Shown here piece by piece: positions 1-64,000 of a DNA stretch of 64,000 bases. The position numbers and the translations under genes are program-made. This DNA is from Salinarchaeum sp. IM2453 (GTDB lineage: Archaea; Halobacteriota; Halobacteria; Halobacteriales; Salinarchaeaceae). Under the pieces are notes generated by a model. It was given only the letters and a program-made list of their open reading frames with translations, was not told the origin of the DNA and ran no database searches. The stretch lies in assembly GCF_019693215.1 (NCBI RefSeq), contig NZ_CP081183.1, forward strand, positions 995,226 through 1,059,225. Direction: 5' to 3'. Within the stretch, counting starts at the first letter, position 1, and each line of letters starts with the position of its first letter.

Positions 1-1263
1 GGACAATTACGAGCGCCAATCTCTGACACAGAGGCATGGGTGGCAGAGGAAGCAGTCGCTGAAGTAAAGCGAGTCCTGTACGAAGCAGGATATCCAGTAC
101 AGGATATTCGTGAATTAGAGTCAGGGGAAGAACTCAACGTTGAGCTAGAATTGCCACTGCGCGACTATCAAGAGGAGTGGGTAGAGAGATTTATAGAAGC
201 AAAATCTGGGGTGTTGGTTGGGCCTCCCGGATCAGGAAAAACGGTAGCAGCAATGGGTATTATGGGGGAGATTAAAGGTGAAACGCTTGTTTTGGTTCCA
301 AGTCGAGAGTTGGCAAGTCAATGGGAGAGTGAGTTGTTGATGAAAACAACACTCTCCGAGGAGCAAGTTGGTCAGTATCACGGAGGAACAAAGCGTCAAC
401 GGCCAGTAACAATAGCTACATATCAAATAGCCGGGATGGACAAACACCGGCAACTATTCGAATCAAGAGAATGGGGACTAATCATATTTGACGAAGCTCA
501 TCATATTCCAAGTCCAATCTACCGACGAGCAACACAAGTGCAGTCTAAATATCGGTTGGGTTTGACTGCATCACCAGTCAGAGAAACAGGTGATGAAAGT
601 GAAATATACACATTAATCGGTCCACCAATCGGAACAGATTGGGAAACACTATTTGAAGCGGGCTATGTCGCAGAGCCGGAAATCGAATTACAGTATCTTC
701 CGTGGGACACAGAAGAAGTACAGAATGAGTACGTAAGCGCAAGTGGACATAAGCGTCGACAAGTTGCAGCAACAAATCCAGCAAAAATCAAGCAGGTAAA
801 GCGCTTATTGAAACAAAATGCGGGAGCTAAGATGCTTATTTTTGTAGACTATCTACAGCAAGGTGAAGATATTTCCAGTGCAACAGAGATTCCATTCCTA
901 AGTGGTGAAACACCACACGCCCGCCGAGAGCAGTTACTATCGCGATTCCGATCAGGAGATTTGACAAAACTCATCGTGTCTCGTGTTGGAGATGAAGGGA
1001 TTGATTTACCAGAAGCTGAGGTTGCTATCATTGCGTCCGGATTAGGAGGATCCAGAAGACAGGGCGCTCAGCGTGCTGGACGAACCATGAGGCCTGCAGG
1101 AAAAGCACAGGTGTGTATACTTGCCACGCAGGGAAGTGAGGAAGAAGAATTTGTACGGAAACGGACACGATATCTAGCTGGGAAAGGGGCCCGAATCAAA
1201 GAGACAGTAATTGAAGAAACAATTCTACAAGCAGGTCAAGAAGACCGTGCAGAGGAGACATAA
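1..1263 (+). CDS. XPB/Rad25-like DNA repair helicase, 5' end outside window
   Basis: Superfamily 2 DNA helicase of the archaeal XPB (Rad25/ERCC3) type, expected to unwind DNA in repair. Visible motifs are Walker A VGPPGSGKT, the DEAH box FDEAHH, motif III LTASP and motif VI QRAGRTMRP, so both RecA-like lobes are present. A GTG at 40 could serve as a start, but the frame is open back to base 1 and reads as acidic haloarchaeal protein, so the gene almost certainly begins outside the window. It converges with uvrC (10-base gap), another excision-repair gene. The helicase call is secure; the XPB assignment rests on overall motif pattern. Confidence 0.88.
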   Translation, partial: GQLRAPISDTEAWVAEEAVAEVKRVLYEAGYPVQDIRELESGEELNVELELPLRDYQEEWVERFIEAKSGVLVGPPGSGKTVAAMGIMGEIKGETLVLVPSRELASQWESELLMKTTLSEEQVGQYHGGTKRQRPVTIATYQIAGMDKHRQLFESREWGLIIFDEAHHIPSPIYRRATQVQSKYRLGLTASPVRETGDESEIYTLIGPPIGTDWETLFEAGYVAEPEIELQYLPWDTEEVQNEYVSASGHKRRQVAATNPAKIKQVKRLLKQNAGAKMLIFVDYLQQGEDISSATEIPFLSGETPHARREQLLSRFRSGDLTKLIVSRVGDEGIDLPEAEVAIIASGLGGSRRQGAQRAGRTMRPAGKAQVCILATQGSEEEEFVRKRTRYLAGKGARIKETVIEETILQAGQEDRAEET

Positions 1264-1273
1264 TCAACTTTAG

Positions 1274-3064
1274 TTACAGCGAACGGTGAATCTGCTGTGC
1301 TAATGATGGACCTACGCCATCGACATCTTGAAGCTCCGTCACTGAGGCTGTACGAATCCGATCGATGCTTCCGAAACGACGGAGCAGTCGATCTCTGGTG
1401 GTCGGACCAACTCCGTTGATCTGATCAAGAGCTGTAGAGACATTATCACGAACTGTTTCGTGGTACTGTACAGCAAAACGGTGAGCCTCATCGCGAATCT
1501 GGGTGAGCAATGTGTGTGCATCGTCGGAGATGTTAACTTGACCGTTTGGGCCGAGGATTCGATCGCGCTGTTCTGACTTTGCAATGGCATATGTTGGGAT
1601 ATTCCATCCTGCATCAGTGATAGCATCGACTGCTGCTTCTCGCTGGCCTTTCCCACCATCAACAAGCAGGATATCCGGATCCGGACGGTCGTCTCTCTCC
1701 TCAACAGCGCGGGTTGCGCGCCAGTGAAGAAGAGTATACATATTACGATAGTCATCATTTTCATCATGAAGACGCTTTCTTCGATAGCCGGATGCATCAC
1801 GAGATCCATTAGTAAATGTCACATTGCTACCAACAACACCAGAACCATCTGTATGGCTAACATCAAATCCCTCAATTCGAGACATAGAAGAAAGTCCAAG
1901 GTCAGCCGCAAGAGATTGGGTCGGGTCAGTGGTCAGCTCGCCTTTACGTGCATTTTTCATTGCCAAGTCAACAAGGCGAGCACCACGTCCAGAACCAGGA
2001 ACACGGACACCAACACCATTGGTCGATAGCCAGTTCCGCACATCATCATCGTCCGGTTGGTCTGGAAGCAGCAGTGAATCTGGTAAGTTACGATCAGCGT
2101 AATACTGCTGGATAAACGATGATATAACAGTAGCCACCTGCCGGGGACCATTCTGTGGAGCAACCAACGTGTGTCGGTCGCGATCGATAAGCTGTCCATT
2201 CTCGCTGTGGAGTCGAGAGACTATAGCCTGATCATTACCAGTCGAGACACCAAGAATATCTGTTGTTTCCTCTTCATCACCTCCTTTGATTGCTGGATCA
2301 CCATCAGAATGGAATTCTTGAACAACTTGAAGACGGTCACGAAGGGTTGCAGCCCGCTCAAATGCTTGATCCTTGGCTGCATTTTCCATTTCTGTTCGCA
2401 GGGCCTCGGAGAGAACACCGGTTTCTCCATTGAAGAACCGTTTGATCTGTTTTACGTCACGCTGGTAATCCTCAGTGGAGATTTCATTAGTACATGGCGC
2501 CGTGCAGATACCCAACTCATAGTCAAGACACGGTCGATCACGGTTTGCATACTTATGATCAGAGCAACCTCGAAGTCCATAGATATCTCGGATTGCCTTC
2601 AGAACAATTTCAAGTCGGCTACGATTCGTAAAAGGACCATAAACAGTTGCTTGCTCATCTGGGTCACGGGTGATTTCAATACGGGGAACAGGATGGTTAG
2701 TCAATTGAATGAGCGGATATGATTTATCATCCTTTAGCCGGACATTATATCGAGGGGAGTATCGTTTGATGAGGTTTGCTTCCAAAAGTAAGGCCTGTGT
2801 CTCAGTATCAGTGACAACAGCCTCAATTCCGGTGGCGTTATCAACCATCCCGGCAATGCGTTCACTTCGGGGATCAGTGTATGATCGAACACGGTCACGA
2901 AGATCAACTGCCTTGCCAACATAAAGCACTCTTCCATCAGACGCTCCGACATTCGAAAGGGACTGCTGCGCAGAAGTTGGATCAGGATTTCCAGTGTGAA
3001 ATAGGTATACACCAGGCTCAGTTGGAAGGTTTGCAGCACGATCACGCAACGCAGCAAAATCCAT
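1274..3064 (-). CDS. uvrC: UvrABC excinuclease subunit C
   Basis: Nuclease subunit of the UvrABC nucleotide excision repair system, which cuts on both sides of a lesion. The 596 residues show the full family order: N-terminal GIY-YIG domain (PGVYLF near residue 18, RVLYVGKA near 46), a cysteine cluster (LRGCSDHKY...[14 protein letters not shown]), a UVR UvrB-binding segment near 205-240, an RNase H-like nuclease core ([11 protein letters not shown]...LLVDGGKGQ) and a C-terminal helix-hairpin-helix pair ([22 protein letters not shown]). ATG start at 3064. Haloarchaea use bacterial-type Uvr proteins beside archaeal repair helicases, matching the convergent XPB-like neighbour. Confidence 0.97.
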
Positions 3065-3159
3065 TTTTGTAGTATCTAGTGTTATGAGCGATTGTAGGTT
3101 ACGATATAATCACCAGCGGAGGACAGCATTTCTGTAGCTACAATAACTATGTGTAGGTA

Positions 3160-3420
3160 ATGGAAGAAAGCATGCAATGTTGGCTTGTTGAACGGGATTT
3201 TTGGGATGAAGATCTGGTGACGCTCGTTTACGCAACGGTTGATGGAAGAAAACACCATCAACGGCAACTCTCGGGAAGTATGCTTTACGAGGTCGAAGTA
3301 ACAGCAGCAAAGAGATTTAATAAGTCAACACTTGAGCCCACACCAGCCGAGGAGCAAGAGCGATATGCAAAGGAAGCAAAACGGATGAAAGAACGGCATG
3401 AACCTAGCGATATAATATAA
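3160..3420 (+). CDS. Small conserved-looking protein of unknown function
   Basis: An 86-residue acidic protein, divergent from uvrC and followed closely by the convergent msrA. The N-terminal half (WLVERDFWDEDLVTLVYAT) looks like a compact beta-rich domain; the C-terminal third is charged and probably helical (EEQERYAKEAKRMKER). No catalytic motif is visible. Haloarchaeal residue composition and an ATG at 3160 support a real gene. I do not recognise the family with certainty and give no function. Confidence 0.7.
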   Translation: MEESMQCWLVERDFWDEDLVTLVYATVDGRKHHQRQLSGSMLYEVEVTAAKRFNKSTLEPTPAEEQERYAKEAKRMKERHEPSDII

Positions 3421-3437
3421 AATCAGTCAATTCCCAG

Positions 3438-3968
3438 CTAATCATCTAGAGTTTCAAACTGATCACGGACTTTATCAACTTTGGGCTGAGCGTGCATCTG
3501 ACAGTATGCATCTTCCGGATTTTTTTCAAAGTAGTCTTGGTGTTTCTCTTCAGCTCGATAGAATGTATCAAGCGCTTGGAGCTCAGTAACAATGTCATCA
3601 TCGTATTCTGCATCAAGCGCGTCTATAAATTTCTGAGCTTGTTGCTGTTGATGGTCGTCATGATAGAGAATAATTGAACGGTACTGAGAACCGACATCGG
3701 GGCCCTGTCGGTTCAATTGCGTCGGATCATGAACTGTGAAAAATACTTCAAGTAACTGGGCATAAGTAATGATCTCAGGATCATACGCAACCTGTATTAC
3801 TTCCGCGTGACCAGTTGATCCGGCACAAACCTGTTCGTATGTGGGATTAGAGGTATTTCCGCCAGCATAGCCAGAGACAACAGACTGGACTCCGTCAAGT
3901 GGCTTAAACGCTGCTTCGGTACACCAGAAACAACCGCCGCCGAAGGTCGCTTTGGATGTGGAAGACAT
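3438..3968 (-). CDS. msrA: Peptide methionine sulfoxide reductase A
   Basis: Reduces methionine-S-sulfoxide in proteins, repairing oxidative damage in the cytoplasm. The 176-residue protein has the family's active-site motif GCFWCTE at residues 12-18, with the catalytic Cys first, plus the conserved VVSGYAGG, HAEVIQVAYDP and SQYRSIILYH blocks. A C-terminal Cys in DAYCQMH could be a resolving residue. Length is normal. It converges on the small gene at 3160-3420 and runs divergently from metY, 105 bases away. Confidence 0.97.
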   Translation of the reverse strand: MSSTSKATFGGGCFWCTEAAFKPLDGVQSVVSGYAGGNTSNPTYEQVCAGSTGHAEVIQVAYDPEIITYAQLLEVFFTVHDPTQLNRQGPDVGSQYRSIILYHDDHQQQQAQKFIDALDAEYDDDIVTELQALDTFYRAEEKHQDYFEKNPEDAYCQMHAQPKVDKVRDQFETLDD

Positions 3969-4073
3969 TGCTGTGACATAGGGGGTCAGCGCCTATGTAC
4001 CTGTGGACAAGAGAGCGGCGATACTTACCGTTACTATCAGTTATAATTGTTTGCGAGTATATGCATGAGAAAC

Positions 4074-5366
4074 ATGACCGACAGGGAATTTCGGACGGAA
4101 AGCATCCACGCAGGTCAATCGCCGGATGCAAGTACAGGAGCGCGCGCCCCTCCTATCCACCAGACGACCTCGTATGTTTTTCCAGATGCGGAAACTGCGG
4201 CCGAACGATATGCACTTCGCGGCGACGGGCACCTTTATTCACGAATCAGCAATCCGACAGTCAAAATGTTAGAAGACCGGCTTGCAACATTAGGAAATGG
4301 GGCTGGGGCAGTAGCAACCGCCAGTGGACTTGCGGCTCTGGATGCATTGACGTTAGTGACCGCAAAAGAGGGAAATAACATTGTCTGTGCGACTGATGTA
4401 TATGGGGGAACAGCAACGTATTTTAAAACAATTGCAGCACGCCGAGGTATTGAAGTTCGGTTTGTTGATACATTGGACTATGACAAATTTGAGAAGACAG
4501 TTGATGCAGATACGGCATATGTGCATGTCGAGACAATCGGTAATCCGTCGTTGAAAACGCCTGACTTTGAAGCGTTAGCAGAGGTTGCACATAACGTACA
4601 GGCCCCACTAGTTGTTGATAACACATTTGCGACTCCCGCAATCTGTTGTCCACTCGATCACGGAGCAGATATTGTGTGGAGTTCAACGACCAAGTGGATT
4701 CATGGATCTGGAACAACAGTAGGGGGGATCGTTATTGACGGAGGAGACTTCGAATGGAATGCAAGTAAATACGAAGAACTGGCTGGGGAAAGTCCAGCAT
4801 ACACAGATATCGATTTTTCAGAGGATTTTGCTGATGCTCCATTAGCAGCAGCCGTTCGATATCGATCATTACGGGGGTTAGGGAACCAGCAATCACCATT
4901 CGATGCATGGCAGACTCTACAGGGCATCGAAACGCTGCCAGTAAGAATGGAAAAGCATTGTGAAAATGCGCTCATCGTTGCGGAGTATCTGCAAGATCAC
5001 CCCGAAGTTGAGTGGGTTAGTTATCCAGGGCTAACATCCCACCCTACGCACCAGAATGCAGAGGAGTATCTTGATGAGTACGGGAGCGTAGTAACATTCG
5101 GATTGTCTGGGGATGGATATAAAGCAGGTCGAAAGTTCTGTGAAAGAACAGAGCTAGCGAGCTTTCTTGCAAACATTGGCGATGCCAAGACGGTAGTTAT
5201 TCACCCAGCATCGACAACACACGCACAGTTATCTAGGGAGGAGCAACGAGAGGCCGGTGTGCAGCCGGATTTAATCCGACTCTCTGTGGGTATTGAGGAT
5301 CCAGCAGATATTCTTGCAGATATAGATGCGGGGATTGATGCTGCCACGGATAGGAGGTATACATAG
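4074..5366 (+). CDS. metY: O-acetylhomoserine sulfhydrylase / Cys-Met metabolism PLP enzyme
   Basis: PLP-dependent gamma-class enzyme that makes homocysteine (or cystathionine) from O-acetylhomoserine. The PLP lysine lies in SSTTKWIHG; the family N-terminus TESIHAGQ...GARAPPIHQTTSY and the substrate-loop YSRISNPT are present. The frame is open from a TTG at 4047, but the ATG at 4074 (MTDREFRTES) fits the family start; the ATG at 4065 is an alternative. Its stop codon is followed at once by the ATG of metX, which makes the substrate of this enzyme, so the two form a methionine operon. A Shine-Dalgarno-like GGAGG at 5353-5357 precedes metX. MetB-type activity cannot be excluded. Confidence 0.93.
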   Translation: MTDREFRTESIHAGQSPDASTGARAPPIHQTTSYVFPDAETAAERYALRGDGHLYSRISNPTVKMLEDRLATLGNGAGAVATASGLAALDALTLVTAKEGNNIVCATDVYGGTATYFKTIAARRGIEVRFVDTLDYDKFEKTVDADTAYVHVETIGNPSLKTPDFEALAEVAHNVQAPLVVDNTFATPAICCPLDHGADIVWSSTTKWIHGSGTTVGGIVIDGGDFEWNASKYEELAGESPAYTDIDFSEDFADAPLAAAVRYRSLRGLGNQQSPFDAWQTLQGIETLPVRMEKHCENALIVAEYLQDHPEVEWVSYPGLTSHPTHQNAEEYLDEYGSVVTFGLSGDGYKAGRKFCERTELASFLANIGDAKTVVIHPASTTHAQLSREEQREAGVQPDLIRLSVGIEDPADILADIDAGIDAATDRRYT

Positions 5367-6593
5367 ATGTCAAATACAACGATCGATGCTGTCGATCTGG
5401 GATCATTTGAGTTTGAATGTGGAGAGACGATCCCTAATCTCCGTGTTGCGTATGAAACATATGGAGAATTTGACGGGGATAATGCCATTTTGATCTGTCA
5501 TGCATTAACTGGCAGTTCGCATGTAACAAACCGACGTGATCCAGAGAAGAAAGTCAGGTTACCTGAAACTGGGGGACAAGCGCGTGCTTGGTGGTCGGAT
5601 GTCGTTGGTGCTGGTAAAGCAATTGATACAAACAAATATTTTGTTGTGTGTCCAAATTTGCCCGGATCGTGTTACGGAACGACTGGTCCTGCAAGCACAA
5701 ATCCGGAGACTGGGGAGCCGTATGGAACTGACTTCCCGCCAGTGACAGTCACAGATTGGACTAGAGCACAGCGAAAGGTGCTCGACGAACTGGGTGTTGG
5801 ACGGCTGCATGCTGTTGTTGGAGGATCAGTAGGAGGAATGAACGTGTTGGACTGGCTAAAACAATATCCTGATGACGTTCATAGAGCAGTACCGATTGCG
5901 ACAGCCGCTCGACTTGACCCACAATGTATTGCGATGGACGCCGTAGCCCGGCGGTCAATTACAAGTGATCCAAACTGGAAAGGTGGGGACTATTATGACG
6001 GCCAACCGCCAAAGAAAGGGTTAGCACTTGCTAGACAGTTGGGACATATCATGTATCTCTCCAAAGCCTCGATGGAACAACGATTTGGGCGCCGCGCTGC
6101 TGGGCGTGAAGCTGAACGAGAGTTATTTGAAACTGACCGCGGAGCAGACTACTTCCCATATAGAGATGTAGAATCGTATCTTGATTATAATGCCCAAAAG
6201 TTTGTACAGCGCTTTGACGCGAATAGTTATTTATACCTGACCAGGGCAATGGATAACTACGATTTAGCATCAGGATATGAGTCAAATAGAGAAGCCTTAG
6301 CTGCCTTTTCGGGAGAAGTACTAATAATGAGTTTTACTGGAGACTGGCACTTTACCGTGGAACAGGCCGCTGATGTGGCCGATGGAATCAGAGAAACAGA
6401 TGCGGAGGTCGCACATCATGTCATAGAGTCTGAACACGGTCATGATGCGTTTCTGGTTGAGCCTGAGAACGTTGGACCACCAGTGGAAGACTTCCTCGCT
6501 GACGGAACAGATGGACGGTCAGTGATAGACACAAAGGAGATCGAGCGGAAAGAAAAACAATCAATTCCGCCGGTCCATAGTAGCCTGTTCTGA
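5367..6593 (+). CDS. metX: Homoserine O-acetyltransferase
   Basis: Transfers an acetyl group from acetyl-CoA to homoserine, activating it for sulfhydrylation by the upstream metY product. It is a 408-residue alpha/beta-hydrolase: nucleophile elbow GGSVGGM (Ser), the oxyanion region CHALTGSSH, the conserved [12 protein letters not shown] and a C-terminal catalytic His in SEHGHDAFL with Asp in SFTGDWHF. The ATG directly follows the metY stop, so translation is probably coupled. A serine acyl-donor variant or succinyl specificity is possible but the acetyl form is usual in haloarchaea. Confidence 0.95.
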
Positions 6594-6841
6594 ACGGGAA
6601 GTAACGTGTGCTCTGACAGACGCAACCTGTTCGCTTGCAGTGATTGCAATGAGATTAGTTTTAGCAGGAGAATTAACAGCGAAAAGTAAATTACTGAAAC
6701 GGGTATCATAATTCGCTCTGGACTTGATAACAGTTCTCGGTAATCCGATTTTCTTTATTAAATTCGTCCCGTGAGACCAACTCCTTGGATACCGGTGATA
6801 GGAGTGGCTCTATTCGGGACACGTTTGTCGCATACTATCAC

Positions 6842-7316
6842 TTAACTGATTATCTTTCGATTTTTGTCACATTCTTGATCGACCCTTCTTTTCGGAACCG
6901 GTTTAACTCGAAACTCTCCGAAGCCGTACTTCGAGTGTGATCCGACCCGAGTAATTCCGTTCTTCGCAGTCGCTGTCGGACGGTCGCCTTCGTAGCCAAC
7001 CACAACACCGTGGTCTATCGCCTCCAACTTGTAGACATCACCACCTTCGACGACTTTCTCCAGACGGCGGCGCAGTTGCGCTTCGTCATTGACACTCCAC
7101 CACCACGGCACGTCTACGTTATTCGTTGCTGGATACTCCGACCGGAGTACGAACGGCGTCACGAGCTCGGGGATGAACGCCTCGCCGTCTTCGAGACGCG
7201 AGTAGTCCAGTTCGTTGAGGTCCACGACCTGCGTGTCCTTCAACGAGGTCGTGCCGTAGCCGTAGTTGCGCTTGCCACCGAACTGGAGTCCATCAAGCAC
7301 ATCCTCACCCAGTGGG
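6842..7316 (-). pseudogene. C-terminal fragment of a RAMP-fold (Cas5/Cas7-like) protein
   Basis: The open frame (about 158 residues from the in-frame stop near 7316) has two glycine-rich loops typical of RAMP ferredoxin-fold proteins: GGKRNYGYG near its start and SKYGFGEFRV near its end. These proteins include the Cas5, Cas6 and Cas7-type subunits of CRISPR effectors. It lacks a proper N-terminus: the frame is cut just upstream by a methyltransferase fragment on the other strand. Base composition is visibly richer in G+C than the surrounding genes, suggesting transfer. No Cas10, no CRISPR array and no adaptation gene is nearby. The RAMP assignment is by motif reading, not by search. Confidence 0.5.
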
Positions 7317-7523
7317 AGATTCTAGACGTTGGCTGTGGCACTGGACAATTGCTAAAAGATATCCTTACTGATCATAATGTTCAAGTCAGGGGAATCGACA
7401 TTAACCCCGGCATGCTTGAAGTTGCGAGAGATTATCACGGCATACACGGAGCAACTTATGCAGATGTCCGGAATTTTAATCTTCCATACCGATCCTACGA
7501 TATGATTCTCGCTTTTCGTGAAC
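7317..7523 (+). pseudogene. Fragment of a class I SAM-dependent methyltransferase
   Basis: About 69 codons encode a recognisable Rossmann methyltransferase core: motif I ILDVGCGTGQLL, motif II RGIDINPGMLEVA and the following ADVRNFNLPYRSYDMILAFREL. The upstream part is missing (it abuts the antisense RAMP fragment at about 7317) and the downstream part is replaced by a hairpin repeat at 7527-7547. Read through, it forms an artificial 198-codon frame whose first half is merely the antisense of the RAMP fragment. It is a relic and not expected to be functional. Confidence 0.7.
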
Positions 7524-7527
7524 TCAC

Positions 7528-7546
7528 CCCGGGGTCAAGCCCCGGG
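7528..7546. repeat. CCCGGGG hairpin, insertion-sequence-end type
   Basis: A 7-base-pair perfect stem, CCCGGGG / CCCCGGG, around a TCAAG loop. The same architecture (stem, loop T(C/T)AAG) is seen at 36244-36268 and more weakly at 29187-29212. These hairpins resemble ends of haloarchaeal TnpB-type elements. It marks the point where the methyltransferase fragment is cut. Confidence 0.55.
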
Positions 7547-7660
7547 ACAGTCGCCTTGTACCGCCTGTACAACCGCAGATTGCCCAATTTAATTTCACTA
7601 GAATAGTTTGAAAAATCATCTTGGATTACCGAAGACTGATGAAGGATAGTTTGAGCGTTC

Positions 7661-7703
7661 CTACAGCTTTAGCCGGGCACTTTCGTCTCGAAAACCGCTG
7701 TAA
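7661..7703 (-). repeat. TTACAGCGG-type hairpin repeat after serB
   Basis: Read on the minus strand it begins TTACAGCGG, 15 bases after the serB stop codon, and continues to a hairpin with stem CCCGGC / GCTGTAGG around TAAA. It is a degenerate member of the family best preserved at 33691-33742. A transcription terminator or residual TnpB element end are both plausible. Confidence 0.5.
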
Positions 7704-7718
7704 GTTCGTCTAAGAATA

Positions 7719-8354
7719 CTACAAGAGGTTCTCTTCCACAAAGAGCTCCCGGAGCTCGGTCATATCCTCCACTACGACATCACAATGTGGAGCAACAGCA
7801 GGACGAGGAGAGAAGCCAACAGCGAGACCTGCTATCTTTAGCATAGGAAGGTCATTGGCACCATCACCAACTGCAATGGTCTCAGCAAGAGAGACATCCT
7901 GTTCATTAGCAAGTTTCTCAAGGACATCGTCTTTTGTACCCTCAATGAGTGGTCCTTCGACCTCACCTGTCATCTTTCCGTCCTCTATGGTAACTGAATT
8001 TGAAACAATCGTGTCTACACTTACATTCGCCTGTTCAAGTGCAGACATGACACCGCGCCGGAATCCTCCGGTTAAAATCGCTGTGTGGATGCCGTTCTCA
8101 TTTAATTCCTGAATAAGGTCGCCTGCTCCGGGACGAAGTGTAACTTGCGAGAACGCATCATTGGCATCCTGTTCATCAAGATTAGAGAGAAGGCTCACTC
8201 GTTCTCGAAGGCTTTCAGCATACTCGATTTCGTTGTTCATTGCTCGCTGGGTGCTTTTTGCCATTTCATCAGCAACGCCTTGCTTTTCGCCGAGCAAGAC
8301 GGTCATCTCAGAATCTGAAATCGTACCATCGAAGTCAAATGCAACAATTGTCAT
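7719..8354 (-). CDS. serB: Phosphoserine phosphatase, HAD superfamily
   Basis: Hydrolyses phosphoserine to serine, the last step of serine synthesis. HAD motifs are clear: motif I FDFDGTISD with the nucleophilic Asp, motif II ILTGG, a conserved Lys in the TKDDVLEKLA segment and motif III GDGANDLPML. The open frame extends 20 codons upstream of the ATG at 8354, but the family begins right at MTIVAFDFDGT, so I use 8354 (211 residues). It lies downstream of ilvA on the same strand, 56 bases away; serine and threonine metabolism are thus adjacent. Another small-molecule HAD phosphatase activity is possible. Confidence 0.93.
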   Translation of the reverse strand: MTIVAFDFDGTISDSEMTVLLGEKQGVADEMAKSTQRAMNNEIEYAESLRERVSLLSNLDEQDANDAFSQVTLRPGAGDLIQELNENGIHTAILTGGFRRGVMSALEQANVSVDTIVSNSVTIEDGKMTGEVEGPLIEGTKDDVLEKLANEQDVSLAETIAVGDGANDLPMLKIAGLAVGFSPRPAVAPHCDVVVEDMTELRELFVEENLL

Positions 8355-8410
8355 AGGAGAATATTTGGAATCAATCGATGTGAAACCCCCGATACGACAA
8401 AGAAACGGGT

Positions 8411-9619
8411 TCAAACAAGAACCTCGACCTCGTAACCAGCCTCACTCATGCCATCAAGGAGTTCCTCAATGTGGTCATGTCCTTTCGTCTCTAGATCAAG
8501 TTCAACCCATGCTGCATCCATACCGATGTCACGTGAAGTCCGGTCATGCTGGATCGCATAGATATTTGCTTCCAAATTAGCAATAACATCGATCAACTCA
8601 TCAAGGGCACCAGGACGGTCTTTGAGGATCGTCCGGATACGAACATAACGGCCTGTTTCAACAAGACCACGCATGATGACGGTTGTGACTGTGTTAAGAT
8701 CGATATTACCACCACAGAGACCAACGGCAATCTCTTCTCCCTCTGTATACTCGAATTTATCAAAAAGGACGGCTGCAAGCGGTGCAGCACCTGCTCCCTC
8801 TGTGAGAACTTTGGAATGTTCAAGTAAGCCAGTTAACGCAACCGCAATCTCAGAGTCTGAAACAGTGACAACTTCATCAACGGTGTCTTGAATAATCTCA
8901 AAGGTCTGATCGCCAACTCGACGTGTGGCTATTCCATCCGCAATTGTATCAACCGAGTCCCGTTCAAAAACATGTCCCTGTTCTAAGGATTGAGGGACAC
9001 TTGCCGCTCCCTCAGCCTGGACTCCAATAACTCGAGCATCAGTCTGGGCTTTAATTGCAGTAGCAACACCACTGATCAGACCGCCACCACCGATGGCACT
9101 CACAACGGTGTCAACGTCAGGGAGGTCTTCAATAATTTCTAAGCCAAGTGTTCCTTGGCCAGCCATGACTGCTGGGTCATCGAATGCATGTACATATGTA
9201 CGTGATTCTTCCTCCTCAATTTCGTGTGCACGCTGAGCTGCCGAGTCATAATCCATACCGTGTAGGATGACATTTCCACCATATGATCTGGTGGCCTTAA
9301 CCTTCGATAAGGGAGCATACTTCGGCATTACAATAGTAGCATCAACGCCAAGTCGATTAGCCGCAAGAGCAACTCCCTGAGCATGGTTACCAGCACTTGC
9401 GGTAACAACACCAGCTTCCCGTTCAGCCTCACTGAGTGTTAAAATTCGGTTTGTGGCACCGCGAACTTTAAACGACCCGGTTCGCTGAAATGTCTCTAAT
9501 TTAAGATGAATGTTAGCACCAGTTGTTTGGGAATAATATGGAGAATACTCAAGAGGGGTTTTACGAGCAGTTTGAGCAACGCGGTCGCGAGCATCTAAGA
9601 TGTCCTCAATAGATAACAT
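8411..9619 (-). CDS. ilvA: Threonine dehydratase with C-terminal ACT domain
   Basis: PLP enzyme that deaminates threonine to 2-oxobutanoate. The catalytic Lys lies in RTGSFKVRGA, the substrate loop is TASAGNHAQGVA and the PLP phosphate loop is IGGGGLISG. A single C-terminal ACT domain (from about residue 325, RTILKDRPGALDELIDVI) suggests amino-acid feedback. The length of 402 residues fits the single-ACT archaeal form rather than the longer bacterial biosynthetic form, so a catabolic role is also possible. serB follows on the same strand. Confidence 0.94.
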   Translation of the reverse strand: MLSIEDILDARDRVAQTARKTPLEYSPYYSQTTGANIHLKLETFQRTGSFKVRGATNRILTLSEAEREAGVVTASAGNHAQGVALAANRLGVDATIVMPKYAPLSKVKATRSYGGNVILHGMDYDSAAQRAHEIEEEESRTYVHAFDDPAVMAGQGTLGLEIIEDLPDVDTVVSAIGGGGLISGVATAIKAQTDARVIGVQAEGAASVPQSLEQGHVFERDSVDTIADGIATRRVGDQTFEIIQDTVDEVVTVSDSEIAVALTGLLEHSKVLTEGAGAAPLAAVLFDKFEYTEGEEIAVGLCGGNIDLNTVTTVIMRGLVETGRYVRIRTILKDRPGALDELIDVIANLEANIYAIQHDRTSRDIGMDAAWVELDLETKGHDHIEELLDGMSEAGYEVEVLV

Positions 9620-9981
9620 GGAAGTAAATTTGCGTTTCTGCCAGATTAATTTATGAGGTCACTTAGGAAATCATATTACTATCATGACTTTGCGAGCTAT
9701 TATTGTGTGTATGTATTCTTTTTGGCAAATTTCTCCGAAAATACTGATCAAAGTGAAGATACAAGTCAGTAAGCAAGTACAACAGAAATCAGAGAGGGGA
9801 AAGAGAGATTAAAGATAAGGGGAGCGGGTTAAGTCCGCGGTGCGCAACCGTGTGACACCAATTTATAATTAAAACTGGCCCGTAATAAAGCCGTTCCAAG
9901 CGGAGTGAAAGTAAAATTAGGAGTAGAATGCACGTTCCCGTATAGAAAACTGATTTAACTCCAATAACACAATAATTCTAT
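9620..9981. other. Intergenic region without a recognisable gene
   Basis: A divergent 362-base spacer between ilvA and the SpoIIM-like gene. It is AT-rich and must carry both promoters. Around 9821-9866 there is a more G+C-rich patch with a short GCGGGTTAAGTCCGC hairpin that could belong to a small RNA or a worn element end. I see no convincing open frame. Confidence 0.6.
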
Positions 9982-11499
9982 ATGGGTTATGGAGAAGTAT
10001 TTACTGCTGCATATCGGACATACGTAGCCCGAGCATCGGATATTCTTCCGTTCTATTTCTTCGGGATTGCTGTCTCCGCTATTGCGCAGTCAGTGCCGAT
10101 ATTGGTCGGGATGATAGGGTTGGTATACCTCTGGTCAACAGGAAGACTAACAGAGATACAGGAAGCGCTTGAGGATGTCGGACCAATTTCAATCGATGAA
10201 CCAAGTGAAGCTGCTGTAGATGAATTTAGTGAGGTGCAAGAAGCAATACAAGAAGCAATTGGGCTATCAGTCGCAGAGTTGGGAATCATTGGGATACTGG
10301 TCGGAGTAGTAACACTCATTGCAATTGGGATTATGCAGGCAGCAGTCAGCGCTGGACAAATTCATGCCGCGTTTGCAGCAACCGAGAACAGATTAGGTGT
10401 AAGTGCTGGTGTATCCGGGGTCTTCCAACATACAAAGACGTTCGTGGGACTTTTACTAGGTGAAGTCTTCGCTCATATCGCCGTTCTTGGTGTAATTGGA
10501 ACCATAATCGCTACATTAGCACTAGTTTCGCCGGGACTTGCAGTCGTCGTCGGGGTACTATCAATGTTGGTATGGCTACTACTTGCTGCTGTAATTCGTT
10601 TGTTCTTTGCGTTTGCACCGGTTGTCGCAGTAGTTGAAAATACAGGGTTCTCAGGGGCAGTTCGGCAGACGGGAGAATATATGCGGAAGTACCCAGGCGA
10701 CTTCCTTGGGTATACATTGATGACCATAGCAATCATAGTTGCTGGAGGGATTACTGTTGGTCTATTCTCACAGATTGGAGCAGGAAGTGTTGGGTTAATA
10801 GTGTATGGTTTGATTATATTCCCGATACTTGATCTACTGAAAGTGCTTCTCTACGGTCGAACCGCAGAGAGTACAACATTTGTGATTGTAAAGGACTTTG
10901 TTATATCGCCTGTGAAGCGGATTCAGATGGGACTTAAGCGGGGCTGGGAAGAATTGATGCTATTTACGCGGGAACAAATATCGCTCGTCGTCATTAGTGC
11001 GTTGATCTTTGGAGTAGCACTACAAGCAGGTGTTTCCCTTGGAACAGTATTTAGCACGGCACTTGAGGCATCGATCGAGCAGCGTATCGAGGAAATGTCT
11101 CCAGTTGGAAGCTTCTTTGAGTTTGCCGCCAACAACTGGAGTGTTGCAGTAGCCTTGAGTTTCGGTGGTGTTGTGCTTGCGATTCCAGCTGTTCTAACAC
11201 TAGCGTTTAACGGTCTTTTTATTGGTGTATTGTACGAGCTAGACGCTGACCCGGATCTACTATTAGCATTTGTGATCCCACATGGGCTACTGGAAATTCC
11301 AGGATTACTACTAGCCGGAGCAACCGGCCTATATGTGGGGTTAACATGCTGGCGATATATTCGAGGAAGGGCAGATCGCGATTCACTCGAAGAAATGGTT
11401 CATAGAACCTATCTGATACTTATTGGATTAATCATTGTTTTTGTTGCTGCAGCAGCAATTGAAGCATTCATCAGCCCTTACTACTGGCGACTCTTTTGA
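9982..11499 (+). CDS. Polytopic membrane protein with C-terminal SpoIIM/DUF95-like domain
   Basis: A 505-residue integral membrane protein with about ten hydrophobic segments. The N-terminal half has several long helices and an acidic loop (residues 60-90) and resembles the family of multi-spanning proteins with duplicated transmembrane regions. The C-terminal part, from about residue 330, has the stage II sporulation protein M pattern: a helix, a loop and then FAANNWSVAVALSFGG, FNGLFIGVL and the IPHGLLEIPGLLLAGATG signature. Archaeal SpoIIM-type proteins are of unknown function, sometimes linked to membrane shaping. It is divergent from ilvA. Confidence 0.85.
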   Translation: MGYGEVFTAAYRTYVARASDILPFYFFGIAVSAIAQSVPILVGMIGLVYLWSTGRLTEIQEALEDVGPISIDEPSEAAVDEFSEVQEAIQEAIGLSVAELGIIGILVGVVTLIAIGIMQAAVSAGQIHAAFAATENRLGVSAGVSGVFQHTKTFVGLLLGEVFAHIAVLGVIGTIIATLALVSPGLAVVVGVLSMLVWLLLAAVIRLFFAFAPVVAVVENTGFSGAVRQTGEYMRKYPGDFLGYTLMTIAIIVAGGITVGLFSQIGAGSVGLIVYGLIIFPILDLLKVLLYGRTAESTTFVIVKDFVISPVKRIQMGLKRGWEELMLFTREQISLVVISALIFGVALQAGVSLGTVFSTALEASIEQRIEEMSPVGSFFEFAANNWSVAVALSFGGVVLAIPAVLTLAFNGLFIGVLYELDADPDLLLAFVIPHGLLEIPGLLLAGATGLYVGLTCWRYIRGRADRDSLEEMVHRTYLILIGLIIVFVAAAAIEAFISPYYWRLF

Positions 11500-11586
11500 G
11501 ATGAGCTGATATTTTGTAAACGAAGTCCAAGCTATCAATCAGATTATCTAGTCGGTGGGGTTAGAATCTATAGAGAAAGCAGACAG

Positions 11587-11669
11587 AGTACCTCGGGGTC
11601 GTCGAAAACCCTTCGGTTTCCGTGATCACAAGAATTGGGGATTCTCGAACGACTTGACCCCGAAGTACT
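11587..11669. repeat. Long imperfect palindrome between convergent genes
   Basis: AGTACCTCGGGGTCGTCG at the left pairs with an inverted AGTACTTCGGGGTCAAGTCG at the right end; the arms cover about 27 and 33 bases around a short centre. The core CCTCGGGGTC is shared with the hairpins at 29190 and 36248. It sits in the intergenic space between the convergent SpoIIM-like and citrate synthase genes and may act as a bidirectional terminator; it looks like a small insertion-element derivative. Confidence 0.6.
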
Positions 11670-11730
11670 TCACGCCTTGCGATTGTGCCAAATTCATCGA
11701 GCTTGCGAATACACAAAGATCAGAAATACC

Positions 11731-12876
11731 TTATCGTTCTTCGATTGAGATGAACTCGTTGTCAGTTTCTCCTGTGTATTTTGAAAGCGGTCGGATAAGT
11801 CGGTTCTCCTCCTGATACTCAAGCACATGTGCAATCCAACCACTGGCCCGGCTCATTGCAAAGATAGGAGTATACATGTCTGCTGGGATGCCAAGTTGAT
11901 AGTAAACAGACCCAGAGTAAAAATCAACATTTGGCGCGATTCCATTTTCAGTGAGGCCTAAATCTTCTGTCAAGTAGTTCTCAATCGTCGTCGTATAATC
12001 ATACCACTTGGACTCACCAACATCAGCGAGTTCCCGGCTACGCTCTTGTAAGATTTCAGCACGGGGATCCTTCACCTTGTAAACACGGTGTCCGAACCCG
12101 GGCACACGTTCACCATTTGAACGTGCTTCTTCGATCCACTCGATTGGATCCATCCCGTTCTCGTCGATCTCAATCAACATTTCCATCACATCTTGATTAG
12201 CACCGCCATGAAGCGGACCAGACAGGGCTCCAATACCTCCGGTGACGGCACTGTAAACATTTGCTCGTGTAGAAGCAATAACGACAGCAGTAAACGTTGA
12301 TGCATTGAACCCATGATCGGCATGTAGTGTTAGTGCTTGGTCGAAGCTTTTGGCCCCAATCTCGTCCGGTTCCTCTCCGGTAAGCATGTAAAGGAAGTTA
12401 GCCGCTAGATTTAGATCAGGATGAGGATCAAGTGGTTCTTTTCCAAGCCGGAGACGCTCATAGGCAGCAAGAATTGTTGGCATTTTTGCCAAGATACGGC
12501 GACCCTGGCTAAGAGCGACATTCCGGTCAGGATCGAGACGTTGATCAGGATCATGAGGTTCCAAAGCAGAAACACCCGTCCGAAGAGCGGTCATTGGATG
12601 GGCATCAACAGCAGCAAGCGATCGAAGGGTCTCTATTACATCGTCCGGCAGTGATCGTTCCTCACGAATCGTCGCTGTAAATTCGTCAAGCTGTTCTTTT
12701 GTTGGCAACTCACCTTCAAAGAGTAAAAACAGTACTTCTTCGAAAGTTGCGTATTCTGCTAGGTCCTGTATGGAGTAGCCGCGGTACAGTAATTGACCAT
12801 TCTCGCCATCAATGTAACTAAGTTGGGATTCGGCGACGACCACGTCGTCGAGTCCTTTGTGAACCTCGTCGGACAT
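11731..12876 (-). CDS. citZ: Citrate synthase
   Basis: Condenses oxaloacetate and acetyl-CoA to citrate at the entry to the TCA cycle. The 381-residue protein (ATG at 12876) shows the family signatures: His in LHADHGFNAS, the GPLHGGANQDVMEML block and the catalytic Asp region PGFGHRVYKVKDPRAEIL. The frame extends 34 codons upstream, but that part is hydrophobic and AT-rich, unlike a haloarchaeal N-terminus, while MSDEVHKGLDDVVVAES fits the family start. A TATA-like box lies about 75 bases upstream. Methylcitrate synthase activity is the main alternative. Confidence 0.95.
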   Translation of the reverse strand: MSDEVHKGLDDVVVAESQLSYIDGENGQLLYRGYSIQDLAEYATFEEVLFLLFEGELPTKEQLDEFTATIREERSLPDDVIETLRSLAAVDAHPMTALRTGVSALEPHDPDQRLDPDRNVALSQGRRILAKMPTILAAYERLRLGKEPLDPHPDLNLAANFLYMLTGEEPDEIGAKSFDQALTLHADHGFNASTFTAVVIASTRANVYSAVTGGIGALSGPLHGGANQDVMEMLIEIDENGMDPIEWIEEARSNGERVPGFGHRVYKVKDPRAEILQERSRELADVGESKWYDYTTTIENYLTEDLGLTENGIAPNVDFYSGSVYYQLGIPADMYTPIFAMSRASGWIAHVLEYQEENRLIRPLSKYTGETDNEFISIEER

Positions 12877-12948
12877 ATTTCCTTGTTTCTTGAATCTGTA
12901 TTCTGGAACAAAAATGTTGATATTCTTCGTTAGATGTGTCACATAGCA

Positions 12949-12960
12949 TATATTTAAGTA
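12949..12960 (-). promoter_or_regulatory. Possible TATA box for citrate synthase
   Basis: Minus-strand TACTTAAATATA lies about 75 bases before the citrate synthase ATG in a very AT-rich spacer. Haloarchaeal promoters have a TTTAWA-type box some 26 bases before transcription start, which would give a leader near 45 bases. A purine-rich BRE is not obvious, so this is tentative. Confidence 0.35.
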
Positions 12961-13076
12961 GTTGGAGTAATCAAACAACGAGAATTAGAAATCAGTTAAA
13001 TCCCGAATATATAGTGTTAGAGGCGCTAATACACTGTATTTATATAATAAATATAATTGGAAGATATACCATATTA

Positions 13077-13100
13077 TCGTTTTGTATATATACAAAACGA
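13077..13100. promoter_or_regulatory. Perfect 24-base palindrome in a divergent promoter region
   Basis: TCGTTTTGTATA followed directly by its reverse complement TATACAAAACGA. It is in the 375-base spacer 12877-13251, between citrate synthase (about 200 bases away) and the deacylase gene at 13252 (about 150 bases away). Symmetry and placement suggest an operator for a dimeric regulator, or a cruciform-prone site. The rest of this spacer holds no convincing gene. Confidence 0.55.
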
Positions 13101-13251
13101 AAATTATATTCTTTATTGTATGTTTCAGCGTGCATACTGCGACCAAAAAACATAGTCCGCTCTTTCTGCGGATCAAAAATTTCCATGACCAGAAGGACCA
13201 TCTGAGACGTGGACCGAATCGCTCAATATCATGCGCGGATGAATCCGGTGT

Positions 13252-14208
13252 ATGACGAAAATTGGCACGGCCAGTGCAAGTCCCGGAGAAATGGACACTG
13301 GCCGGCTCCCTGTCGGTGAAGCACGGGATGGAAGCACGGTATCTCTGCCTGTGGCAGTAATAAATGGCATCAATAACGGTAAAACACTATATATTCAGGC
13401 AGCAAGCGATGGAGACGAAGTGAACGGAGTCGGCGTTGTGCAACAACTTGTGCCTCGTTTAGATCCAAATGAAATCTCTGGTCAGATAATTATTGTAGGA
13501 ATTGTTAATATCTACGGATTCCGGACAGGGGAGCACCGAAATCCAATAGATGACACGAAAATAAATCGAGCATACCCTGGCCGAGAAGATGGATCAGCAA
13601 CGGAACGAATTGCTGCTGCGACATTTGAAATCGCTAAAGATGCGAATTACATTTTGGATCTACACCAAGGTTCAACAAGTAGGATGATCGAAGAGACACG
13701 AGTGCGATGCGGACGGCGACATCGAATGCACGGGAAATGTCTTGAATTGGCAAAAGTATTTGGATGTGGACATATCCTTGATAAAAAGGGACCAGATAAT
13801 CAACTCGCACGAGTTGCACCCGATAGAGGTATTCCAACAATTGATCCAGAGCTCGGTGGAAGTGTCGGCTGGAACGACGCCTCGATTAAACAAGGGGTTG
13901 AGGGAGTATTCAATGTCCTTCGTTACTATGGATTTTTAGAAGGATCAGTACAGGTCGAAAAGCAAGTCAGAGCAACTGGATTCGATCAGTATGCAGCTTC
14001 AAGTGGTGGTCTCGTGCAATTTGAGGTAAATCTTGGAGACCGGGTATCAAAAGGCCAAACCATAGCAACAATCACTGATGTATTTGGCGAGACAAAAGAA
14101 GAGATTGGAGCTAACAAGAGTGGAATATTCTGGCGAACACGGCGACTCCCACAGGTTGCAGCCGGAGAATATATTTGCTCTGTTGGAACAGGATTAGACC
14201 GGTATTGA
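13252..14208 (+). CDS. Succinylglutamate desuccinylase/aspartoacylase family deacylase
   Basis: Member of the M14-like AstE/AspA zinc deacylase family, which removes acyl groups from amino acids or related small molecules. It has 318 residues. The second zinc-ligand region is LDLHQG and a probable catalytic Glu lies in IDPELGG. The usual first zinc motif HGDE reads SDGDEVNG here, with Asp in place of His. The C-terminal part (GGLVQFEVNLGDRVSKGQTIATI) is a biotinyl/lipoyl-like beta barrel common in this family. Substrate unknown. ATG start at 13252. Confidence 0.85.
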   Translation: MTKIGTASASPGEMDTGRLPVGEARDGSTVSLPVAVINGINNGKTLYIQAASDGDEVNGVGVVQQLVPRLDPNEISGQIIIVGIVNIYGFRTGEHRNPIDDTKINRAYPGREDGSATERIAAATFEIAKDANYILDLHQGSTSRMIEETRVRCGRRHRMHGKCLELAKVFGCGHILDKKGPDNQLARVAPDRGIPTIDPELGGSVGWNDASIKQGVEGVFNVLRYYGFLEGSVQVEKQVRATGFDQYAASSGGLVQFEVNLGDRVSKGQTIATITDVFGETKEEIGANKSGIFWRTRRLPQVAAGEYICSVGTGLDRY

Positions 14209-14263
14209 TTGCGATGGTGTTCGGTAGTTTGGTTTCCGATTAGACAACTGTTGTGCCGCTTGA

Positions 14264-14317
14264 GTTGACCTCTTTCCACAGCTGAAGCCGGCGGGCTTTC
14301 ACCTCAAACCGCTGTAA
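14264..14317 (-). repeat. TTACAGCGG-type hairpin repeat directly after tiaS
   Basis: On the minus strand the repeat starts TTACAGCGG immediately after the tiaS stop codon and runs to a CCGGC-TTCA-GCTG type hairpin, ending near GTCAAC. It is the same family as 33691-33742, in sense orientation with tiaS, so it would be the first structure transcribed after the gene. Confidence 0.6.
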
Positions 14318-15598
14318 TTACCGTTCTGGGTATATCGGGGCATCAAAATTGCCACGAATCAAGGGTTTAGCGATGTGCCGACGGGCGACAGGAGGTACTT
14401 CATACCATCCGATGTCAAGTGTTCGTTCAATCGGGTGAGGAACTTTACTAGGAGCAGTTGTTTCACAGTCTTTACAGCGATATCCTTGATCAGCGCCAGC
14501 ACTCTCCATAGAGGTAAAGCACTGCGAACAGGTAGGGGACGACAAAACTGATCTAACAGGGTCTCGCATAGCAAATTTTTCCATCTTTAGCGTTCCGGAG
14601 CTATATTCGCCGCACACGGTTATGCAGTCACCACAACGAAGATTGCGGATATAATCACGGAATCGTTTTGTTGGCTCAAAAGCAGCACATTGAATGGTTT
14701 CATCTGGGTAGGAATCCCGTCGGAGAGAGAAAAAAACGTGACCACCAGTTTGTGTCTTCGGAGGTTCAATAACGGTCCCAGTCACTCGATAACAGTGTCG
14801 GTCAGATAGAGGTTCAGTTGGGGCCGGTAAGATGTGAGCATCAGTCCCCTGATTCGTGTGGAATAGGGTTGATTGGACAACCGCTTCACTCTCAATGTGA
14901 TCTACAGCCGCGTCGATTGCTGAGATATCATCTCCTCGGATACCATATAGAACAGGTCCCGGTGTGTTAGGTACACAAACCGCTTCACCTTCATACCGGT
15001 CAACAGTATCCCAGATAAGAGGGTACCATCTATCGGCTGCCTCGAACACAGATCTTTCATCAACTGAACGAGGGGATCCCCACTGGAATGAATCCCGATA
15101 TGTGAGACGCTCATACGTCCAGTCAGTGACTGCCTTCCATGCTCCAGTAGCAGCCAATGCACCAATAATACCATTGCCGTCGCCCCATTGAGACATGGTA
15201 TAGTCAAACCGACCAATGAGGTCTATGGCATCAGAAACATCCAAATGTGTCGTGACAGCCGCTTTCGTGAAGTCAGTAACTGGGGATGGAATGTTCTCAA
15301 GATCAAGGCGAGAAACAACGAGACCGGGATTAGTATTCGGATCGGAGGTTGCCGCAAGGTCGTTAATCGTTTCTTTAGCGATAGTAAAGCACTTGTGTGG
15401 ATCAGCATCGATGTGCAAAGCAACAGCTGCATTTCCCCGGGTTTTGCGTTTAACTGCTGGATTACAACGGATCAAAAGATGACGAATGACAGAACCGCCG
15501 GCAGCTTCGATTCTGCGTCCGATTTCGGTACCAACATACGTAGTACACATTCCCTGTGTTCTAGAGTCAGTGTCATCAATCCCAACAACGGTCAGCAT
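14318..15598 (-). CDS. tiaS: tRNA(Ile2) 2-agmatinylcytidine synthetase
   Basis: Modifies the wobble C34 of the CAU-anticodon tRNA-Ile with agmatine in an ATP-dependent reaction, so that it reads AUA; essential in archaea. The N-terminal GIDDTDSRTQGMCTTY block (a TiaS hallmark), the HLLIRCNPAVKRKTRGNAAVAL segment and a middle OB-like region are present. A zinc ribbon CSQCFTSM...YRCKDCE occupies the C-terminal 60 residues. Length (426) is normal. The ATG at 15598 directly precedes the conserved N-terminus. Confidence 0.95.
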   Translation of the reverse strand: MLTVVGIDDTDSRTQGMCTTYVGTEIGRRIEAAGGSVIRHLLIRCNPAVKRKTRGNAAVALHIDADPHKCFTIAKETINDLAATSDPNTNPGLVVSRLDLENIPSPVTDFTKAAVTTHLDVSDAIDLIGRFDYTMSQWGDGNGIIGALAATGAWKAVTDWTYERLTYRDSFQWGSPRSVDERSVFEAADRWYPLIWDTVDRYEGEAVCVPNTPGPVLYGIRGDDISAIDAAVDHIESEAVVQSTLFHTNQGTDAHILPAPTEPLSDRHCYRVTGTVIEPPKTQTGGHVFFSLRRDSYPDETIQCAAFEPTKRFRDYIRNLRCGDCITVCGEYSSGTLKMEKFAMRDPVRSVLSSPTCSQCFTSMESAGADQGYRCKDCETTAPSKVPHPIERTLDIGWYEVPPVARRHIAKPLIRGNFDAPIYPER

Positions 15599-15751
15599 AT
15601 ATTAGTATAGGCAATAACCCGATAAGAGTTGTTCGTTCCGGATTATCCGTTGGATGTAGCAGGAAAAAATAGATTCAGACAGAGCCAATTCCCACGACAG
15701 TAAACAAGGGATTAATTTCACGAACTAAGGAAAATCAAGTTACCAAAACTG

Positions 15752-16618
15752 TTATCGAGCAACAGTGATTGGGATAGGTGATTCACGGGCAACGGATTCA
15801 GCCACATTACTGATTGATCCATGGCGCCCACCTCGGCGAGTGCCAGCACCAACGACAAGATGATCATAAGTGGATTCTTGAGCAGCATCGACTAATCGTT
15901 TATCAGGACGCCCAAATTCTACGCGAGTTGTGATGGATTCTCGGTCAACGGAAAGATCATCGATGACTTCTTCAAGTGCGGTAGTTGCTTTGTTGTGTGC
16001 TTTATTTCGGAGGTCTTCAACGTACGTTCCTTCAGGTGCCTCAGCAGCTGAACGACTGAGTTCTGTCGATACGTACATCGCAGTACACTCTGAAGCTGGA
16101 AGCTCTGAAACTGCAAAGGAGAGTGCCAGTCGGGATTTTTGACTTTCATTGACACCGACAAGAGAATGGAACTTGTTTGCTGATGGACCACGGACAGAGC
16201 TAGATGCACGGACGATAGTAACAGAAGTCGGAGAACGTCGAACAATAATCCCAGATACACTGCCAAGCCGAAGGTTAGGAATACGAGCCCGTCCCGTACT
16301 AGCTATGCAAACATGTCCAATGTTGTCCTGTCTAGCGTACTCTAGAATTTTGCGATGTGGTGATCCTGTCTCTTGTACTGTTTTGATTTTCCGGTTGTGT
16401 CGGCCAGCAACTTCCTGAGCCTGTCGATGTGCTCGTTCTGCACGGCGAGTTGCCCGTTGCTGCCAATCACCAGACTCTGGACTACCATGAGAATCATCGT
16501 TGGGATCGCGAACATACAGCACAACATGAGGCGTTGTAGGGAACAGAGTTAGGCTATACTCAAGTGCTCGATAGCTGGGATCAGAACCGTCAACGGGAAC
16601 AAGGATATGCTGTGACAT
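15752..16618 (-). CDS. Tandem universal stress protein
   Basis: Two UspA-type Rossmann-like domains in one chain (288 residues): the first starts HILVPVDGSDPSYRALEYS, the second near residue 148 (SLVGVNESQKSRLALSFA). The second ends with a nucleotide-binding pattern GAGTRRGGRHGSISN; the corresponding first-domain loop is STGRARIPNLRLGSVSG. Proteins of this type bind ATP or AMP and act in stress responses. Start ATG at 16618. Neighbours give no specific clue. Confidence 0.92.
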   Translation of the reverse strand: MSQHILVPVDGSDPSYRALEYSLTLFPTTPHVVLYVRDPNDDSHGSPESGDWQQRATRRAERAHRQAQEVAGRHNRKIKTVQETGSPHRKILEYARQDNIGHVCIASTGRARIPNLRLGSVSGIIVRRSPTSVTIVRASSSVRGPSANKFHSLVGVNESQKSRLALSFAVSELPASECTAMYVSTELSRSAAEAPEGTYVEDLRNKAHNKATTALEEVIDDLSVDRESITTRVEFGRPDKRLVDAAQESTYDHLVVGAGTRRGGRHGSISNVAESVARESPIPITVAR

Positions 16619-16751
16619 TATTAATCACCATAATATCGGTTGGAAAGTCGGCGCTGAGGAAACAAATACGCATCCTCATTTACATGGCATGTTTGGGAAG
16701 TAACCAATAAATATGTTATCAATAGACATATCAAGATTGTCATTAACAGTG

Positions 16752-17930
16752 TCAATCGGCTGCTGAGCCAGCGGCACAGTTATTTGGCCCTAATTCCAGT
16801 TCAAATGCTTCTCCCTTATCTACTGACCTCGTACCGAGATTAACAGTAATAATTTCTTCATAGTTATTTGGTCGTGGAGGCATATCCGTAAGGAGTTTCT
16901 CAACAAATGTGTCAACATCAACATTTAGAAGTGGTTGTGATTGTTGAAGTGATTGGATAGTAGCAATTGCTGGGTTGTCTACGGATGGCATTGCTTCTGA
17001 ACTGGTATGAGCTGGAGCAATAAGGGTATCAGATGGGAGCTGCTGAAGATGGGTGAGGGTATCATAGAGAGTATATGCAGCATCCCTTGCAAGGTCAGGG
17101 TCCTCAAGATCAGGGCGAGCAACACCTTCAAGAAAAATTGAGTCACCAGTAAGACAAAAATCACCGACCCGATACCCAGTCATCTCAGATGTGTGTCCAG
17201 GAAGGTGGACAGCCTGAATTGTTGTAGTGTCCAGGGTGATGGTATCCCCATCGGAAACAAATTCGCCGTCATATGTGAGTCCCCGATCAATTGCTCCGGT
17301 TGGATAGACAGCAGTTGTCTCTTGAGTTCCAGCTAAAGTCGGAACACCACTAAGATGGTCTGCATGAACGTGAGTATCGATCGCATATGTGAGTGATGCA
17401 TCAAATTTCTTGACATCATTGAGATACTGGTCAGTGAACGCATTGAGGGGATCAATGACAGCTGCTTGGCTATTATCGACAATGAGATAGCTTAGACAAC
17501 CACTAGATGGACGATGGTACTGGAACAATCGAAAGGACCCAGAACATTCTAATTCAAATCGTTCATGGACACGAGCCCATCCTTCCATACCATTTTCTAG
17601 CGTGGAGACATCCCACCCATGAGAGGCAAGGAACTCACCCACATATTGACTTGAGACGCCGATACCACATGAAACAACGAGAGGCCCATCTGGAACCCCC
17701 TCAGGCACTTCTGGCGCTGGCTGGCCATTATCGAGGAACTTAGAAAATGGGATATTCACAAGAGAAAGGTTTCGATGGGTAATTTTCCATTCCTCAAAGT
17801 CATTGGGACGTCTGGTATCTAAAAGAGTAAGCTCTTCACCGCGGTCAAGTCGCTGTTTGAATTGTTTCGGATCGATTGACGGAGCTTGTGCATCAACGGC
17901 TGGAAACTGCTCGCGTGACGGTCGTTGCAT
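16752..17930 (-). CDS. Rhodanese domain fused to metallo-beta-lactamase hydrolase
   Basis: A two-domain protein (392 residues) related to persulfide dioxygenases and sulfurtransferase fusions. Residues about 18-125 form a rhodanese domain with the active-site loop VVSCGIGVSS containing the Cys. Residues about 135-380 form a metallo-beta-lactamase domain with THVHADHLSG, a third-ligand His in LPGHTSEM and Asp in LTGDSIF. Rhodanese-first order differs from many bacterial fusions, where it comes last. Likely role in sulfide or persulfide handling; substrate not shown by sequence. Confidence 0.88.
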   Translation of the reverse strand: MQRPSREQFPAVDAQAPSIDPKQFKQRLDRGEELTLLDTRRPNDFEEWKITHRNLSLVNIPFSKFLDNGQPAPEVPEGVPDGPLVVSCGIGVSSQYVGEFLASHGWDVSTLENGMEGWARVHERFELECSGSFRLFQYHRPSSGCLSYLIVDNSQAAVIDPLNAFTDQYLNDVKKFDASLTYAIDTHVHADHLSGVPTLAGTQETTAVYPTGAIDRGLTYDGEFVSDGDTITLDTTTIQAVHLPGHTSEMTGYRVGDFCLTGDSIFLEGVARPDLEDPDLARDAAYTLYDTLTHLQQLPSDTLIAPAHTSSEAMPSVDNPAIATIQSLQQSQPLLNVDVDTFVEKLLTDMPPRPNNYEEIITVNLGTRSVDKGEAFELELGPNNCAAGSAAD

Positions 17931-18022
17931 ACATGATATATGTACTGAATAGTTATAAACGGTTTATCGATGCTGGAAACAACTACCACAGCAAATAGGC
18001 AACATCAGTAAATGTCTTATTA

Positions 18023-18358
18023 ATGGAAAACATAATACATGCTGTGATAGAAACACTGGCAATAGCTGGACTGGCGGCCGCAGCAGGAGCGGCCGGCTTT
18101 ACGGCTTATAAAGTTACGAAAAGCCAGTCATTGACGACCAGCAGTAGGCCACAATCGTTTCTCCATGGCCTTGGAATGGCGTTAATGCTGTTTGTCTGGA
18201 CGGCCGTAACATTACCAATCGCTGCACTTGTGTTAACAGGAGGACTAGTGCTGGCACTTGTTGTGACGCCGTTAATATTAGCAGCTGTCGGTGCGGCAAT
18301 ACTGACTGACTGGAGAGTGCGTTCACCGGCAGAGCCAGATACAGTTACAGTAAATTGA
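18023..18358 (+). CDS. Small integral membrane protein, unknown function
   Basis: A 111-residue protein with an Ala/Gly-rich N-terminal helix (residues 5-30) and two further hydrophobic segments (about 47-70 and 73-93), then a short acidic cytoplasmic tail. No known motif. ATG at 18023. Haloarchaeal composition supports expression, but the function is unknown. It lies divergently from the rhodanese gene. Confidence 0.7.
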   Translation: MENIIHAVIETLAIAGLAAAAGAAGFTAYKVTKSQSLTTSSRPQSFLHGLGMALMLFVWTAVTLPIAALVLTGGLVLALVVTPLILAAVGAAILTDWRVRSPAEPDTVTVN

Positions 18359-18503
18359 TCTGGTCTTGTGAACAGTACCTGAATGCAAATAGCACATAAT
18401 TAGGGCTATTTATGTCAATAAATTTCCCGTAGCAGCAGGTATACGGCACAATTCGAGAAGATCAGCATAATACATATATCCAGTGAGCCACTTACATATA
18501 GTT

Positions 18504-19466
18504 ATGTCCCGGTCTGCACTGGTAGGTAATGTAATTGCGATGCTTGAAGATGCTGGCTTTAGAGTGAGCGATAGATGTGCAATCCGGCCAAGAAGCTTTG
18601 ATATCGCTGCCCGCCGAGGCGAAGATCTGATTCTTGTGAAGATTTTACGAAACATAGATGCATTTACTGCTGAGAGTGGAGCAGAAATGCGAAGGATCGG
18701 AGCGTATCTAAACGGAACGCCGCTTGTAATCGGGCTCCGAACAAGAGACGAAAAACTACAGCCAGAGGTTGTGTACTTCCGACACGGAGTGCCAGTATTG
18801 AGCCCAGATACGGCGACAGACTTATTCGTCGAGAAGATTCCACCGCTGATCTACGCTGCGCCAGGTGGATTGTATGTTAGCATCGATAGCGAAATACTGG
18901 CAGATAAGCGTGAAGAGAAAGGATGGTCATTAGGACAATTAGCATCAGAATTGGGTGTGTCAAGGCGGACAGTGTCAAAATATGAGGACGGAATGGATGC
19001 ATCGATAGAAGTTGCAGCACAACTGGAGGAGTTATTTGATACATCATTAACTTCGCCAGTAAGTGTCCTTGAGGAAGAAACTCCCCGCCAAGAAGAGGAA
19101 GTGGACCCTGAGCAGCCAGATGTCGATGGAGATCGACAAGTGGTTACAGTTCTGAATAGAGTTGGATATGAAGTTCATCCAACTGTTCGAGCACCATTCC
19201 AAGCGGTAAGTCAGGATGGAGACCAGCAACAAGATGTGATCCTTGTTGGACATTCAAAATTCAACGAAACTGCGGAAAAGCGTGCACGACTAATGTCCTC
19301 AGTTGGGGAAGTAGCAAGAACGCATTCAGTGTACTTTGTGAACTCAACTAATCGTGATGCTGTGGGGACAACGGCATTAATCGAACGGGATGAAGCAAGC
19401 AATATTAGTCACGCTGAGGAGTTTAAGAATCTAATACGACGGCGAGCAAGGGAAGAATTAGCATAG
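18504..19466 (+). CDS. Archaeal HTH-type transcriptional regulator (XRE-like)
   Basis: About 320 residues. The N-terminal domain ([30 protein letters not shown]) resembles a restriction-endonuclease-like fold found in this archaeal regulator family. A helix-turn-helix of Cro/CI type follows ([29 protein letters not shown], central third), then an acidic linker and a C-terminal domain. The frame is open from a GTG at 18483, but the ATG at 18504 ([14 protein letters not shown]) is the better start. Target genes unknown. Confidence 0.85.
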
Positions 19467-19534
19467 GTATTTCATTTCTGTTAAGCATATCACTTCCGGT
19501 ATACTTATGCGGTTGAAAAAACGAAACATGAGTA

Positions 19535-20236
19535 ATGAGTAACACGGCATCAAAGGCAGTAGGAAATGATGAGTTAGCAGTACTCAAGGAGCTTGCATTA
19601 CTCGGGGGTGTTGATGGCGAGATCAAAACATCCTGTAGCAAGCTTGGGGCAAAAACAGGGGTTTCAACACAGACAGCATCACGACGGTTGCAGCAATTGG
19701 AAACCACCGGGTTAGTTGTGAGAGATACAGTGAGTGATGGACAGTGGGTCAAAGTGACGAACGATGGAGAGCGAACGCTCCGAAATGAATACAACGACTA
19801 TCGGCAGATTTTCGAGACAATTTCAACAGTAGAATTGACGGGTAGAGCAACGAGTGGGATGGGAGAAGGTCGACATTACATTACACAAGATGGATACATG
19901 GAACAATTCAAATCGAAGCTCGAATATGAACCATTTCCGGGAACATTAAACATCGAGCTTACAGATGCAAGCAGTCGGCGGCGGGCAACATTAGATTCAC
20001 TTGATGCAGTGCACATTGATGGGTGGGAGTCTGAAAATAGAACATTCGGACCAGCACTATGTTACCCAGTAAGTATCACCGCAGGCGAAAAGGCTGTAGA
20101 CACGGCGCATGTTGTTGAACCAGAGCGGACACATCACGACGAAACGCAAATAGAGGTTATTGCCCCAATTAAACTTCGAAACAACCTCGGTGTGGAAGAC
20201 GGTGATCATATTCACATCACAGTTACGGGGAAATAG
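19535..20236 (+). CDS. ribK: CTP-dependent riboflavin kinase with winged-helix domain
   Basis: Archaeal riboflavin kinase, which uses CTP to make FMN. The N-terminal 90 residues are a MarR-like winged helix (GVSTQTASRRLQQLETTGLV), so the protein may also regulate transcription. The C-terminal kinase domain (about 100-225) carries the DUF120 signatures GMGEGRHYI and FPGTLNIEL. The stop codon is two bases before the start of ribB, so the two riboflavin genes form one operon. Length 233 is typical of the fused form. Confidence 0.94.
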   Translation: MSNTASKAVGNDELAVLKELALLGGVDGEIKTSCSKLGAKTGVSTQTASRRLQQLETTGLVVRDTVSDGQWVKVTNDGERTLRNEYNDYRQIFETISTVELTGRATSGMGEGRHYITQDGYMEQFKSKLEYEPFPGTLNIELTDASSRRRATLDSLDAVHIDGWESENRTFGPALCYPVSITAGEKAVDTAHVVEPERTHHDETQIEVIAPIKLRNNLGVEDGDHIHITVTGK

Positions 20237-20238
20237 AT

Positions 20239-20928
20239 ATGCCAGGGAAGACTGACATTGAACAGAATGACCAAACAGTACAGCGAGCAATTAACGCATT
20301 ACAGGCTGGCCATCCAGTTTGTGTGCATGATTTTGATGATCGAGAAGGAGAGACAGATCTGATATACCCAGCATCTGGGATAACAGCCGAAGCAATCGCG
20401 CGGTTACGGAACGATGCTGGAGGATTAATCTGTGTAGCAGTCTCTGATCAGGTTGCAAAGGTGGCTGACCTTCCGTTTCTTGCTGATATAATTGACCATC
20501 CCGCAGCAGAAATGGACACACTAGCATATGGTGACCGGTCAACATTTTCAATCCCAGTGAATCATAAGGATACGTTTACTGGCATAACAGACCAAGATAG
20601 AGCATTGACAATTCAAGAGCTTGGAACCTATGCGGAAAAGGCAGTTGAAGGGCTAACAGATCAGACAGAGTTTGCAGAGAACTTTCGAACACCCGGACAT
20701 GTACACGTCCTCAAAGCGGCGCCGAGATTACTTTCTGAGCGCCAAGGGCACACAGAACTTGGAATAGCTCTCGCAAAAGCAGCTGGGCTTTCACCTGCTG
20801 TTGTTGTTTGTGAGATGCTTGATGATGAAACTGGGGAAGCACTATCTGTTCAAGACGCCAAATCTTATGCACAGTCGCACAATCTTGTATTTCTCGAAGG
20901 GTCAAAAATCGTACAGACACTCCGATAA
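20239..20928 (+). CDS. ribB: 3,4-dihydroxy-2-butanone 4-phosphate synthase
   Basis: Converts ribulose 5-phosphate to the four-carbon precursor of riboflavin. Family signatures are the acidic metal loop DDREGETDL near residue 34, the GGLICVAV block, the SIPVNHKDTFTGITDQDRALTI segment and the C-terminal metal-binding TPGHVHVLKA with an E in GHTELGIALA. It has 229 residues, without a fused GTP cyclohydrolase II. It follows ribK with a two-base gap. Confidence 0.95.
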   Translation: MPGKTDIEQNDQTVQRAINALQAGHPVCVHDFDDREGETDLIYPASGITAEAIARLRNDAGGLICVAVSDQVAKVADLPFLADIIDHPAAEMDTLAYGDRSTFSIPVNHKDTFTGITDQDRALTIQELGTYAEKAVEGLTDQTEFAENFRTPGHVHVLKAAPRLLSERQGHTELGIALAKAAGLSPAVVVCEMLDDETGEALSVQDAKSYAQSHNLVFLEGSKIVQTLR

Positions 20929-20960
20929 TTGTCTTCAAGAATTGGTTTTTATATCATAGT

Positions 20961-21078
20961 GAGCTACCTCTACCCACCCGCTCCTGTCTGTGGCTCCTTG
21001 AGAACCGGAGCTTAGGCTGCAAGAGTTGATCTTCTCCTACCCATGAACGGGCAGGCTTTCGCCTTGCTACCGCTGTAA
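20961..21078 (-). mobile_element. MITE-like remnant of a TnpB-type element (both ends, no gene)
   Basis: Reading on the minus strand, TTACAGCGGTAGCAAGGCGA starts at 21078, then a GCCTGCCCGTTCATGGGTAGG hairpin region, and the other end reads CTTGCAGCC...CTCAAGGAGCC, matching the left end of the intact element near 52600 (CTTACAGAC...CTCAAGGAGCG). The two ends are joined with no tnpB between them. It lies between ribB and ilvE. Confidence 0.6.
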
Positions 21079-21172
21079 ATGAGTGAATAGCAAAGAATAA
21101 CTAGAATAGCCGCAATTGTTGGAATGAGACCGAAACACAGTCGGACGTAGATAAAAAAAGAGGTGAATAACG

Positions 21173-22117
21173 ATGGGAAATCGACCGGAAATGTTTGAAG
21201 GTACAGATACAATTTGGATGGATGGGGAATTTATCGACTGGGAGGAGGCCCAAGTTCATGTATTGACCCACAGTTTACACTATGGAACAGGGGTATTTGA
21301 GGGAGCGCGTTGCTATGACACATCCCAAGGACCAGCACTATTCCGCTGGGAGCCACACTTAGATCGCCTGTATAGTTCAGCAGAACCTTTAGATCACGAA
21401 ATTGAGCACACCAAAGAAGAGTTGACAGAAGCGACAATTGAACTGATCAAGCGCCAAGGTCTTCGGTCGTGTTATATTCGACCGCTCGTGTTCTATGGGT
21501 ACGAAAGTCTAGGTGTTGGACCAGGAGACTCCCCAACACGAGTTGCAATTGCTGCTTGGCCGTGGGGTGCATATCTTGGCGAAGACGCGCTCCAGAACGG
21601 TGTAGCCGTAAAGGTCTCTTCGTGGCGAAAGCATGCCTCAAGTCAGATTCCAACAAACGTCAAGGCAACAGGGCCCTATCTAAACAGCATGTTAGCTGGG
21701 GAGGAGGCTCGTCGTGAAGGGTACGTGGAAGCAATTCTACTCAATAAAGAAGGGCTTGTAGCAGAAGGTCCAGGTGAGAATCTCTTCTTAGTTAGAGACG
21801 GAGAAATCTATACGCCGGGACTATCACAGAGCATTCTTGATGGGATTACCAGAAACTCAGTAATTGAGATCGCTGAAGATATTGGATATACAGTACACGA
21901 TAACACATCAATCAGCCGTGGAGAATTGTATACAGCTGATGAATTGTTCTTTACCGGAACAGCTGCAGAGGTTACGCCGATTTCAAAGGTCGATAATGTT
22001 GAGATAGGCAACGGAGGACGAGGGCCAATCACAGAGGAACTACAACAGCGGTTCTTTGACGTCGTCGACCGGAAGACAGAGGATTACGAAGAGTGGTTCA
22101 AATATATTGATGTGTAG
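21173..22117 (+). CDS. ilvE: Branched-chain amino acid aminotransferase
   Basis: Fold-type IV PLP aminotransferase for leucine, isoleucine and valine. The PLP lysine is in TNVKATGPYLNS; other signatures are HYGTGVFEGARCY, AEGPGENLF and the C-terminal FFTGTAAEVTPI. It has 314 residues. The ATG at 21173 is used; an ATG six codons on (MFEGTDTIWMDGE) is equally possible. It is flanked on both sides by insertion-element remnants. Confidence 0.95.
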   Translation: MGNRPEMFEGTDTIWMDGEFIDWEEAQVHVLTHSLHYGTGVFEGARCYDTSQGPALFRWEPHLDRLYSSAEPLDHEIEHTKEELTEATIELIKRQGLRSCYIRPLVFYGYESLGVGPGDSPTRVAIAAWPWGAYLGEDALQNGVAVKVSSWRKHASSQIPTNVKATGPYLNSMLAGEEARREGYVEAILLNKEGLVAEGPGENLFLVRDGEIYTPGLSQSILDGITRNSVIEIAEDIGYTVHDNTSISRGELYTADELFFTGTAAEVTPISKVDNVEIGNGGRGPITEELQQRFFDVVDRKTEDYEEWFKYIDV

Positions 22118-22140
22118 TTAGCTTTTGACTATACCACCGA

Positions 22141-22250
22141 GTCAACTGCTTCGAGGTAAGCCCCGTGGCATCCGTCTCGATTATTCTGTGAACTACCCCT
22201 GACTCAAGGAACGAGCAACGAGCGGCTACGCGGCGAGTGAGTAGGGAGGG
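22141..22250. repeat. Insertion-element end remnant downstream of ilvE
   Basis: The stretch GGCATCCGTCTCGATT.. TCTGTGAA matches the remnant at 29368-29395 (GGCATCCGCCTCGACAGTCTGTGAA), and GTGAACTACCCCTG matches the right end of the intact TnpB element at 51171-51184. Short GC-rich inverted arms surround it. I interpret it as a decayed TnpB-type element end. Confidence 0.5.
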
Positions 22251-22340
22251 AATTCTGGTTCCGTCACGTACTTTGTTATAGATGGTTGGCTGACGTCGGG
22301 CATCCGCACAGGGAGCGCAGTCTCCACAGAAATAAAGCAT

Positions 22341-23000
22341 CTAGTCAGATGAATCAGGTGACTGATCACGGTCATCTCGAGAAGAAAAGGGCTGCTCACC
22401 AATTGTGCGCTGAACTCCGGTATCTTCGCCGAAGCCAGCACTGAGGAGACGGGTTAAAGCTTCTTCCACGCTTTCGTCAGTCTCTTCATAGTCTTCTTCT
22501 CGGACTTCAAGGACAAAGCCACTAGTGATATTGGGGGCCGTTGGCATAAAAACAATTTCTCTACCATCAGAAGTCCGTTTGCCAGTTTTAAACGCGGTGA
22601 CACGCATGTTTTTCCACGGTTCGAGTTTGATGGGTTTCTGTAGCGATTCGGTACCGGTTAAAGCGGTCTCAGCTGCCATCTTCGATGCATTGTACACAAC
22701 CCGAACACCTGGCACACGGTTAATAACTCGATCAATTGCTGATTCAATAAGTCTGCCAAAGGCAGTACGCATCATGTACCCAACTCCAAGAACTAATAGC
22801 GCAAAAATGGCCAAAGTAAGCATCACGCGAACAAACTCAGCAACTTGATCGGGAAGAGGAATGAATTGCTCTCCTCCAATATATTGTAGGAATGGTGTGC
22901 CAGCAATGAAAGTGTACAGCCACATAAGAACAAATAGCGTGACAATAAGTGGAACCAGTACAATGAGTCCACTCGCAAAATCACGTTTTAACGTAACCAT
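22341..23000 (-). CDS. DUF502-family membrane protein
   Basis: A 219-residue protein with two transmembrane helices (about 12-32 and 58-78) and the DUF502 signatures RVPGVRVVYNASKMAAE and ..REIVFMPTAPNITSGFVLEV.. in the soluble part. Function unknown; a COV-type transporter relationship has been proposed for plant homologues. ATG at 23000. The C-terminal 40 residues are acidic and low in complexity. Confidence 0.88.
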   Translation of the reverse strand: MVTLKRDFASGLIVLVPLIVTLFVLMWLYTFIAGTPFLQYIGGEQFIPLPDQVAEFVRVMLTLAIFALLVLGVGYMMRTAFGRLIESAIDRVINRVPGVRVVYNASKMAAETALTGTESLQKPIKLEPWKNMRVTAFKTGKRTSDGREIVFMPTAPNITSGFVLEVREEDYEETDESVEEALTRLLSAGFGEDTGVQRTIGEQPFSSRDDRDQSPDSSD

Positions 23001-23161
23001 TGTATATATGTCATAGTGTCCAGACTAATCAGCGTGTTTGTTTTATCTATGCGATAAGCGTGAAGGTAGCTTGTCTAATAGATCTCAACAACATCTTCTC
23101 CTGCTATTTGGGATCAAATGGTTGGATTCGTATATGTTTCAGATTTAGAGATATGAAGTGC

Positions 23162-24388
23162 CTAATTCTCATCTTCAAGTAACTCATCAGCAAGCATAGG
23201 GACAAAAGCACCAATATCAGTCACAAGCCCAATGGCCTGAGCACTACCACGGTCGAGTAGTTGCGTAACAGTAGCCGGATTAATATCAACACAGACAGTT
23301 TTCGTTGTTGAAGGAAGACAGTTTCCAACAGCAACAGAGTGTAAGAGTGTAGCAAGCATTAGCACAATATCCGCATCTTTAGCTTGTTCACGAATTGCGT
23401 TTTGTGCCTCAATCGAGTCAGTAATCGTATCCGGAAGAGGCCCATCATCGCGGATCGAACCAGCTAGTACATACGGGATATCATTTGTAACACACTGATA
23501 CATGACGCCAGATTCAATGACACCAGCCTCAACAGCTTCTTTAATGCCTCCATGACGGGTTATCTCACTAATTGTGTAGATATGATGTTTATGACCCTCT
23601 CGGGGATGCTCAAGTGATTCGATGTCCATACCCAAGGAAGTGCCATAGAGATCACGTTCTAGGTCATGCACTGCAAAACCGTTGCCAGCCGAGATCGCAT
23701 CGATATATCCATGCTCAATAAGTTTAGCAAGATCAGATGCGCCTCCAGAATGGATCAGTGCAGGTCCACAAACAGCTAACACGTTTCCGTCGTCTTCTTT
23801 GGTAGCTTTGATTTCTTTTGCAACTTCAGCGATCAAGGATTGAGAAGGTCGTTCACTGGAAACACCACCTTGCATAAATCCGAATGATCCACCACTTTCT
23901 CTGGGGCGTTCAGGAGGACTAACTCGGATTCCAGACTCACCGATAACAACCATATCGTCTTTTTTGACGGCGTTAAGTACTTCTGTGTAGGCACGATTTT
24001 CATCAGGTTCAACAATAATAGCACAATCCATTTCCGGATTCTCAACTTCAATCCATTCTCCGTCATATCGGATCTCAGTTGGATGGTTAGTAGTGGAGTA
24101 AAACCCTGGAGGGACGACTCCATCTGCAGGTGCAGATTCCAAGACGGCATCAATTGGATCAGGTACTGAAGCACCAGTTTTATTTAGTTCATGGAGGATG
24201 TCGCGGAGTTCAGACTCACTGTCGGCAATGACTTCCATGCGACAGTAAGATTCAGCATGTTTATGACGGCCGATATCGAACTCCTCAATCTCGAAATTGC
24301 CACCCATGTCCATGACAATACTGAAACACCGCTCCATCATCCCAGAGTCGATGATATGTCCCTCGAGCTCGACAGTGCGTCTGGGCAT
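23162..24388 (-). CDS. LOR/SDH-type ornithine cyclodeaminase
   Basis: Belongs to the archaeal TIGR00300 group, related to the bifunctional LOR/SDH protein and distinct from the mu-crystallin type, with ornithine cyclodeaminase (ornithine to proline) activity proposed or shown for members. Visible are the N-terminal RTVELEGHIIDSGMM block and the C-terminal Rossmann region with CGPALIHSGG, DAISAGNGFAVHDLE and the LVTDIGAFVP end. It has 408 residues, the normal length. ATG at 24388. The substrate claim comes from family knowledge. Confidence 0.85.
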   Translation of the reverse strand: MPRRTVELEGHIIDSGMMERCFSIVMDMGGNFEIEEFDIGRHKHAESYCRMEVIADSESELRDILHELNKTGASVPDPIDAVLESAPADGVVPPGFYSTTNHPTEIRYDGEWIEVENPEMDCAIIVEPDENRAYTEVLNAVKKDDMVVIGESGIRVSPPERPRESGGSFGFMQGGVSSERPSQSLIAEVAKEIKATKEDDGNVLAVCGPALIHSGGASDLAKLIEHGYIDAISAGNGFAVHDLERDLYGTSLGMDIESLEHPREGHKHHIYTISEITRHGGIKEAVEAGVIESGVMYQCVTNDIPYVLAGSIRDDGPLPDTITDSIEAQNAIREQAKDADIVLMLATLLHSVAVGNCLPSTTKTVCVDINPATVTQLLDRGSAQAIGLVTDIGAFVPMLADELLEDEN

Positions 24389-24531
24389 GACATACGGTTA
24401 GTGGTGACACCCTTGAGTATTGCCATTTCCTTCGTCGTTTGCAGAGATTGCTGTACAGTCGAGTGAGTCAAGTCAGGTTTGAAGCTGATTGTCGATAGGT
24501 TAGCTAATTTTAGCTCTGAACGGTAAAGGTG

Positions 24532-25083
24532 TCATTCTATAACCAGCAGCAGTCTCGGTAGTACTCTTTTCAGCCTCGATAACAGTTCTCGCTCCTCGTA
24601 CAGCGGATTGATCAGCTCACAGTCGACGATGCCACCGCCGAAGTTGCGGGCACCGCCGAGCTGGTGCATGAAGTCCGTCTGATTGGCATCGAGAAAGTCG
24701 ATCGCCTCGATCAGTAGCCCGACGAATTCGGGCTTGAGTTCTCGGAACGAGAGGTGCCAAGTTCCGTCAGGGTTGCCAACGGCATCGAGTTCCGTGTTCC
24801 GGAGTGGCTGGCGGTTGTGCTCGGGGCTTCGTGAGACGACGTTACGGTTGAGCCGTCGATAGTGCTCTTCTGCCTGTCCACGGGTGTAGTCGACACTGTC
24901 GCGGACGGGCGAGAACTGGATCGGTCGACGCATCAGCTTCCCTTTCCGGTTGCTGAAGCCTCCGAACAGGTCGAATATCACGCAGCCATCCTCGTCCATC
25001 GGGTCGTCGACGCACGCATCTTTCTCGTGGTAGCCGCTGTCCAAGTCGTGGTCGTAGATGTCTTCTTTCCGGAAGGTTGGAAA
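24532..25083 (-). pseudogene. RAMP-fold (Csm3/Cas7-like) protein fragment
   Basis: The open frame runs 248 codons up to 25278, but only the part from about 25083 downwards reads as a coherent acidic haloarchaeal protein. It contains FDLFGG...RKGKLMRRPIQFSPVRDSV near the middle and a C-terminal glycine-rich loop LGGARNFGGGIVDCELINPL, which is how Cas7/Csm3-group RAMP proteins look. The upstream part overlaps the terminal repeat and a zinc-ribbon frame and is probably not native. The composition is richer in G+C than its surroundings. A functional intact gene is unlikely but not excluded. Confidence 0.5.
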
Positions 25084-25140
25084 CGCACGACTCTGGCAAC
25101 TACCATCCACCGAATAAAGAAATCGGATTACCGAGAACTG
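24550..25140. mobile_element. Inverted-repeat-bounded element B carrying a RAMP fragment
   Basis: The right end (25112-25140, minus strand CAGTTCTCGGTAATCCGATT...) is almost identical to the left end of element A at 6731-6760. A weaker inverted match, CAGTCTCGGTAGTACTCTTTTC, starts at 24550 (about 18 of 23 positions with one gap). The interior is visibly richer in G+C than the neighbours and encodes a RAMP-like fragment. No transposase is present. The right boundary is better supported than the left. Confidence 0.42.
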
Positions 25141-25156
25141 ATAAAACTCAAACGGT

Positions 25157-25270
25157 TCAATCCCAAGACTTGCACTTGCTGCATACAAGCTCATCTGAAT
25201 CTGCTGTCCAGAATAAAGTACGATCGCGTTTACAAACAGGACATAGTTTACTGTCCGGTTGCCATTGCAT
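25157..25270 (-). CDS. Very small CPxC zinc-ribbon protein
   Basis: A 37-residue frame, starting at the ATG at 25270, with two CxxC knuckles (LCPVCKRD and VCSKCK) 15 residues apart, matching the many tiny zinc-finger proteins of haloarchaea. An in-frame ATG at 25354 would give 65 residues with a Ser-rich N-terminus. It ends 17 bases outside the inverted repeat of element B. No function can be assigned. Confidence 0.5.
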   Translation of the reverse strand: MQWQPDSKLCPVCKRDRTLFWTADSDELVCSKCKSWD

Positions 25271-25414
25271 TGTGACAATAGAGGATGTAGCCGAATTTGA
25301 TTCAGAAGGAGAGTGAGAAAACTCGGTTAGTTTCGTGTCTTTCACGCCGGTCATTGCATTAATTATTATCGACCGTGGGATTCAAAAACCATCGGATTAG
25401 ATTCAATATAAGAG

Positions 25415-25591
25415 ATGGACACAATCGTAGACGAATTTACAAGCCTAGTTAATAGCTTTGTACAGGCAGCAACTGTTGATCCGCTTTCAGCACTACTTGT
25501 ATTGTTTGGGATGGGATTGCTTGCTGTCACAATTGGGGTTGTAGGAGTATTGGCGATTGGAGCAATTATTGATCTAGTCCGGACGGTATAG
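25415..25591 (+). CDS. Small single-helix membrane protein (58 aa)
   Basis: ATG at 25415, stop TAG at 25589. The N-terminus (MDTIVDEFTSLVNSFVQ) is amphipathic and acidic. The rest is one long hydrophobic helix ending in a short basic tail (DLVRTV). Haloarchaeal genomes carry many such small membrane proteins. It converges with mer and overlaps its 3' end by 26 bases. Function unknown. Confidence 0.65.
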   Translation: MDTIVDEFTSLVNSFVQAATVDPLSALLVLFGMGLLAVTIGVVGVLAIGAIIDLVRTV

Positions 25592-26561
25592 CTCGATCAA
25601 GAGCTGTTTTTGAAAGTGAGATTGCATTCATAATATCGGGGCCAAGCGGAGTACCAACAACAATACCGTCAGCATATTCCAAAATATTACTAAATTGTTC
25701 AGAAACATCATCAATTGTACCGGCAGCAGCAAAGGCGTCGATCATGGCTGGTGTTACAGAGTCAAATGCTGCTGTAAAGTCACCCCGTTCAATAGCATCA
25801 CCGATGTTATTAGCATTCTCAGGATCAATCCCATGTCGATTGAGGACAGGATCAGGAGCATCAGCAGCAATAAACGCAACAGGAGGACGCGCCGCCTCCC
25901 GAGCTTCCTCTCGATTCTCACTGATCGATACACTTGCATACACAGAAAAGTCAAATTGGCCGGCATCATCAGGACGATCTGAAAGGCCTTCTTCAACACG
26001 TTGGGCAGCCCATGCAACATCATCAGGGTGTGATGCATTCAACAGTAGTCCATCGGCGTGCTTTGCACTCATACGGATCATGTGGGGACCCTGAGCACCG
26101 ATATACACAGGGATAGTTCCTGAAACATCGTACTCCAGCCCAGCATCAGCAGCATGGAAGGTCGAATCAATCGAAACACGTTCGCCATTCCAAAGATCAC
26201 GAGCAACTTTGAAGCTCTCTAAAACTCGACGAAGAGGTCGGTCACGAGAAATCCCGAGTGAGTTGAGTGCAGACTGATCACCTGGTCCAATTCCAAAGAC
26301 AGCTCTTCCATCACTGATTTCCTGTAGTGTCGCTAAATTGGAGGCCATTGATACGGGATGTACCTCATATGGGTTTGCTGCTGCAGGACCAATATCAATT
26401 GTCTCAGTCTCCGTTGCAATACGAGCAAGGGTCGCAAACGGATCTCGATTGAAATAATGGCTGCTAACAAGCGCAGCATCGAATTGTTCTTCTTCTGCTT
26501 GTCGCGCAAAGTCGACAATCTGTTCAACCGGATGTTCTGGTGTAAGTTCAATTCCGTACAT
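25566..26561 (-). CDS. mer: F420-dependent LLM-class oxidoreductase (Mer-like)
   Basis: Bacterial-luciferase-like (alpha/beta)8 barrel enzyme of the F420-dependent methylenetetrahydromethanopterin reductase type. In haloarchaea, which are not methanogens, Mer homologues are thought to act on methylene-tetrahydrofolate. Signatures are ALVSSHYFNRDPFATLARIA, the GRAVFGIGPGD loop and IPVYIGAQGP. It has 331 residues with an ATG at 26561. cofE ends two bases upstream on the same strand; that gene completes the F420 cofactor this enzyme uses, so the pairing is functional. Confidence 0.9.
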   Translation of the reverse strand: MYGIELTPEHPVEQIVDFARQAEEEQFDAALVSSHYFNRDPFATLARIATETETIDIGPAAANPYEVHPVSMASNLATLQEISDGRAVFGIGPGDQSALNSLGISRDRPLRRVLESFKVARDLWNGERVSIDSTFHAADAGLEYDVSGTIPVYIGAQGPHMIRMSAKHADGLLLNASHPDDVAWAAQRVEEGLSDRPDDAGQFDFSVYASVSISENREEAREAARPPVAFIAADAPDPVLNRHGIDPENANNIGDAIERGDFTAAFDSVTPAMIDAFAAAGTIDDVSEQFSNILEYADGIVVGTPLGPDIMNAISLSKTALDRAIPSGLDQ

Positions 26562-26563
26562 AG

Positions 26564-27304
26564 TTATTCCTCATAGTTCCATGTTTGTAGCGCCTGTCGG
26601 ATAAGGTCAGAGTCTTTGTCACGATATAACTGATCACTGCTATCGTGATCTCCAAACTGGAAGCCGCTGGCAACAGCAACGGGAGTACCGCCGTTACCTT
26701 CACCGGTTACGATATTTGCTGCGGCAGCAAGTTCATCAACGACTGCTTCAACAGTAGCCGAAAGTTCCCGACCATCACGGTCAGATTCACCACGCCAATC
26801 ACGACTTGCCGGAATACCTGCGTAACCGATTGCTACTCCTCGCTGGCCAGCACGGAAAGGTCGTCCACATGTATCGGTGATAATCACCGCTGGATCAGTA
26901 GAAAATTCATCTCGAATTCGCTCAGCACTATTATCTGGATCAGCAGGTAAAAGAAGCAAGTCAGCGTTGGGTACATTAGACCGGTCAATGCCAGCGTTTG
27001 GACCTACATGACCAAATGATGTAACAGTAAGCAAAAATGGAGATTCTAACAGGAGTTCATCACTCTCTTGAAGGACAGCTTCAACAAACCGGGAATCAGC
27101 CTCAAGATTGTTGGCAATAGATTTTGCTCGATTGCTGGGCTGATATGTATCAAAGTTAGTGATCCTGCCTTCGACTTTCGAGACGATTGTGCTCGATATA
27201 CAGACAACATCATTGTTTGATATATGATATTCTGACTCGACTGCCTCAGCAATGGAATCCCCGGGTGTGAACTCTGGAAGACCCTCAACAGCGGATATCT
27301 CCAT
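26564..27304 (-). CDS. cofE: Coenzyme F420-0:L-glutamate ligase
   Basis: Adds glutamate residues to F420-0 in a GTP-dependent reaction. The 246-residue protein contains the family blocks VVCISSTIVSKVEGR (metal and substrate region), the FGHVGPNAGIDRSN motif, VIITDTCGRPFRAGQRGVAIGYAGI and an acidic RGESDRDGRELSAT loop. It forms an operon with mer (two-base spacer). ATG at 27304. Confidence 0.95.
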   Translation of the reverse strand: MEISAVEGLPEFTPGDSIAEAVESEYHISNNDVVCISSTIVSKVEGRITNFDTYQPSNRAKSIANNLEADSRFVEAVLQESDELLLESPFLLTVTSFGHVGPNAGIDRSNVPNADLLLLPADPDNSAERIRDEFSTDPAVIITDTCGRPFRAGQRGVAIGYAGIPASRDWRGESDRDGRELSATVEAVVDELAAAANIVTGEGNGGTPVAVASGFQFGDHDSSDQLYRDKDSDLIRQALQTWNYEE

Positions 27305-27498
27305 ATGAAATATAAGGGGGTTGCTGTAAATACGGTTACTATGTCAGCAAAAAGGAGTGATATCAGTTGTTGCAAATACGATTTCTTTATTCAGAATTGT
27401 TGCTGAAATAATCTTGGTAAATTCAGCAGTAACTGATATGAAAAATGCTCATCACCACGGCGAGGGAATTTTACTCTGATGTATTAGTGGCCAGTTAC

Positions 27499-27549
27499 TT
27501 ACAGCGATAGCAAGGCGAAAGCCCATCGGCTTTAGCCGTGTGGAGGAGA
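27499..27549 (+). repeat. TTACAGCG-type hairpin repeat at a methyltransferase 3' end
   Basis: TTACAGCGATAGCAAGGCGA followed by a hairpin with stem CCATCGGC / GCCGTGTGG around TTTA. It ends directly at the stop codon of the minus-strand methyltransferase gene, in the opposite orientation to that gene. Same family as 33691-33742. Confidence 0.6.
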
Positions 27550-28230
27550 TTAAGGAGCAACACCAACAGTAAGTAAAGTTCCCCAGACCCGGTATCGATC
27601 CATCATTTGTTCCCGGCTGTCCCATTCTTCGGTTGGAAACACATCCTCTTCTGGTATCTCAACTTCTAAGTCTGGAATGGTATCTTGCTGTGCAACATAG
27701 AGACCAGCCTCTTTGAAGGCATCTCGATAGTCCTGCCGATTCCATAGTTGCATCTCAACGTTAACCTGCTCCTGCCAGTGGTGGGTGTGTGTTGATTCTT
27801 CAAAGAAATTCACAGCACAGTAAAATGTTCCTCCTGGACGAAGGATGCGACGAATTTCACTAAGAGCTTTCTGTGGTTGAGTAGCATAGTAGAATGCCTC
27901 CATACTCCAGACATGATCAACTGAGTTGTCTGAAAACGGCAAAGAGTGAAAATCAGCTACGTAAAATTCAACGGCATTATCAGTGGTATAACTGCGCGCA
28001 TTGGAGACCATCTGTGGGCTGCCATCAATTCCGTATCCAGCAGCGATATTCTGTGTTTCACGAAGGGCACGAAGAGCGTAGCCAGAACCGGTTCCAAGAT
28101 CTAAGACAGTGTCAGTAGACTCGACAGGCATTCTAGAGAGAGCATGCTTTGCTGTATGCCAATGCCGCTCTTCCATGCCTTGGTCTTTCCCAGAACTAGC
28201 CCACTGGTCAAACTCCTGTTGAATACTCAT
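27550..28230 (-). CDS. Class I SAM-dependent methyltransferase (type 11)
   Basis: A 226-residue methyltransferase with motif I VLDLGTGSGYALRAL, motif II GYGIDGSPQMV, the acidic DFHSLPFSDNSVDHVWSMEAFYY and the IRRILRPGGTF block. The substrate is unknown; the aromatic C-terminal half could bind a small molecule. The ATG at 28230 (MSIQQEFDQW) is preferred over one three codons upstream. A hairpin repeat abuts the 3' end. Confidence 0.92.
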   Translation of the reverse strand: MSIQQEFDQWASSGKDQGMEERHWHTAKHALSRMPVESTDTVLDLGTGSGYALRALRETQNIAAGYGIDGSPQMVSNARSYTTDNAVEFYVADFHSLPFSDNSVDHVWSMEAFYYATQPQKALSEIRRILRPGGTFYCAVNFFEESTHTHHWQEQVNVEMQLWNRQDYRDAFKEAGLYVAQQDTIPDLEVEIPEEDVFPTEEWDSREQMMDRYRVWGTLLTVGVAP

Positions 28231-28383
28231 AAATAACAACTGTTGTTCAATAAGTAGGCATTGTTTATCAATTCCCTGAAGACGATGATATCTATTTTGC
28301 GCACGATGATATGAGGAAACTAATCCAAGTTAGAGAATGTCTGTCGCATAAACTTGAGTTGTGTCCGCGTGCTTTCGGTAAAC

Positions 28384-28968
28384 ATGGATTATCAACTTGC
28401 AATTGAGAACGCACCGAAAACAATCCCTGCAGGGACAGGAATCCTGCTCATACACCCAAGCACAGGAGAAACAGACCGAATCGATACAGATTTTTTTAAG
28501 ACAGATACAGACCAGTTCTTAGTAATCTCGACTCGAACAACAGCAAGGGAAGTAACACAAAAGTTGGAATACTACGATGTCAACGAAGATCGAGCAGAGA
28601 TTCTGGATACACTGAGTGTGGAGCGAGGATATTCAAGACGGCGTCGAGACGATGTGTCATACGTTTCTGCACCGGACGACATTAAAGGGATAATCGAAGA
28701 AACAGAGAAATTCCTAACAGAAAACGAAGGAAAGCTTAAGCTAAGTTTAGATTCTGTAACAGAATTGGCATACTATGCAGATGTAGAATCTGCGCTCAAA
28801 ACAGTTGATCAAATCACATCACTATTAAAAGAGCATGACGCAGTCGGACTGTTTCATTTATCAAAAGAAGTGCACGATGATGATGTCTTGGAAACATTTC
28901 GAGAACGATTCCTGATTATTATTGAGCTTTCAGAAGATGGGAGTGTAAGCGTTGAATCTAAGATATAG
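28384..28968 (+). CDS. Haloarchaeal RecA/KaiC-like protein without Walker A (DUF7090-like)
   Basis: A 194-residue acidic protein. The start IENAPKTIPAGTGILLIHP resembles the beginning of KaiC/RadA-like domains, yet the P-loop GxxxxGKT is absent; strands such as LKLSLDSVTELAYY and AVGLFHLSKEVHDD correspond to Walker B and downstream regions. From memory it matches the haloarchaeal DUF7090 group; that needs confirmation. ATG at 28384, with ten open codons upstream unlikely to be translated. Function unknown. Confidence 0.75.
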   Translation: MDYQLAIENAPKTIPAGTGILLIHPSTGETDRIDTDFFKTDTDQFLVISTRTTAREVTQKLEYYDVNEDRAEILDTLSVERGYSRRRRDDVSYVSAPDDIKGIIEETEKFLTENEGKLKLSLDSVTELAYYADVESALKTVDQITSLLKEHDAVGLFHLSKEVHDDDVLETFRERFLIIIELSEDGSVSVESKI

Positions 28969-29000
28969 AAAATATCACTTCCAGAGCAGTCATCACCAGA

Positions 29001-29087
29001 CTAGATAGTAAAATATCCAACAATAACGAGAGTTACAACCGTCGTTACAAAGACAGTACCAAGAACGATCTTCGTTGCCTTAGACAT
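29001..29087 (-). CDS. 28-residue single-helix membrane peptide
   Basis: ATG at 29087, TAG at 29001-29003. After a basic start (MSKATK) the whole chain is one hydrophobic helix (IVLGTVFVTTVVTLVIVGYF). The basic-inside, hydrophobic layout and a clean start/stop make it plausible. It sits convergent to the gene at 28384-28968. Too short for certainty. Confidence 0.45.
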   Translation of the reverse strand: MSKATKIVLGTVFVTTVVTLVIVGYFTI

Positions 29088-29180
29088 GATTATATGATTC
29101 GGGATTTTTGATGAACATTCAATAGCGTTTCTAAATGAGTCTAGTATTCCAGTCGAGATAAACTATCAATTAGCGATGCG

Positions 29181-29470
29181 GTCAACTGCCTCAGGGTCAA
29201 GCCTCGAGGCTTGTCAGAGGACTCCCGTTCCAGCCAAGGAGTTCGGCAGGCGTGTACTCGCCGTTCACTTCAATATCCCTGAATTGAAGACCAGTTGACT
29301 GCTGGCCCATCCACCACAAGACTTCTGTCCACGATGAATTCCTCCACAGGGGCAAGTCCCATGGCATCCGCCTCGACAGTCTGTGAAAACGCTATGCCTC
29401 CCATCCTCAAGAAGCGATCAGCGATCGACAGGAGCGAGTGGAGCGGGGTTCTCAGCAGAGTTCACAGTGG
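29181..29470. repeat. Decayed TnpB-type element ends in a 412-base spacer
   Basis: Two remnant patches: GTCAACTGCCTCAGGGTCAA followed by a CCTCGAGGC arm (29181-29212), and GGGGCAAGTCCCATGGCATC...CAGTCTGTGAA (29350-29395), matching 22157-22191. No full open frame for a transposase is left. The spacer 29088-29499 lies between the small peptide gene and oapC and otherwise shows nothing recognisable. Confidence 0.5.
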
Positions 29471-29499
29471 AGGAACAGGGAAGCTTATTAACAGAAAGG

Positions 29500-30123
29500 T
29501 CAAGAATCAGTATTATTTGGAGATCCATCCCAGTCATCGGGTAATTGGATTGAGTATCTACCATCCTCCAGTAACGAGATAATGTACGTTTCTCGGTTGT
29601 AAAGTTCCATAAGGTTGAGTTCATATTCCCCTGGCCGAATAATTTTAATCCCCTCAAATTGGTCATTAAGCTCATCACGGAGCTCTTCTTGATCAGGCGG
29701 ATCAGATGAAACTGTCTCGGGGTCTTCGATGGTATCAGAAGCATGTCCTGAGCTTAACTCCGAAGAGGATTGCTGCGGAGCGGAGGGATCACAGAGTTGG
29801 TCAGAAGACAAGGACGTGTTTTGTTGATCTGGTTGATTGTCAGATTCGATCAACCGTTCGGTGTTCTCAGAGCTCGAGGCAGAAGATGTGGACCCAGATG
29901 AGCAAGGTTTGGAAGGAAGTTCACTGCGATCAACTATCGCAGACCTAGCCTCAGCTTGTGCGGAATCTTCGGATGAAGACTGGTTCGAGACCGTGGTGGT
30001 ATCATTGCTTTGGATGTCTGGTCGGTACTGAAACTGTGTTCCACCACACTGTGGGCAACCCTGGAGTATCTCATCAGATCCGTCTGGAAAAACACGAGAG
30101 CAGTTTGTACACTGGTGTGGCAT
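29500..30123 (-). CDS. oapC: Origin-associated zinc-ribbon protein OapC
   Basis: Third member of the oapABC cluster found beside orc1 in many haloarchaea. A zinc ribbon occupies residues 1-30 (CTNCSRVF...CPQCGGTQF), followed by a long Ser/Gln/Asp-rich disordered linker (about 40-140) and a C-terminal domain FEGIKIIRPGEYELNLMELYNRETYIISL. Its ATG overlaps the oapB stop by one base (TAATG), implying coupling. Role in replication origin function is inferred from position only. Confidence 0.85.
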   Translation of the reverse strand: MPHQCTNCSRVFPDGSDEILQGCPQCGGTQFQYRPDIQSNDTTTVSNQSSSEDSAQAEARSAIVDRSELPSKPCSSGSTSSASSSENTERLIESDNQPDQQNTSLSSDQLCDPSAPQQSSSELSSGHASDTIEDPETVSSDPPDQEELRDELNDQFEGIKIIRPGEYELNLMELYNRETYIISLLEDGRYSIQLPDDWDGSPNNTDS

Positions 30124-30503
30124 TAGTTTCCGGAAACTAAGGCACTGATAACGGTTTCATCTTTATGAAGTGTTTCGATCTGATCTGCGGGTCCGATAAC
30201 AGTTAAACGAGATGAATCATCGTTCCCCATGATACGGCCAAAAAGACCAGAGTCACCTCCACTAGACTGAGGGTATGTCTCAATTTCAATCCCGTTAAAT
30301 CCATCTGGATCAATCTCAGACATGGTTGTTTCGATAAGTCGACTTTCCTCATCTGGAGTTAGCCCTTCCTCGAGGATTACGATGTCACCATCGCGAACAG
30401 AGTCAAGGATTAATTGGATTTTCTCCATGGTTGCCATGCCATCAAGCCGATCACTACTAATCAGGTCAATTTGAACGCCGTTGTGTTTTTTTGTTTCCGT
30501 CAT
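30123..30503 (-). CDS. oapB: Origin-associated DUF2073 protein OapB
   Basis: A 126-residue DUF2073 protein in the oap cluster. It contains DLISSDRLDGMATMEKIQLI, the ILEEGLTPDEESRLIE block and a C-terminal LTVIGPADQIETLHKDE. The frame runs upstream to 30557, but the ATG at 30503, four bases after the oapA stop, is the coupled start. In archaea this protein always travels with the Era-like GTPase; the biochemical role is unknown. Confidence 0.88.
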   Translation of the reverse strand: MTETKKHNGVQIDLISSDRLDGMATMEKIQLILDSVRDGDIVILEEGLTPDEESRLIETTMSEIDPDGFNGIEIETYPQSSGGDSGLFGRIMGNDDSSRLTVIGPADQIETLHKDETVISALVSGN

Positions 30504-30507
30504 CCTA

Positions 30508-31698
30508 TCACCCAAAGTACTCAGCAATTTTGTCGTATACTTCATCCATATTATCACCCTCTAAAGCAGAGAGCTCCACTACATCGTGCTGTGGGAATGC
30601 TTCTCTTACCCGTTCGATGTCAGAGTCTTCAAGATCAATCTTGTTAGCTAAGATGAGAACCGGAAGATCCCTGCTTTCGATAATGCCGATAAGCATTGTA
30701 TTGACTTGAATAAGAGGATCTTCTGTGGAATCAAGGACATATATTACGCCTTCAATGTCCTCTCGTAACCAGTGCATTGCCTCAGCAACGCCTTCTGTTG
30801 CCTCTCGAGATCGTTCGATTGCGTCTTCTTCGTCAATATCGTACTCAAGGAATTCTTCATAATCAACTTTAGTCGTAACGCCAGGTGTATCAACGATGTC
30901 AATTGAAACAGTTCGACCATTTCGTTCAATCTCGACGTTTGTCTTCTGCTTGGCCTCTCGGGTTTCGTGAGGTATGTGACTCTCTGGCCCGATTGCATCA
31001 CCAGTCCAGTCGCGAGAGATTCGATTTGCGAGGGTTGTATTGTGGACTACAATTCCATCCCGGGTCGTGAACGTGTGGTGATCTTCAACGGTTAAATCAT
31101 AAATATAACCGTCATAGTCGATGATCTCAATTGTTTCAACTGGTTCCCAGTCCACACGGTTGATTGGAGCACACGTAGGCGTTGAATCGGTAGCAATAGT
31201 TCCACCGTCAGCGGCTGGGACTGGACGAATTGCAATCATCTGATCCTCACAAAGATGTTTTGCCTGGCGGTAGATATCGTTTGTATCGTCTGAGATAACA
31301 AACGGGTGCTCGGGACTAACAGTTACCTGTCTACCAGACTCAGTTGATACTTTGTACATGTGGCCAGAGTATTGTTGGCGGAAAACGTGAGAAACAATGC
31401 CATCAACAGGATTTATCTCGTTTGTTACTGCTGGAACAGCAAGGTGATCTTCACATGCAATCCATGTTTCTGTTGGGTCCTCACTTAGATCCTCACCAGC
31501 AGAAGATTCATACACTGAGTTAAAAATATTTTTTATCTTATGTTTAGAACCATCTGAAAGCAAAACTTCTTCATCTGCAGCCAGACACTTTCCTGCATTT
31601 GGTGGGCCATAGATTCCAATGCGTTTTGGATCGTCTGTAGAAAATATCTGGCCTGTTACCTTCGATATACTGTCTCTAAGTCCTGATATAAATCCCAT
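30508..31698 (-). CDS. oapA: Era-like GTPase OapA interrupted by an in-frame mini-intein
   Basis: GTP-binding protein of the origin-associated cluster. The 396-residue precursor starts at the ATG at 31698; 23 upstream codons are unlikely. The Walker A motif reads GPPNAGK, then a 183-residue intein, then TTLANR, so the P-loop is restored only after splicing. The mature 213-residue GTPase has DTPGV (G3), a switch region, NKID (G4) and LSALEG (G5). It is divergent from orc1 across the origin and transcribed with oapB and oapC. A 9-base inverted repeat sits 7 bases before the ATG. Confidence 0.92.
   Translation of the reverse strand: MGFISGLRDSISKVTGQIFSTDDPKRIGIYGPPNAGKCLAADEEVLLSDGSKHKIKNIFNSVYESSAGEDLSEDPTETWIACEDHLAVPAVTNEINPVDGIVSHVFRQQYSGHMYKVSTESGRQVTVSPEHPFVISDDTNDIYRQAKHLCEDQMIAIRPVPAADGGTIATDSTPTCAPINRVDWEPVETIEIIDYDGYIYDLTVEDHHTFTTRDGIVVHNTTLANRISRDWTGDAIGPESHIPHETREAKQKTNVEIERNGRTVSIDIVDTPGVTTKVDYEEFLEYDIDEEDAIERSREATEGVAEAMHWLREDIEGVIYVLDSTEDPLIQVNTMLIGIIESRDLPVLILANKIDLEDSDIERVREAFPQHDVVELSALEGDNMDEVYDKIAEYFG
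31039..31587 (-). other. Mini-intein within OapA (183 aa)
   Basis: Begins with Cys38 of the precursor (block A CLAADEEVLLSDG), carries a block B-like VTVSPEHPFVI with the TxxH spacing, block F YIYDLTVEDHHTF and ends VVHN with the penultimate His and terminal Asn; the next extein residue is Thr. There is no LAGLIDADG homing endonuclease, and the space between blocks B and F (about 60 residues) is too small for one, so it can splice but not home by itself. Insertion lies exactly between Lys and Thr of the P-loop. A Haloquadratum GTPase intein at this kind of site is known from intein collections as I recall. Confidence 0.9.
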
Positions 31699-31704
31699 CC
31701 TTGT

Positions 31705-31729
31705 TACAACACCCGCTATCGGTGTTGTA
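31705..31729. promoter_or_regulatory. Inverted repeat in the oapA leader
   Basis: TACAACACC and its reverse complement GGTGTTGTA are separated by 7 bases, a perfect 9-base inverted repeat ending 7 bases before the oapA ATG. It could be a repressor site or an RNA hairpin occluding the start. It lies at the left border of the origin region. Confidence 0.5.
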
Positions 31730-31801
31730 GTGTAAAATGCCACGTAACTTAAGCGTGTGTCATACACGAAGGACGATTAGAACACTGAGCTCGAAGGGCC
31801 T

Positions 31802-31834
31802 AGAACACCCCCACCCCTTCGTTTCGACTGGAAC
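31802..31834 (-). promoter_or_regulatory. Origin recognition box 1
   Basis: Minus strand GTTCCAGTCGAAACGAAGGG continuing into GTGGGGGTGTTCT. It differs from the box at 32018-32050 at 3 of 33 positions and has the opposite orientation. The G-run at the inner half is the typical ORB G-string bound by Orc1/Cdc6. Confidence 0.88.
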
Positions 31835-31837
31835 CAA

Positions 31838-31862
31838 GAACACCCCCACCCCGGGGAGGGGG
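31838..31862 (-). promoter_or_regulatory. Partial origin recognition box (mini-ORB)
   Basis: Repeats the G-string part of the ORB (minus strand GGGGTGGGGGTGTTCT) directly beside box 1 in the same orientation, but the GTTCCA...GAAAC half is replaced by a CCCC/GGGG self-complementary run. Confidence 0.7.
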
Positions 31863-32017
31863 CCTATTACAATACCGGTAGATTTATTAGATAATGTAAG
31901 AAACAGTAACCGCACTGCGGAAATCATGTTCTATATGTATTATTCTTTAGTAAGATACTAGACTAGAAAAACTAGTCTAGAGCGTACTTTGGACAACGTG
32001 GGTAGTGTTTGTGTGGA

Positions 32018-32050
32018 GTTCCACTTGAAACAAAGGGGTGGGGGTGTTCT
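32018..32050 (+). promoter_or_regulatory. Origin recognition box 2
   Basis: GTTCCACTTGAAACAAAGGG followed by GTGGGGGTGTTCT on the plus strand, the most canonical haloarchaeal ORB in the window. It faces box 1 across the AT-rich core and lies 174 bases before orc1. Confidence 0.9.
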
Positions 32051-32223
32051 ATTTTGGTTCGAGCACATCATAACCTTTATTGTCCATATCAACTTCGGTT
32101 TCAAGTGCATCAACTACAAACCATGATTTCATCTAACGCTTTGCCTATTTCGTGTTTCTCAATATCTACTGAGCTCTGTTCGAGTTATCTGACTCCCGTT
32201 TCAGTAATATTCACTTCACAACC

Positions 32224-33678
32224 ATGACTGACGACGATCCGTTCCCTGATACTCCGGGTCAATTTGATGATTCCGAAGAGGGTGGTCTATTTGACGAACT
32301 GCTTGCTGGGGAACCGATCTTTGAAAACAAAGAAATTTTACAACCATCATATACTCCTCCAGAACTACCCCATCGTGACCAACAGATCAATAAGATGGCG
32401 ACCATCCTTGTTTCTGCTCTTCGCGGTGAGACCCCATCTAACATCCTAAGCTACGGGAAAACTGGATCTGGAAAAACTGCGAGTGCAAAATATGTAAGCA
32501 AAGAGCTTGAACGAACCTCGCAAAAGTACGAAGTCCCTTGTGATGTTGAGTATATTAACTGTGAAGTCACTGATACTCAATACAGGGTTCTTGCACAGTT
32601 AGCAAATCAGTTCAACGAGGAAAACCGTGAGCATATCAACAGACAACTAGGTGAACTCCGTTCTCTCCGGGAGCGTGCAACCGATGATCTGTCTGTCCTT
32701 GATGACTCTGAATACAGTACAATCTCTGATATTGATGAGCAAATTGCCTCGCTGCAGGATGACAAAGAGTCTATTCAGTCTGTCCCAATGACTGGTTGGC
32801 CAACAGATCGTGTGTACTCTGTTTTCTTTGATGCTGTCGACTATCGGGAACGTGTTGTTGTTATCATGCTTGATGAAATTGACAAATTAGTTGAAAAAAG
32901 CGGTGATGATACTCTATACAATTTATCACGGATGAACTCTGAGCTTGAGAATTCTCGAGTGTCAATTATAGGAATCAGTAATGACCTCAAATTTACCGAT
33001 TTCCTTGATCCTCGAGTTAAATCATCATTAGGTGAGGAAGAAATTGTGTTCCCTCCCTATGATGCTAACCAACTACGTGACATCCTTGAACATCGGGCTG
33101 AAAATGCCTTCCGAGAAGGCGTTTTAGGTGATGATGTTATACCTCTTTGTGCTGCTTTTGCAGCCCAAGAACATGGTGATGCTCGTCGGGCTCTTGATCT
33201 TCTCCGGACTGCAGGAGAGCTTGCTGAACGTGAACAAGCAGACGAGGTAAGTGGTGAACATGTCCGAAAAGCTCAAGATAAAATAGAGCTTGATCGAGTT
33301 GTCGAAGTCGTTCGAACCTTACCACTGCAGTCGAAGGCTGTCTTGTACGCGATTATTCTCTTGGAAAAGAGCGATATTCAACCAATTAACACTGGGGAGG
33401 TGTATAATATATACACGCAACTCTGTGAGAATATTGATGCAGATCAACTTACCCAACGACGTGTCACTGATTTGATCAGTGAGCTTGATATGCTTGGTAT
33501 TGTAAACGCCGTAGTTGTCTCTAAGGGTCGATATGGCCGAACTAAAGAAATTAACATCTCTGTCCCAACTGAAGAGACCGAAGCAGTGCTCACGTCTGAC
33601 CTGCGGGTTGATGATCTTGATGAAATTCGCCCTTCTGTTCAAGCCCGCTTTGATGATAGTTCAACATTTGATTCGTGA
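32224..33678 (+). CDS. orc1: Origin recognition protein Orc1/Cdc6
   Basis: AAA+ initiator that binds ORBs and loads MCM. The 484-residue protein has Walker A YGKTGSGKTAS, Walker B VVIMLDEIDK, sensor 1 IIGISNDL, sensor 2 near HGDARRALDLLR and a C-terminal winged helix (about 400-470) that contacts DNA. The inserted helical region around residues 130-170 is longer than in minimal homologues. It is the first gene right of the origin. The ATG at 32224 is followed by an acidic tail typical of haloarchaea. Confidence 0.96.
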   Translation: MTDDDPFPDTPGQFDDSEEGGLFDELLAGEPIFENKEILQPSYTPPELPHRDQQINKMATILVSALRGETPSNILSYGKTGSGKTASAKYVSKELERTSQKYEVPCDVEYINCEVTDTQYRVLAQLANQFNEENREHINRQLGELRSLRERATDDLSVLDDSEYSTISDIDEQIASLQDDKESIQSVPMTGWPTDRVYSVFFDAVDYRERVVVIMLDEIDKLVEKSGDDTLYNLSRMNSELENSRVSIIGISNDLKFTDFLDPRVKSSLGEEEIVFPPYDANQLRDILEHRAENAFREGVLGDDVIPLCAAFAAQEHGDARRALDLLRTAGELAEREQADEVSGEHVRKAQDKIELDRVVEVVRTLPLQSKAVLYAIILLEKSDIQPINTGEVYNIYTQLCENIDADQLTQRRVTDLISELDMLGIVNAVVVSKGRYGRTKEINISVPTEETEAVLTSDLRVDDLDEIRPSVQARFDDSSTFDS

Positions 33679-33690
33679 GTTCAATCCGTC

Positions 33691-33742
33691 TTACAGCGGT
33701 ATTGAGGCGAAAGCCCACGGCTTCAGCCGTGGGAGAAGGTCA
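33691..33742 (+). repeat. TTACAGCGG-type hairpin repeat after orc1 (best preserved)
   Basis: TTACAGCGGTATTGAGGCGA is followed by a perfect 8-base stem CCCACGGC / GCCGTGGG around TTCA and then AGAAGGTCAA. It starts 12 bases after the orc1 stop in sense orientation. The stem and flanks match ends of haloarchaeal TnpB-type elements, and the position fits a transcription terminator. Confidence 0.65.
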
Positions 33743-33861
33743 ATCTGCTCGGACTAGCTCCTCGCTTTGTTGTGATGCTACTTGAAGATGGGGATGTAAC
33801 GCCTGCTATCAGCTACAAGCATTCATCGATACACACAAAGTGTACAGAATTAACAATTAAA

Positions 33862-34512
33862 TTAATTGAATAATAACCGCACTCGACCAAGATATGGTAT
33901 TCTAATCAGTGCTTTTCCTCTAATTTGATCTTTCTCTACAATCTCATAGCTTCTTGCTTGGTCGTATTGATCATTCGCGTCACCCTTTGTAATATACCCG
34001 GACCGATCAGCTTCACAGTTTTCTACCTCTTCACACGAGACATTCAACCCGTCTGTCCAGTCATTGCCAGCTTCTACATATCGTTCAACTCGATGTATGA
34101 CTGGAGTATCACTTTCGTCGGTTGGCTGAAATACTATGACACTTCCTGATGCTCCAAACCGTTCATGTCCAGCGTCTTCGCCGTCTTCCCGAGTCACAAT
34201 CCCATCGTCTGTTGCTGCATCATGTACAAACCGTTCGTTGTCTACAACAAGAACAAGGTCCCCTTCCTGGATATTTGGTTCCATACTTCCACTTTCAACT
34301 GCTACAAGCGGCGGCCAAACACCTGTAATACCCACGAGAACGCCTCCGATAACTGCTACGATCGCCAGTGCAGCTAATACATCTCTGGACATTACGATGG
34401 CCCAGTGAGTAGAATTAATGTACCATTGAATTGGCTGTTCAGTCGGAGAAGGTGTACCTTCATCTTTTTCTACTGTTTCGTTATCTTCCGACTGACTCTC
34501 CATATCAGACAT
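33862..34512 (-). CDS. sec11: Signal peptidase I (archaeal Sec11 type)
   Basis: Cleaves signal peptides from secreted proteins at the membrane. The 216 residues start with a cytoplasmic acidic segment; one transmembrane helix (about 45-65) precedes the catalytic Ser in VESGSMEPNI, followed by the His-containing VIHRVERY box (the archaeal Ser-His type lacks the bacterial Lys) and the GDAND acidic box. sec11 and the PolD small-subunit gene lie beside orc1 in other haloarchaea too, as here. Confidence 0.94.
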   Translation of the reverse strand: MSDMESQSEDNETVEKDEGTPSPTEQPIQWYINSTHWAIVMSRDVLAALAIVAVIGGVLVGITGVWPPLVAVESGSMEPNIQEGDLVLVVDNERFVHDAATDDGIVTREDGEDAGHERFGASGSVIVFQPTDESDTPVIHRVERYVEAGNDWTDGLNVSCEEVENCEADRSGYITKGDANDQYDQARSYEIVEKDQIRGKALIRIPYLGRVRLLFN

Positions 34513-34633
34513 TAGTCACATCTACGTCTAGCAAGTCAATCAATTTTCTGGGAGCCAACGGGAATCTCTTCGACTCACATATCGTGTAGTAAAACTCGGT
34601 ATTCTTTTTGCCCACGACTGAATATAACTTTAT

Positions 34634-36208
34634 GTGTATTCTGAGTCTTCCGAGCAGGTCGTCCAACTACTCCTTGACCATGGATATAATGCAGATCCGG
34701 ACGCGGTCAAGTATCTTTCTAACCTAGACAATCCTCAGGCTGCAACCCATGAAATAATTCAGAGTGTTCCGGATGATACGCTGATCCTCACTTCCAATAT
34801 AGTTAAACAAGCACTTGATGGTATTCCTGAGAATCAAACCTCATCTCCTCAGTCATTCAACACAGACCCCTCGGTTTCAAGTGCAGACCAACACCTTGAC
34901 AATTCTAAAAATCTCTCAGGTCAGTCAAAAGAATCTCCAGATGAAATGGAGGGGGTGAATTCATCAGCCGGATCATCTTCGCGCAATTCTGGTCGCTCGC
35001 TTGAACGCCAGACTGTTGACATCTGTGGCGATGTTACCGGTGAAAGTATCGGAACAGGCGAATACGATGACTTTGTTAAGCTCTTTCGGGACAGATATGA
35101 GAAGCTATCCAATCAGCTTCGTAGCCGTGTAAATCATCGGCCGACTGACTCAGTCGAGAAGATGAGTGGAGGATCTGATGCCGCACTCATCGGTATGGTA
35201 AATGATGTTCGTTCTACTAGCAATGGACACTGGCTTATCGAATTAGAAGATCCCCACGGTACATTTCCATGTCTCATCATGAAAGACCGAGATATTGCTG
35301 AGGTTGTAGATGAATTACTTCTTGATGAGGTAATCGCTGTTGAGGGAACATTATCTGATGACAGCGGTATACTATTCGCGGATTCAGTTCGCTTTCCTGA
35401 TATTCCGCGTACATACACTCCTTCTACGGCTGACAGACATGTTCAGGCTGCTCTGATCAGTGATGTCCATGTTGGTAGCGTTGACTTCGTAGAGGATGCT
35501 TGGCACCAATTTACCAGTTGGCTCCATAAGCCGGAAGCTGAGTCTATTGAATATCTTCTTATTGCTGGTGACATGGTCGAAGGTGTTGGTGTTTACCCTG
35601 GACAAGATGAGGAACTTGAAATCGTTGACATATATGAACAATACGAACAATTTTCAGAATATCTCAAAGAGGTGCCCGATGATATTGAGATCATTATGAT
35701 CCCCGGTAACCACGATGCTGTTAGGCTAGCTGAACCTCAGCCAGGATTTGATCAGGAATTACGGGATATTATGGCAGTTCATGATGCGCGTATTTCTGGT
35801 AATCCTTCGACAGTGACGATTGAGGGAGTATCTGTTTTGATGTACCATGGCGTCTCTCTTGATGAACTCATTGCTGAACTTCCTGATGATAAAGCTACTT
35901 ATGATGATCCACATCTTCCGATGCATCAGCTGCTCAAGAAACGTCATCTTGCACCGCAGTATGGGGGTCACATGCGGCTTGCTCCTGAGCCTGAGGATTA
36001 CCTAGTTATTGATGAAATCCCAGATATCTTCCACACGGGACATGTTCATAAGCGTGGGTTTGGCAAATATCATGGCGTATTAGCTATTAACTCTGGATGC
36101 TGGCAATCCCAGACAGAGTTCCAGAAAAGTGTCGACTTAGTCCCTGATGTCGCTGGAGTCCCTGTTGTTGATTTAGATACTCTTAATGTTACTGTACATA
36201 CGTTTTAG
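34634..36208 (+). CDS. DNA polymerase D small subunit (DP1)
   Basis: Exonuclease/proofreading subunit of the archaeal family D replicative polymerase. The 524-residue protein has a helical N-terminal region, a Ser-rich disordered linker (about 70-120), an OB fold (about 170-255) and a calcineurin-like phosphoesterase domain with LISDVHVGS, IAGDMVEGV, IPGNHDA, MYHGVS and HTGHVHKRG, all metal-binding motifs intact. The start is GTG at 34634 (no in-frame ATG near). It follows sec11 divergently, close to the origin. Confidence 0.95.
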   Translation: MYSESSEQVVQLLLDHGYNADPDAVKYLSNLDNPQAATHEIIQSVPDDTLILTSNIVKQALDGIPENQTSSPQSFNTDPSVSSADQHLDNSKNLSGQSKESPDEMEGVNSSAGSSSRNSGRSLERQTVDICGDVTGESIGTGEYDDFVKLFRDRYEKLSNQLRSRVNHRPTDSVEKMSGGSDAALIGMVNDVRSTSNGHWLIELEDPHGTFPCLIMKDRDIAEVVDELLLDEVIAVEGTLSDDSGILFADSVRFPDIPRTYTPSTADRHVQAALISDVHVGSVDFVEDAWHQFTSWLHKPEAESIEYLLIAGDMVEGVGVYPGQDEELEIVDIYEQYEQFSEYLKEVPDDIEIIMIPGNHDAVRLAEPQPGFDQELRDIMAVHDARISGNPSTVTIEGVSVLMYHGVSLDELIAELPDDKATYDDPHLPMHQLLKKRHLAPQYGGHMRLAPEPEDYLVIDEIPDIFHTGHVHKRGFGKYHGVLAINSGCWQSQTEFQKSVDLVPDVAGVPVVDLDTLNVTVHTF

Positions 36209-36243
36209 CATAATTTGAGCATCTACAGGCAGAGCAGGCAGAG

Positions 36244-36268
36244 TGCCTCGGGGTTAAGCCCCGAGGCA
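36244..36268. terminator. Perfect 10-base hairpin after the PolD small subunit gene
   Basis: TGCCTCGGGG, loop TTAAG, CCCCGAGGCA, located 36 bases after the stop codon. It shares its CCTCGGGGT core with remnants at 11591 and 29190, so it probably derives from an insertion element end, but the strong stem could stop transcription or stabilise the 3' end. Confidence 0.5.
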
Positions 36269-36410
36269 GTTCACTGAGCTCGGTAACAACCATTTTCTCC
36301 AACTAATTTTGTTTATTATCATAGGATACAGCTTCTTCCGTTCACTGATCGCACTCATGGTAGCTCATAAATAATAGACTGTGCACCTCAGTATTTACTT
36401 AATGGATATA

Positions 36411-36845
36411 TCACCGCCGTGATTTTCGGTATTTGATTGTTGGAGTTCCTTCAAAATCCGGTCCCCGGCCTGATCGACGAAATCCGACTTCTTCAGCTGC
36501 TTCAGCGATGTCCTCTCGTGGAAGGGGAACAAGTAGCTCAATATCCATATCCTCCTGTTCTGCGAATCGAATCGGTTCTCCAAGTAACTGTTTACACGCC
36601 TCTTTCGTCCCATCCAGTTGTGTGATATAGACCGTTTGATCTCTAGCATCAAAGCTTACAAATCCGAGTAGATCTGTGCTTCGCGCTTCTGTATCCGCGT
36701 GCGGATCCATGTCATTAATCCCTTCTTCTGGTTCGGCAACGCGAACTGTCCGATCATGAATTAGGTTTCGCATCACATCTGCCGGTGCGTCAGCAATATC
36801 AACCATTGCCTCTGCATCAGCTTCTACCGCATCCCGTATATTCAT
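36411..36845 (-). CDS. GNAT-like acetyltransferase family protein
   Basis: A 144-residue protein starting MNIRDAVEADAEAMVDIA, the N-terminal pattern of GNAT acetyltransferases, with LLGFVSFDARDQTVYITQL as the central strands and a C-terminal EEVGFRRSGRGPDF block. The acetyl-CoA loop (R/QxxGxG/A) is not clear, so the protein may have lost or altered catalysis. ATG at 36845. Substrate unknown. Confidence 0.7.
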   Translation of the reverse strand: MNIRDAVEADAEAMVDIADAPADVMRNLIHDRTVRVAEPEEGINDMDPHADTEARSTDLLGFVSFDARDQTVYITQLDGTKEACKQLLGEPIRFAEQEDMDIELLVPLPREDIAEAAEEVGFRRSGRGPDFEGTPTIKYRKSRR

Positions 36846-37030
36846 CCATTATATGATAAACATCCTCATGGATAATAAATCTGCGGCGCGATTGGGGAAA
36901 ACGAACGTCAAATTACAGGATTTCCCAGATCATATTCATTTCAACCGGAATCGTAAGGACAACGTTAACCCATACAAAAGACCAACGTTATGGAACAACG
37001 AACCATGCAACAATCTTCAAGGGTGATTAT

Positions 37031-38209
37031 ATGCGAGTTGTAGCGAAGTTTGGTGGAACAAGCCTTGGAAGTGGAGATCGTATCGAACGAGCCGCTGATA
37101 GTATCGCTAAAGCAGTTGAACAGGGGCACGAAATAGCGGTTGTCGCCTCAGCAATGGGTGATACTACGGATGATCTCCTAAGCGAAATTACATTTAACGC
37201 TGATGAATCTGACCAAGCAGAAATTGTCAGTATGGGTGAGCGCACCTCTGTCAGAATGCTCAAAGCTGCCTTAGCTTCTCGAGGTGTTAACGCTATGTTC
37301 ATTGAACCAGGTCATGAACTTTGGCCGGTGATCACTGATGAACGTGGTGAAGTTATTGTTGAGGAAACAAAGAAATGGGCATCAAAATTAGCAGACAAGA
37401 TGGACAATGTCGTGCCGGTCATTACTGGTTTTCTTGCCCAGACAAAAGACGGTAACATGACAACCCTGGGGCGCGGAGGATCTGATACAACGGCCGTAAT
37501 GCTCGGTAAGTACATGAATGCAGATGAAGTTGTTATTGTCACCGATGTTGAAGGAGTTATGACTGGTGATCCAACTGTTGTCGAAGGTGCTCGAAATGTG
37601 GGTGAGATTACGGTTGATGAACTCCGCAACCTATCTTTCCGGGGAGCTGAGGTCGTCGCGCCTAGTGCTTTGGCATACAAAGATGATCGAATGGATGTTC
37701 GTGTCACACACTATCAACACGGGGACTTACTTACTGGTGGAACCCGTATCGAAGGTGAATTTCGTAGTCTTGTCGATATGCGAGAAGATCCGCTTGCCTG
37801 CTTGACCATTGCTGGTCGTGCAATTCGAAATACGCCTGGTATCCTACAACGAGTTTCGACAGCACTAGGAGATCACGACATCAATGTCGATGCTGTTGCT
37901 TCGGGGATGGACTCAATTACATTCTACATCGATGAGTCATTAGCCGCTGAGGCAGAGGATGTCTTACATTCAACCATCGTTGATCTTGACCAATTATCCA
38001 GTGTAACTGTTGACAAGGACGTTGCGGTTATTCGTATCACTGGCGGTGAACTTCCTAATCGACCGGGTATCTTACAGGATGTCATTGCGCCTATTGCAGA
38101 TGCGCGCATTAATATTCATGATCTCATCACAAGTGCAACTTCAATTGCAATCTTCATTGATTGGGATGATCGGGAAGAAACTCTAGAAATTGTCCAAAGT
38201 CAGTTCTGA
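37031..38209 (+). CDS. lysC: Aspartate kinase
   Basis: Phosphorylates aspartate, the first step to threonine, methionine and lysine. N-terminal kinase domain with VAKFGGTSLGSG (KFGGTS signature), the GRGGSDTTAVMLG block and VTDVEGVMTGDP. Two C-terminal ACT domains follow (RNTPGILQRVSTAL, PNRPGILQDVIAPI), which usually confer feedback control. It has 392 residues. It converges with the phosphoesterase gene with no gap. It supplies the homoserine used by metX-metY elsewhere in the window. Confidence 0.96.
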   Translation: MRVVAKFGGTSLGSGDRIERAADSIAKAVEQGHEIAVVASAMGDTTDDLLSEITFNADESDQAEIVSMGERTSVRMLKAALASRGVNAMFIEPGHELWPVITDERGEVIVEETKKWASKLADKMDNVVPVITGFLAQTKDGNMTTLGRGGSDTTAVMLGKYMNADEVVIVTDVEGVMTGDPTVVEGARNVGEITVDELRNLSFRGAEVVAPSALAYKDDRMDVRVTHYQHGDLLTGGTRIEGEFRSLVDMREDPLACLTIAGRAIRNTPGILQRVSTALGDHDINVDAVASGMDSITFYIDESLAAEAEDVLHSTIVDLDQLSSVTVDKDVAVIRITGGELPNRPGILQDVIAPIADARINIHDLITSATSIAIFIDWDDREETLEIVQSQF

Positions 38210-38869
38210 TTACTCACCACGTCGAAGCCGACTTCCAATCCGTCTTGGTAACGATGCCTTTTCTACAGCGTCAACAACTGCCTCAATATCATACTTAACT
38301 CGACGAAGCTCAACGTCCCATGTCTTCAAATTGACCACAGCATACGCTGCCTTCGGATTCCCGTCTCGCGGTTGCCCTACACTCCCCGGATTTACCACAA
38401 CTCCGCTTGAATACGTTTCTGCGTGCTGTATATGCGTATGACCCATCACGAGCACTTCTTCGTCCGACAATAGCTTTTCACTAAAATTTTCAGGGTAAGT
38501 ATATCGATCTGGATCATCAGGATGCCCGTGTACAATCTTTACTCGGCCATCCACTGCGGTCCGAGTTTGTGGCAATGTCTGTAGCCACTCACGCTGTTCT
38601 TTAGATAGCTCACTCTGTGCATGTTCTACGCCTGCCCCTGCCATTCGATTGAATCGAAATCCAGTTTGTTGAGCAACTGCTCTGTCATGATTACCCTGTA
38701 CGGATGGAATCTGACTATCACGAACTCGCTCTACACACTCAGCAGGCCATGGATTGTACCCAACGATGTCCCCAGCGTTGACGAGCAATTCCACGTCTGG
38801 CATATCTGCCAACACGGCATCTAGTGCTGGCTTGTTGGAATGTATATCCGAAACCACTCCTACTCGCAT
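38210..38869 (-). CDS. MJ0936/YfcE-type metallophosphoesterase
   Basis: A 219-residue calcineurin-like phosphodiesterase or phosphatase. Metal-ligand motifs are GVVSDIHSNKPA, VNAGDIVGYN, VQGNHDRA, KIVHGHPD and VMGHTHIQH, followed by VVNPGSVGQPRDG. ATG at 38869. Close relatives cleave phosphodiesters of various kinds; the natural substrate is not known. Its stop directly abuts that of lysC. Confidence 0.9.
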   Translation of the reverse strand: MRVGVVSDIHSNKPALDAVLADMPDVELLVNAGDIVGYNPWPAECVERVRDSQIPSVQGNHDRAVAQQTGFRFNRMAGAGVEHAQSELSKEQREWLQTLPQTRTAVDGRVKIVHGHPDDPDRYTYPENFSEKLLSDEEVLVMGHTHIQHAETYSSGVVVNPGSVGQPRDGNPKAAYAVVNLKTWDVELRRVKYDIEAVVDAVEKASLPRRIGSRLRRGE

Positions 38870-38920
38870 ATCAACCGTATTATTCGCGAGATTATTAAGT
38901 AATGAGTGTCTATCTACAGT

Positions 38921-39013
38921 ATGATTGGTATGAGCCGTGATAAACTCATAGCGATTTTCTTTGCGGCGCTTATGTTTACGTCAATGATCGCAATGGCTGC
39001 TGTCTCATTTTGA
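38921..39013 (+). CDS. 27-30 residue single-helix membrane peptide
   Basis: ATG at 38921 (30 residues) or at 38930 (27 residues, MSRDKLIAIFFAALMFTSM..). One basic-inside hydrophobic helix, stop TGA at 39011. The layout resembles a signal-anchor without a following domain. It lies in the divergent side of the phosphoesterase gene and just before the convergent XPD-like gene. I regard it as a probable small gene. Confidence 0.45.
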   Translation: MIGMSRDKLIAIFFAALMFTSMIAMAAVSF

Positions 39014-39046
39014 GCAGTAGAATGAACACCGCAGCGAAATGATTCG

Positions 39047-40789
39047 CTACGATCCCCAAACATCACTCAGTGGCCCGTCTGACTGTTGTTTGGATGAACG
39101 GTCGTTTTGAGACCCTTGTCTTTGTTTCTGCATCTCTGTAGATTCAGATCCTACACTTGTGGCGGATTTACTTTTAATTGTCTCTGGAAGATTAGGTTTT
39201 TCTATCCGATCGATTGCTTCTTGAAACCACGGTGGAATATCTGCTTTTATTCGCTGGAATACTTCAAGAATTGACTTATCTGCGACATATGTTGCCCCAT
39301 AGTCATCCGGTGTTCGAACGATTCGGCCGCTTGCCTGAATGATCGTACGCAGTGTGTTCCGGAAATACCAAGCCCAACGGTCTTGCTCTAGCCGGTACTC
39401 GACTCGAGCATCATTCGTATTTGGATATGGAGACTTACAGAGCACTTGCCACCTAGCTAAGTCTCCTTCCAGATCAAGTGCTTCTTCCATTTTGACTGAC
39501 ATCAAGACGCCATTTCCAGATGACTGTTTCCATGTTTTGAGAATATCTTCTCTGTTGTCTCGGTTATGCACCCAAAGCCGATCTCCAACACCAAGCGTCT
39601 CCAACTCATCAATGAGTTGGTTTTGAATCGTGTACGCATGACAGTGCACAATTCCTTTCTGATCGGCATGCTTGGTCATAACTTTTCCAATTGTCTCAGC
39701 AATCTTTGGAAGGGTTTTCGAACGATGTTTTCTAGTCATCTTGCCGCACGTGACATCGTACAATGGGCGGTTTTCAACAGGGAATGTATGATCAATCTCG
39801 ACGAGTGCAACTTGCTCCGAATCCAGCCCAACACTCCGACAGAATGCTTCCTTATTCAGAATCGTTGCTGATAGGAGTGCAAAATGCTGTGCTCGTTCCC
39901 AAACAGTATGATTCAAATAACGAGCTGGCTCAAGTGGTTTGATTGTTACTGTTTTTTGATCTCCTTGGCTCGTCAACCACGTAGTCGTACTTTCTGCATT
40001 TTCAACGTCCTGAATAAACCACTGGAGTTCGGAGATACGTTCTTGTAGTCGATCGCGAACCTGGATGTCAGCTGCTGAAAGCTCTTGGCTTTTTGTTAGC
40101 TGTTTAAGCACTCGTTGGCTCTTATTGATCACCTGTGCTGCAAAGTTAACAGCACTATCTATACCTTCTATATCCGGAATCGATAAATCGTCCCAGACTG
40201 GAACTGTATCCTTATTCAGTTCAATTGTCGCGTACATCTCTGCCCATTCGCCTAATCCATGTGCTTCGTCAATTACACAGATATCTCGAGGGCCAAATAC
40301 ATCTGACCCAGCTGTTCGCATGAAATATGCAAGCGTCATTGCCGCGATTGAACCGGTCGCTGCCCCCGACCGATCCACATAGTACGGACACCGATGCTGA
40401 ACTGAACATTCATAACCTTGCTTTCGAACACAGGGAGCATGATTCACGGCAGTGTCACGCTCTTCTGGTAGAATGCACTGATAATTGTTCTTTCCTCGAA
40501 CAATCGAAAAATCATCAAGAAGCTGATCTTCTGCAACGTCATCTAACTGTGATACTTGTGGTGTTGTATAGTAGGCTCCTGTCAGTGTTGCTTTATCTTC
40601 TTGTCCCCTTGATCTCGCACAACCGCATATTGCCCGAGCTAATAATGATTTTCCACTTCCTGTTGGTGCTTGGACTAAGACTACTTTGTTTCCTGCTTCA
40701 AATGCATCCTGGATAGATCTCAGGGCTTGTTCCTGGTGACCTCTGTATGATGGTGCTGGAAATGCATCGAATATCTCCGATGGGTCCAC
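39047..40789 (-). CDS. XPD/Rad3-type (DinG-like) iron-sulfur DNA helicase
   Basis: Superfamily 2 helicase of the XPD group, 580 residues. Walker A is QAPTGSGKSL, the DEAH box VIDEAHGLG. Four cysteines between the two motifs (NYQC, APC, YEC, HRC; about residues 104-134) fit the iron-sulfur cluster of this family. The C-terminal motor has QASGRIVRTPDDYG (motif VI). The last 60 residues are polar and disordered. A role in repair or replication stress follows from the family; the partner is unknown. Confidence 0.92.
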   Translation of the reverse strand: MDPSEIFDAFPAPSYRGHQEQALRSIQDAFEAGNKVVLVQAPTGSGKSLLARAICGCARSRGQEDKATLTGAYYTTPQVSQLDDVAEDQLLDDFSIVRGKNNYQCILPEERDTAVNHAPCVRKQGYECSVQHRCPYYVDRSGAATGSIAAMTLAYFMRTAGSDVFGPRDICVIDEAHGLGEWAEMYATIELNKDTVPVWDDLSIPDIEGIDSAVNFAAQVINKSQRVLKQLTKSQELSAADIQVRDRLQERISELQWFIQDVENAESTTTWLTSQGDQKTVTIKPLEPARYLNHTVWERAQHFALLSATILNKEAFCRSVGLDSEQVALVEIDHTFPVENRPLYDVTCGKMTRKHRSKTLPKIAETIGKVMTKHADQKGIVHCHAYTIQNQLIDELETLGVGDRLWVHNRDNREDILKTWKQSSGNGVLMSVKMEEALDLEGDLARWQVLCKSPYPNTNDARVEYRLEQDRWAWYFRNTLRTIIQASGRIVRTPDDYGATYVADKSILEVFQRIKADIPPWFQEAIDRIEKPNLPETIKSKSATSVGSESTEMQKQRQGSQNDRSSKQQSDGPLSDVWGS

Positions 40790-40983
40790 GACAAATCAAT
40801 ATCCGCCCTGCCTAACAGGCATTGCGATTTCTTTCGTCGTAATTTTCTGCAGTTATTAGTAGTGCAACGAGACTCAATGGTAAACTACTTCATTCTACTC
40901 GCCGCCGTTGTCGACTCCTTGTGGCAGGGGTAGTTCACCAACCGTCGGAACCTAGAAGTGTTTCCCCCCCCGATTTCTATATA

Positions 40984-41892
40984 ATGATCGACGACCTGCT
41001 TGGTCGTTCCGAACTCAAGGAACGGATCAATGAACTCGAAACAAAGGTCTCTGAACTTCAGGATAAACGCGATCGGCTTGAAGAACAATTACAAAAAGCT
41101 GATAAACGTCGTAAAGAGGCTGTTCGAGAGCGACAAGAAGCAGCCGAACAGATCAACCGTATGGAAGACCGCATTGCTCAGTTACAAGGAGAGGTTGACC
41201 GACTTTCTGATGATTCTCAAGAATTATACTACCGAGGCCGCAAACACTTATCGAAATCAGAAACTGAAGCAATTCTTGACCGTTGGATGACTCTGACTAG
41301 CCAAGAGGAGTCCGTTGTAACTGCCGCAATCGTCAATACTGTACCAGATGAGCTTCGTCAAACGTTCGGTAAACGATCAGCTCTGTTATCGCGAGCAGCT
41401 CCTTGTATCGCTGTTGCTGATGAAGATAGTTTGCTAAGTGCCGCCTTTTCACCTCCTATTCAACCTGAACCGTTCGTTGAGTGGGATAATACTTTGTCAC
41501 TTGACCGCTCTTGGTTCCTTCCCACTGGAGAGTATACATTTGCACTCGTCCGCAGTGACCTCTTTGCCATGGCAGAATATCGTGGGGACGAACAACTCTC
41601 TGTGACCGGATTTACTTCTGATGTTATGGGTGACCATTCTAAAGGCGGTTTCTCCCAAGACCGGTTCGAGCGGCGACGTGAGGAACAACGGACTCAACAT
41701 CTCAATGAGTGTCAGCGAGAATTATCGAACCGCCAATTTGACCGACTAATTCTTGTTGGTGAACAATCTGTTCTGGGCGACCTCGATGTTGACCCAGATA
41801 CAACAACTGCAGTTGATGCGACTGGATCTCCTGAAGAGGCACTTAAGAGTGCCTATCATGACTTTTGGATGACAAACTTGTATCTTATATAA
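40984..41892 (+). CDS. Archaeal VLRF1/Vms1-like protein (eRF1 domain)
   Basis: About 302 residues. An N-terminal coiled coil (LKERINELETKVSELQDK onward, about 8-85) precedes an eRF1-like domain with GGFSQDRFERRREEQ, the counterpart of the catalytic loop of Vms1/ANKZF1 peptidyl-tRNA hydrolases that release nascent chains from stalled large ribosomal subunits. The frame opens at 40921, but the ATG at 40984 (MIDDLLGR) is the natural start. Ribosome rescue in haloarchaea is inferred from the family. Confidence 0.82.
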   Translation: MIDDLLGRSELKERINELETKVSELQDKRDRLEEQLQKADKRRKEAVRERQEAAEQINRMEDRIAQLQGEVDRLSDDSQELYYRGRKHLSKSETEAILDRWMTLTSQEESVVTAAIVNTVPDELRQTFGKRSALLSRAAPCIAVADEDSLLSAAFSPPIQPEPFVEWDNTLSLDRSWFLPTGEYTFALVRSDLFAMAEYRGDEQLSVTGFTSDVMGDHSKGGFSQDRFERRREEQRTQHLNECQRELSNRQFDRLILVGEQSVLGDLDVDPDTTTAVDATGSPEEALKSAYHDFWMTNLYLI

Positions 41893-42029
41893 TTGTACTC
41901 GCACAATAAATGTTAAAACACAAACATGTTATTCACTATTCGACGCGTAATTGCCAATGGAACGAGCTTGTTACGCGCTCTGAGCTGAATAACGAAATCG
42001 TATTACCAACAACTGATAAATGAACACAA

Positions 42030-42551
42030 ATGACCCGATATTCTGTTGTAGGATGCCGAAACTGTTCGATGCTCTGGATTATAGACGGTCAACCTGTAAC
42101 CAGTAAATGCCCTCGTTGTAGTACTCGGTACCAGACTGATCGTCTTCGTACTTTAGCAGAGGCTAACGATAAGACACAAGCAAAAGAGCTCCGCGCACAG
42201 TTACTCGCTGATGAACAAGATCAAGCTGACGGTTATGATCAACTTGATTCATATTCTGAGATGGATGATCAAATTGATGACGTTGGCGTCACTGACGAAG
42301 AATACCTCTCATCCTTCGGCGTTGACCCAGATGCTGCACAGGCAGCAGCTTCTGACTCATCGACAGCCACTAAAAGCAATCGTGAGATTGTACTTGATGC
42401 CATTGATACGCTTAACAGTCCTACCGAGACCGACATTATTGAATATGCCTCTGATAGAGGTGTGAGTCCAGACTACGTGAACAAAGCCCTGCCTAAACTA
42501 GTTGAGACAGGAGATGTCTCTAAACACCGAGGCACTTACCGCTTGATCTGA
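42030..42551 (+). CDS. DUF5817-like zinc-ribbon and winged-helix protein
   Basis: A 173-residue protein with an N-terminal zinc ribbon (GCRNCSMLW...CPRCSTRY, residues 9-33), an acidic middle (Asp-rich, 65-110) and a C-terminal winged-helix-like segment (SPTETDIIEYASDRGVSPDYVNKALPKL). From memory this matches haloarchaeal DUF5817. A DNA-binding or transcription-linked role is inference. ATG at 42030. Confidence 0.8.
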   Translation: MTRYSVVGCRNCSMLWIIDGQPVTSKCPRCSTRYQTDRLRTLAEANDKTQAKELRAQLLADEQDQADGYDQLDSYSEMDDQIDDVGVTDEEYLSSFGVDPDAAQAAASDSSTATKSNREIVLDAIDTLNSPTETDIIEYASDRGVSPDYVNKALPKLVETGDVSKHRGTYRLI

Positions 42552-42659
42552 CACAGCAGGGAGTCATACATCTAAATCATTTGACTACTGAGCCAACAAC
42601 TTCGGGTCGAAATTCGTTATCTCTGCCTTATTTGCTATGCATAAAAACTGAGTTTAGAC

Positions 42660-43871
42660 TTATCTCCCCAAATCCTCGTGTGCCCCGGATAAATGCCGTG
42701 ATGCAAGTGCAGCAAGTAACGAAAGCTCTCCAGCTAACGTTCCTGTAGCAATAACCTCTGCCAGTTCTCCGGCATTACTTCCTGGGGGATCACCTCCACC
42801 AGCTACGCCAATTATTTCTAGTGCCTCTTGCTGAGTTGGTAGACTTGTTCCGCCTCCTACCGTTCCGGCTTCAAGACTTGCGAGTGATACGCTCATATAT
42901 AACCCTTCAGATCGCGATTCAACCGTTGTAATTGTATTTGCTCCTTCTACAACTTGTGCTTCATCTTGCCCTGTCGCAAGAAACATTGCAGCAACCACAT
43001 TTGCAGCATGTGCGTTGAATCCCAGTGACCCAGCCTTTGCAGATCCAACTAAATTCTTTCGTGTATTTGCTTCCTCAATTGCGTCCGATGTCGTTCCAAG
43101 TTGTTCTTGCACTTGGTCTTCAGGAATAAGTACTTCTGCAATTACTGTTTTCCCTCGTCCTTCAATTGCGTTGATCGCTGCTGGTTTTTTGTCGCTACAG
43201 AGATTCCCGGAAATAGCGACAAGTCGTGCTGGTGTTTCTTCTTCAATAAGCTCGCTTGCCTTTCTGGTTGCAATTGTCGCCATGTTCATCCCCATCGCAT
43301 CCTTTGTATCATAAATAAATCGGGGGTAAATTGAATCGCCAACAACATATGGATCAATATCAAGCAGTTCACCGTGACTTGTTGTTGATTCAGCTGTCTC
43401 CTGTAGTTGATCCATATTTGTCTTGATCCAGTTGACGACTGTTTCTGCTTCTGCGACGCTTTCTACTTGAAATACTGGCGCCCTTGTCATCCCTGATTGC
43501 ATGACGCGCGTTGTCGCTCCGCCAGCCTTGTCAATCACAGAACACCCTCGGTTAACTGATGCAACAAGTGCTCCCTCTGTTGTTGCGAGCGGTAGATAGT
43601 ACTCTCCACTTGCATAATTCCCGCTTATCGAAACGGCTCCAGCCACACCAATCGGAATCTCCGTTCCTCCAATTGCATTCTCGATATTTGGCTCAATCTC
43701 TTCTTCAGAAAAGCCATACCTATCAATTGCGTTTACACTTGTGCCAGTTTGCTCTTTGATCACTTCCTGCCGGACTGCAATCGCCGTTTCACGATCTGTG
43801 TAATCCTCTAACTCGTGTAACCGGAGGTCCCCATTAAGCACTCGATCTCTGAGAGCCTCTGTGTCTTCCAT
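42660..43871 (-). CDS. hmgA: 3-hydroxy-3-methylglutaryl-CoA reductase (class I)
   Basis: Makes mevalonate for archaeal isoprenoid lipids using NADPH. Signatures are ENAIGGTEIPIGVAG, the substrate loop DAMGMNMATIAT, the lysine-containing GNLCSDKKPAAINAIEGRG and the C-terminal GGGTSLPTQQEAL and catalytic His in SRHLSGAHEDLGR. The frame extends to 44075, overlapping nadA, but ATG 43871 (MEDTEALRDRVLNG) is the family start, giving 403 residues. Divergent from nadA. Confidence 0.97.
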   Translation of the reverse strand: MEDTEALRDRVLNGDLRLHELEDYTDRETAIAVRQEVIKEQTGTSVNAIDRYGFSEEEIEPNIENAIGGTEIPIGVAGAVSISGNYASGEYYLPLATTEGALVASVNRGCSVIDKAGGATTRVMQSGMTRAPVFQVESVAEAETVVNWIKTNMDQLQETAESTTSHGELLDIDPYVVGDSIYPRFIYDTKDAMGMNMATIATRKASELIEEETPARLVAISGNLCSDKKPAAINAIEGRGKTVIAEVLIPEDQVQEQLGTTSDAIEEANTRKNLVGSAKAGSLGFNAHAANVVAAMFLATGQDEAQVVEGANTITTVESRSEGLYMSVSLASLEAGTVGGGTSLPTQQEALEIIGVAGGGDPPGSNAGELAEVIATGTLAGELSLLAALASRHLSGAHEDLGR

Positions 43872-44025
43872 GTTCAGGCCTTGACGAGAACACGCTTGAG
43901 ACTTCCTTTCCATCTTCATGTTCTCTGAATTGAAGAACAGGCAACATTTACATAATTTTTCCCCGAAGCATGTTTTTGAAGAGAAAATCTTTTCATAGTA
44001 CCGCTCTATGATAGCATAAGCCATA

Positions 44026-45165
44026 ATGTCTGACCTTGAGACAGCCGAGACTGAATCCGAACTAAGTCTCTTCAAATATGATCATCTTGCACAGCTTCCT
44101 GAAGAGTATCAATCTTTGTCACAAGAAGAACGCCACAACCGTATCCAATCAGCATTAGACGGATTAGGTGATGACGTAGTCGTTCTTGGTCATAATTATC
44201 AACGCCAAGAAATCGTTGAACACGCTGATTTTGTTGGCGACTCCTATGAACTATCGAAGAAGGCAGCCTCAGCTGATGCCCCATATGTTGTGTTTTGTGG
44301 CGTTACTTTCATGGCTGAATCAGCAGATATTATCACTGATGACAGTCAGAATGTTCTGTTACCATCCATTGAAGCTTCCTGTCCAATGGCTGGGATGGCT
44401 GAAGCAATACAGGTTGATGCTGCTTGGGAACAACTTGCCGCCGCTGCTCCGGAACGGAATATCATTCCAATCACTTACATGAATTCCTATGCTGATCTAA
44501 AAGCATTTACAGCCGAAAACGGCGGTGCTGTGTGTACCTCATCAAACGCGAAAAATGTCTTTGAATGGGCTCTCTCAAAAGGGGATGCAGTTCTGTTTAT
44601 GCCAGATAAACACCTCGGACGTAATACAGCCTATCAGTTAGGACTAGAAGAGGAAATTACTGTCTTCGACCCATGGAACCCGGAAGCGACAGATATGTCC
44701 GAACTGGCATCCGCCAAAATTATTCTCTGGGACGGTTATTGCCAAGTCCATGACCGATTTCAAGCCAAACACATAGCTGAAGTCCGTGAGAAACACCCTA
44801 ATGCACAGGTTGTTGTTCATCCTGAATGTCGTCGTGAGGTTGTTGAAGCAGCCGACGTTGTTGGGTCGACTAGCACTATTCGGAATACTGTTAGCACTGC
44901 AGATCCGGGCGAAACGTGGGCTATCGGAACAGAGGTTCATCTCGCTAAGCATCTAGATCGATGGCATTCAGACGTTAATGTCGTGCCACTTTGTGGCGAT
45001 GCCTGCATGGATTGTAATGCTATGCGCCAGATCGATCCCAACTATCTGACGTGGATTCTTGAGGAATTACAGCAAGACACTGTACACAATGTCATTGATG
45101 TTCCAAAAGATACCTCAAACGAAGCGGAATTGGCGCTTGACCGGATGCTTGAACTAACTGGGTAA
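44026..45165 (+). CDS. nadA: Quinolinate synthase A
   Basis: Iron-sulfur enzyme condensing iminoaspartate with dihydroxyacetone phosphate to quinolinate. It has 379 residues: VVVLGHNYQRQEIVEHADFVGDSYELS, cluster ligands probably from the Cys in VVFCGV, GAVCTSS and PLCGDACMDCNAM, and the HPECRREVV block. First gene of the nadA-nadB-nadC operon, with 7 bases before nadB. ATG at 44026. Confidence 0.97.
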   Translation: MSDLETAETESELSLFKYDHLAQLPEEYQSLSQEERHNRIQSALDGLGDDVVVLGHNYQRQEIVEHADFVGDSYELSKKAASADAPYVVFCGVTFMAESADIITDDSQNVLLPSIEASCPMAGMAEAIQVDAAWEQLAAAAPERNIIPITYMNSYADLKAFTAENGGAVCTSSNAKNVFEWALSKGDAVLFMPDKHLGRNTAYQLGLEEEITVFDPWNPEATDMSELASAKIILWDGYCQVHDRFQAKHIAEVREKHPNAQVVVHPECRREVVEAADVVGSTSTIRNTVSTADPGETWAIGTEVHLAKHLDRWHSDVNVVPLCGDACMDCNAMRQIDPNYLTWILEELQQDTVHNVIDVPKDTSNEAELALDRMLELTG

Positions 45166-45172
45166 GCTAAAC

Positions 45173-46672
45173 ATGAGCACAACTGAATCAACGAACGTCC
45201 TTGTTATAGGTAGCGGAATCGCTGGTTGCGCAGCCGCACTTAGTGCGGCGCGTAACGGAGATAATGTGGCTCTTGTAACTAAGGCTACTCACGCTGATGA
45301 AACTTCGACCGGCTGGGCGCAAGGCGGAATTGCGACCACCCGACATGATGCAGATCAATTTAAGCAAGATATCATCGATGCCAGTGACAACACTGCCGAT
45401 CCAAATGCTGTCGACATCTTGGTTAATGAAGCTCCGAGCGTGATCGAAGATGTCTTGATCGAAACTCTTGATGTGCCGTTCGATAAGGAGAACGACGAGT
45501 TTGCATATGGACAGGAAGCAGCCCACTCTACTCGACGCATCCTGCACGTTGGAGCCTCCACCGGAAAACACATTCTTCGTCCATTTTTTGAATATCTTCA
45601 AAACCACCAATCCGTGCGCATCTACGACGATAGTACAGCACTAGAGTTGATCACTGAACATGACACTGTACATGGGGCAATAGTTGAGGACTCAAACACA
45701 TCCCGAGTCATATTTGCAGGTAATACGATTCTTGCAACCGGTGGGATCGGGACTCTTTATCCGTACTCCACAAACCCTTCAGCTGCTACTGGCGATGGTA
45801 TTGGTATGGCTTCGCTTGTCGGTGCTCAAACTGCGGATATGGCTTTTGTCCAGTTTCACCCTACCGCCTATGCAGCTGATGATCCTGACGAGTTATTTTT
45901 GATCAGTGAAGCTGTCCGCGGTGAAGGTGCTGTTCTACGAAATGGAAACGATGTACGATTTATGCCTGATTATCATGTAGATGCTGAACTTGCTCCTCGT
46001 GATGTCGTTGCCCGAGCTGTTTCAAGCGAACGTTCACAGACTGGAACAGTTTACCTTGATGTCTCGTCTTTTGATTTTGAGTCGACGTTTCCTGACTTAG
46101 CAGCAAAGTGTGAGCAACACGATGTTGATATTGATGCTGGTATTCCTGTTGCTCCCGCCCAACACTTCCTCTGCGGAGGTGTTGTAGTTGACACCCATGG
46201 ACGAACAACTGTTGATGGACTATACGCTGTTGGTGAATGTGCCCGTACCGGAGTACATGGCGCTAACCGCCTTGCCTCTACTGGGTTACTTGAAGGTCTT
46301 GTTTGGGGCGTTCGAGCAGGCAATGATGCTGCCGGTAAATCAGCTACTGCCGTTGAAACACCTGACGTAACGACCATTGACCCCCAACTACCAGATCAGT
46401 TTACTGATGCCAAGTTTAAGCGTATTCAGCAGATAGTGGGTAGGTCTGCCGGGATCACGCGTACACGTGATGATCTACAGAACGCCCAGGCAGAGCTTCG
46501 TCGAATCAAAGGAGAAATTGATGCTTACGCACGCACACGGACCTCTCGATCACTGTATGAACTTCGAAATGCCGCCGTGACAGCTCTACTTATCACGCAG
46601 GCAGCCAGTGAAACTGATTCGGTTGGCTGTCATCAACTTGTTGAATCTGCAGATCCTGCGCCTCAAATGTGA
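45173..46672 (+). CDS. nadB: L-aspartate oxidase
   Basis: FAD enzyme that oxidises aspartate to iminoaspartate for nadA. N-terminal dinucleotide motif VLVIGSGIAGCAAALSAA, the GWAQGGIA loop, HVGASTGKHI, AQHFLCGGVVVD and the ANRLASTGLLEGLVWG signature. A C-terminal helical domain completes the 499 residues. It overlaps nadC by four bases, supporting translational coupling. Confidence 0.96.
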   Translation: MSTTESTNVLVIGSGIAGCAAALSAARNGDNVALVTKATHADETSTGWAQGGIATTRHDADQFKQDIIDASDNTADPNAVDILVNEAPSVIEDVLIETLDVPFDKENDEFAYGQEAAHSTRRILHVGASTGKHILRPFFEYLQNHQSVRIYDDSTALELITEHDTVHGAIVEDSNTSRVIFAGNTILATGGIGTLYPYSTNPSAATGDGIGMASLVGAQTADMAFVQFHPTAYAADDPDELFLISEAVRGEGAVLRNGNDVRFMPDYHVDAELAPRDVVARAVSSERSQTGTVYLDVSSFDFESTFPDLAAKCEQHDVDIDAGIPVAPAQHFLCGGVVVDTHGRTTVDGLYAVGECARTGVHGANRLASTGLLEGLVWGVRAGNDAAGKSATAVETPDVTTIDPQLPDQFTDAKFKRIQQIVGRSAGITRTRDDLQNAQAELRRIKGEIDAYARTRTSRSLYELRNAAVTALLITQAASETDSVGCHQLVESADPAPQM

Positions 46673-47505
46673 CTGATATGCTGATCACTGATACGCAGAT
46701 TGAACGGTGGTTACGTGAAGATCTCGGGATGAACGACGTAAATAACAAGATTTCCGGCTCTACAACCGGACAGGTCGTTGTAAAGGAATCTGGAACCATT
46801 GCTGGAGTCGACGTAGCAACCGCTGTGTTTGAATACCTTGATGCAGATGTCACCCAACATGTTTCTGATGGTGACGTTGTTGATGAGGGTGATGTCGTTG
46901 TGACTGTTGAAGGGGTCATATCAGCCCTGCTTCGTGCTGAACGGGTTGCACTTAATCTCCTCGGTCACGCTTCTGGGATTGCCACAAAAACCAGCAAAGC
47001 TGTCTGTCGTGCTCGCGAACATAACCCGGATATCACAATTGCAGCAACCCGCAAAACGACGCCTGGACTGCGTGAAATTGAGAAGCATGCTGTTGTGGCT
47101 GGAGGAGGCGACACACACCGACTTAATCTCTCACATATGGTCATGGTCAAAGAAAACCATATCTCCGAAATGGGACTGGAACACGCTGTCGAACACTTCC
47201 AGGAGCGCACTTCATTTACAACGAAGATCGAAGTCGAGACAGAAACATATGAAGAGGCTCTGATCGCAGCTGATACTAGTGCTGATATAATTCTTCTTGA
47301 TAACTTTTCTCCAAATGAAATTGAACGTGTTGTCGAGGACACTGACCCGTCTGTTATTCTTGAAGCAAGTGGAGGAATAACGGTTGAAACTGTCGATGAA
47401 TATGCAAATACCGGCGTAGATGTTATCTCAATGGGGTCCCTTACACATAGTGTCAATTCACTTGATGTCTCTTTTTACACCGGTGATATCCCCGCGGAAT
47501 TATAG
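46669..47505 (+). CDS. nadC: Nicotinate-nucleotide pyrophosphorylase (quinolinate phosphoribosyltransferase)
   Basis: Converts quinolinate and PRPP to nicotinate mononucleotide. Conserved blocks: LLRAERVALNLLGHASGIAT, AATRKTTPGLREIEKHAVVAGGG, HRLNLSHMVMVKENH, LLDNFSPNEI and EASGGITVETV. The start GTG at 46669 overlaps the nadB stop; ATG 46678 is an alternative. It ends the nad operon. Confidence 0.97.
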   Translation: MTDMLITDTQIERWLREDLGMNDVNNKISGSTTGQVVVKESGTIAGVDVATAVFEYLDADVTQHVSDGDVVDEGDVVVTVEGVISALLRAERVALNLLGHASGIATKTSKAVCRAREHNPDITIAATRKTTPGLREIEKHAVVAGGGDTHRLNLSHMVMVKENHISEMGLEHAVEHFQERTSFTTKIEVETETYEEALIAADTSADIILLDNFSPNEIERVVEDTDPSVILEASGGITVETVDEYANTGVDVISMGSLTHSVNSLDVSFYTGDIPAEL

Positions 47506-47529
47506 TCGTTGATGTCATGACCATTTTAT

Positions 47530-48315
47530 ATGGACTTAGGTATTGAAAATAATGCAGCACTCGTTACTGCAAGTACCAGTGGCCTTGGCTTGGCAAGTGC
47601 TAAATCTTTGGTTCGTGAGGGTGCAAATGTTACTATCTGTGGTCGAACAGAGGATCGTCTGGCAACGGCAGAAGAGGAACTTCTGGCAATTGACGGTGGA
47701 GATGTCCTCGCCGTACAAGCAGATATCACACAAGATGAAGAAATCGCTGCTTTAGTTGAGGAAACTGTCGACACCTTTGGTAGTCTCGACCATGTTGTTA
47801 CGTCTGCTGGCGGCGTTCCAAGTGGACCATTCCTTGAGATGAATGATGATAACTGGTACTCTGCATATGACTTATTGGTCATGAGTCACGTCCGTGCGGT
47901 TCGAGAAGCCTATCCCTATCTTGCAGAGAGTAACTCAGGATCAATAACTGCAATCACCTCAACAAGCGTTAAGGAGGCAATTGATGGACTTATCCTTTCT
48001 AATGCTGTGCGCCGTGCTGTCATTGGAGTTATCAAGACTGTCTCTCGAGAACTTTCACCGGAAGTTCGTGCAAACGCTGTACTGCCCGCTGCACATGAGA
48101 CACCCCGTATTGAGGATCTTATTACTCAAGCCCTTGACCGTGGAGAGTATGACAATTATGGAGAAGGTCTTGATGATTGGTCAAGTGATATCCCAATGAA
48201 TAGAATTGGTGATCCAGCTGAACTTGGTGATGTCGTAGCATTCCTTTCTAGTCCTCGAGCTAGCTTTGTGAATGGGGCCTCCATACCAGTTGACGGTGGA
48301 CGAATGCGTTCCTGA
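47530..48315 (+). CDS. SDR-family oxidoreductase with altered catalytic residues
   Basis: Short-chain dehydrogenase fold, 261 residues: NAD(P)-binding TASTSGLGLASA (in place of TGxxxGxG), the DHVVTSAGG strand and PRASFVNGASIPVDGG near the end. At the active site, where YxxxK is expected, the sequence reads SNAVRRAVIG, so both Tyr and Lys are replaced (by Ser and Arg). Either the chemistry differs or the protein is a non-enzymatic binding form. It follows nadC by 24 bases on the same strand. Confidence 0.88.
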   Translation: MDLGIENNAALVTASTSGLGLASAKSLVREGANVTICGRTEDRLATAEEELLAIDGGDVLAVQADITQDEEIAALVEETVDTFGSLDHVVTSAGGVPSGPFLEMNDDNWYSAYDLLVMSHVRAVREAYPYLAESNSGSITAITSTSVKEAIDGLILSNAVRRAVIGVIKTVSRELSPEVRANAVLPAAHETPRIEDLITQALDRGEYDNYGEGLDDWSSDIPMNRIGDPAELGDVVAFLSSPRASFVNGASIPVDGGRMRS

Positions 48316-48487
48316 CTGTAGCCTCATTTGTCACGCTGATTTACTAATACTATTTGCTTATCTCCAATAACAGCACTTGTAGACTCTCTATGTCATAATC
48401 TGAATTAACTACCAAATACTCTTATACGAGAATGCCGTAGTTATATGCACCTCCCACTTGACACACACGCGGAGGCAGGAGACAGCT

Positions 48488-49414
48488 ATGACTAATTTGC
48501 AAGAGCACGCGGAGCAAGTCCGCGATCGACTAGATGATCATGTAGATCTCTCGATTGAAGAGGTCCACAACCGATTGCAAACCTTAACTGATGAATACAA
48601 GGTACCCATCGAAGAAGCACGCCGTAGCCTCATTGCACGGTATGTCGAAGAGGCGGGAATAGACCGGGCAGAATTAGATGAACAGGACTCTGTCGTTGAC
48701 ATCGGATCCATTGACTCTGCTGAAGAGTGGATTACTGTCGAGGCCAAAGTCATCGATCTCTGGGAACCACAGAGTGATGCCATTGGTCAGGTCGGCCTAT
48801 TAGGTGATGAAACAGGAACAGTTAAATTCACTAAATGGTCAAAATCCGACCTACCCACACTGGATGAAGATCAAGTTTATCGCCTTTCTAATGTTGTGAC
48901 TGACGAGTATCAGGGGCAGTATTCAGTGAAACTCAACCGAACAACAACCATCGAAACATTAGACAAAGACATTACTGTTGGTGATGGTACACAGGAAATC
49001 GAAGGTGCACTTGTTGACATCCAGTCCGGATCCGGACTTATCAAGCGATGTCCCAAAGATGACTGCACACGTGTCCTGCAAAACGGACGATGCTCAGAGC
49101 ACGGTGACGTAGACGGCGAATTTGACCTCCGTGTCAAGGCTGTCATCGATGATGGTTCTACTGCACATGAGGTCATCCTCGACAAGGAGACGACCGAAGA
49201 AATTACAGGCATCACGCTAGAGGAAGCAAAAGATATGGCAATGGATGCGCTTGACACTACGGTCGTTGTCGAAGAAATATCACAGAAAATCCTTGGCCGA
49301 TACTATCGAGTTTCAGGCCCCGTCATTGGTCGGTACCTCTTAGCTGATAATCTTGAAGCGCTTGGAAAACCAGAAACAACAGAAGATCTGCTTATTAAAG
49401 CGAGGTCGATATAA
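48488..49414 (+). CDS. rpa3: Replication protein A homologue (Rpa3 type)
   Basis: Single-stranded DNA-binding protein for replication and repair. About 308 residues: a helical N-terminal region, an OB fold (about 70-160: WITVEAKVIDLWEP, GQVGLLGDETGTVKFTKW), then a second region with a zinc finger CPKDDC...CSEH. A GGAGG-type ribosome site at 48471 supports the ATG at 48488; the frame is open from 48458. Immediately followed by its partner gene, as in the rpa3-rpap3 operons of haloarchaea. Confidence 0.9.
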   Translation: MTNLQEHAEQVRDRLDDHVDLSIEEVHNRLQTLTDEYKVPIEEARRSLIARYVEEAGIDRAELDEQDSVVDIGSIDSAEEWITVEAKVIDLWEPQSDAIGQVGLLGDETGTVKFTKWSKSDLPTLDEDQVYRLSNVVTDEYQGQYSVKLNRTTTIETLDKDITVGDGTQEIEGALVDIQSGSGLIKRCPKDDCTRVLQNGRCSEHGDVDGEFDLRVKAVIDDGSTAHEVILDKETTEEITGITLEEAKDMAMDALDTTVVVEEISQKILGRYYRVSGPVIGRYLLADNLEALGKPETTEDLLIKARSI

Positions 49415-49416
49415 AT

Positions 49417-50010
49417 ATGAGTCAGACACCTACCCGAGAAGTTGCGCGCCGCGTATTTGCGGATGAGTTCAATAATGCAACATATACGTTCAAAGAGTCA
49501 GATGATGAACGCGCACCACTTTATGCACTCCTGCCAACCGGAGCCCGCGCAAATCGTGTCTTCATTGTTGGTACATTAACCGAAAAAGAGGATGTTGGTG
49601 ATGAAAGCGAATACTGGCGAGGGCGAATTGTTGATCCGACAGGCGCATTCTATGTCTACGCCGGTCAGTATCAGCCTGATGCTGCATCGATGCTCCGAAA
49701 CTTAGAGCCACCTGAGTATATTGCCGTCTCTGGTAAACCCCGTACGTATGAGACTGACGAGGGGCAAGTCAATGTTTCTGTCCGACCAGAGTCAATTACC
49801 GTTGTTTCAGAATCTGTTCGTGATCGATGGATTGCCGAAACAGCGGAACAAACACTCGATCGAATCACATCATTCGATCCTGATGTCGATGAGTATGCGA
49901 AACTCGCAGTAGATCACTACGGTAACGACCTCAGTGCGCACAAAGATACAGTTATCACGGCGCTTGAGGATCTTGAATCCGCACAAGAACAAGTGCAACC
50001 CTCTGAGTGA
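49417..50010 (+). CDS. rpap3: RPA-associated protein (RpaP3 type)
   Basis: A 197-residue OB-fold protein that in haloarchaea is co-expressed with and binds the cognate RPA (COG3390). Visible are NRVFIVGTLTEKEDV, YWRGRIVDPTGAFYVYAGQYQPDAA and a C-terminal helical region. It starts two bases after rpa3 stops. A hairpin terminator overlaps its stop codon. Confidence 0.9.
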   Translation: MSQTPTREVARRVFADEFNNATYTFKESDDERAPLYALLPTGARANRVFIVGTLTEKEDVGDESEYWRGRIVDPTGAFYVYAGQYQPDAASMLRNLEPPEYIAVSGKPRTYETDEGQVNVSVRPESITVVSESVRDRWIAETAEQTLDRITSFDPDVDEYAKLAVDHYGNDLSAHKDTVITALEDLESAQEQVQPSE

Positions 50011-50031
50011 CCTGCTCCTGGATCAGGTCAC
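50007..50031 (+). terminator. Hairpin at the end of the rpa3-rpap3 operon
   Basis: GTGACCTG, 9-base loop, CAGGTCAC: a perfect 8-base stem that includes the rpap3 stop codon TGA. No T-run follows, so termination efficiency is uncertain. Confidence 0.5.
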
Positions 50032-50242
50032 GAGAAACTCGGATTCCTATCTCTGTAGAGCGTTTCATGCAATGACTCATCAAAGAGTATACCATCTATT
50101 ACGAAGCTCCGATGTATCGGCGGGCAGAATATGCCTCCCAAGTTTTGATCCCACAGAATGGTAAAGTGATCGTAGGCATCATATCGACATAATTCTCTAC
50201 CGGTTCTTTTAGGTATCTTTGTGACTGTTGTACACACGCTTT

Positions 50243-51169
50243 ATGGTCCCTCATCGACCGGATATCTCGGACCCAGACCTCCTTCAGCAAGCGATTGATG
50301 AGTTATCGAGCATATTCTATATCATCAAGCCGGATGGTAGCTTGTACTGGTGGAATGACCATCTCGCTGATGTGACTGGATACTCTGAGGCGGAGTTGGC
50401 AGACATGAAAGCAATGGAGTTTGTTCCGGAATCTGAGCGTGAACTTCTCAGGGATGCAATTGAACAAACACTTGAATCCGGTCAGATTCGTATTGAAACA
50501 TATCTTGAAACAGCTACCGGAGCACAATACCCGTATGAACTGACTGGAAAACGTCTTTCATCTAGCGAACGTGATTTTATTGGTCTGGTTGGTACTGGAC
50601 GCGATATCTCTAACCGGCATTATGAGAAATCAGTACAAGATATTCAAACGCCAATACAGTCAGCAACCAAAGCAGGAGCCATTAGCACATGGAACTGGTA
50701 TGTTCCTATCGATCGGTTTATTGCAGATGCAGAATTTGCGCGGCTGTTTGGGATTGATCCAGAAAAAGCTCGCCATGGGATTCCACTTGATGACGTTACT
50801 GCTCGTATACATGAGGATGATATAGAAGATATCAGAGAAGCAATCAACACAGCTATAAATAATTGCGGTAGCTATGAAGAAGAATACAGAGTGTATGCTC
50901 AGAACGATGATGTCCGGTGGGTCATGGCCCGTGGAGAAGTTAGATGTAATGATGACGGCGATCCTGTGCAATTTTCTGGTGCACTTACTGACATTACTAC
51001 TCAAAAACAATACGAGCAACAACTTGAAGCACAACGTGATGATCTTCAACTGCTGAACCAAGTCCTTCGACACGACATCCGAAATGAACTTCAACTTGTC
51101 TCTGCATATGCGGACTTCTTAGCTGACAATCTTCCTGAGGAAGACGAAAATCACAAATACGCTGAAATT
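50243..51169 (+). pseudogene. PAS histidine kinase, 5' part, split by an insertion element
   Basis: Sensor histidine kinase encoded from the ATG at 50243 (a TTG at 50228 is also open). Two PAS domains (about residues 10-115 and 145-270; the second includes EEEYRVYAQNDDVRWVMARGE and a PAC-like end) and the phospho-acceptor region NQVLRHDIRNELQLVSAYA. The reading frame is broken at AEI (51167-51169) by the TnpB-type element; the ATPase domain resumes at 52624. The frame reading on into the element to 51346 is artificial. Input signal unknown. Confidence 0.9.
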
Positions 51170-52623
51170 AGTGAACTACCCCTGCCTACTTACTCACCGC
51201 TGACGCGGGTCGTTCCTCGAGGCAGGGGCTTCCTGGTTCAACGACGCGCTTTGGAGACACCTTATCGGATGGGTCCTCAGTCTCCCCAGCGAGCGCAGTC
51301 TCCGCAGGCGCTGATTCGGCCATGTCCTGACCTACTGTCTGCATAGGTGCTTCCACTCCAAGTTGCTCCAACCCCAGACGTTTGATTTCGAGTGCTGAAT
51401 TATAATCCCGATCAACTTCAAAATTACACGCCGGACAAGAATGTTCACGTACCCATAATGGCTTGTCCGTCTCACAGCCACATTGTGAACAGCGTTTCGT
51501 CGTGCCTTCCGGTGGCACTTCAATCACGTGACACCCGTTTTTCTTCCCATGGCGTTTGAATGCTTGAATCGTTTGCCGCCATGACATCGATGCAATGTTC
51601 CGACTGGTCCCATCATCTTCTGCCATCGCTTTCACGTCTAAATCTTCGAGAAAGACTGCATCATACTCCATCGTGTATTCGTGAGCAAGTTTCTCTCGGT
51701 AGTCTTCACGCCGGTTGTGCAACCGGTCGTACGCTTGAGCGAGTTGCTGTCGGGCTTGCTCCCAGTTGTTTGAGCCGTGCTCTTTGCGGGAGAGATTCCA
51801 ATGGCGACGTTCAATACGGTCACAGTCACGCTGTTCGTTAAGTGATTCGAACGACCGACCGTCTGAGTCGTGAATGAACGTTGTGATGCCGAGATCAATC
51901 CCAACTGTCTCTTCTGGTTCAATACCTTCGACAGGCGGTTTCTCCGGATATTCTGGGTCGTACTCGACAACGATGCTGACGGACCAGTCACCGGTTTTTT
52001 CTTTTTTCAGGATGATTTGTGTAATCTCGCCGTCGTCGGGGAGTGGGCGGTGGTAGGTGAGATGAAAGTCACCAACTTTGGAGAAGTTCACGATTGCGTG
52101 GTCAGTCCGGTCCGTGTTATGATCCACGTCGAAACCGGACTGGTTGTACACAATGCTGCGGAACTCTTGCGGGGCTTTCCATTTCAACCGGCCAACCTCA
52201 TACCCTCGGTCTTGGAGTGATTCAAGCACGCTTTCGCTTTGCTTGATACGGCGGATCGCCATTTGCAGGCACTTGGAATACACGTTTTGCCACTCTGGCC
52301 AGCGTTGTTTCCATCCATTGGGGCCGGTGAGGTTGTTCTGCAGTTCTGTATAGGATGGTTTGTTGTAGTCTGGACGGGGCCGATATTCTTGTGTGAGCGC
52401 GTGATTGTATACTTCTCGACATGTCTGAATATCGGCCCATGCAGCAGTAGCTGTCTCGGCGTCTGCCGGCGTTGCAGCGTACTTGAACGTCTCCTCAACC
52501 ACTACTGACTTATTGGGTTGACTGTCACTTGAACGTTCGGAAAATCACGGAGTGTACGGCTGTATCCCCGCCCTACTCACTCCCGTTGGTCGCTCCTTGA
52601 GGACGGGGATATAGTCTGTAAGA
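51170..52623 (-). mobile_element. TnpB-only (IS1341-type) insertion sequence inside a kinase gene
   Basis: The kinase frame stops at 51169 and resumes in frame at 52624, so the ends are fixed to within about 4 bases. Left end (by tnpB orientation) reads CTTACAGAC...CTCAAGGAGCG; right end has the CTACCCCTG...CAGGGG hairpin region at 51176-51232. No tnpA (Y1 transposase) is present, so it depends on a helper for movement. No clear target duplication, as expected for IS200/IS605-type insertion. Confidence 0.92.
51186..52502 (-). CDS. tnpB: TnpB RNA-guided nuclease (IS605 OrfB type)
   Basis: Ancestor-type relative of Cas12; cuts DNA guided by an RNA made from the element's right end. It has 438 residues from a GTG at 52502. 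RuvC acidic residues are intact: D203 in GIDLGITT, E286 in FLEDLDV and D366 in DRDYNSA. The zinc ribbon CSQC...CPAC lies at 338-359. The last 60 residues (PSDKVSPKRVVEPGSPCL) are translated from the region that would give the guide RNA scaffold. The gene appears intact and could be active. Confidence 0.93.
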   Translation of the reverse strand: MVEETFKYAATPADAETATAAWADIQTCREVYNHALTQEYRPRPDYNKPSYTELQNNLTGPNGWKQRWPEWQNVYSKCLQMAIRRIKQSESVLESLQDRGYEVGRLKWKAPQEFRSIVYNQSGFDVDHNTDRTDHAIVNFSKVGDFHLTYHRPLPDDGEITQIILKKEKTGDWSVSIVVEYDPEYPEKPPVEGIEPEETVGIDLGITTFIHDSDGRSFESLNEQRDCDRIERRHWNLSRKEHGSNNWEQARQQLAQAYDRLHNRREDYREKLAHEYTMEYDAVFLEDLDVKAMAEDDGTSRNIASMSWRQTIQAFKRHGKKNGCHVIEVPPEGTTKRCSQCGCETDKPLWVREHSCPACNFEVDRDYNSALEIKRLGLEQLGVEAPMQTVGQDMAESAPAETALAGETEDPSDKVSPKRVVEPGSPCLEERPASAVSK

Positions 52624-53145
52624 GTTAAAAATAGTGCCATCCGCGCCGTTGGTCTTACAGAAACGGCACGAGATGTGGCTGATACAATGCTTTCAACAAC
52701 GGAGGAACCAACTGAACTCCACCTTCCTTCTGTCCTTGACCAGGTTATCGATAATCTTCGAACTGCCTACTCGAATGCTGTTATCCAAACAGATGGTGGT
52801 GTCCCCGATATACACGTCAAATCTAGCGATATGCTCGATTCTGTGTTCCGAAATCTCATTTCCAATGCGGTAGAGCATAATGACAAAGAAATACCTCGTG
52901 TCAGCATTTCCACAGAATATAGTGATAGCACTGTTTTGGTTAAGATCGTCGATAATGGCCCTGGTATCCCCGATGATTGCAAAGAAACGATCTTTGAACG
53001 TGGTGAAAAAGGACTTGAAAGCTCTGGGACTGGACTTGGGTTGTATCTTGTAAAGACGCTTATAGACTCACACAATGGCAAAGTGTGGGTTGAAGATAAC
53101 GAACCAGACGGGGCTGTCTTTGTTGTACAACTTCCATGTGCCTGA
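52624..53145 (+). pseudogene. PAS histidine kinase, 3' part (ATPase domain)
   Basis: Continues the kinase frame cut at 51169: VKNSAIRAVGLTETARDVAD, then the HATPase_c domain with N box FRNLISNAVEHNDK, G1 KIVDNGPGIPDD and G2 GTGLGLYLVKTLI. All ATP-binding boxes are intact, so excision or an equivalent repair would restore the gene; as it stands no full kinase is made. Ends at 53145. Confidence 0.9.
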
Positions 53146-53149
53146 TGCT

Positions 53150-53202
53150 TTACAGCGGTAGCGAGGCAAACGCCCACAGCTGAAGCCGTGGGCGGATGTC
53201 AA
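53150..53202 (+). repeat. TTACAGCGG-type hairpin repeat after the kinase gene
   Basis: Starts 4 bases after the kinase stop in sense orientation: TTACAGCGGTAGCGAGGCAA, then a hairpin CCCACAGC-TGAA-GCCGTGGG with one mismatched pair. Fourth sense-oriented member of the family at the end of a gene. Confidence 0.6.
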
Positions 53203-53355
53203 GTATAGTGCGAAGCACATACTCACTCCGCTATTGATGGGAAAGAATCAACCTCTACGCTATGGCATTTTTTCTGTTTTCGACGTGCATCAGCAACTTA
53301 GCTGCTGATCGCTCTGGCCAAAGGAATAAAGAAATTGTGCTCCAATGTAACTTAC

Positions 53356-53793
53356 ATGAGTAATAAAAACAAGACTGTCTCGTTCCGAGTCAACCAAGAC
53401 TCATTTGAGAAACTCCGTTCCATCGCGGAAGAACGAGATCTTTCACTGTCTGCGCTTTTTCGTGATTATGTCGACATGCTCATCGCTCACGATGGCAAAG
53501 TTGAAGTCGTTCCTGAGCACGAGACAACTGTTTCTGACCGATCTGGTTCTGACGAATTTCCTCCGACAGTTGAAGTACCGACCAGCTTTGTACGTGAACA
53601 TGAGCGTCTGGAACTTGAGGCAAAACATCTCAGAGAACAACTAGATGAGTACAAAGAATACGTGACACATCTGCAAGACCGTATCGACAACGAAGAACAG
53701 AAAGATGTTATCCAATTGGAGGACCTTGACCGCGATCTCCACACGGCTGATGACGATAATGAACTTCGGCCAGACCGCTCTGACTATCGATAG
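53356..53793 (+). CDS. Ribbon-helix-helix-like protein with coiled coil
   Basis: A 145-residue protein. Residues 1-40 (KTVSFRVNQDSFEKLRSIAEERDLSLSALFRDYV) look like a CopG/Arc-type ribbon-helix-helix; residues about 85-125 form a coiled coil. The C-terminus is acidic. Likely a DNA-binding regulator, target unknown. ATG at 53356 preferred over seven upstream codons. Confidence 0.78.
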   Translation: MSNKNKTVSFRVNQDSFEKLRSIAEERDLSLSALFRDYVDMLIAHDGKVEVVPEHETTVSDRSGSDEFPPTVEVPTSFVREHERLELEAKHLREQLDEYKEYVTHLQDRIDNEEQKDVIQLEDLDRDLHTADDDNELRPDRSDYR

Positions 53794-53808
53794 TCCCCTT
53801 TCATTACG

Positions 53809-54264
53809 TTATCGTGCCAGTTCTTTTGCCGCCTGTCGTGCCTTTTGTTCTATTTCGTCATTGTGCTCAACGCTTGCTAGGTCTCCGGTCGCTTCAAGCG
53901 TTCGTACAGCGTCATCAAGAAATGATAAAATGTCTCCCGGATACGCATATAGCATATAATCTGATGTCATGACATCGACAATTTCCTCAGCATTCAATCC
54001 CTGCGCTCGAAGCTCAAGCAGGTACCGGATAAATTTCCGCTCTGGACACCCACAATACGGATTATTATCACAACTACAGTCAAGGAAATCTTCGGCAAAA
54101 TCTAAAATCCGATCTCTTGTTGTGTCGTCGAGCTTCTGTAGATTTTTCCCCCTATAAAGCAGGTCCATCGTTGCACCTTTGAACGCCCCTTTAGGGATGT
54201 CAGCATCAAGTTGCGCTCCAATCTGTCGATGGTTCTTAACGTATATTTTATCCGTGATTGCCAC
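53809..54264 (-). CDS. DUF5814-like cysteine-containing haloarchaeal protein
   Basis: A 151-residue protein with a cysteine cluster (DCSCDNNPYCGCPERKF, residues 61-78) flanked by helices (ATMDLLYRGKNLQKLDDTTR before it and LELRAQGLNAEEIVDVM after it). From memory it corresponds to DUF5814, a family near or fused to haloarchaeal helicases; that link needs checking. The cysteines may bind zinc. It converges with the RHH gene. Confidence 0.78.
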   Translation of the reverse strand: MAITDKIYVKNHRQIGAQLDADIPKGAFKGATMDLLYRGKNLQKLDDTTRDRILDFAEDFLDCSCDNNPYCGCPERKFIRYLLELRAQGLNAEEIVDVMTSDYMLYAYPGDILSFLDDAVRTLEATGDLASVEHNDEIEQKARQAAKELAR

Positions 54265-54371
54265 TGTAAGTTTGTTTTGTACTTTGTCGCTTAAAAATCA
54301 GCTCCTTTTTTTGCCATGATCTCCCCAAGTCGTAACGTATTTTAACGCCACTGTTGTATTTTACAGTGCGT

Positions 54372-54443
54372 GTCCGGGCTGGGGTAGTGGTATCCTACGG
54401 CCCTGTGGCGGCCGTGAGGTGGGTTCAATTCCCACGCCCGGAC
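54372..54443 (+). tRNA. tRNA-His (GTG)
   Basis: Cloverleaf from the G-1 (54372), acceptor TCCGGGC pairing with GCCCGGA, D arm with AGTGGTA, anticodon stem CGGCC/GGCCG around CTGTGGC (anticodon GTG), T arm GTGGG-TTCAATT-CCCAC, discriminator C73. The encoded G-1 opposite C73 is the tRNA-His identity feature. No intron and no encoded CCA. The sequence on its 3' side begins the mobile region, so it may be an integration site. Confidence 0.92.
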
Positions 54444-54584
54444 CTCGACTAAAGGTTTACATCCCACTCTTTTATACTACTTATCTACCCCTCAGTTTCA
54501 TCTGGAAACCTTTCTCTGTCCCCTGCGCGTTACTCTTGCACCCACGCTATTTACTCTTGCCTCCCGAGCAGGGGGTGATGCTGC

Positions 54585-55256
54585 ATGACCTCGCAGTGTC
54601 AACACTGCGGGGCACAGGTCACCGAACAATACGCCCGCGTCTTCGGTGATGAAGACAATGTTGTTCATCGGTGCTTAGCCTGTGATTGTAAGAACCGGCT
54701 GCAGAAAGGCTCGGCAGCTGGGAAAGAACTGACACAACCAGATCCAGCAGAACACCCTAACCGCAACCGGGGGCACCTTGCTGATGACTCAATCGACTAC
54801 GGGAAAGGTCCAGTCCCTGATGGTGGCCATAAGGTTGTTCCAGTCACGCAAGCAATGCAGGATGCCCTAGTCACTGGGCGTGCCAAGGTTGTTCTAACAG
54901 AAGATACAGACTTTTTCAATCCATTTGCTGACTGGCTATTGATCCGCGGACCAGATGGCATCTTTGCGAAAGGGAGATACGCTGGCCAAGTCCTCGAATG
55001 CACTGCAGAAAGCGTTCGACAGCGATTCTTAGACCGTCGCATCGATCACATTGCAGACTTCAAGTCACTTGCACTCGAGGATCCACTGCCAGAACTCGAC
55101 TCGTTTGAAACACTCCAGGAATACGTCCCTGTCGAGTCGAAATACGAGGAATTCAGTTGCTACGTGCTGCAGGGCATCGGGCCAGCTCCTGAGGACGTTG
55201 CCAGTGAGTCAGTCGCAACTGACGGCGGCAACAGAGGTGGGGCAGCTGATGAGTGA
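54585..55256 (+). CDS. Zinc-ribbon protein of a coupled mobile-element operon
   Basis: A 223-residue protein, first of four overlapping genes. The N-terminus holds a CxxC pair (CQHCGAQV and CLACDC); the middle (DALVTGRAKVVLTEDTDFFNPFADWLLIRGP) and the C-terminal half show no familiar catalytic motif. A ribosome site GGGGGTGA at 54571-54578 precedes the ATG. Base composition is somewhat richer in G+C than neighbouring chromosome. Probable viral or plasmid origin; function unknown. Confidence 0.75.
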   Translation: MTSQCQHCGAQVTEQYARVFGDEDNVVHRCLACDCKNRLQKGSAAGKELTQPDPAEHPNRNRGHLADDSIDYGKGPVPDGGHKVVPVTQAMQDALVTGRAKVVLTEDTDFFNPFADWLLIRGPDGIFAKGRYAGQVLECTAESVRQRFLDRRIDHIADFKSLALEDPLPELDSFETLQEYVPVESKYEEFSCYVLQGIGPAPEDVASESVATDGGNRGGAADE

Positions 55257-55497
55257 GTATCGCCATCAGACAGACCTCCAAAAGACAACCCTAATTGTTG
55301 GGTGTCCGAACGCTGATGGATCTGGCGAGCACCTGGCAATAACAGCCGAATTTACGGAATCACAAAAGGGAGCAAACGACGAGGCAGTTGAGACACTACT
55401 CGACAAATTTCCATGCTGCCACTGTGGGCGTGATCTGCAGTGGATCCGACAGGACGAGCCAAAAGAAGTAATTGGAGGTGGGGCTGCCGATGACTGA
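55249..55497 (+). CDS. Small CxxC protein in the same operon
   Basis: An 82-residue protein; the ATG at 55249 overlaps the previous stop (ATGAGTGA). LIVGCPNADGSGEHLAI and a C-terminal CCHCGRDLQW knuckle suggest a single zinc site. No known function. Confidence 0.7.
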   Translation: MSEYRHQTDLQKTTLIVGCPNADGSGEHLAITAEFTESQKGANDEAVETLLDKFPCCHCGRDLQWIRQDEPKEVIGGGAADD

Positions 55498-55996
55498 GTT
55501 CCGCTCGCCGACAGAGCGAGAATACGAAGCAGGCAACTGCGAAAAACCAGAGTGGCGTCGTCGGCTGTATGAAGAAATCGGCGAGGATCCAATCGAGCTC
55601 CTTGACAAACCTGCTGTCGCAACTGACGGAGAAGATAATCTCGCGCATGCCCGAGCTCGTATTCGCGGGATTGCATACTTAGATGTACTACGAGCCTGGA
55701 AGGCTGCAGAGCGTCGACACGATCAGGGCCCTCGCGAACAGGTCATGGGCTGGCTCGAAGAGCGTGAAGCCTTCCTGGAAGAACACGGAGATCGCAACGA
55801 ACGATACACGGCAGAAGATCCTGAGGAACTCCGAAAACGAGCCGATGAAAAAGCAGACCAAGAAAATGAAAGCAAGACAGCCTATCAGTGCTGTGAATGT
55901 GGGACACTTGTCCGAGAAACTGGACAGGCGTACTTCTGTCCAATCTGTGAGCATACCACCCGAAACGTTGAGAAAGCGGAGGGGATGCCGGCGTGA
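55490..55996 (+). CDS. Zinc-ribbon protein with acidic helical body
   Basis: 168 residues, ATG at 55490 overlapping the preceding stop. The body is highly charged and helical; a C-terminal ribbon CCECGTLVRETGQAYFCPIC closes the chain. Part of the coupled operon 54585-57849. Function unknown. Confidence 0.72.
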   Translation: MTEFRSPTEREYEAGNCEKPEWRRRLYEEIGEDPIELLDKPAVATDGEDNLAHARARIRGIAYLDVLRAWKAAERRHDQGPREQVMGWLEEREAFLEEHGDRNERYTAEDPEELRKRADEKADQENESKTAYQCCECGTLVRETGQAYFCPICEHTTRNVEKAEGMPA

Positions 55997-57849
55997 CACA
56001 AAACGAGGAGTTCTGGGATCAATACGACGCTGCTATCGAAGACAAACGCGAGGAATACGAAGAAAAACAACAGGAAAAACTCGATGAAGAGGAACTGGAC
56101 ATCGACTATGCAGATCTCCGCGAGCAGTCGATGGAAAAACACCTCGAAGATCGCGAACTGACAGGGACACAAACCCACGAATTCCGAGCGCATCTCCTGT
56201 TTGCAGATCCGAACGATAAATTAAGTCCATACCATGGTCTTCGTCGGCAGTTTAATGATGAGTACTTCGAGTACTGGTACGACGAGGAGGACCACGTCTG
56301 GATAGAGGATGTTTGCGGTGACGACTGGATTATCAACGATTCGAAGAAAGCCTACTGGAACGGTGGCATTGCAGCAGAAGACGAAGGATACGATACATAC
56401 GACGAGTATCAGATAGCCATCTACGCCGATGATGATATGGCCGAAGAGAAAACACGGAAGGCGACGCTTCAGTTCCGACCTTCTGTGCCTGATGCCACAA
56501 AACCAGATGGCTCTCGAATCCAGAGTATGCCCGAAGATCTGCCATATGGCATTCGTGTGCAAGTGAACTCATCGAATGTTGCACTCGAAGAGATTGTTCC
56601 ACTCATTCAGGCTGTCGCCGATCGGCTTGGATTACAGCAGCATTACTTCGCTTCTGGAAAGATTCACGAGTGGAGCCGCGTCTATTCGTTCGCAGTCTAC
56701 GTTCGGTTGCTTCGTGAGATTAGTGAAGAGAAGATTGTCGGTGCTGGAAAACTCCTTGATCGATTGACGGCATTCGGACGCTCAAGAAAGGGGTCCCGAG
56801 GTATGCTCAAGTGGGACAATGAAGAGATTATGGGACACTACACTGCAGTGACGCTCTGCCAGAGCTCCTGGAGCAAACTCATTCCTGGAAGAATGGCCGG
56901 GATGCGTTTGAAGTCATATCATATGAAAAATCCAGAGAAGGCAACGCGAGAAGCGACTAGCCACCCAAAGTTGGAACTGCAATATACGACCGATAACGAG
57001 TACACAGATGAGTATGTCAGTTGGGAGGACGTCGACCAGCTGAAGAAACAACTCGAGGAAACGCTTCTTAATTGTCTGCAGTGGGCTGACGTGAACTTGG
57101 ATCCAGCAAACGAGTCGTTCGTCGAGGATGCTTACTTCGACCCACAAGAGAATGATCGCGACGAAGATCTTGACCTCTTGGCTGATCCAATGGAGCAAGT
57201 CCAAGAGCACGAGGAAAACATCGCAACACTCCAGCTGGCCCAAGCTGATCTAAGCGACGGTGAAGAGGAAGTTGTCAAAGCAATGTCTGATGGTGGCCAG
57301 ATGCATTATGAAAAGCTAGCAGAGATAGCAGATGTATCGAAGTCGACGGTTTACCGAGCTATTGAGAAAATTGATACCATTATTGAGCAAGTCGACGGGA
57401 AGATCGGGCTTGCTGATGAGTATATCAAAGACCGTATTCAGGACTTTTACACAGCAATTGCAAACTGGTCTGACAAGGTCGGTCAAACTGCTGAAGATAT
57501 TGTTAATAATGCCATTCACGCTCCAGAAGGCTCGCCATTCGCTAAGTGGATTAAAACCTACGTTGGGTCGATGCGTGATCTAACGCCACGCGAGTCTCCT
57601 GGTGTCGGCTCGATGCAGCATGCTGAGGGCTGGACGGAGTTGGTTCTGAACGTCCAAGGAACAAAAGACGAGATTACGCGGATCTTACGAGCCGGAGGGC
57701 TGGCAGCACTGGAGACTGATAACGGTATTCTCCAGGAGCTGCGAAAGACGGTCGTCAAGTTCACCGATCGGCGTGGCAAGGAACAGGAGATCGTCGCAGG
57801 TGCCAAGCACGGTGACGCCATCAAAGTTGGTGGCTTCCAGATCTGGTAG
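55993..57849 (+). CDS. Large acidic winged-helix protein (DUF7845-like), candidate replication/partition protein
   Basis: 618 residues, GTG start at 55993 overlapping the previous stop (GTGA). N-terminal highly charged region, a middle domain (about 100-330) and a winged-helix segment near residues 428-475 (ALSDGEEE.. KLAEIADVSKSTVYRAIEKI). From memory such proteins occur in haloarchaeal proviruses and plasmids. A DNA-binding role, perhaps replication initiation, is inference from position and the wHTH; no nuclease or Rep motif was seen. Confidence 0.7.
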   Translation: MTQNEEFWDQYDAAIEDKREEYEEKQQEKLDEEELDIDYADLREQSMEKHLEDRELTGTQTHEFRAHLLFADPNDKLSPYHGLRRQFNDEYFEYWYDEEDHVWIEDVCGDDWIINDSKKAYWNGGIAAEDEGYDTYDEYQIAIYADDDMAEEKTRKATLQFRPSVPDATKPDGSRIQSMPEDLPYGIRVQVNSSNVALEEIVPLIQAVADRLGLQQHYFASGKIHEWSRVYSFAVYVRLLREISEEKIVGAGKLLDRLTAFGRSRKGSRGMLKWDNEEIMGHYTAVTLCQSSWSKLIPGRMAGMRLKSYHMKNPEKATREATSHPKLELQYTTDNEYTDEYVSWEDVDQLKKQLEETLLNCLQWADVNLDPANESFVEDAYFDPQENDRDEDLDLLADPMEQVQEHEENIATLQLAQADLSDGEEEVVKAMSDGGQMHYEKLAEIADVSKSTVYRAIEKIDTIIEQVDGKIGLADEYIKDRIQDFYTAIANWSDKVGQTAEDIVNNAIHAPEGSPFAKWIKTYVGSMRDLTPRESPGVGSMQHAEGWTELVLNVQGTKDEITRILRAGGLAALETDNGILQELRKTVVKFTDRRGKEQEIVAGAKHGDAIKVGGFQIW

Positions 57850-58202
57850 CGGGTGACTGGCCAGAGGCATCACTATCATTCGCTCTATTTTCCTGAAATT
57901 ATTACCGCTAATTGGACAGATTTCTGCCTAATTTTGTTGTATTAGTGGCAACATTACAATCTGTTTAGTAGATATTGTGACTGTCTCCAGACAGTATTTT
58001 CAGGATCTGGGAAAGCACCCCTTAGGGAGTGTTTCTAAGGAAACAACTAAACAAATACAGGAGTCTGCTTCGCAGACTCCACATGATCCACATGAAACGG
58101 AGGTAAATACAAGAGCAAAGGGTAATCAAGTGCAGTCGACAGCCATGACTTCTCAGCTGCTAGTATCTTGAATACAAGGTGTTCGACAACTCGCTGGAGA
58201 TC
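57850..58202. other. Non-coding stretch in the mobile region with a 9-base hairpin
   Basis: A 353-base spacer after the large winged-helix gene. Contains the perfect hairpin GGAGTCTGC-TTC-GCAGACTCC at 58060-58080 and a smaller CTGTCT-CC-AGACAG palindrome near 57981. No convincing gene, in particular no HicA partner for the downstream hicB-like gene. Confidence 0.55.
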
Positions 58203-58451
58203 CTACTGAAGTGCGTCAGGAAGTGATTTACCAGATGTGTTTCTCTCAGGATCAATATCAGCCGCTTTAAGCTCTCCCTCAGTTGGTTTGTGACCAGCAG
58301 TGCCTTTGTAAGCGGCTACGGCCTCATCCAGATGTTCTAAAGCTGCCTCTCGGGACTTGCCTTGACTTGTTACGCCGGTTTTGGTATCTTTGGCCATCCA
58401 CCACTCACCCTCGTTAGTAAGTGTAATCGTAGGCTCAGCTGTTGGACTCAT
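58203..58451 (-). CDS. HicB-like antitoxin family protein, apparently without HicA
   Basis: An 82-residue protein with the HicB fold pattern: TITLTNEGEWWMAKDTKTGVTSQGKSREAALEHLDEAVAAY, a short beta-sheet then an amphipathic helix. HicB proteins normally neutralise a HicA mRNA interferase encoded next door; none is visible on either side. It may be an orphan regulator or left over from a lost pair. ATG at 58451. Confidence 0.78.
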   Translation of the reverse strand: MSPTAEPTITLTNEGEWWMAKDTKTGVTSQGKSREAALEHLDEAVAAYKGTAGHKPTEGELKAADIDPERNTSGKSLPDALQ

Positions 58452-58748
58452 AATGTAAATGGATACGCCAACAAAGAATAAAGATATTCCTTACCACTGT
58501 GTAGTCGTTTTAGAGTAGTTATTCAAGTGTATCTTATAGATCACTTCACGGGATAGTTGGTTTCTATGACATCTCGCGTGAATTATTCTCCGGATGAGTC
58601 TGTGCATCGGTCGGAAAAAGCTACCAGAAAGAACTGATATTTGAGTTGGTATGTAAGACTTAGCGCATGAGTTCAGCAGTTGGCTACCTCTGGTCTCACG
58701 TATTCGGGGGTGAATAAACAGTCAGTGGCGATGTGTATAGACCGCTAA
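58452..58748. other. Intergenic region, nothing recognisable
   Basis: Between the HicB-like gene and the candidate toxin gene. AT-rich with no convincing frame, RNA or repeat. Confidence 0.5.
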
Positions 58749-59198
58749 TTACCGATCTAGAAGATCATCCAAGTCACCGGAAGTTAGCGAATTATTGGCC
58801 TCAAGATACGCTTCAATATCTTCAACAGATTCAAGATCTGTAACGTTTTCCAATTTCTGTTGAGCTTGTTGGCTAAATCTCCCTAACTTCCCATCGTCAT
58901 ATTCGTGATCCTCGTCGACGTAGAGAACATAAATAATGTGATACTTCGGATTTATCTCAGGTACAAAAGTGACTACTTTTGAGTAAATCCGCCCGTCTTT
59001 AGAGAACTTGAATATGTCTAAGTTCCCGATTTTCTCATAAGTATATGCATCCGGTGACGCATCTTTATTTGCGATATTACTGAGTTTTGTCAGCAGATCT
59101 CGCTGTTCGGAAGCATTCAGAGTATCAAGATGACCCGGGATGTTACCCTCAAATATAATATGGGTCTCCTTTGAACCATCCAAAGGTATACGTTTCAC
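58749..59198 (-). CDS. Candidate toxin of a small two-gene cassette
   Basis: A 149-residue protein. The central part (LDIFKFSKDGRIYSKVVTFVPEINPKYHIIYVLYVDEDHEYD) has the short-strand pattern of RelE/ParE-like proteins, and a helical C-terminal extension follows (TDLESVEDIEAYLEANNSL). It lies 31 bases after a 48-residue gene on the same strand. Toxin identity is inference from size, fold impression and arrangement. Confidence 0.5.
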   Translation of the reverse strand: MKRIPLDGSKETHIIFEGNIPGHLDTLNASEQRDLLTKLSNIANKDASPDAYTYEKIGNLDIFKFSKDGRIYSKVVTFVPEINPKYHIIYVLYVDEDHEYDDGKLGRFSQQAQQKLENVTDLESVEDIEAYLEANNSLTSGDLDDLLDR

Positions 59199-59229
59199 AC
59201 GTACTCAAAGCAGCGCCGGTTTTAAAAAT

Positions 59230-59376
59230 TTAAAACTTGAGAACACTTTTAATTTCTTCCTTGCTAGCGGTGTTACCATCCGCAAGGTTATCAATCGCTT
59301 TGAGCACTTCCTCCGGAACGCGTGGCTCGTCGTCCACATGGTGTTGGGAGGATTCTCGGACAGATTCAGTCGGCAT
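59230..59376 (-). CDS. Candidate antitoxin of the same cassette
   Basis: 48 residues from the ATG at 59376 (alternatives at 59397 and 59418). A polar disordered start (MPTESVRESSQHHVDDEPRV) followed by one or two helices (PEEVLKAIDNLADGNTASKEEIKSVLKF). Small polar protein just upstream of the putative toxin, the usual antitoxin-first order. Confidence 0.5.
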   Translation of the reverse strand: MPTESVRESSQHHVDDEPRVPEEVLKAIDNLADGNTASKEEIKSVLKF

Positions 59377-59667
59377 ACACACTATTTGATGAGCCATCGG
59401 TATAAATCTGACTGACAAAAATAGGGACTAAGACAGAAAGCGTGTGTACGGAGTGTTCTGCACTAGGTAGCCGCACCAATCTCAATCAACCCAATCTCTC
59501 GTGCAAGACTTGCGCCCTGCATCTTGCATAGCATTTCTGATGCATATCTGAGAAGGGATACACATCACCAGTCACTACTTGCCTTTGGTGTTGAACGATT
59601 GTAGGGATTGATGGAGGTGTATTGTATATTAACCGTTTTATGAAAACTCTCTATTTAAGTTTAGCAG

Positions 59668-60249
59668 CTACAACCAGCGTACCTTATTGCGTTCTCTTTT
59701 TCTGGCTTCTGGTGAGTATTTGCCTTGATAGTGATCAAGAAACGTCTGGAGGTCATCCCACCCGCCCCACTCAATTGCAACCATTGGATCAACGTCAGCA
59801 GACGCCAGTAGTGTCGCCCATGTTCGACGGAGATCGTGAAATGAGAGAAATTCCCAGCGGTTGTTCTCCGTTTGTTCGGCCAACTCATTGGCAGCAGTGT
59901 TGATCCAGCGTCGGAGCGTTCGCGTGCTTTCGGTCCCCACCACAGTCGTATCTTCACCTTCGTACTGGCCGATGGTCCGGATCTGTCCAGCTAATCCATC
60001 GGGGATTGGTGTTTCCCGATACTTGTCACCCTTGCCTGCCGGCACTTCAAGCACTTTACCGATTTGGGTATCTCGAACATGTGCTGGTTTGACGTTAACT
60101 ACTTCTGCACTTCGGAGTCCACAGTACCCTCCGAGCTTCAGTGCGAGTTGCCGTTGTACGTCATCGGGACAGTCGACCAGTTGCTTCAACTCGTCTGTAG
60201 ACAACCAGACCATCATGGCACTGCTATTCTTGTGTTCCTGTAAATTCAT
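59668..60249 (-). CDS. Tyrosine recombinase, catalytic domain only
   Basis: A 193-residue integrase/XerCD-type recombinase. R46 in GYCGLRSAEV, H138 and R141 in FHDLRRTWAT, W164 in GGWDD and nucleophile Y174 in LDHYQG form the active site. The N-terminal core-binding (SAM-like) domain of usual integrases (about 100 residues) is missing; ATG at 60249 opens the frame directly before the catalytic part. Such minimal recombinases occur in haloarchaeal viruses and plasmids. It likely mediates integration of the surrounding element, with tRNA-His as a possible target. Confidence 0.85.
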   Translation of the reverse strand: MNLQEHKNSSAMMVWLSTDELKQLVDCPDDVQRQLALKLGGYCGLRSAEVVNVKPAHVRDTQIGKVLEVPAGKGDKYRETPIPDGLAGQIRTIGQYEGEDTTVVGTESTRTLRRWINTAANELAEQTENNRWEFLSFHDLRRTWATLLASADVDPMVAIEWGGWDDLQTFLDHYQGKYSPEARKRERNKVRWL

Positions 60250-60595
60250 CGTGACCGGAAACTGGTCAACCGGACAAAAACGTGTCGATTAGGCAGGGTT
60301 CAGCCCTCGATCAGCACTGAAATCGGGCTGATTTTGACCGACTTCCCAATGCTTCCCGGACACTCAAATAAACACAGAAAAATATCAGATACATGTCAGA
60401 AAACAGGAATACACATACCCCTACACCCCCGTACCACACGCGCGCGCGTGACTTCGTATCTCATTGTTGAAACTAATCGAGTTCTGCTTTTATTTTATGA
60501 ACCCGTTTTGGATTGATCGAAACAACGCGCGTACCTCGTCCCTTAATTGGATCGTAACCCACAGAACGAACGGAGATTATATCAATAGCGTTTGC
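60250..60595. other. Non-coding region with a CG-run palindrome
   Basis: A 346-base stretch between the ATPase stop and the integrase start. It holds CACGCGCGCGCGTG (60437-60450), a 14-base perfect palindrome with alternating C and G, just after a C-rich run. It may contain att, origin or promoter elements of the element; no gene is evident. Confidence 0.5.
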
Positions 60596-61705
60596 TCAGG
60601 CATCTTGATATCGCGGGTCAATCTCACCAGCCCATTGTTCACGATGCCACTGGCAGTATCCCGACTTGTGATCAGTCATGGCATTACAGTCTGAGCCGTC
60701 GCTTTTATTCCCGCGACACTTAACTGGATCTCGCGTATTCTGGTTTTCATCCTGGTATTCTCGCCAATTCTCAATGAGTTGGCCTTTGTGAATCTGTTTC
60801 TTTGGCCGGTCGAGGTCGATATCAAACGTGGCAAAATAATTTGTTGAGGCAGCCCACTGACTCTCCTCTGGTACATCCAAAAGCCCACGAACTCGAAACC
60901 ACTGATCATCTTGCTGGTAGTCTTCCCAGCCGCGATAGACAGTTGCTTGGTCAATCTTGCCCTCTTTTTTCTTCCCGTCGGCCTGCACCACAACGTCAGA
61001 TTGTGTTCGCAGAATCTTCGCAATATCACTATCATGCTCGTGGCCAATTACGAGCAGCCGTGTTGAACCCCCCTGACCCTTCCGCAACGCATTGATAAAC
61101 TGAGCGAAGGTTTCTCGCACGGATCCATCAGCATACGAATGACTGTTTACCTCTGTCGACCACTCGTCTCCAATCACAAGCTTTTCCCCTGACGTGTCTC
61201 TGACCCATTCAAGCATTCCAGATAGACTATCGGCATAGTCAACTGCAGGATGCCTGATTGGCTCATCTTCCGATCGCCGAATATTCGTCAGGACACGAAG
61301 CTCACCATCGAACTCGCGATACAAGTTCCTCGCAATATCTAAAGCTTTGGTTGTTTTGCCACTGCCTTTCGGGCCTTTGATCAGCATCTGCTGCGCCGCT
61401 GGCTTGATTGCATCCATAAGTAAATCGTATCCAGTTGCCTCAACAGATGACTCACTGAGCCCAACGGTGGCATTCATCGTTGTGAGATCCGATCTTTTGC
61501 GGGCTCTGCGCAGCGTATCAGTTGAGGTTTGTCGTGACAACATGCGATATAGTGGGCTCTCATCAGAATCTAGTTCAGCTCGCTCAGCAGCCATCAACAC
61601 GTCTCCAATCCGTTGGTCATCAGACAGTACTGCCTCAACATGCGCATCAACTTCTCCGTCTCGAAGGTCATCGCCAAGTTTTGCAGGTGTATATCCATCA
61701 GTCAT
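60596..61705 (-). CDS. AAA-type ATPase of a pleolipovirus-like block
   Basis: 369 residues. Walker A GPKGSGKTT at 111-119 and a Walker B-like KLVIGDEW near 175-182; the C-terminus carries a Cys/His zinc knuckle (CRGNKSDGSDCNAM...YCQWH). Pleolipoviruses carry an NTPase (VP8-type) at this place, after a membrane protein of about this size as next door. Its ATG overlaps the stop of the rhodopsin-like gene by four bases. It may help packaging or virion assembly; role is inferred. Confidence 0.75.
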   Translation of the reverse strand: MTDGYTPAKLGDDLRDGEVDAHVEAVLSDDQRIGDVLMAAERAELDSDESPLYRMLSRQTSTDTLRRARKRSDLTTMNATVGLSESSVEATGYDLLMDAIKPAAQQMLIKGPKGSGKTTKALDIARNLYREFDGELRVLTNIRRSEDEPIRHPAVDYADSLSGMLEWVRDTSGEKLVIGDEWSTEVNSHSYADGSVRETFAQFINALRKGQGGSTRLLVIGHEHDSDIAKILRTQSDVVVQADGKKKEGKIDQATVYRGWEDYQQDDQWFRVRGLLDVPEESQWAASTNYFATFDIDLDRPKKQIHKGQLIENWREYQDENQNTRDPVKCRGNKSDGSDCNAMTDHKSGYCQWHREQWAGEIDPRYQDA

Positions 61706-62283
61706 TGTTCTTTTGCGATCGTGATATCTGCTATTGCCAGACCGTGTTTACTGATAAACGGTATCAGGACCATTGCTACCGGCGCTGCTAACAACTCTCC
61801 ACCAGTATACCACCACACTACAGGATACAAAACCCACGTGCCTGCCGTGATCCAATACAGCAACTCAAGATCTTCAGAGATGAGCTCTCGTAGTGAAAGG
61901 AGAACATATACAAGCAATCCACACGACAACAAGAACATCATAGCCATCCCGTCACCAGCATCAACCGCAAGGTATCCGGTCGTGATCACGCCACCCTGAG
62001 CAACTGCTGCCTTCCAGGCGCGTTCGGAAATCTCTCCCGTTGCGGTAACTGCCAGTGCCAAAACCAGCATTGGCGTTGTCAAGATCCAATCAGCATAGTA
62101 CGTGAGTTCAACTACATACCATTCAGTTTCAAAGTTGAGATACATCAGACCAGACCAACCAAGGATCAGTGCATGCAGCGTCTGGATCCGTTCATCAACT
62201 CCCCAATCATACAGATACAGTGCTGCAGCTCCGAGTAGTGACACGAGTGCATACAATTGCTTTGGATCAGTTAGAAGCTCCAT
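61702..62283 (-). CDS. Microbial-rhodopsin-like seven-helix membrane protein in a virus-like operon
   Basis: 193 residues, about seven transmembrane helices. Helix C reads TYYADWILTTPMLVLALA, matching bacteriorhodopsin YADW..TTP: D65 takes the place of the Asp85 counterion, W66, T69, T70 and P71 are conserved; Arg82 is replaced by Tyr62 and Asp96 by Ala. Helix F has W150, Y153-P154, W157 in TWVLYPVVWW, like WSAYPVVW. Helix G has K179 in FISKHGLAI at the expected retinal-lysine position, but Asp212 is replaced by Pro175. The protein is shorter than usual (about 230-260) because loops are short. Retinal binding is plausible, a proton pump unlikely. It overlaps both neighbours, so it belongs to the structural operon. 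Confidence 0.78.
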   Translation of the reverse strand: MELLTDPKQLYALVSLLGAAALYLYDWGVDERIQTLHALILGWSGLMYLNFETEWYVVELTYYADWILTTPMLVLALAVTATGEISERAWKAAVAQGGVITTGYLAVDAGDGMAMMFLLSCGLLVYVLLSLRELISEDLELLYWITAGTWVLYPVVWWYTGGELLAAPVAMVLIPFISKHGLAIADITIAKEQ

Positions 62284-63607
62284 AGTTTCCTCCGTCAGTT
62301 GCTGCTGTCTGTTGGTTCGGTTGATCTATTCCATCAAAATCGAGATCGTCCTTTGATGGCTCCTGCTCGTAATGCTCTTCGTATCGGGTTCCCTGTGCAA
62401 TCTCAGTCAATACCTCGTCCATTGTTGAGGCATCAACAGTCATCTGATCGCGGAGGACTTTATCGACATCTCGCACTGCTGCAGTCTCTGAGGCAATTTC
62501 TATTGCACTCATGGCAGTTAGGAGATCTCTGCCTATCATTGCCTCATCTTTCAGAATCTCCCTATTTGCGTCAATTTTTCCTTTCTCAATAGCCAGCTCT
62601 CGATCATTGGCAAGTCCTGGCCATGTGCCATTTGCAGTGTTTGATTGTGGATCAAAATCTCGCACTAAATGCGCTCTCCCTCCAGGAGTCATAAGTGACA
62701 CAATACCTCCATCAACCTCCAACTCCTCAATGCGCTCTGGAGGCCCACTGTATGCTGCAATTGATCCAGTACCATTTTGAGCTGCATCAATAACCTCTGA
62801 GGCATCCAGATCAATGATCCACTCTCGATGTGGATCATACACTCGATTAACCAGAATATACACGGGGATAAGTGCCAACACTGTTGCAGCAATTGATCCT
62901 GCAACTAACAATCTCTGGAGGTCTGAAAGAGCACTCCACATCTCTGGAGGAGTTGGAGCATATCCAACAAGCGTAGCCAGCACATACAACGATGCAACAA
63001 ACCACACGAATACCTTAGATCTGCTGTCAGCAGCTGATTTTGCTCCTCTGATAACTCTCTCTCGAACTCCCTCAACAGGATCAGATTCAATCTCGATTTT
63101 CTTCTCACTAAATAGCTCTGTCCAATTATTGTGATGCTTCCGTCGCAGATTACCAACAACCAATCCTAATGCTAAGATAGATCCAAGGATGCCAGAGGCA
63201 GCTGCAAGTTGCACCAATTGCGTTGTTGGCTGCTCAGTCAAAATTGTAATGCCAGTATCTCCTTCATACGTGTAGGCATCTCCCTCAGAGGCAACGAAAA
63301 TTTGTTCTTCAGAAATTGGTATCTCAACAGTTAGCTGCTCTCCAGGAGATACTCGAACGGACTCAAATCCAAATGATCCAGTATCATCTGCCAGCTCTCC
63401 AACGGAGGCAGATTCTGGCTCATCTGCCTGCAGCGTGATCTCTGCAGTGCTATCATCAAACTCAACAGCAACCAATTCAAGAGTTGAATCATCAAACTGG
63501 TAGATAATTTCCTGCGTATCTCCAGCAGGATCATCATCAGCTGCAGCTGTGCCAACTCCTGATAAGCAAACTACTACAATCATCAAAACAGTTGCTGCTC
63601 GATGCAT
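62267..63607 (-). CDS. Large secreted/membrane protein of the virus-like operon
   Basis: 446 residues. A signal peptide (residues 1-23, hydrophobic ...VCLSGVGTAAADD), an acidic beta-rich ectodomain (25-130), a transmembrane helix (about 131-153), a soluble part, two more helices (199-217 and 233-253) and an acidic C-terminal region. The architecture and position resemble the large membrane protein of the pleolipovirus core block. Its start lies two bases after the preceding gene's stop. Function unknown. Confidence 0.72.
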   Translation of the reverse strand: MHRAATVLMIVVVCLSGVGTAAADDDPAGDTQEIIYQFDDSTLELVAVEFDDSTAEITLQADEPESASVGELADDTGSFGFESVRVSPGEQLTVEIPISEEQIFVASEGDAYTYEGDTGITILTEQPTTQLVQLAAASGILGSILALGLVVGNLRRKHHNNWTELFSEKKIEIESDPVEGVRERVIRGAKSAADSRSKVFVWFVASLYVLATLVGYAPTPPEMWSALSDLQRLLVAGSIAATVLALIPVYILVNRVYDPHREWIIDLDASEVIDAAQNGTGSIAAYSGPPERIEELEVDGGIVSLMTPGGRAHLVRDFDPQSNTANGTWPGLANDRELAIEKGKIDANREILKDEAMIGRDLLTAMSAIEIASETAAVRDVDKVLRDQMTVDASTMDEVLTEIAQGTRYEEHYEQEPSKDDLDFDGIDQPNQQTAATDGGNYGASN

Positions 63608-63609
63608 GA

Positions 63610-64000
63610 CTAATCACTCAGTAATGCATATGCAAGTGCTCCTCCAGGGACAAGCCACGCCCACCGTGGAATGTCTGGTATAAGATCATCTGATCCTGGC
63701 ACACCAGGGAGATCTGGAGGTGACCAATATTGATCCTGTTGCAGTGACTCTTGATATTCTTCGCTATCTTCCAGATATTCGAGGAACTCATCAACATTGT
63801 ACTGGTCATATTCAGGGTCGTCCCAACCTTCGGACTCTTCGATTTCTTCCCCGTCTGTATCTGTCATTTTCTCAATTGAAATAGAACCTAATGTCATGTT
63901 AACTTCCTCAGACTCCAGAGCATCGTAAAATGTTGAGAATCGGGGAATAATTTGATCGTATTGATCTGGATATACCAGTGGTTCAAAACCCTCATTATCG
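63610..64000 (-). CDS. C-terminal part of a surface-anchored protein, continues beyond the window
   Basis: The frame is open from the window edge and ends at 63610. The chain is very acidic (DEFLEYLEDSEEYQESLQ..) and terminates in a single hydrophobic anchor (WAWLVPGGALAYALLSD). An ATG at 63897 or 63867 would give a separate small protein, but open acidic coding continues upstream, so a longer gene is more likely; the spike-protein slot of pleolipoviruses would be here. That identity is inference. Confidence 0.6.
   Translation of the reverse strand, partial: DNEGFEPLVYPDQYDQIIPRFSTFYDALESEEVNMTLGSISIEKMTDTDGEEIEESEGWDDPEYDQYNVDEFLEYLEDSEEYQESLQQDQYWSPPDLPGVPGSDDLIPDIPRWAWLVPGGALAYALLSD

Follow-up and report, generated by a model that had tools for sequence, protein, structure and literature searches.

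The window analyzed here is a 64,000-nucleotide stretch of the Salinarchaeum sp. IM2453 genome (contig NZ_CP081183.1, positions 995,226 to 1,059,225 of the forward strand). It contains two short elements, A and B, in which fragments of RAMP genes lie next to terminal inverted repeats (TIRs), together with a mini-element and a solo TIR of the same family (Table 1).

Element B overlaps an ORF of 248 aa on the minus strand (24532-25278), which had been read as the C-terminal half of a Cas7/Csm3-group RAMP. A tblastn search with the intact 287-aa Cas7-like protein encoded elsewhere in the same genome confirmed this assignment (75-78% identity over the matched segment), and the closest relative outside this genome was found in Halovenus (78%). 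The N-terminal part of the ORF (25087-25278) was read-through of the TIR and flank rather than RAMP sequence. General profiles scored the protein weakly (Pfam RAMPs, E=0.11; TIGR03986 of NCBIfam, E=0.0025; PADLOC Csm3, E=2.6e-4), as expected of proteins of the haloarchaeal RAMP (HRAMP) system discussed below.

The cas7 segment was located between one good and one degenerate TIR. The right boundary of element B (25112-25140) reads GAATAAAGAAATCGGATTACCGAGAACTG and, as the original prediction had proposed, is nearly identical to the terminus of element A: it paired with 6728-6751 at 96% identity over 24 nt, and the one-T indel between the two repeats is real (GATTTC in one, GATTTTC in the other). 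The weaker copy that had been noticed at 24550, CAGTCTCGGTAGTACTCTTTTCAG, turned out to be the degenerate other end of element B. ATAA follows the right end directly (25141-25144), and a second ATAA (24539-24542) was found 7 nt outside the left TIR; because of these 7 extra bases, the target duplication of element B is not clean. GC content was 59-60% within the element B DNA versus about 45% outside.

In element A, the fragment (P0002) matched a Cmr3/Cas5-like protein in its C-terminal half and was 63% identical to the intact copy in the same genome. At the nucleotide level, element A was 79.5% identical to loci L118/L009 over 591 nt, counted from the TIR inward, and its two flanks are one base apart. 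A different dispersed repeat, GGCTTTCGCCTTGCTACCGCTGTAAA, was observed at window positions 21054-21085, 27492-27523 and 53149-53174 and is possibly an IS200/IS605-type end.

Table 1. Features in the window, miniatures in the same genome (contig G000:C1) and examples of the leader RNA.
Feature	Location	Strand	Remarks
Element B, 591 bp	window 24550..25140		very probably a degenerate derivative of the HRAMP transposon
Cas7-like RAMP fragment	window 24553..25086	-	residues 81-253 of 287; tblastn against the intact protein
Element B TIR	window 25113..25140	-	CAGTTCTCGGTAATCCGATTTCTTTATT (read inward)
Element B opposite TIR	window 24550..24575	+	degenerate
Element A, 908 bp	window 6731..7638		probably derived from the right end of an HRAMP transposon of the L118/L009 type; the remainder is unrelated; flanked by ATAA and ATGA
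Cas5/Cmr3-like RAMP fragment	window 6860..7318	-	residues 158-307 of 308; 84-85% identical to L118/L009
Element A TIR	window 6731..6759	+	
Element A opposite TIR	window 7619..7638	-	GGATTACCGAAGACTG
72-bp mini-element	window 27364..27435		one perfect TIR, weak opposite end; exact ATAT duplication around it
Solo TIR, same family	window 41988..42015	-	partner looked for, none found
Miniatures with exact TSDs	G000:C1 267677-268112, 849335-849851		
Three 110-bp copies	G000:C1 812627-812736, 1575236-1575345, 2548400-2548509		miniature family; little beyond two TIRs, exact TSD each
Leader RNA	L115:6075-6157	+	competing stems GAAGC-GCUUC-GAAGC-AUG
Leader RNA	L018:12746-12877	-	same competing stems
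Leader RNA	L116:5808-5889	+	same competing stems

Intact parent and derivatives in the same genome

An intact operon in the order cas7-"mid"-cas5 is present in the same genome as the window (locus L018, genes at G000:C1:1485801-1488309). It lies in an element of 3,540 bp end to end (G000:C1:1485708-1489247), whose TIRs are CAGTTGTTGCAAATACGATTTCTTTATT and CAGTTGTTGCAAATACGGTTTTCTTTATT and which has ATAA on both sides; one ATAA contains the TAA stop of a CCA-adding-enzyme gene, and that gene remains intact. The operon encodes a cas7-like protein of 287 aa, "mid" of about 246 aa and a cas5/Cmr3-like protein of about 298 aa (308-aa ORF). PADLOC matched the intact proteins to Csm3 (E 1.8e-6) and Cmr3 (E 1.7e-6), and the three core genes are labelled hypothetical proteins in public records.

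The proposal that both fragments stem from one dispersed locus was supported, with a refinement. Their intact relatives are neighbors in one operon, in this genome and in 43 of the 44 loci collected (the cas7-mid-cas5 order being kept in these 43), contrary to what had been named as its refutation, intact relatives that never co-occur. A and B are, however, not halves of one split locus. They are two separate decayed insertions, probably of different sub-lineages, A being closest to the L118/L009 type, and the repeat is the TIR of a transposon with the operon on board. The suggested source, a CRISPR-independent RAMP system, was borne out, as the operon matches HRAMP and both fragments are RAMPs with the same terminal repeat.

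The TIR 28-mer, with up to 3 mismatches allowed, had 22 matches in this genome versus none for the reversed control, so the repeat is not a chance occurrence. The cas5-like fragment was matched at 19 places, many of them just its last ~46 codons, and many miniatures retain only the cas5-like 3' end and a TIR. Miniatures with exact duplications measured 72, 110 (three copies), 402, 436 and 517 bp; at 72 and 402 bp, the opposite end is weak. No intact transposase of the HRAMP-element type was found in this genome, just a 185-residue piece at G000:C1:161103. The miniatures resemble the Haloquadratum walsbyi MITEs, short TIR elements without a transposase that need one in trans. The latter, however, cannot count as degenerate versions of their transposon (PMC3119063), whereas many miniatures here are deletions of the HRAMP transposon with the cas5-like 3' end kept.

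Gene content and two lineages of HRAMP loci

Using Cas7 profile A1, we found a Cas7-like homolog in 104 of 392 haloarchaeal genomes. Unlike in type III CRISPR-Cas, no CRISPR array was found in the 44 loci (sought as a 22-mer repeated at least 3 times with a spacing of 50-95 nt) and Cas10 was absent among the annotated element genes. The gene set matches the published description of HRAMP, an array-less CRISPR derivative of Haloarchaea (Makarova et al. 2019, as summarised in parts of PMC8730458 and PMC12669027), through which it was assigned: both comprise diverged Cas5-/Cas7-like RAMPs and a conserved uncharacterised protein, occur in haloarchaea and have no CRISPR array.

The cas7 tree separated nine loci from the other 34 with support of 100/100, and nearly all nine had HNH and DnaQ-like genes downstream, a feature shared with described HRAMP, whose associated nucleases comprise HNH and PD-(D/E)xK. 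By tblastn, HNH was detected in 8/9 and DnaQ in 8/9 loci of this sister clade versus 0/35 in the other lineage. The latter differs from described HRAMP in being bounded by TIRs and target duplications (TSDs), often with a transposase, and, its HNH/DnaQ nucleases missing, we regard this transposon-borne lineage as an HRAMP variant and not the canonical form. A and B were closest to its members. The transposase was detected by tblastn in 18 of its loci versus 0/9 in the sister clade; one of the 18 (L117) had a distant relative at 25% identity, 6.2 kb away, which leaves 17. The right TIR after cas5 was likewise present in most loci of the transposon-borne lineage and in 0/9 sister-clade loci.

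A structure model of "mid" (pLDDT 71) had no significant PDB match, its similarity to Csm1 being insignificant (E 3.2, TM 0.31), and the model of the cas5-like protein (pLDDT 40) was too poor for use. A sequence search of PDB returned nothing significant. Some loci also encode a 224-aa TnpB-like protein, the RuvC and zinc-finger part only, which ends at or overlaps the cas7 start (6337-7011 in L118, as oriented; likewise in L119, L125, L131, L190, L203 and L204), placing a class-2 nuclease domain next to a class-1 backbone.

Transposon ends, target sites and transposase

The TIRs of the HRAMP transposon are about 28 bp long, CAGTTGTTGGTAATACGATTTCTTTATT. For each right TIR, every CAGT upstream was scored as a possible left partner, and in 14 loci the 4 bases in front of the best-scoring one were identical to those just after the right TIR. 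These paired TIRs enclose elements with exact, differing 4-bp NTAN duplications (ATAA, ATAT, GTAT, TTAT, ATAA, ATAA, ATAT, TTAC, TTAA, TTAA, ATAA, TTAC, ATAA and GTAT). When six insertions in the Salinarchaeum genome were added, TA was invariant in 20/20 duplications and C preceded in 13; because the 20 sites had been picked for matching duplications, TA is the informative part. A left TIR was not found for L116, L124, L126 and L134, and the two flanks of L125 are one base apart.

In many copies the HRAMP genes abut the right TIR and a DDE transposase lies just inside the left TIR, divergently transcribed and 609-686 aa long in L115, L123 and L125. The transposase (PF01609) has invariant residues D322, D401, E515 and R-3-E-6-K and is distantly ISH3-like (IS4 superfamily). 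It shares with the ISH3 family a DDE transposase with a YREK-like signature, and ISH3 was its best NCBIfam family (NF033541), with scores of 82-123 bits against a cut-off of 225; its length (610-690 aa), the 4-bp NTAN duplication and a cargo of several kb are different. Left TIRs varied with the transposase type and right TIRs were less variable. Moreover, cas7 proteins were 71-91% identical to the copy in the Salinarchaeum genome whereas the transposases of those loci fell to about 33-37% identity, which suggests exchange of modules.

We surveyed the 392 genomes for transposase relatives, scoring three candidates per genome with a profile built from HRAMP-linked copies, and all but one of the 15 matches counted above 590 bits adjoined HRAMP genes. 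The exception was found in the Halobacterium salinarum 91-R6 plasmid pHSAL2 (G018:C13; L228:19447-24363), where an element with a transposase of the same type, its own TIRs and ATAA on both sides carries, in place of HRAMP, a metallophosphoesterase gene and two genes for hypothetical proteins. This sibling indicates that the pairing is not obligatory and that HRAMP is a prevailing but replaceable cargo; the idea of a transposase dedicated to HRAMP was dropped on this basis. In two apparently HRAMP-less genomes (L218 and L223), the HRAMP-element TIR still adjoins the transposase. An origin of the element from viruses was also considered and rejected, as no relatives were found among viral contigs or phage records.

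Leader RNA and the link between HRAMP and the transposon

A conserved, covarying structured leader RNA heads the HRAMP operon at its 5' end in about half of the loci. It has a stem P1 (GAAGCGCGG/CCGCGCUUC) around two hairpins, and a competing GCUUC/GAAGC pairing just before the AUG. Two-sided changes were seen in 18/21 pairs, and among 26 aligned matches, a few of them weak, 95% of cells paired versus 36-43% when slid, in an alignment that was itself fitted to the structure. Matches occurred in 81/292 haloarchaeal genomes. No Rfam family reached the gathering score, only sub-threshold matches being found. A role of this RNA as an HRAMP guide was considered and rejected: a class-wide search found many HRAMP-less operons preceded by it, and we therefore regard it as leading operons of haloarchaeal mobile elements, so that it does not count as evidence for a guide. 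Two copies were also observed 1.3 kb apart (G000:C1:533577 and 534911), away from the intact HRAMP operon, and a similar pair in G276:C2 (13175 and 14430).

Elements A and B very probably arose by insertion of a haloarchaeal transposon carrying the HRAMP core operon and have since decayed, losing internal parts. The view that they are unrelated, chance RAMP-like ORFs would agree with the weak profile scores when these are taken alone, but it was already refuted by 75-85% identity to the intact operon proteins across 150-178 residues and has a vanishingly small probability. It is also highly improbable that the repeat, rather than ending a transposon, serves HRAMP as a CRISPR-like guide repeat or an att-like integration site. 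Although it adjoins HRAMP genes across genera, the TIR/TSD geometry contradicts such a reading: inverted pairs have exact 4-bp direct duplications outside, near-bare TIR pairs of 110 bp are found at unrelated sites, and there is no repeat array in the 44 loci. In the transposon explanation, the transposase would act on the TIRs to move the element and would duplicate 4 bp at each CNTAN-like site; HRAMP-only or miniature copies would arise by deletion and could be mobilised in trans; and the intact transposase may since have been lost from the Salinarchaeum genome.

To our knowledge, no function of HRAMP has been demonstrated. Within the transposon explanation we favor a defence or anti-competitor module that rides along like any other cargo and is partnered with the transposon by selection only, and consider this likely. 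Its Cas5/Cas7 ribonucleoprotein would most likely bind nucleic acid and protect the host or the element. The cargo is exchangeable, as seen in the metallophosphoesterase sibling, cas7 is conserved across loci with strongly diverged transposases, and PMC8730458, in its passage on HRAMP, calls it a predicted defence system. On the other hand, close transposase relatives nearly all come with HRAMP, and the transposon-borne lineage has no nuclease genes, so that any cleaving effector has to be supplied from another source, either the TnpB-like RuvC in some copies or the host. The missing nucleases could instead point to a CAST-like system, in which the Cas5/Cas7 complex, itself without nuclease, would use an RNA to direct the transposase to its targets. 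Such an element would be an archaeal, independently evolved CRISPR-associated transposon, in which an ISH3-like transposase recruited HRAMP and a putative guide controlling the place or time of insertion; we regard both the guiding role and this origin as very unlikely. CAST systems lost their nucleases and, like the Tn7-like ones, the HRAMP elements hold Class-1-type Cas genes without interference nucleases within a transposon; HRAMP and transposase are inside common TIRs, and the operon has a conserved structured RNA in front of it. However, no Tn7 genes were seen in the HRAMP elements, nor was an array, a guide or a common target found. CNTAN is all that the insertion sites have in common, a likeness typical of unguided IS transposition, and 13/14 elements shared no interior 13-mer with the 120 bp on either side of the target; the exception was a single isolated match in L127. 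The structured RNA also heads plasmid/ICE-like operons without HRAMP, and one sibling with the same type of transposase carries no HRAMP. RNA-guided insertion found no support here, and the sites fit unguided insertion.

Transposon carriage of one HRAMP lineage is apparently undescribed, the HRAMP passages of the reviews PMC8730458 and PMC12669027 making no mention of transposition. Residence of one of the two lineages in a transposon would explain the scatter of HRAMP. With its ends defined, the element can be cloned at exact borders, and it becomes testable whether HRAMP acts for the host or for the transposon, or directs insertion. The copy on pNRC200 of the model organism Halobacterium NRC-1 (L227:4672-10677) has TIRs and TTAC on both sides, with cas7 missing, and complete or near-complete copies occur in strains that are named and can be cultured, on plasmid pNATPE01 of Natrinema pellirubrum and plasmid pHSAL2 of H. 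salinarum 91-R6.
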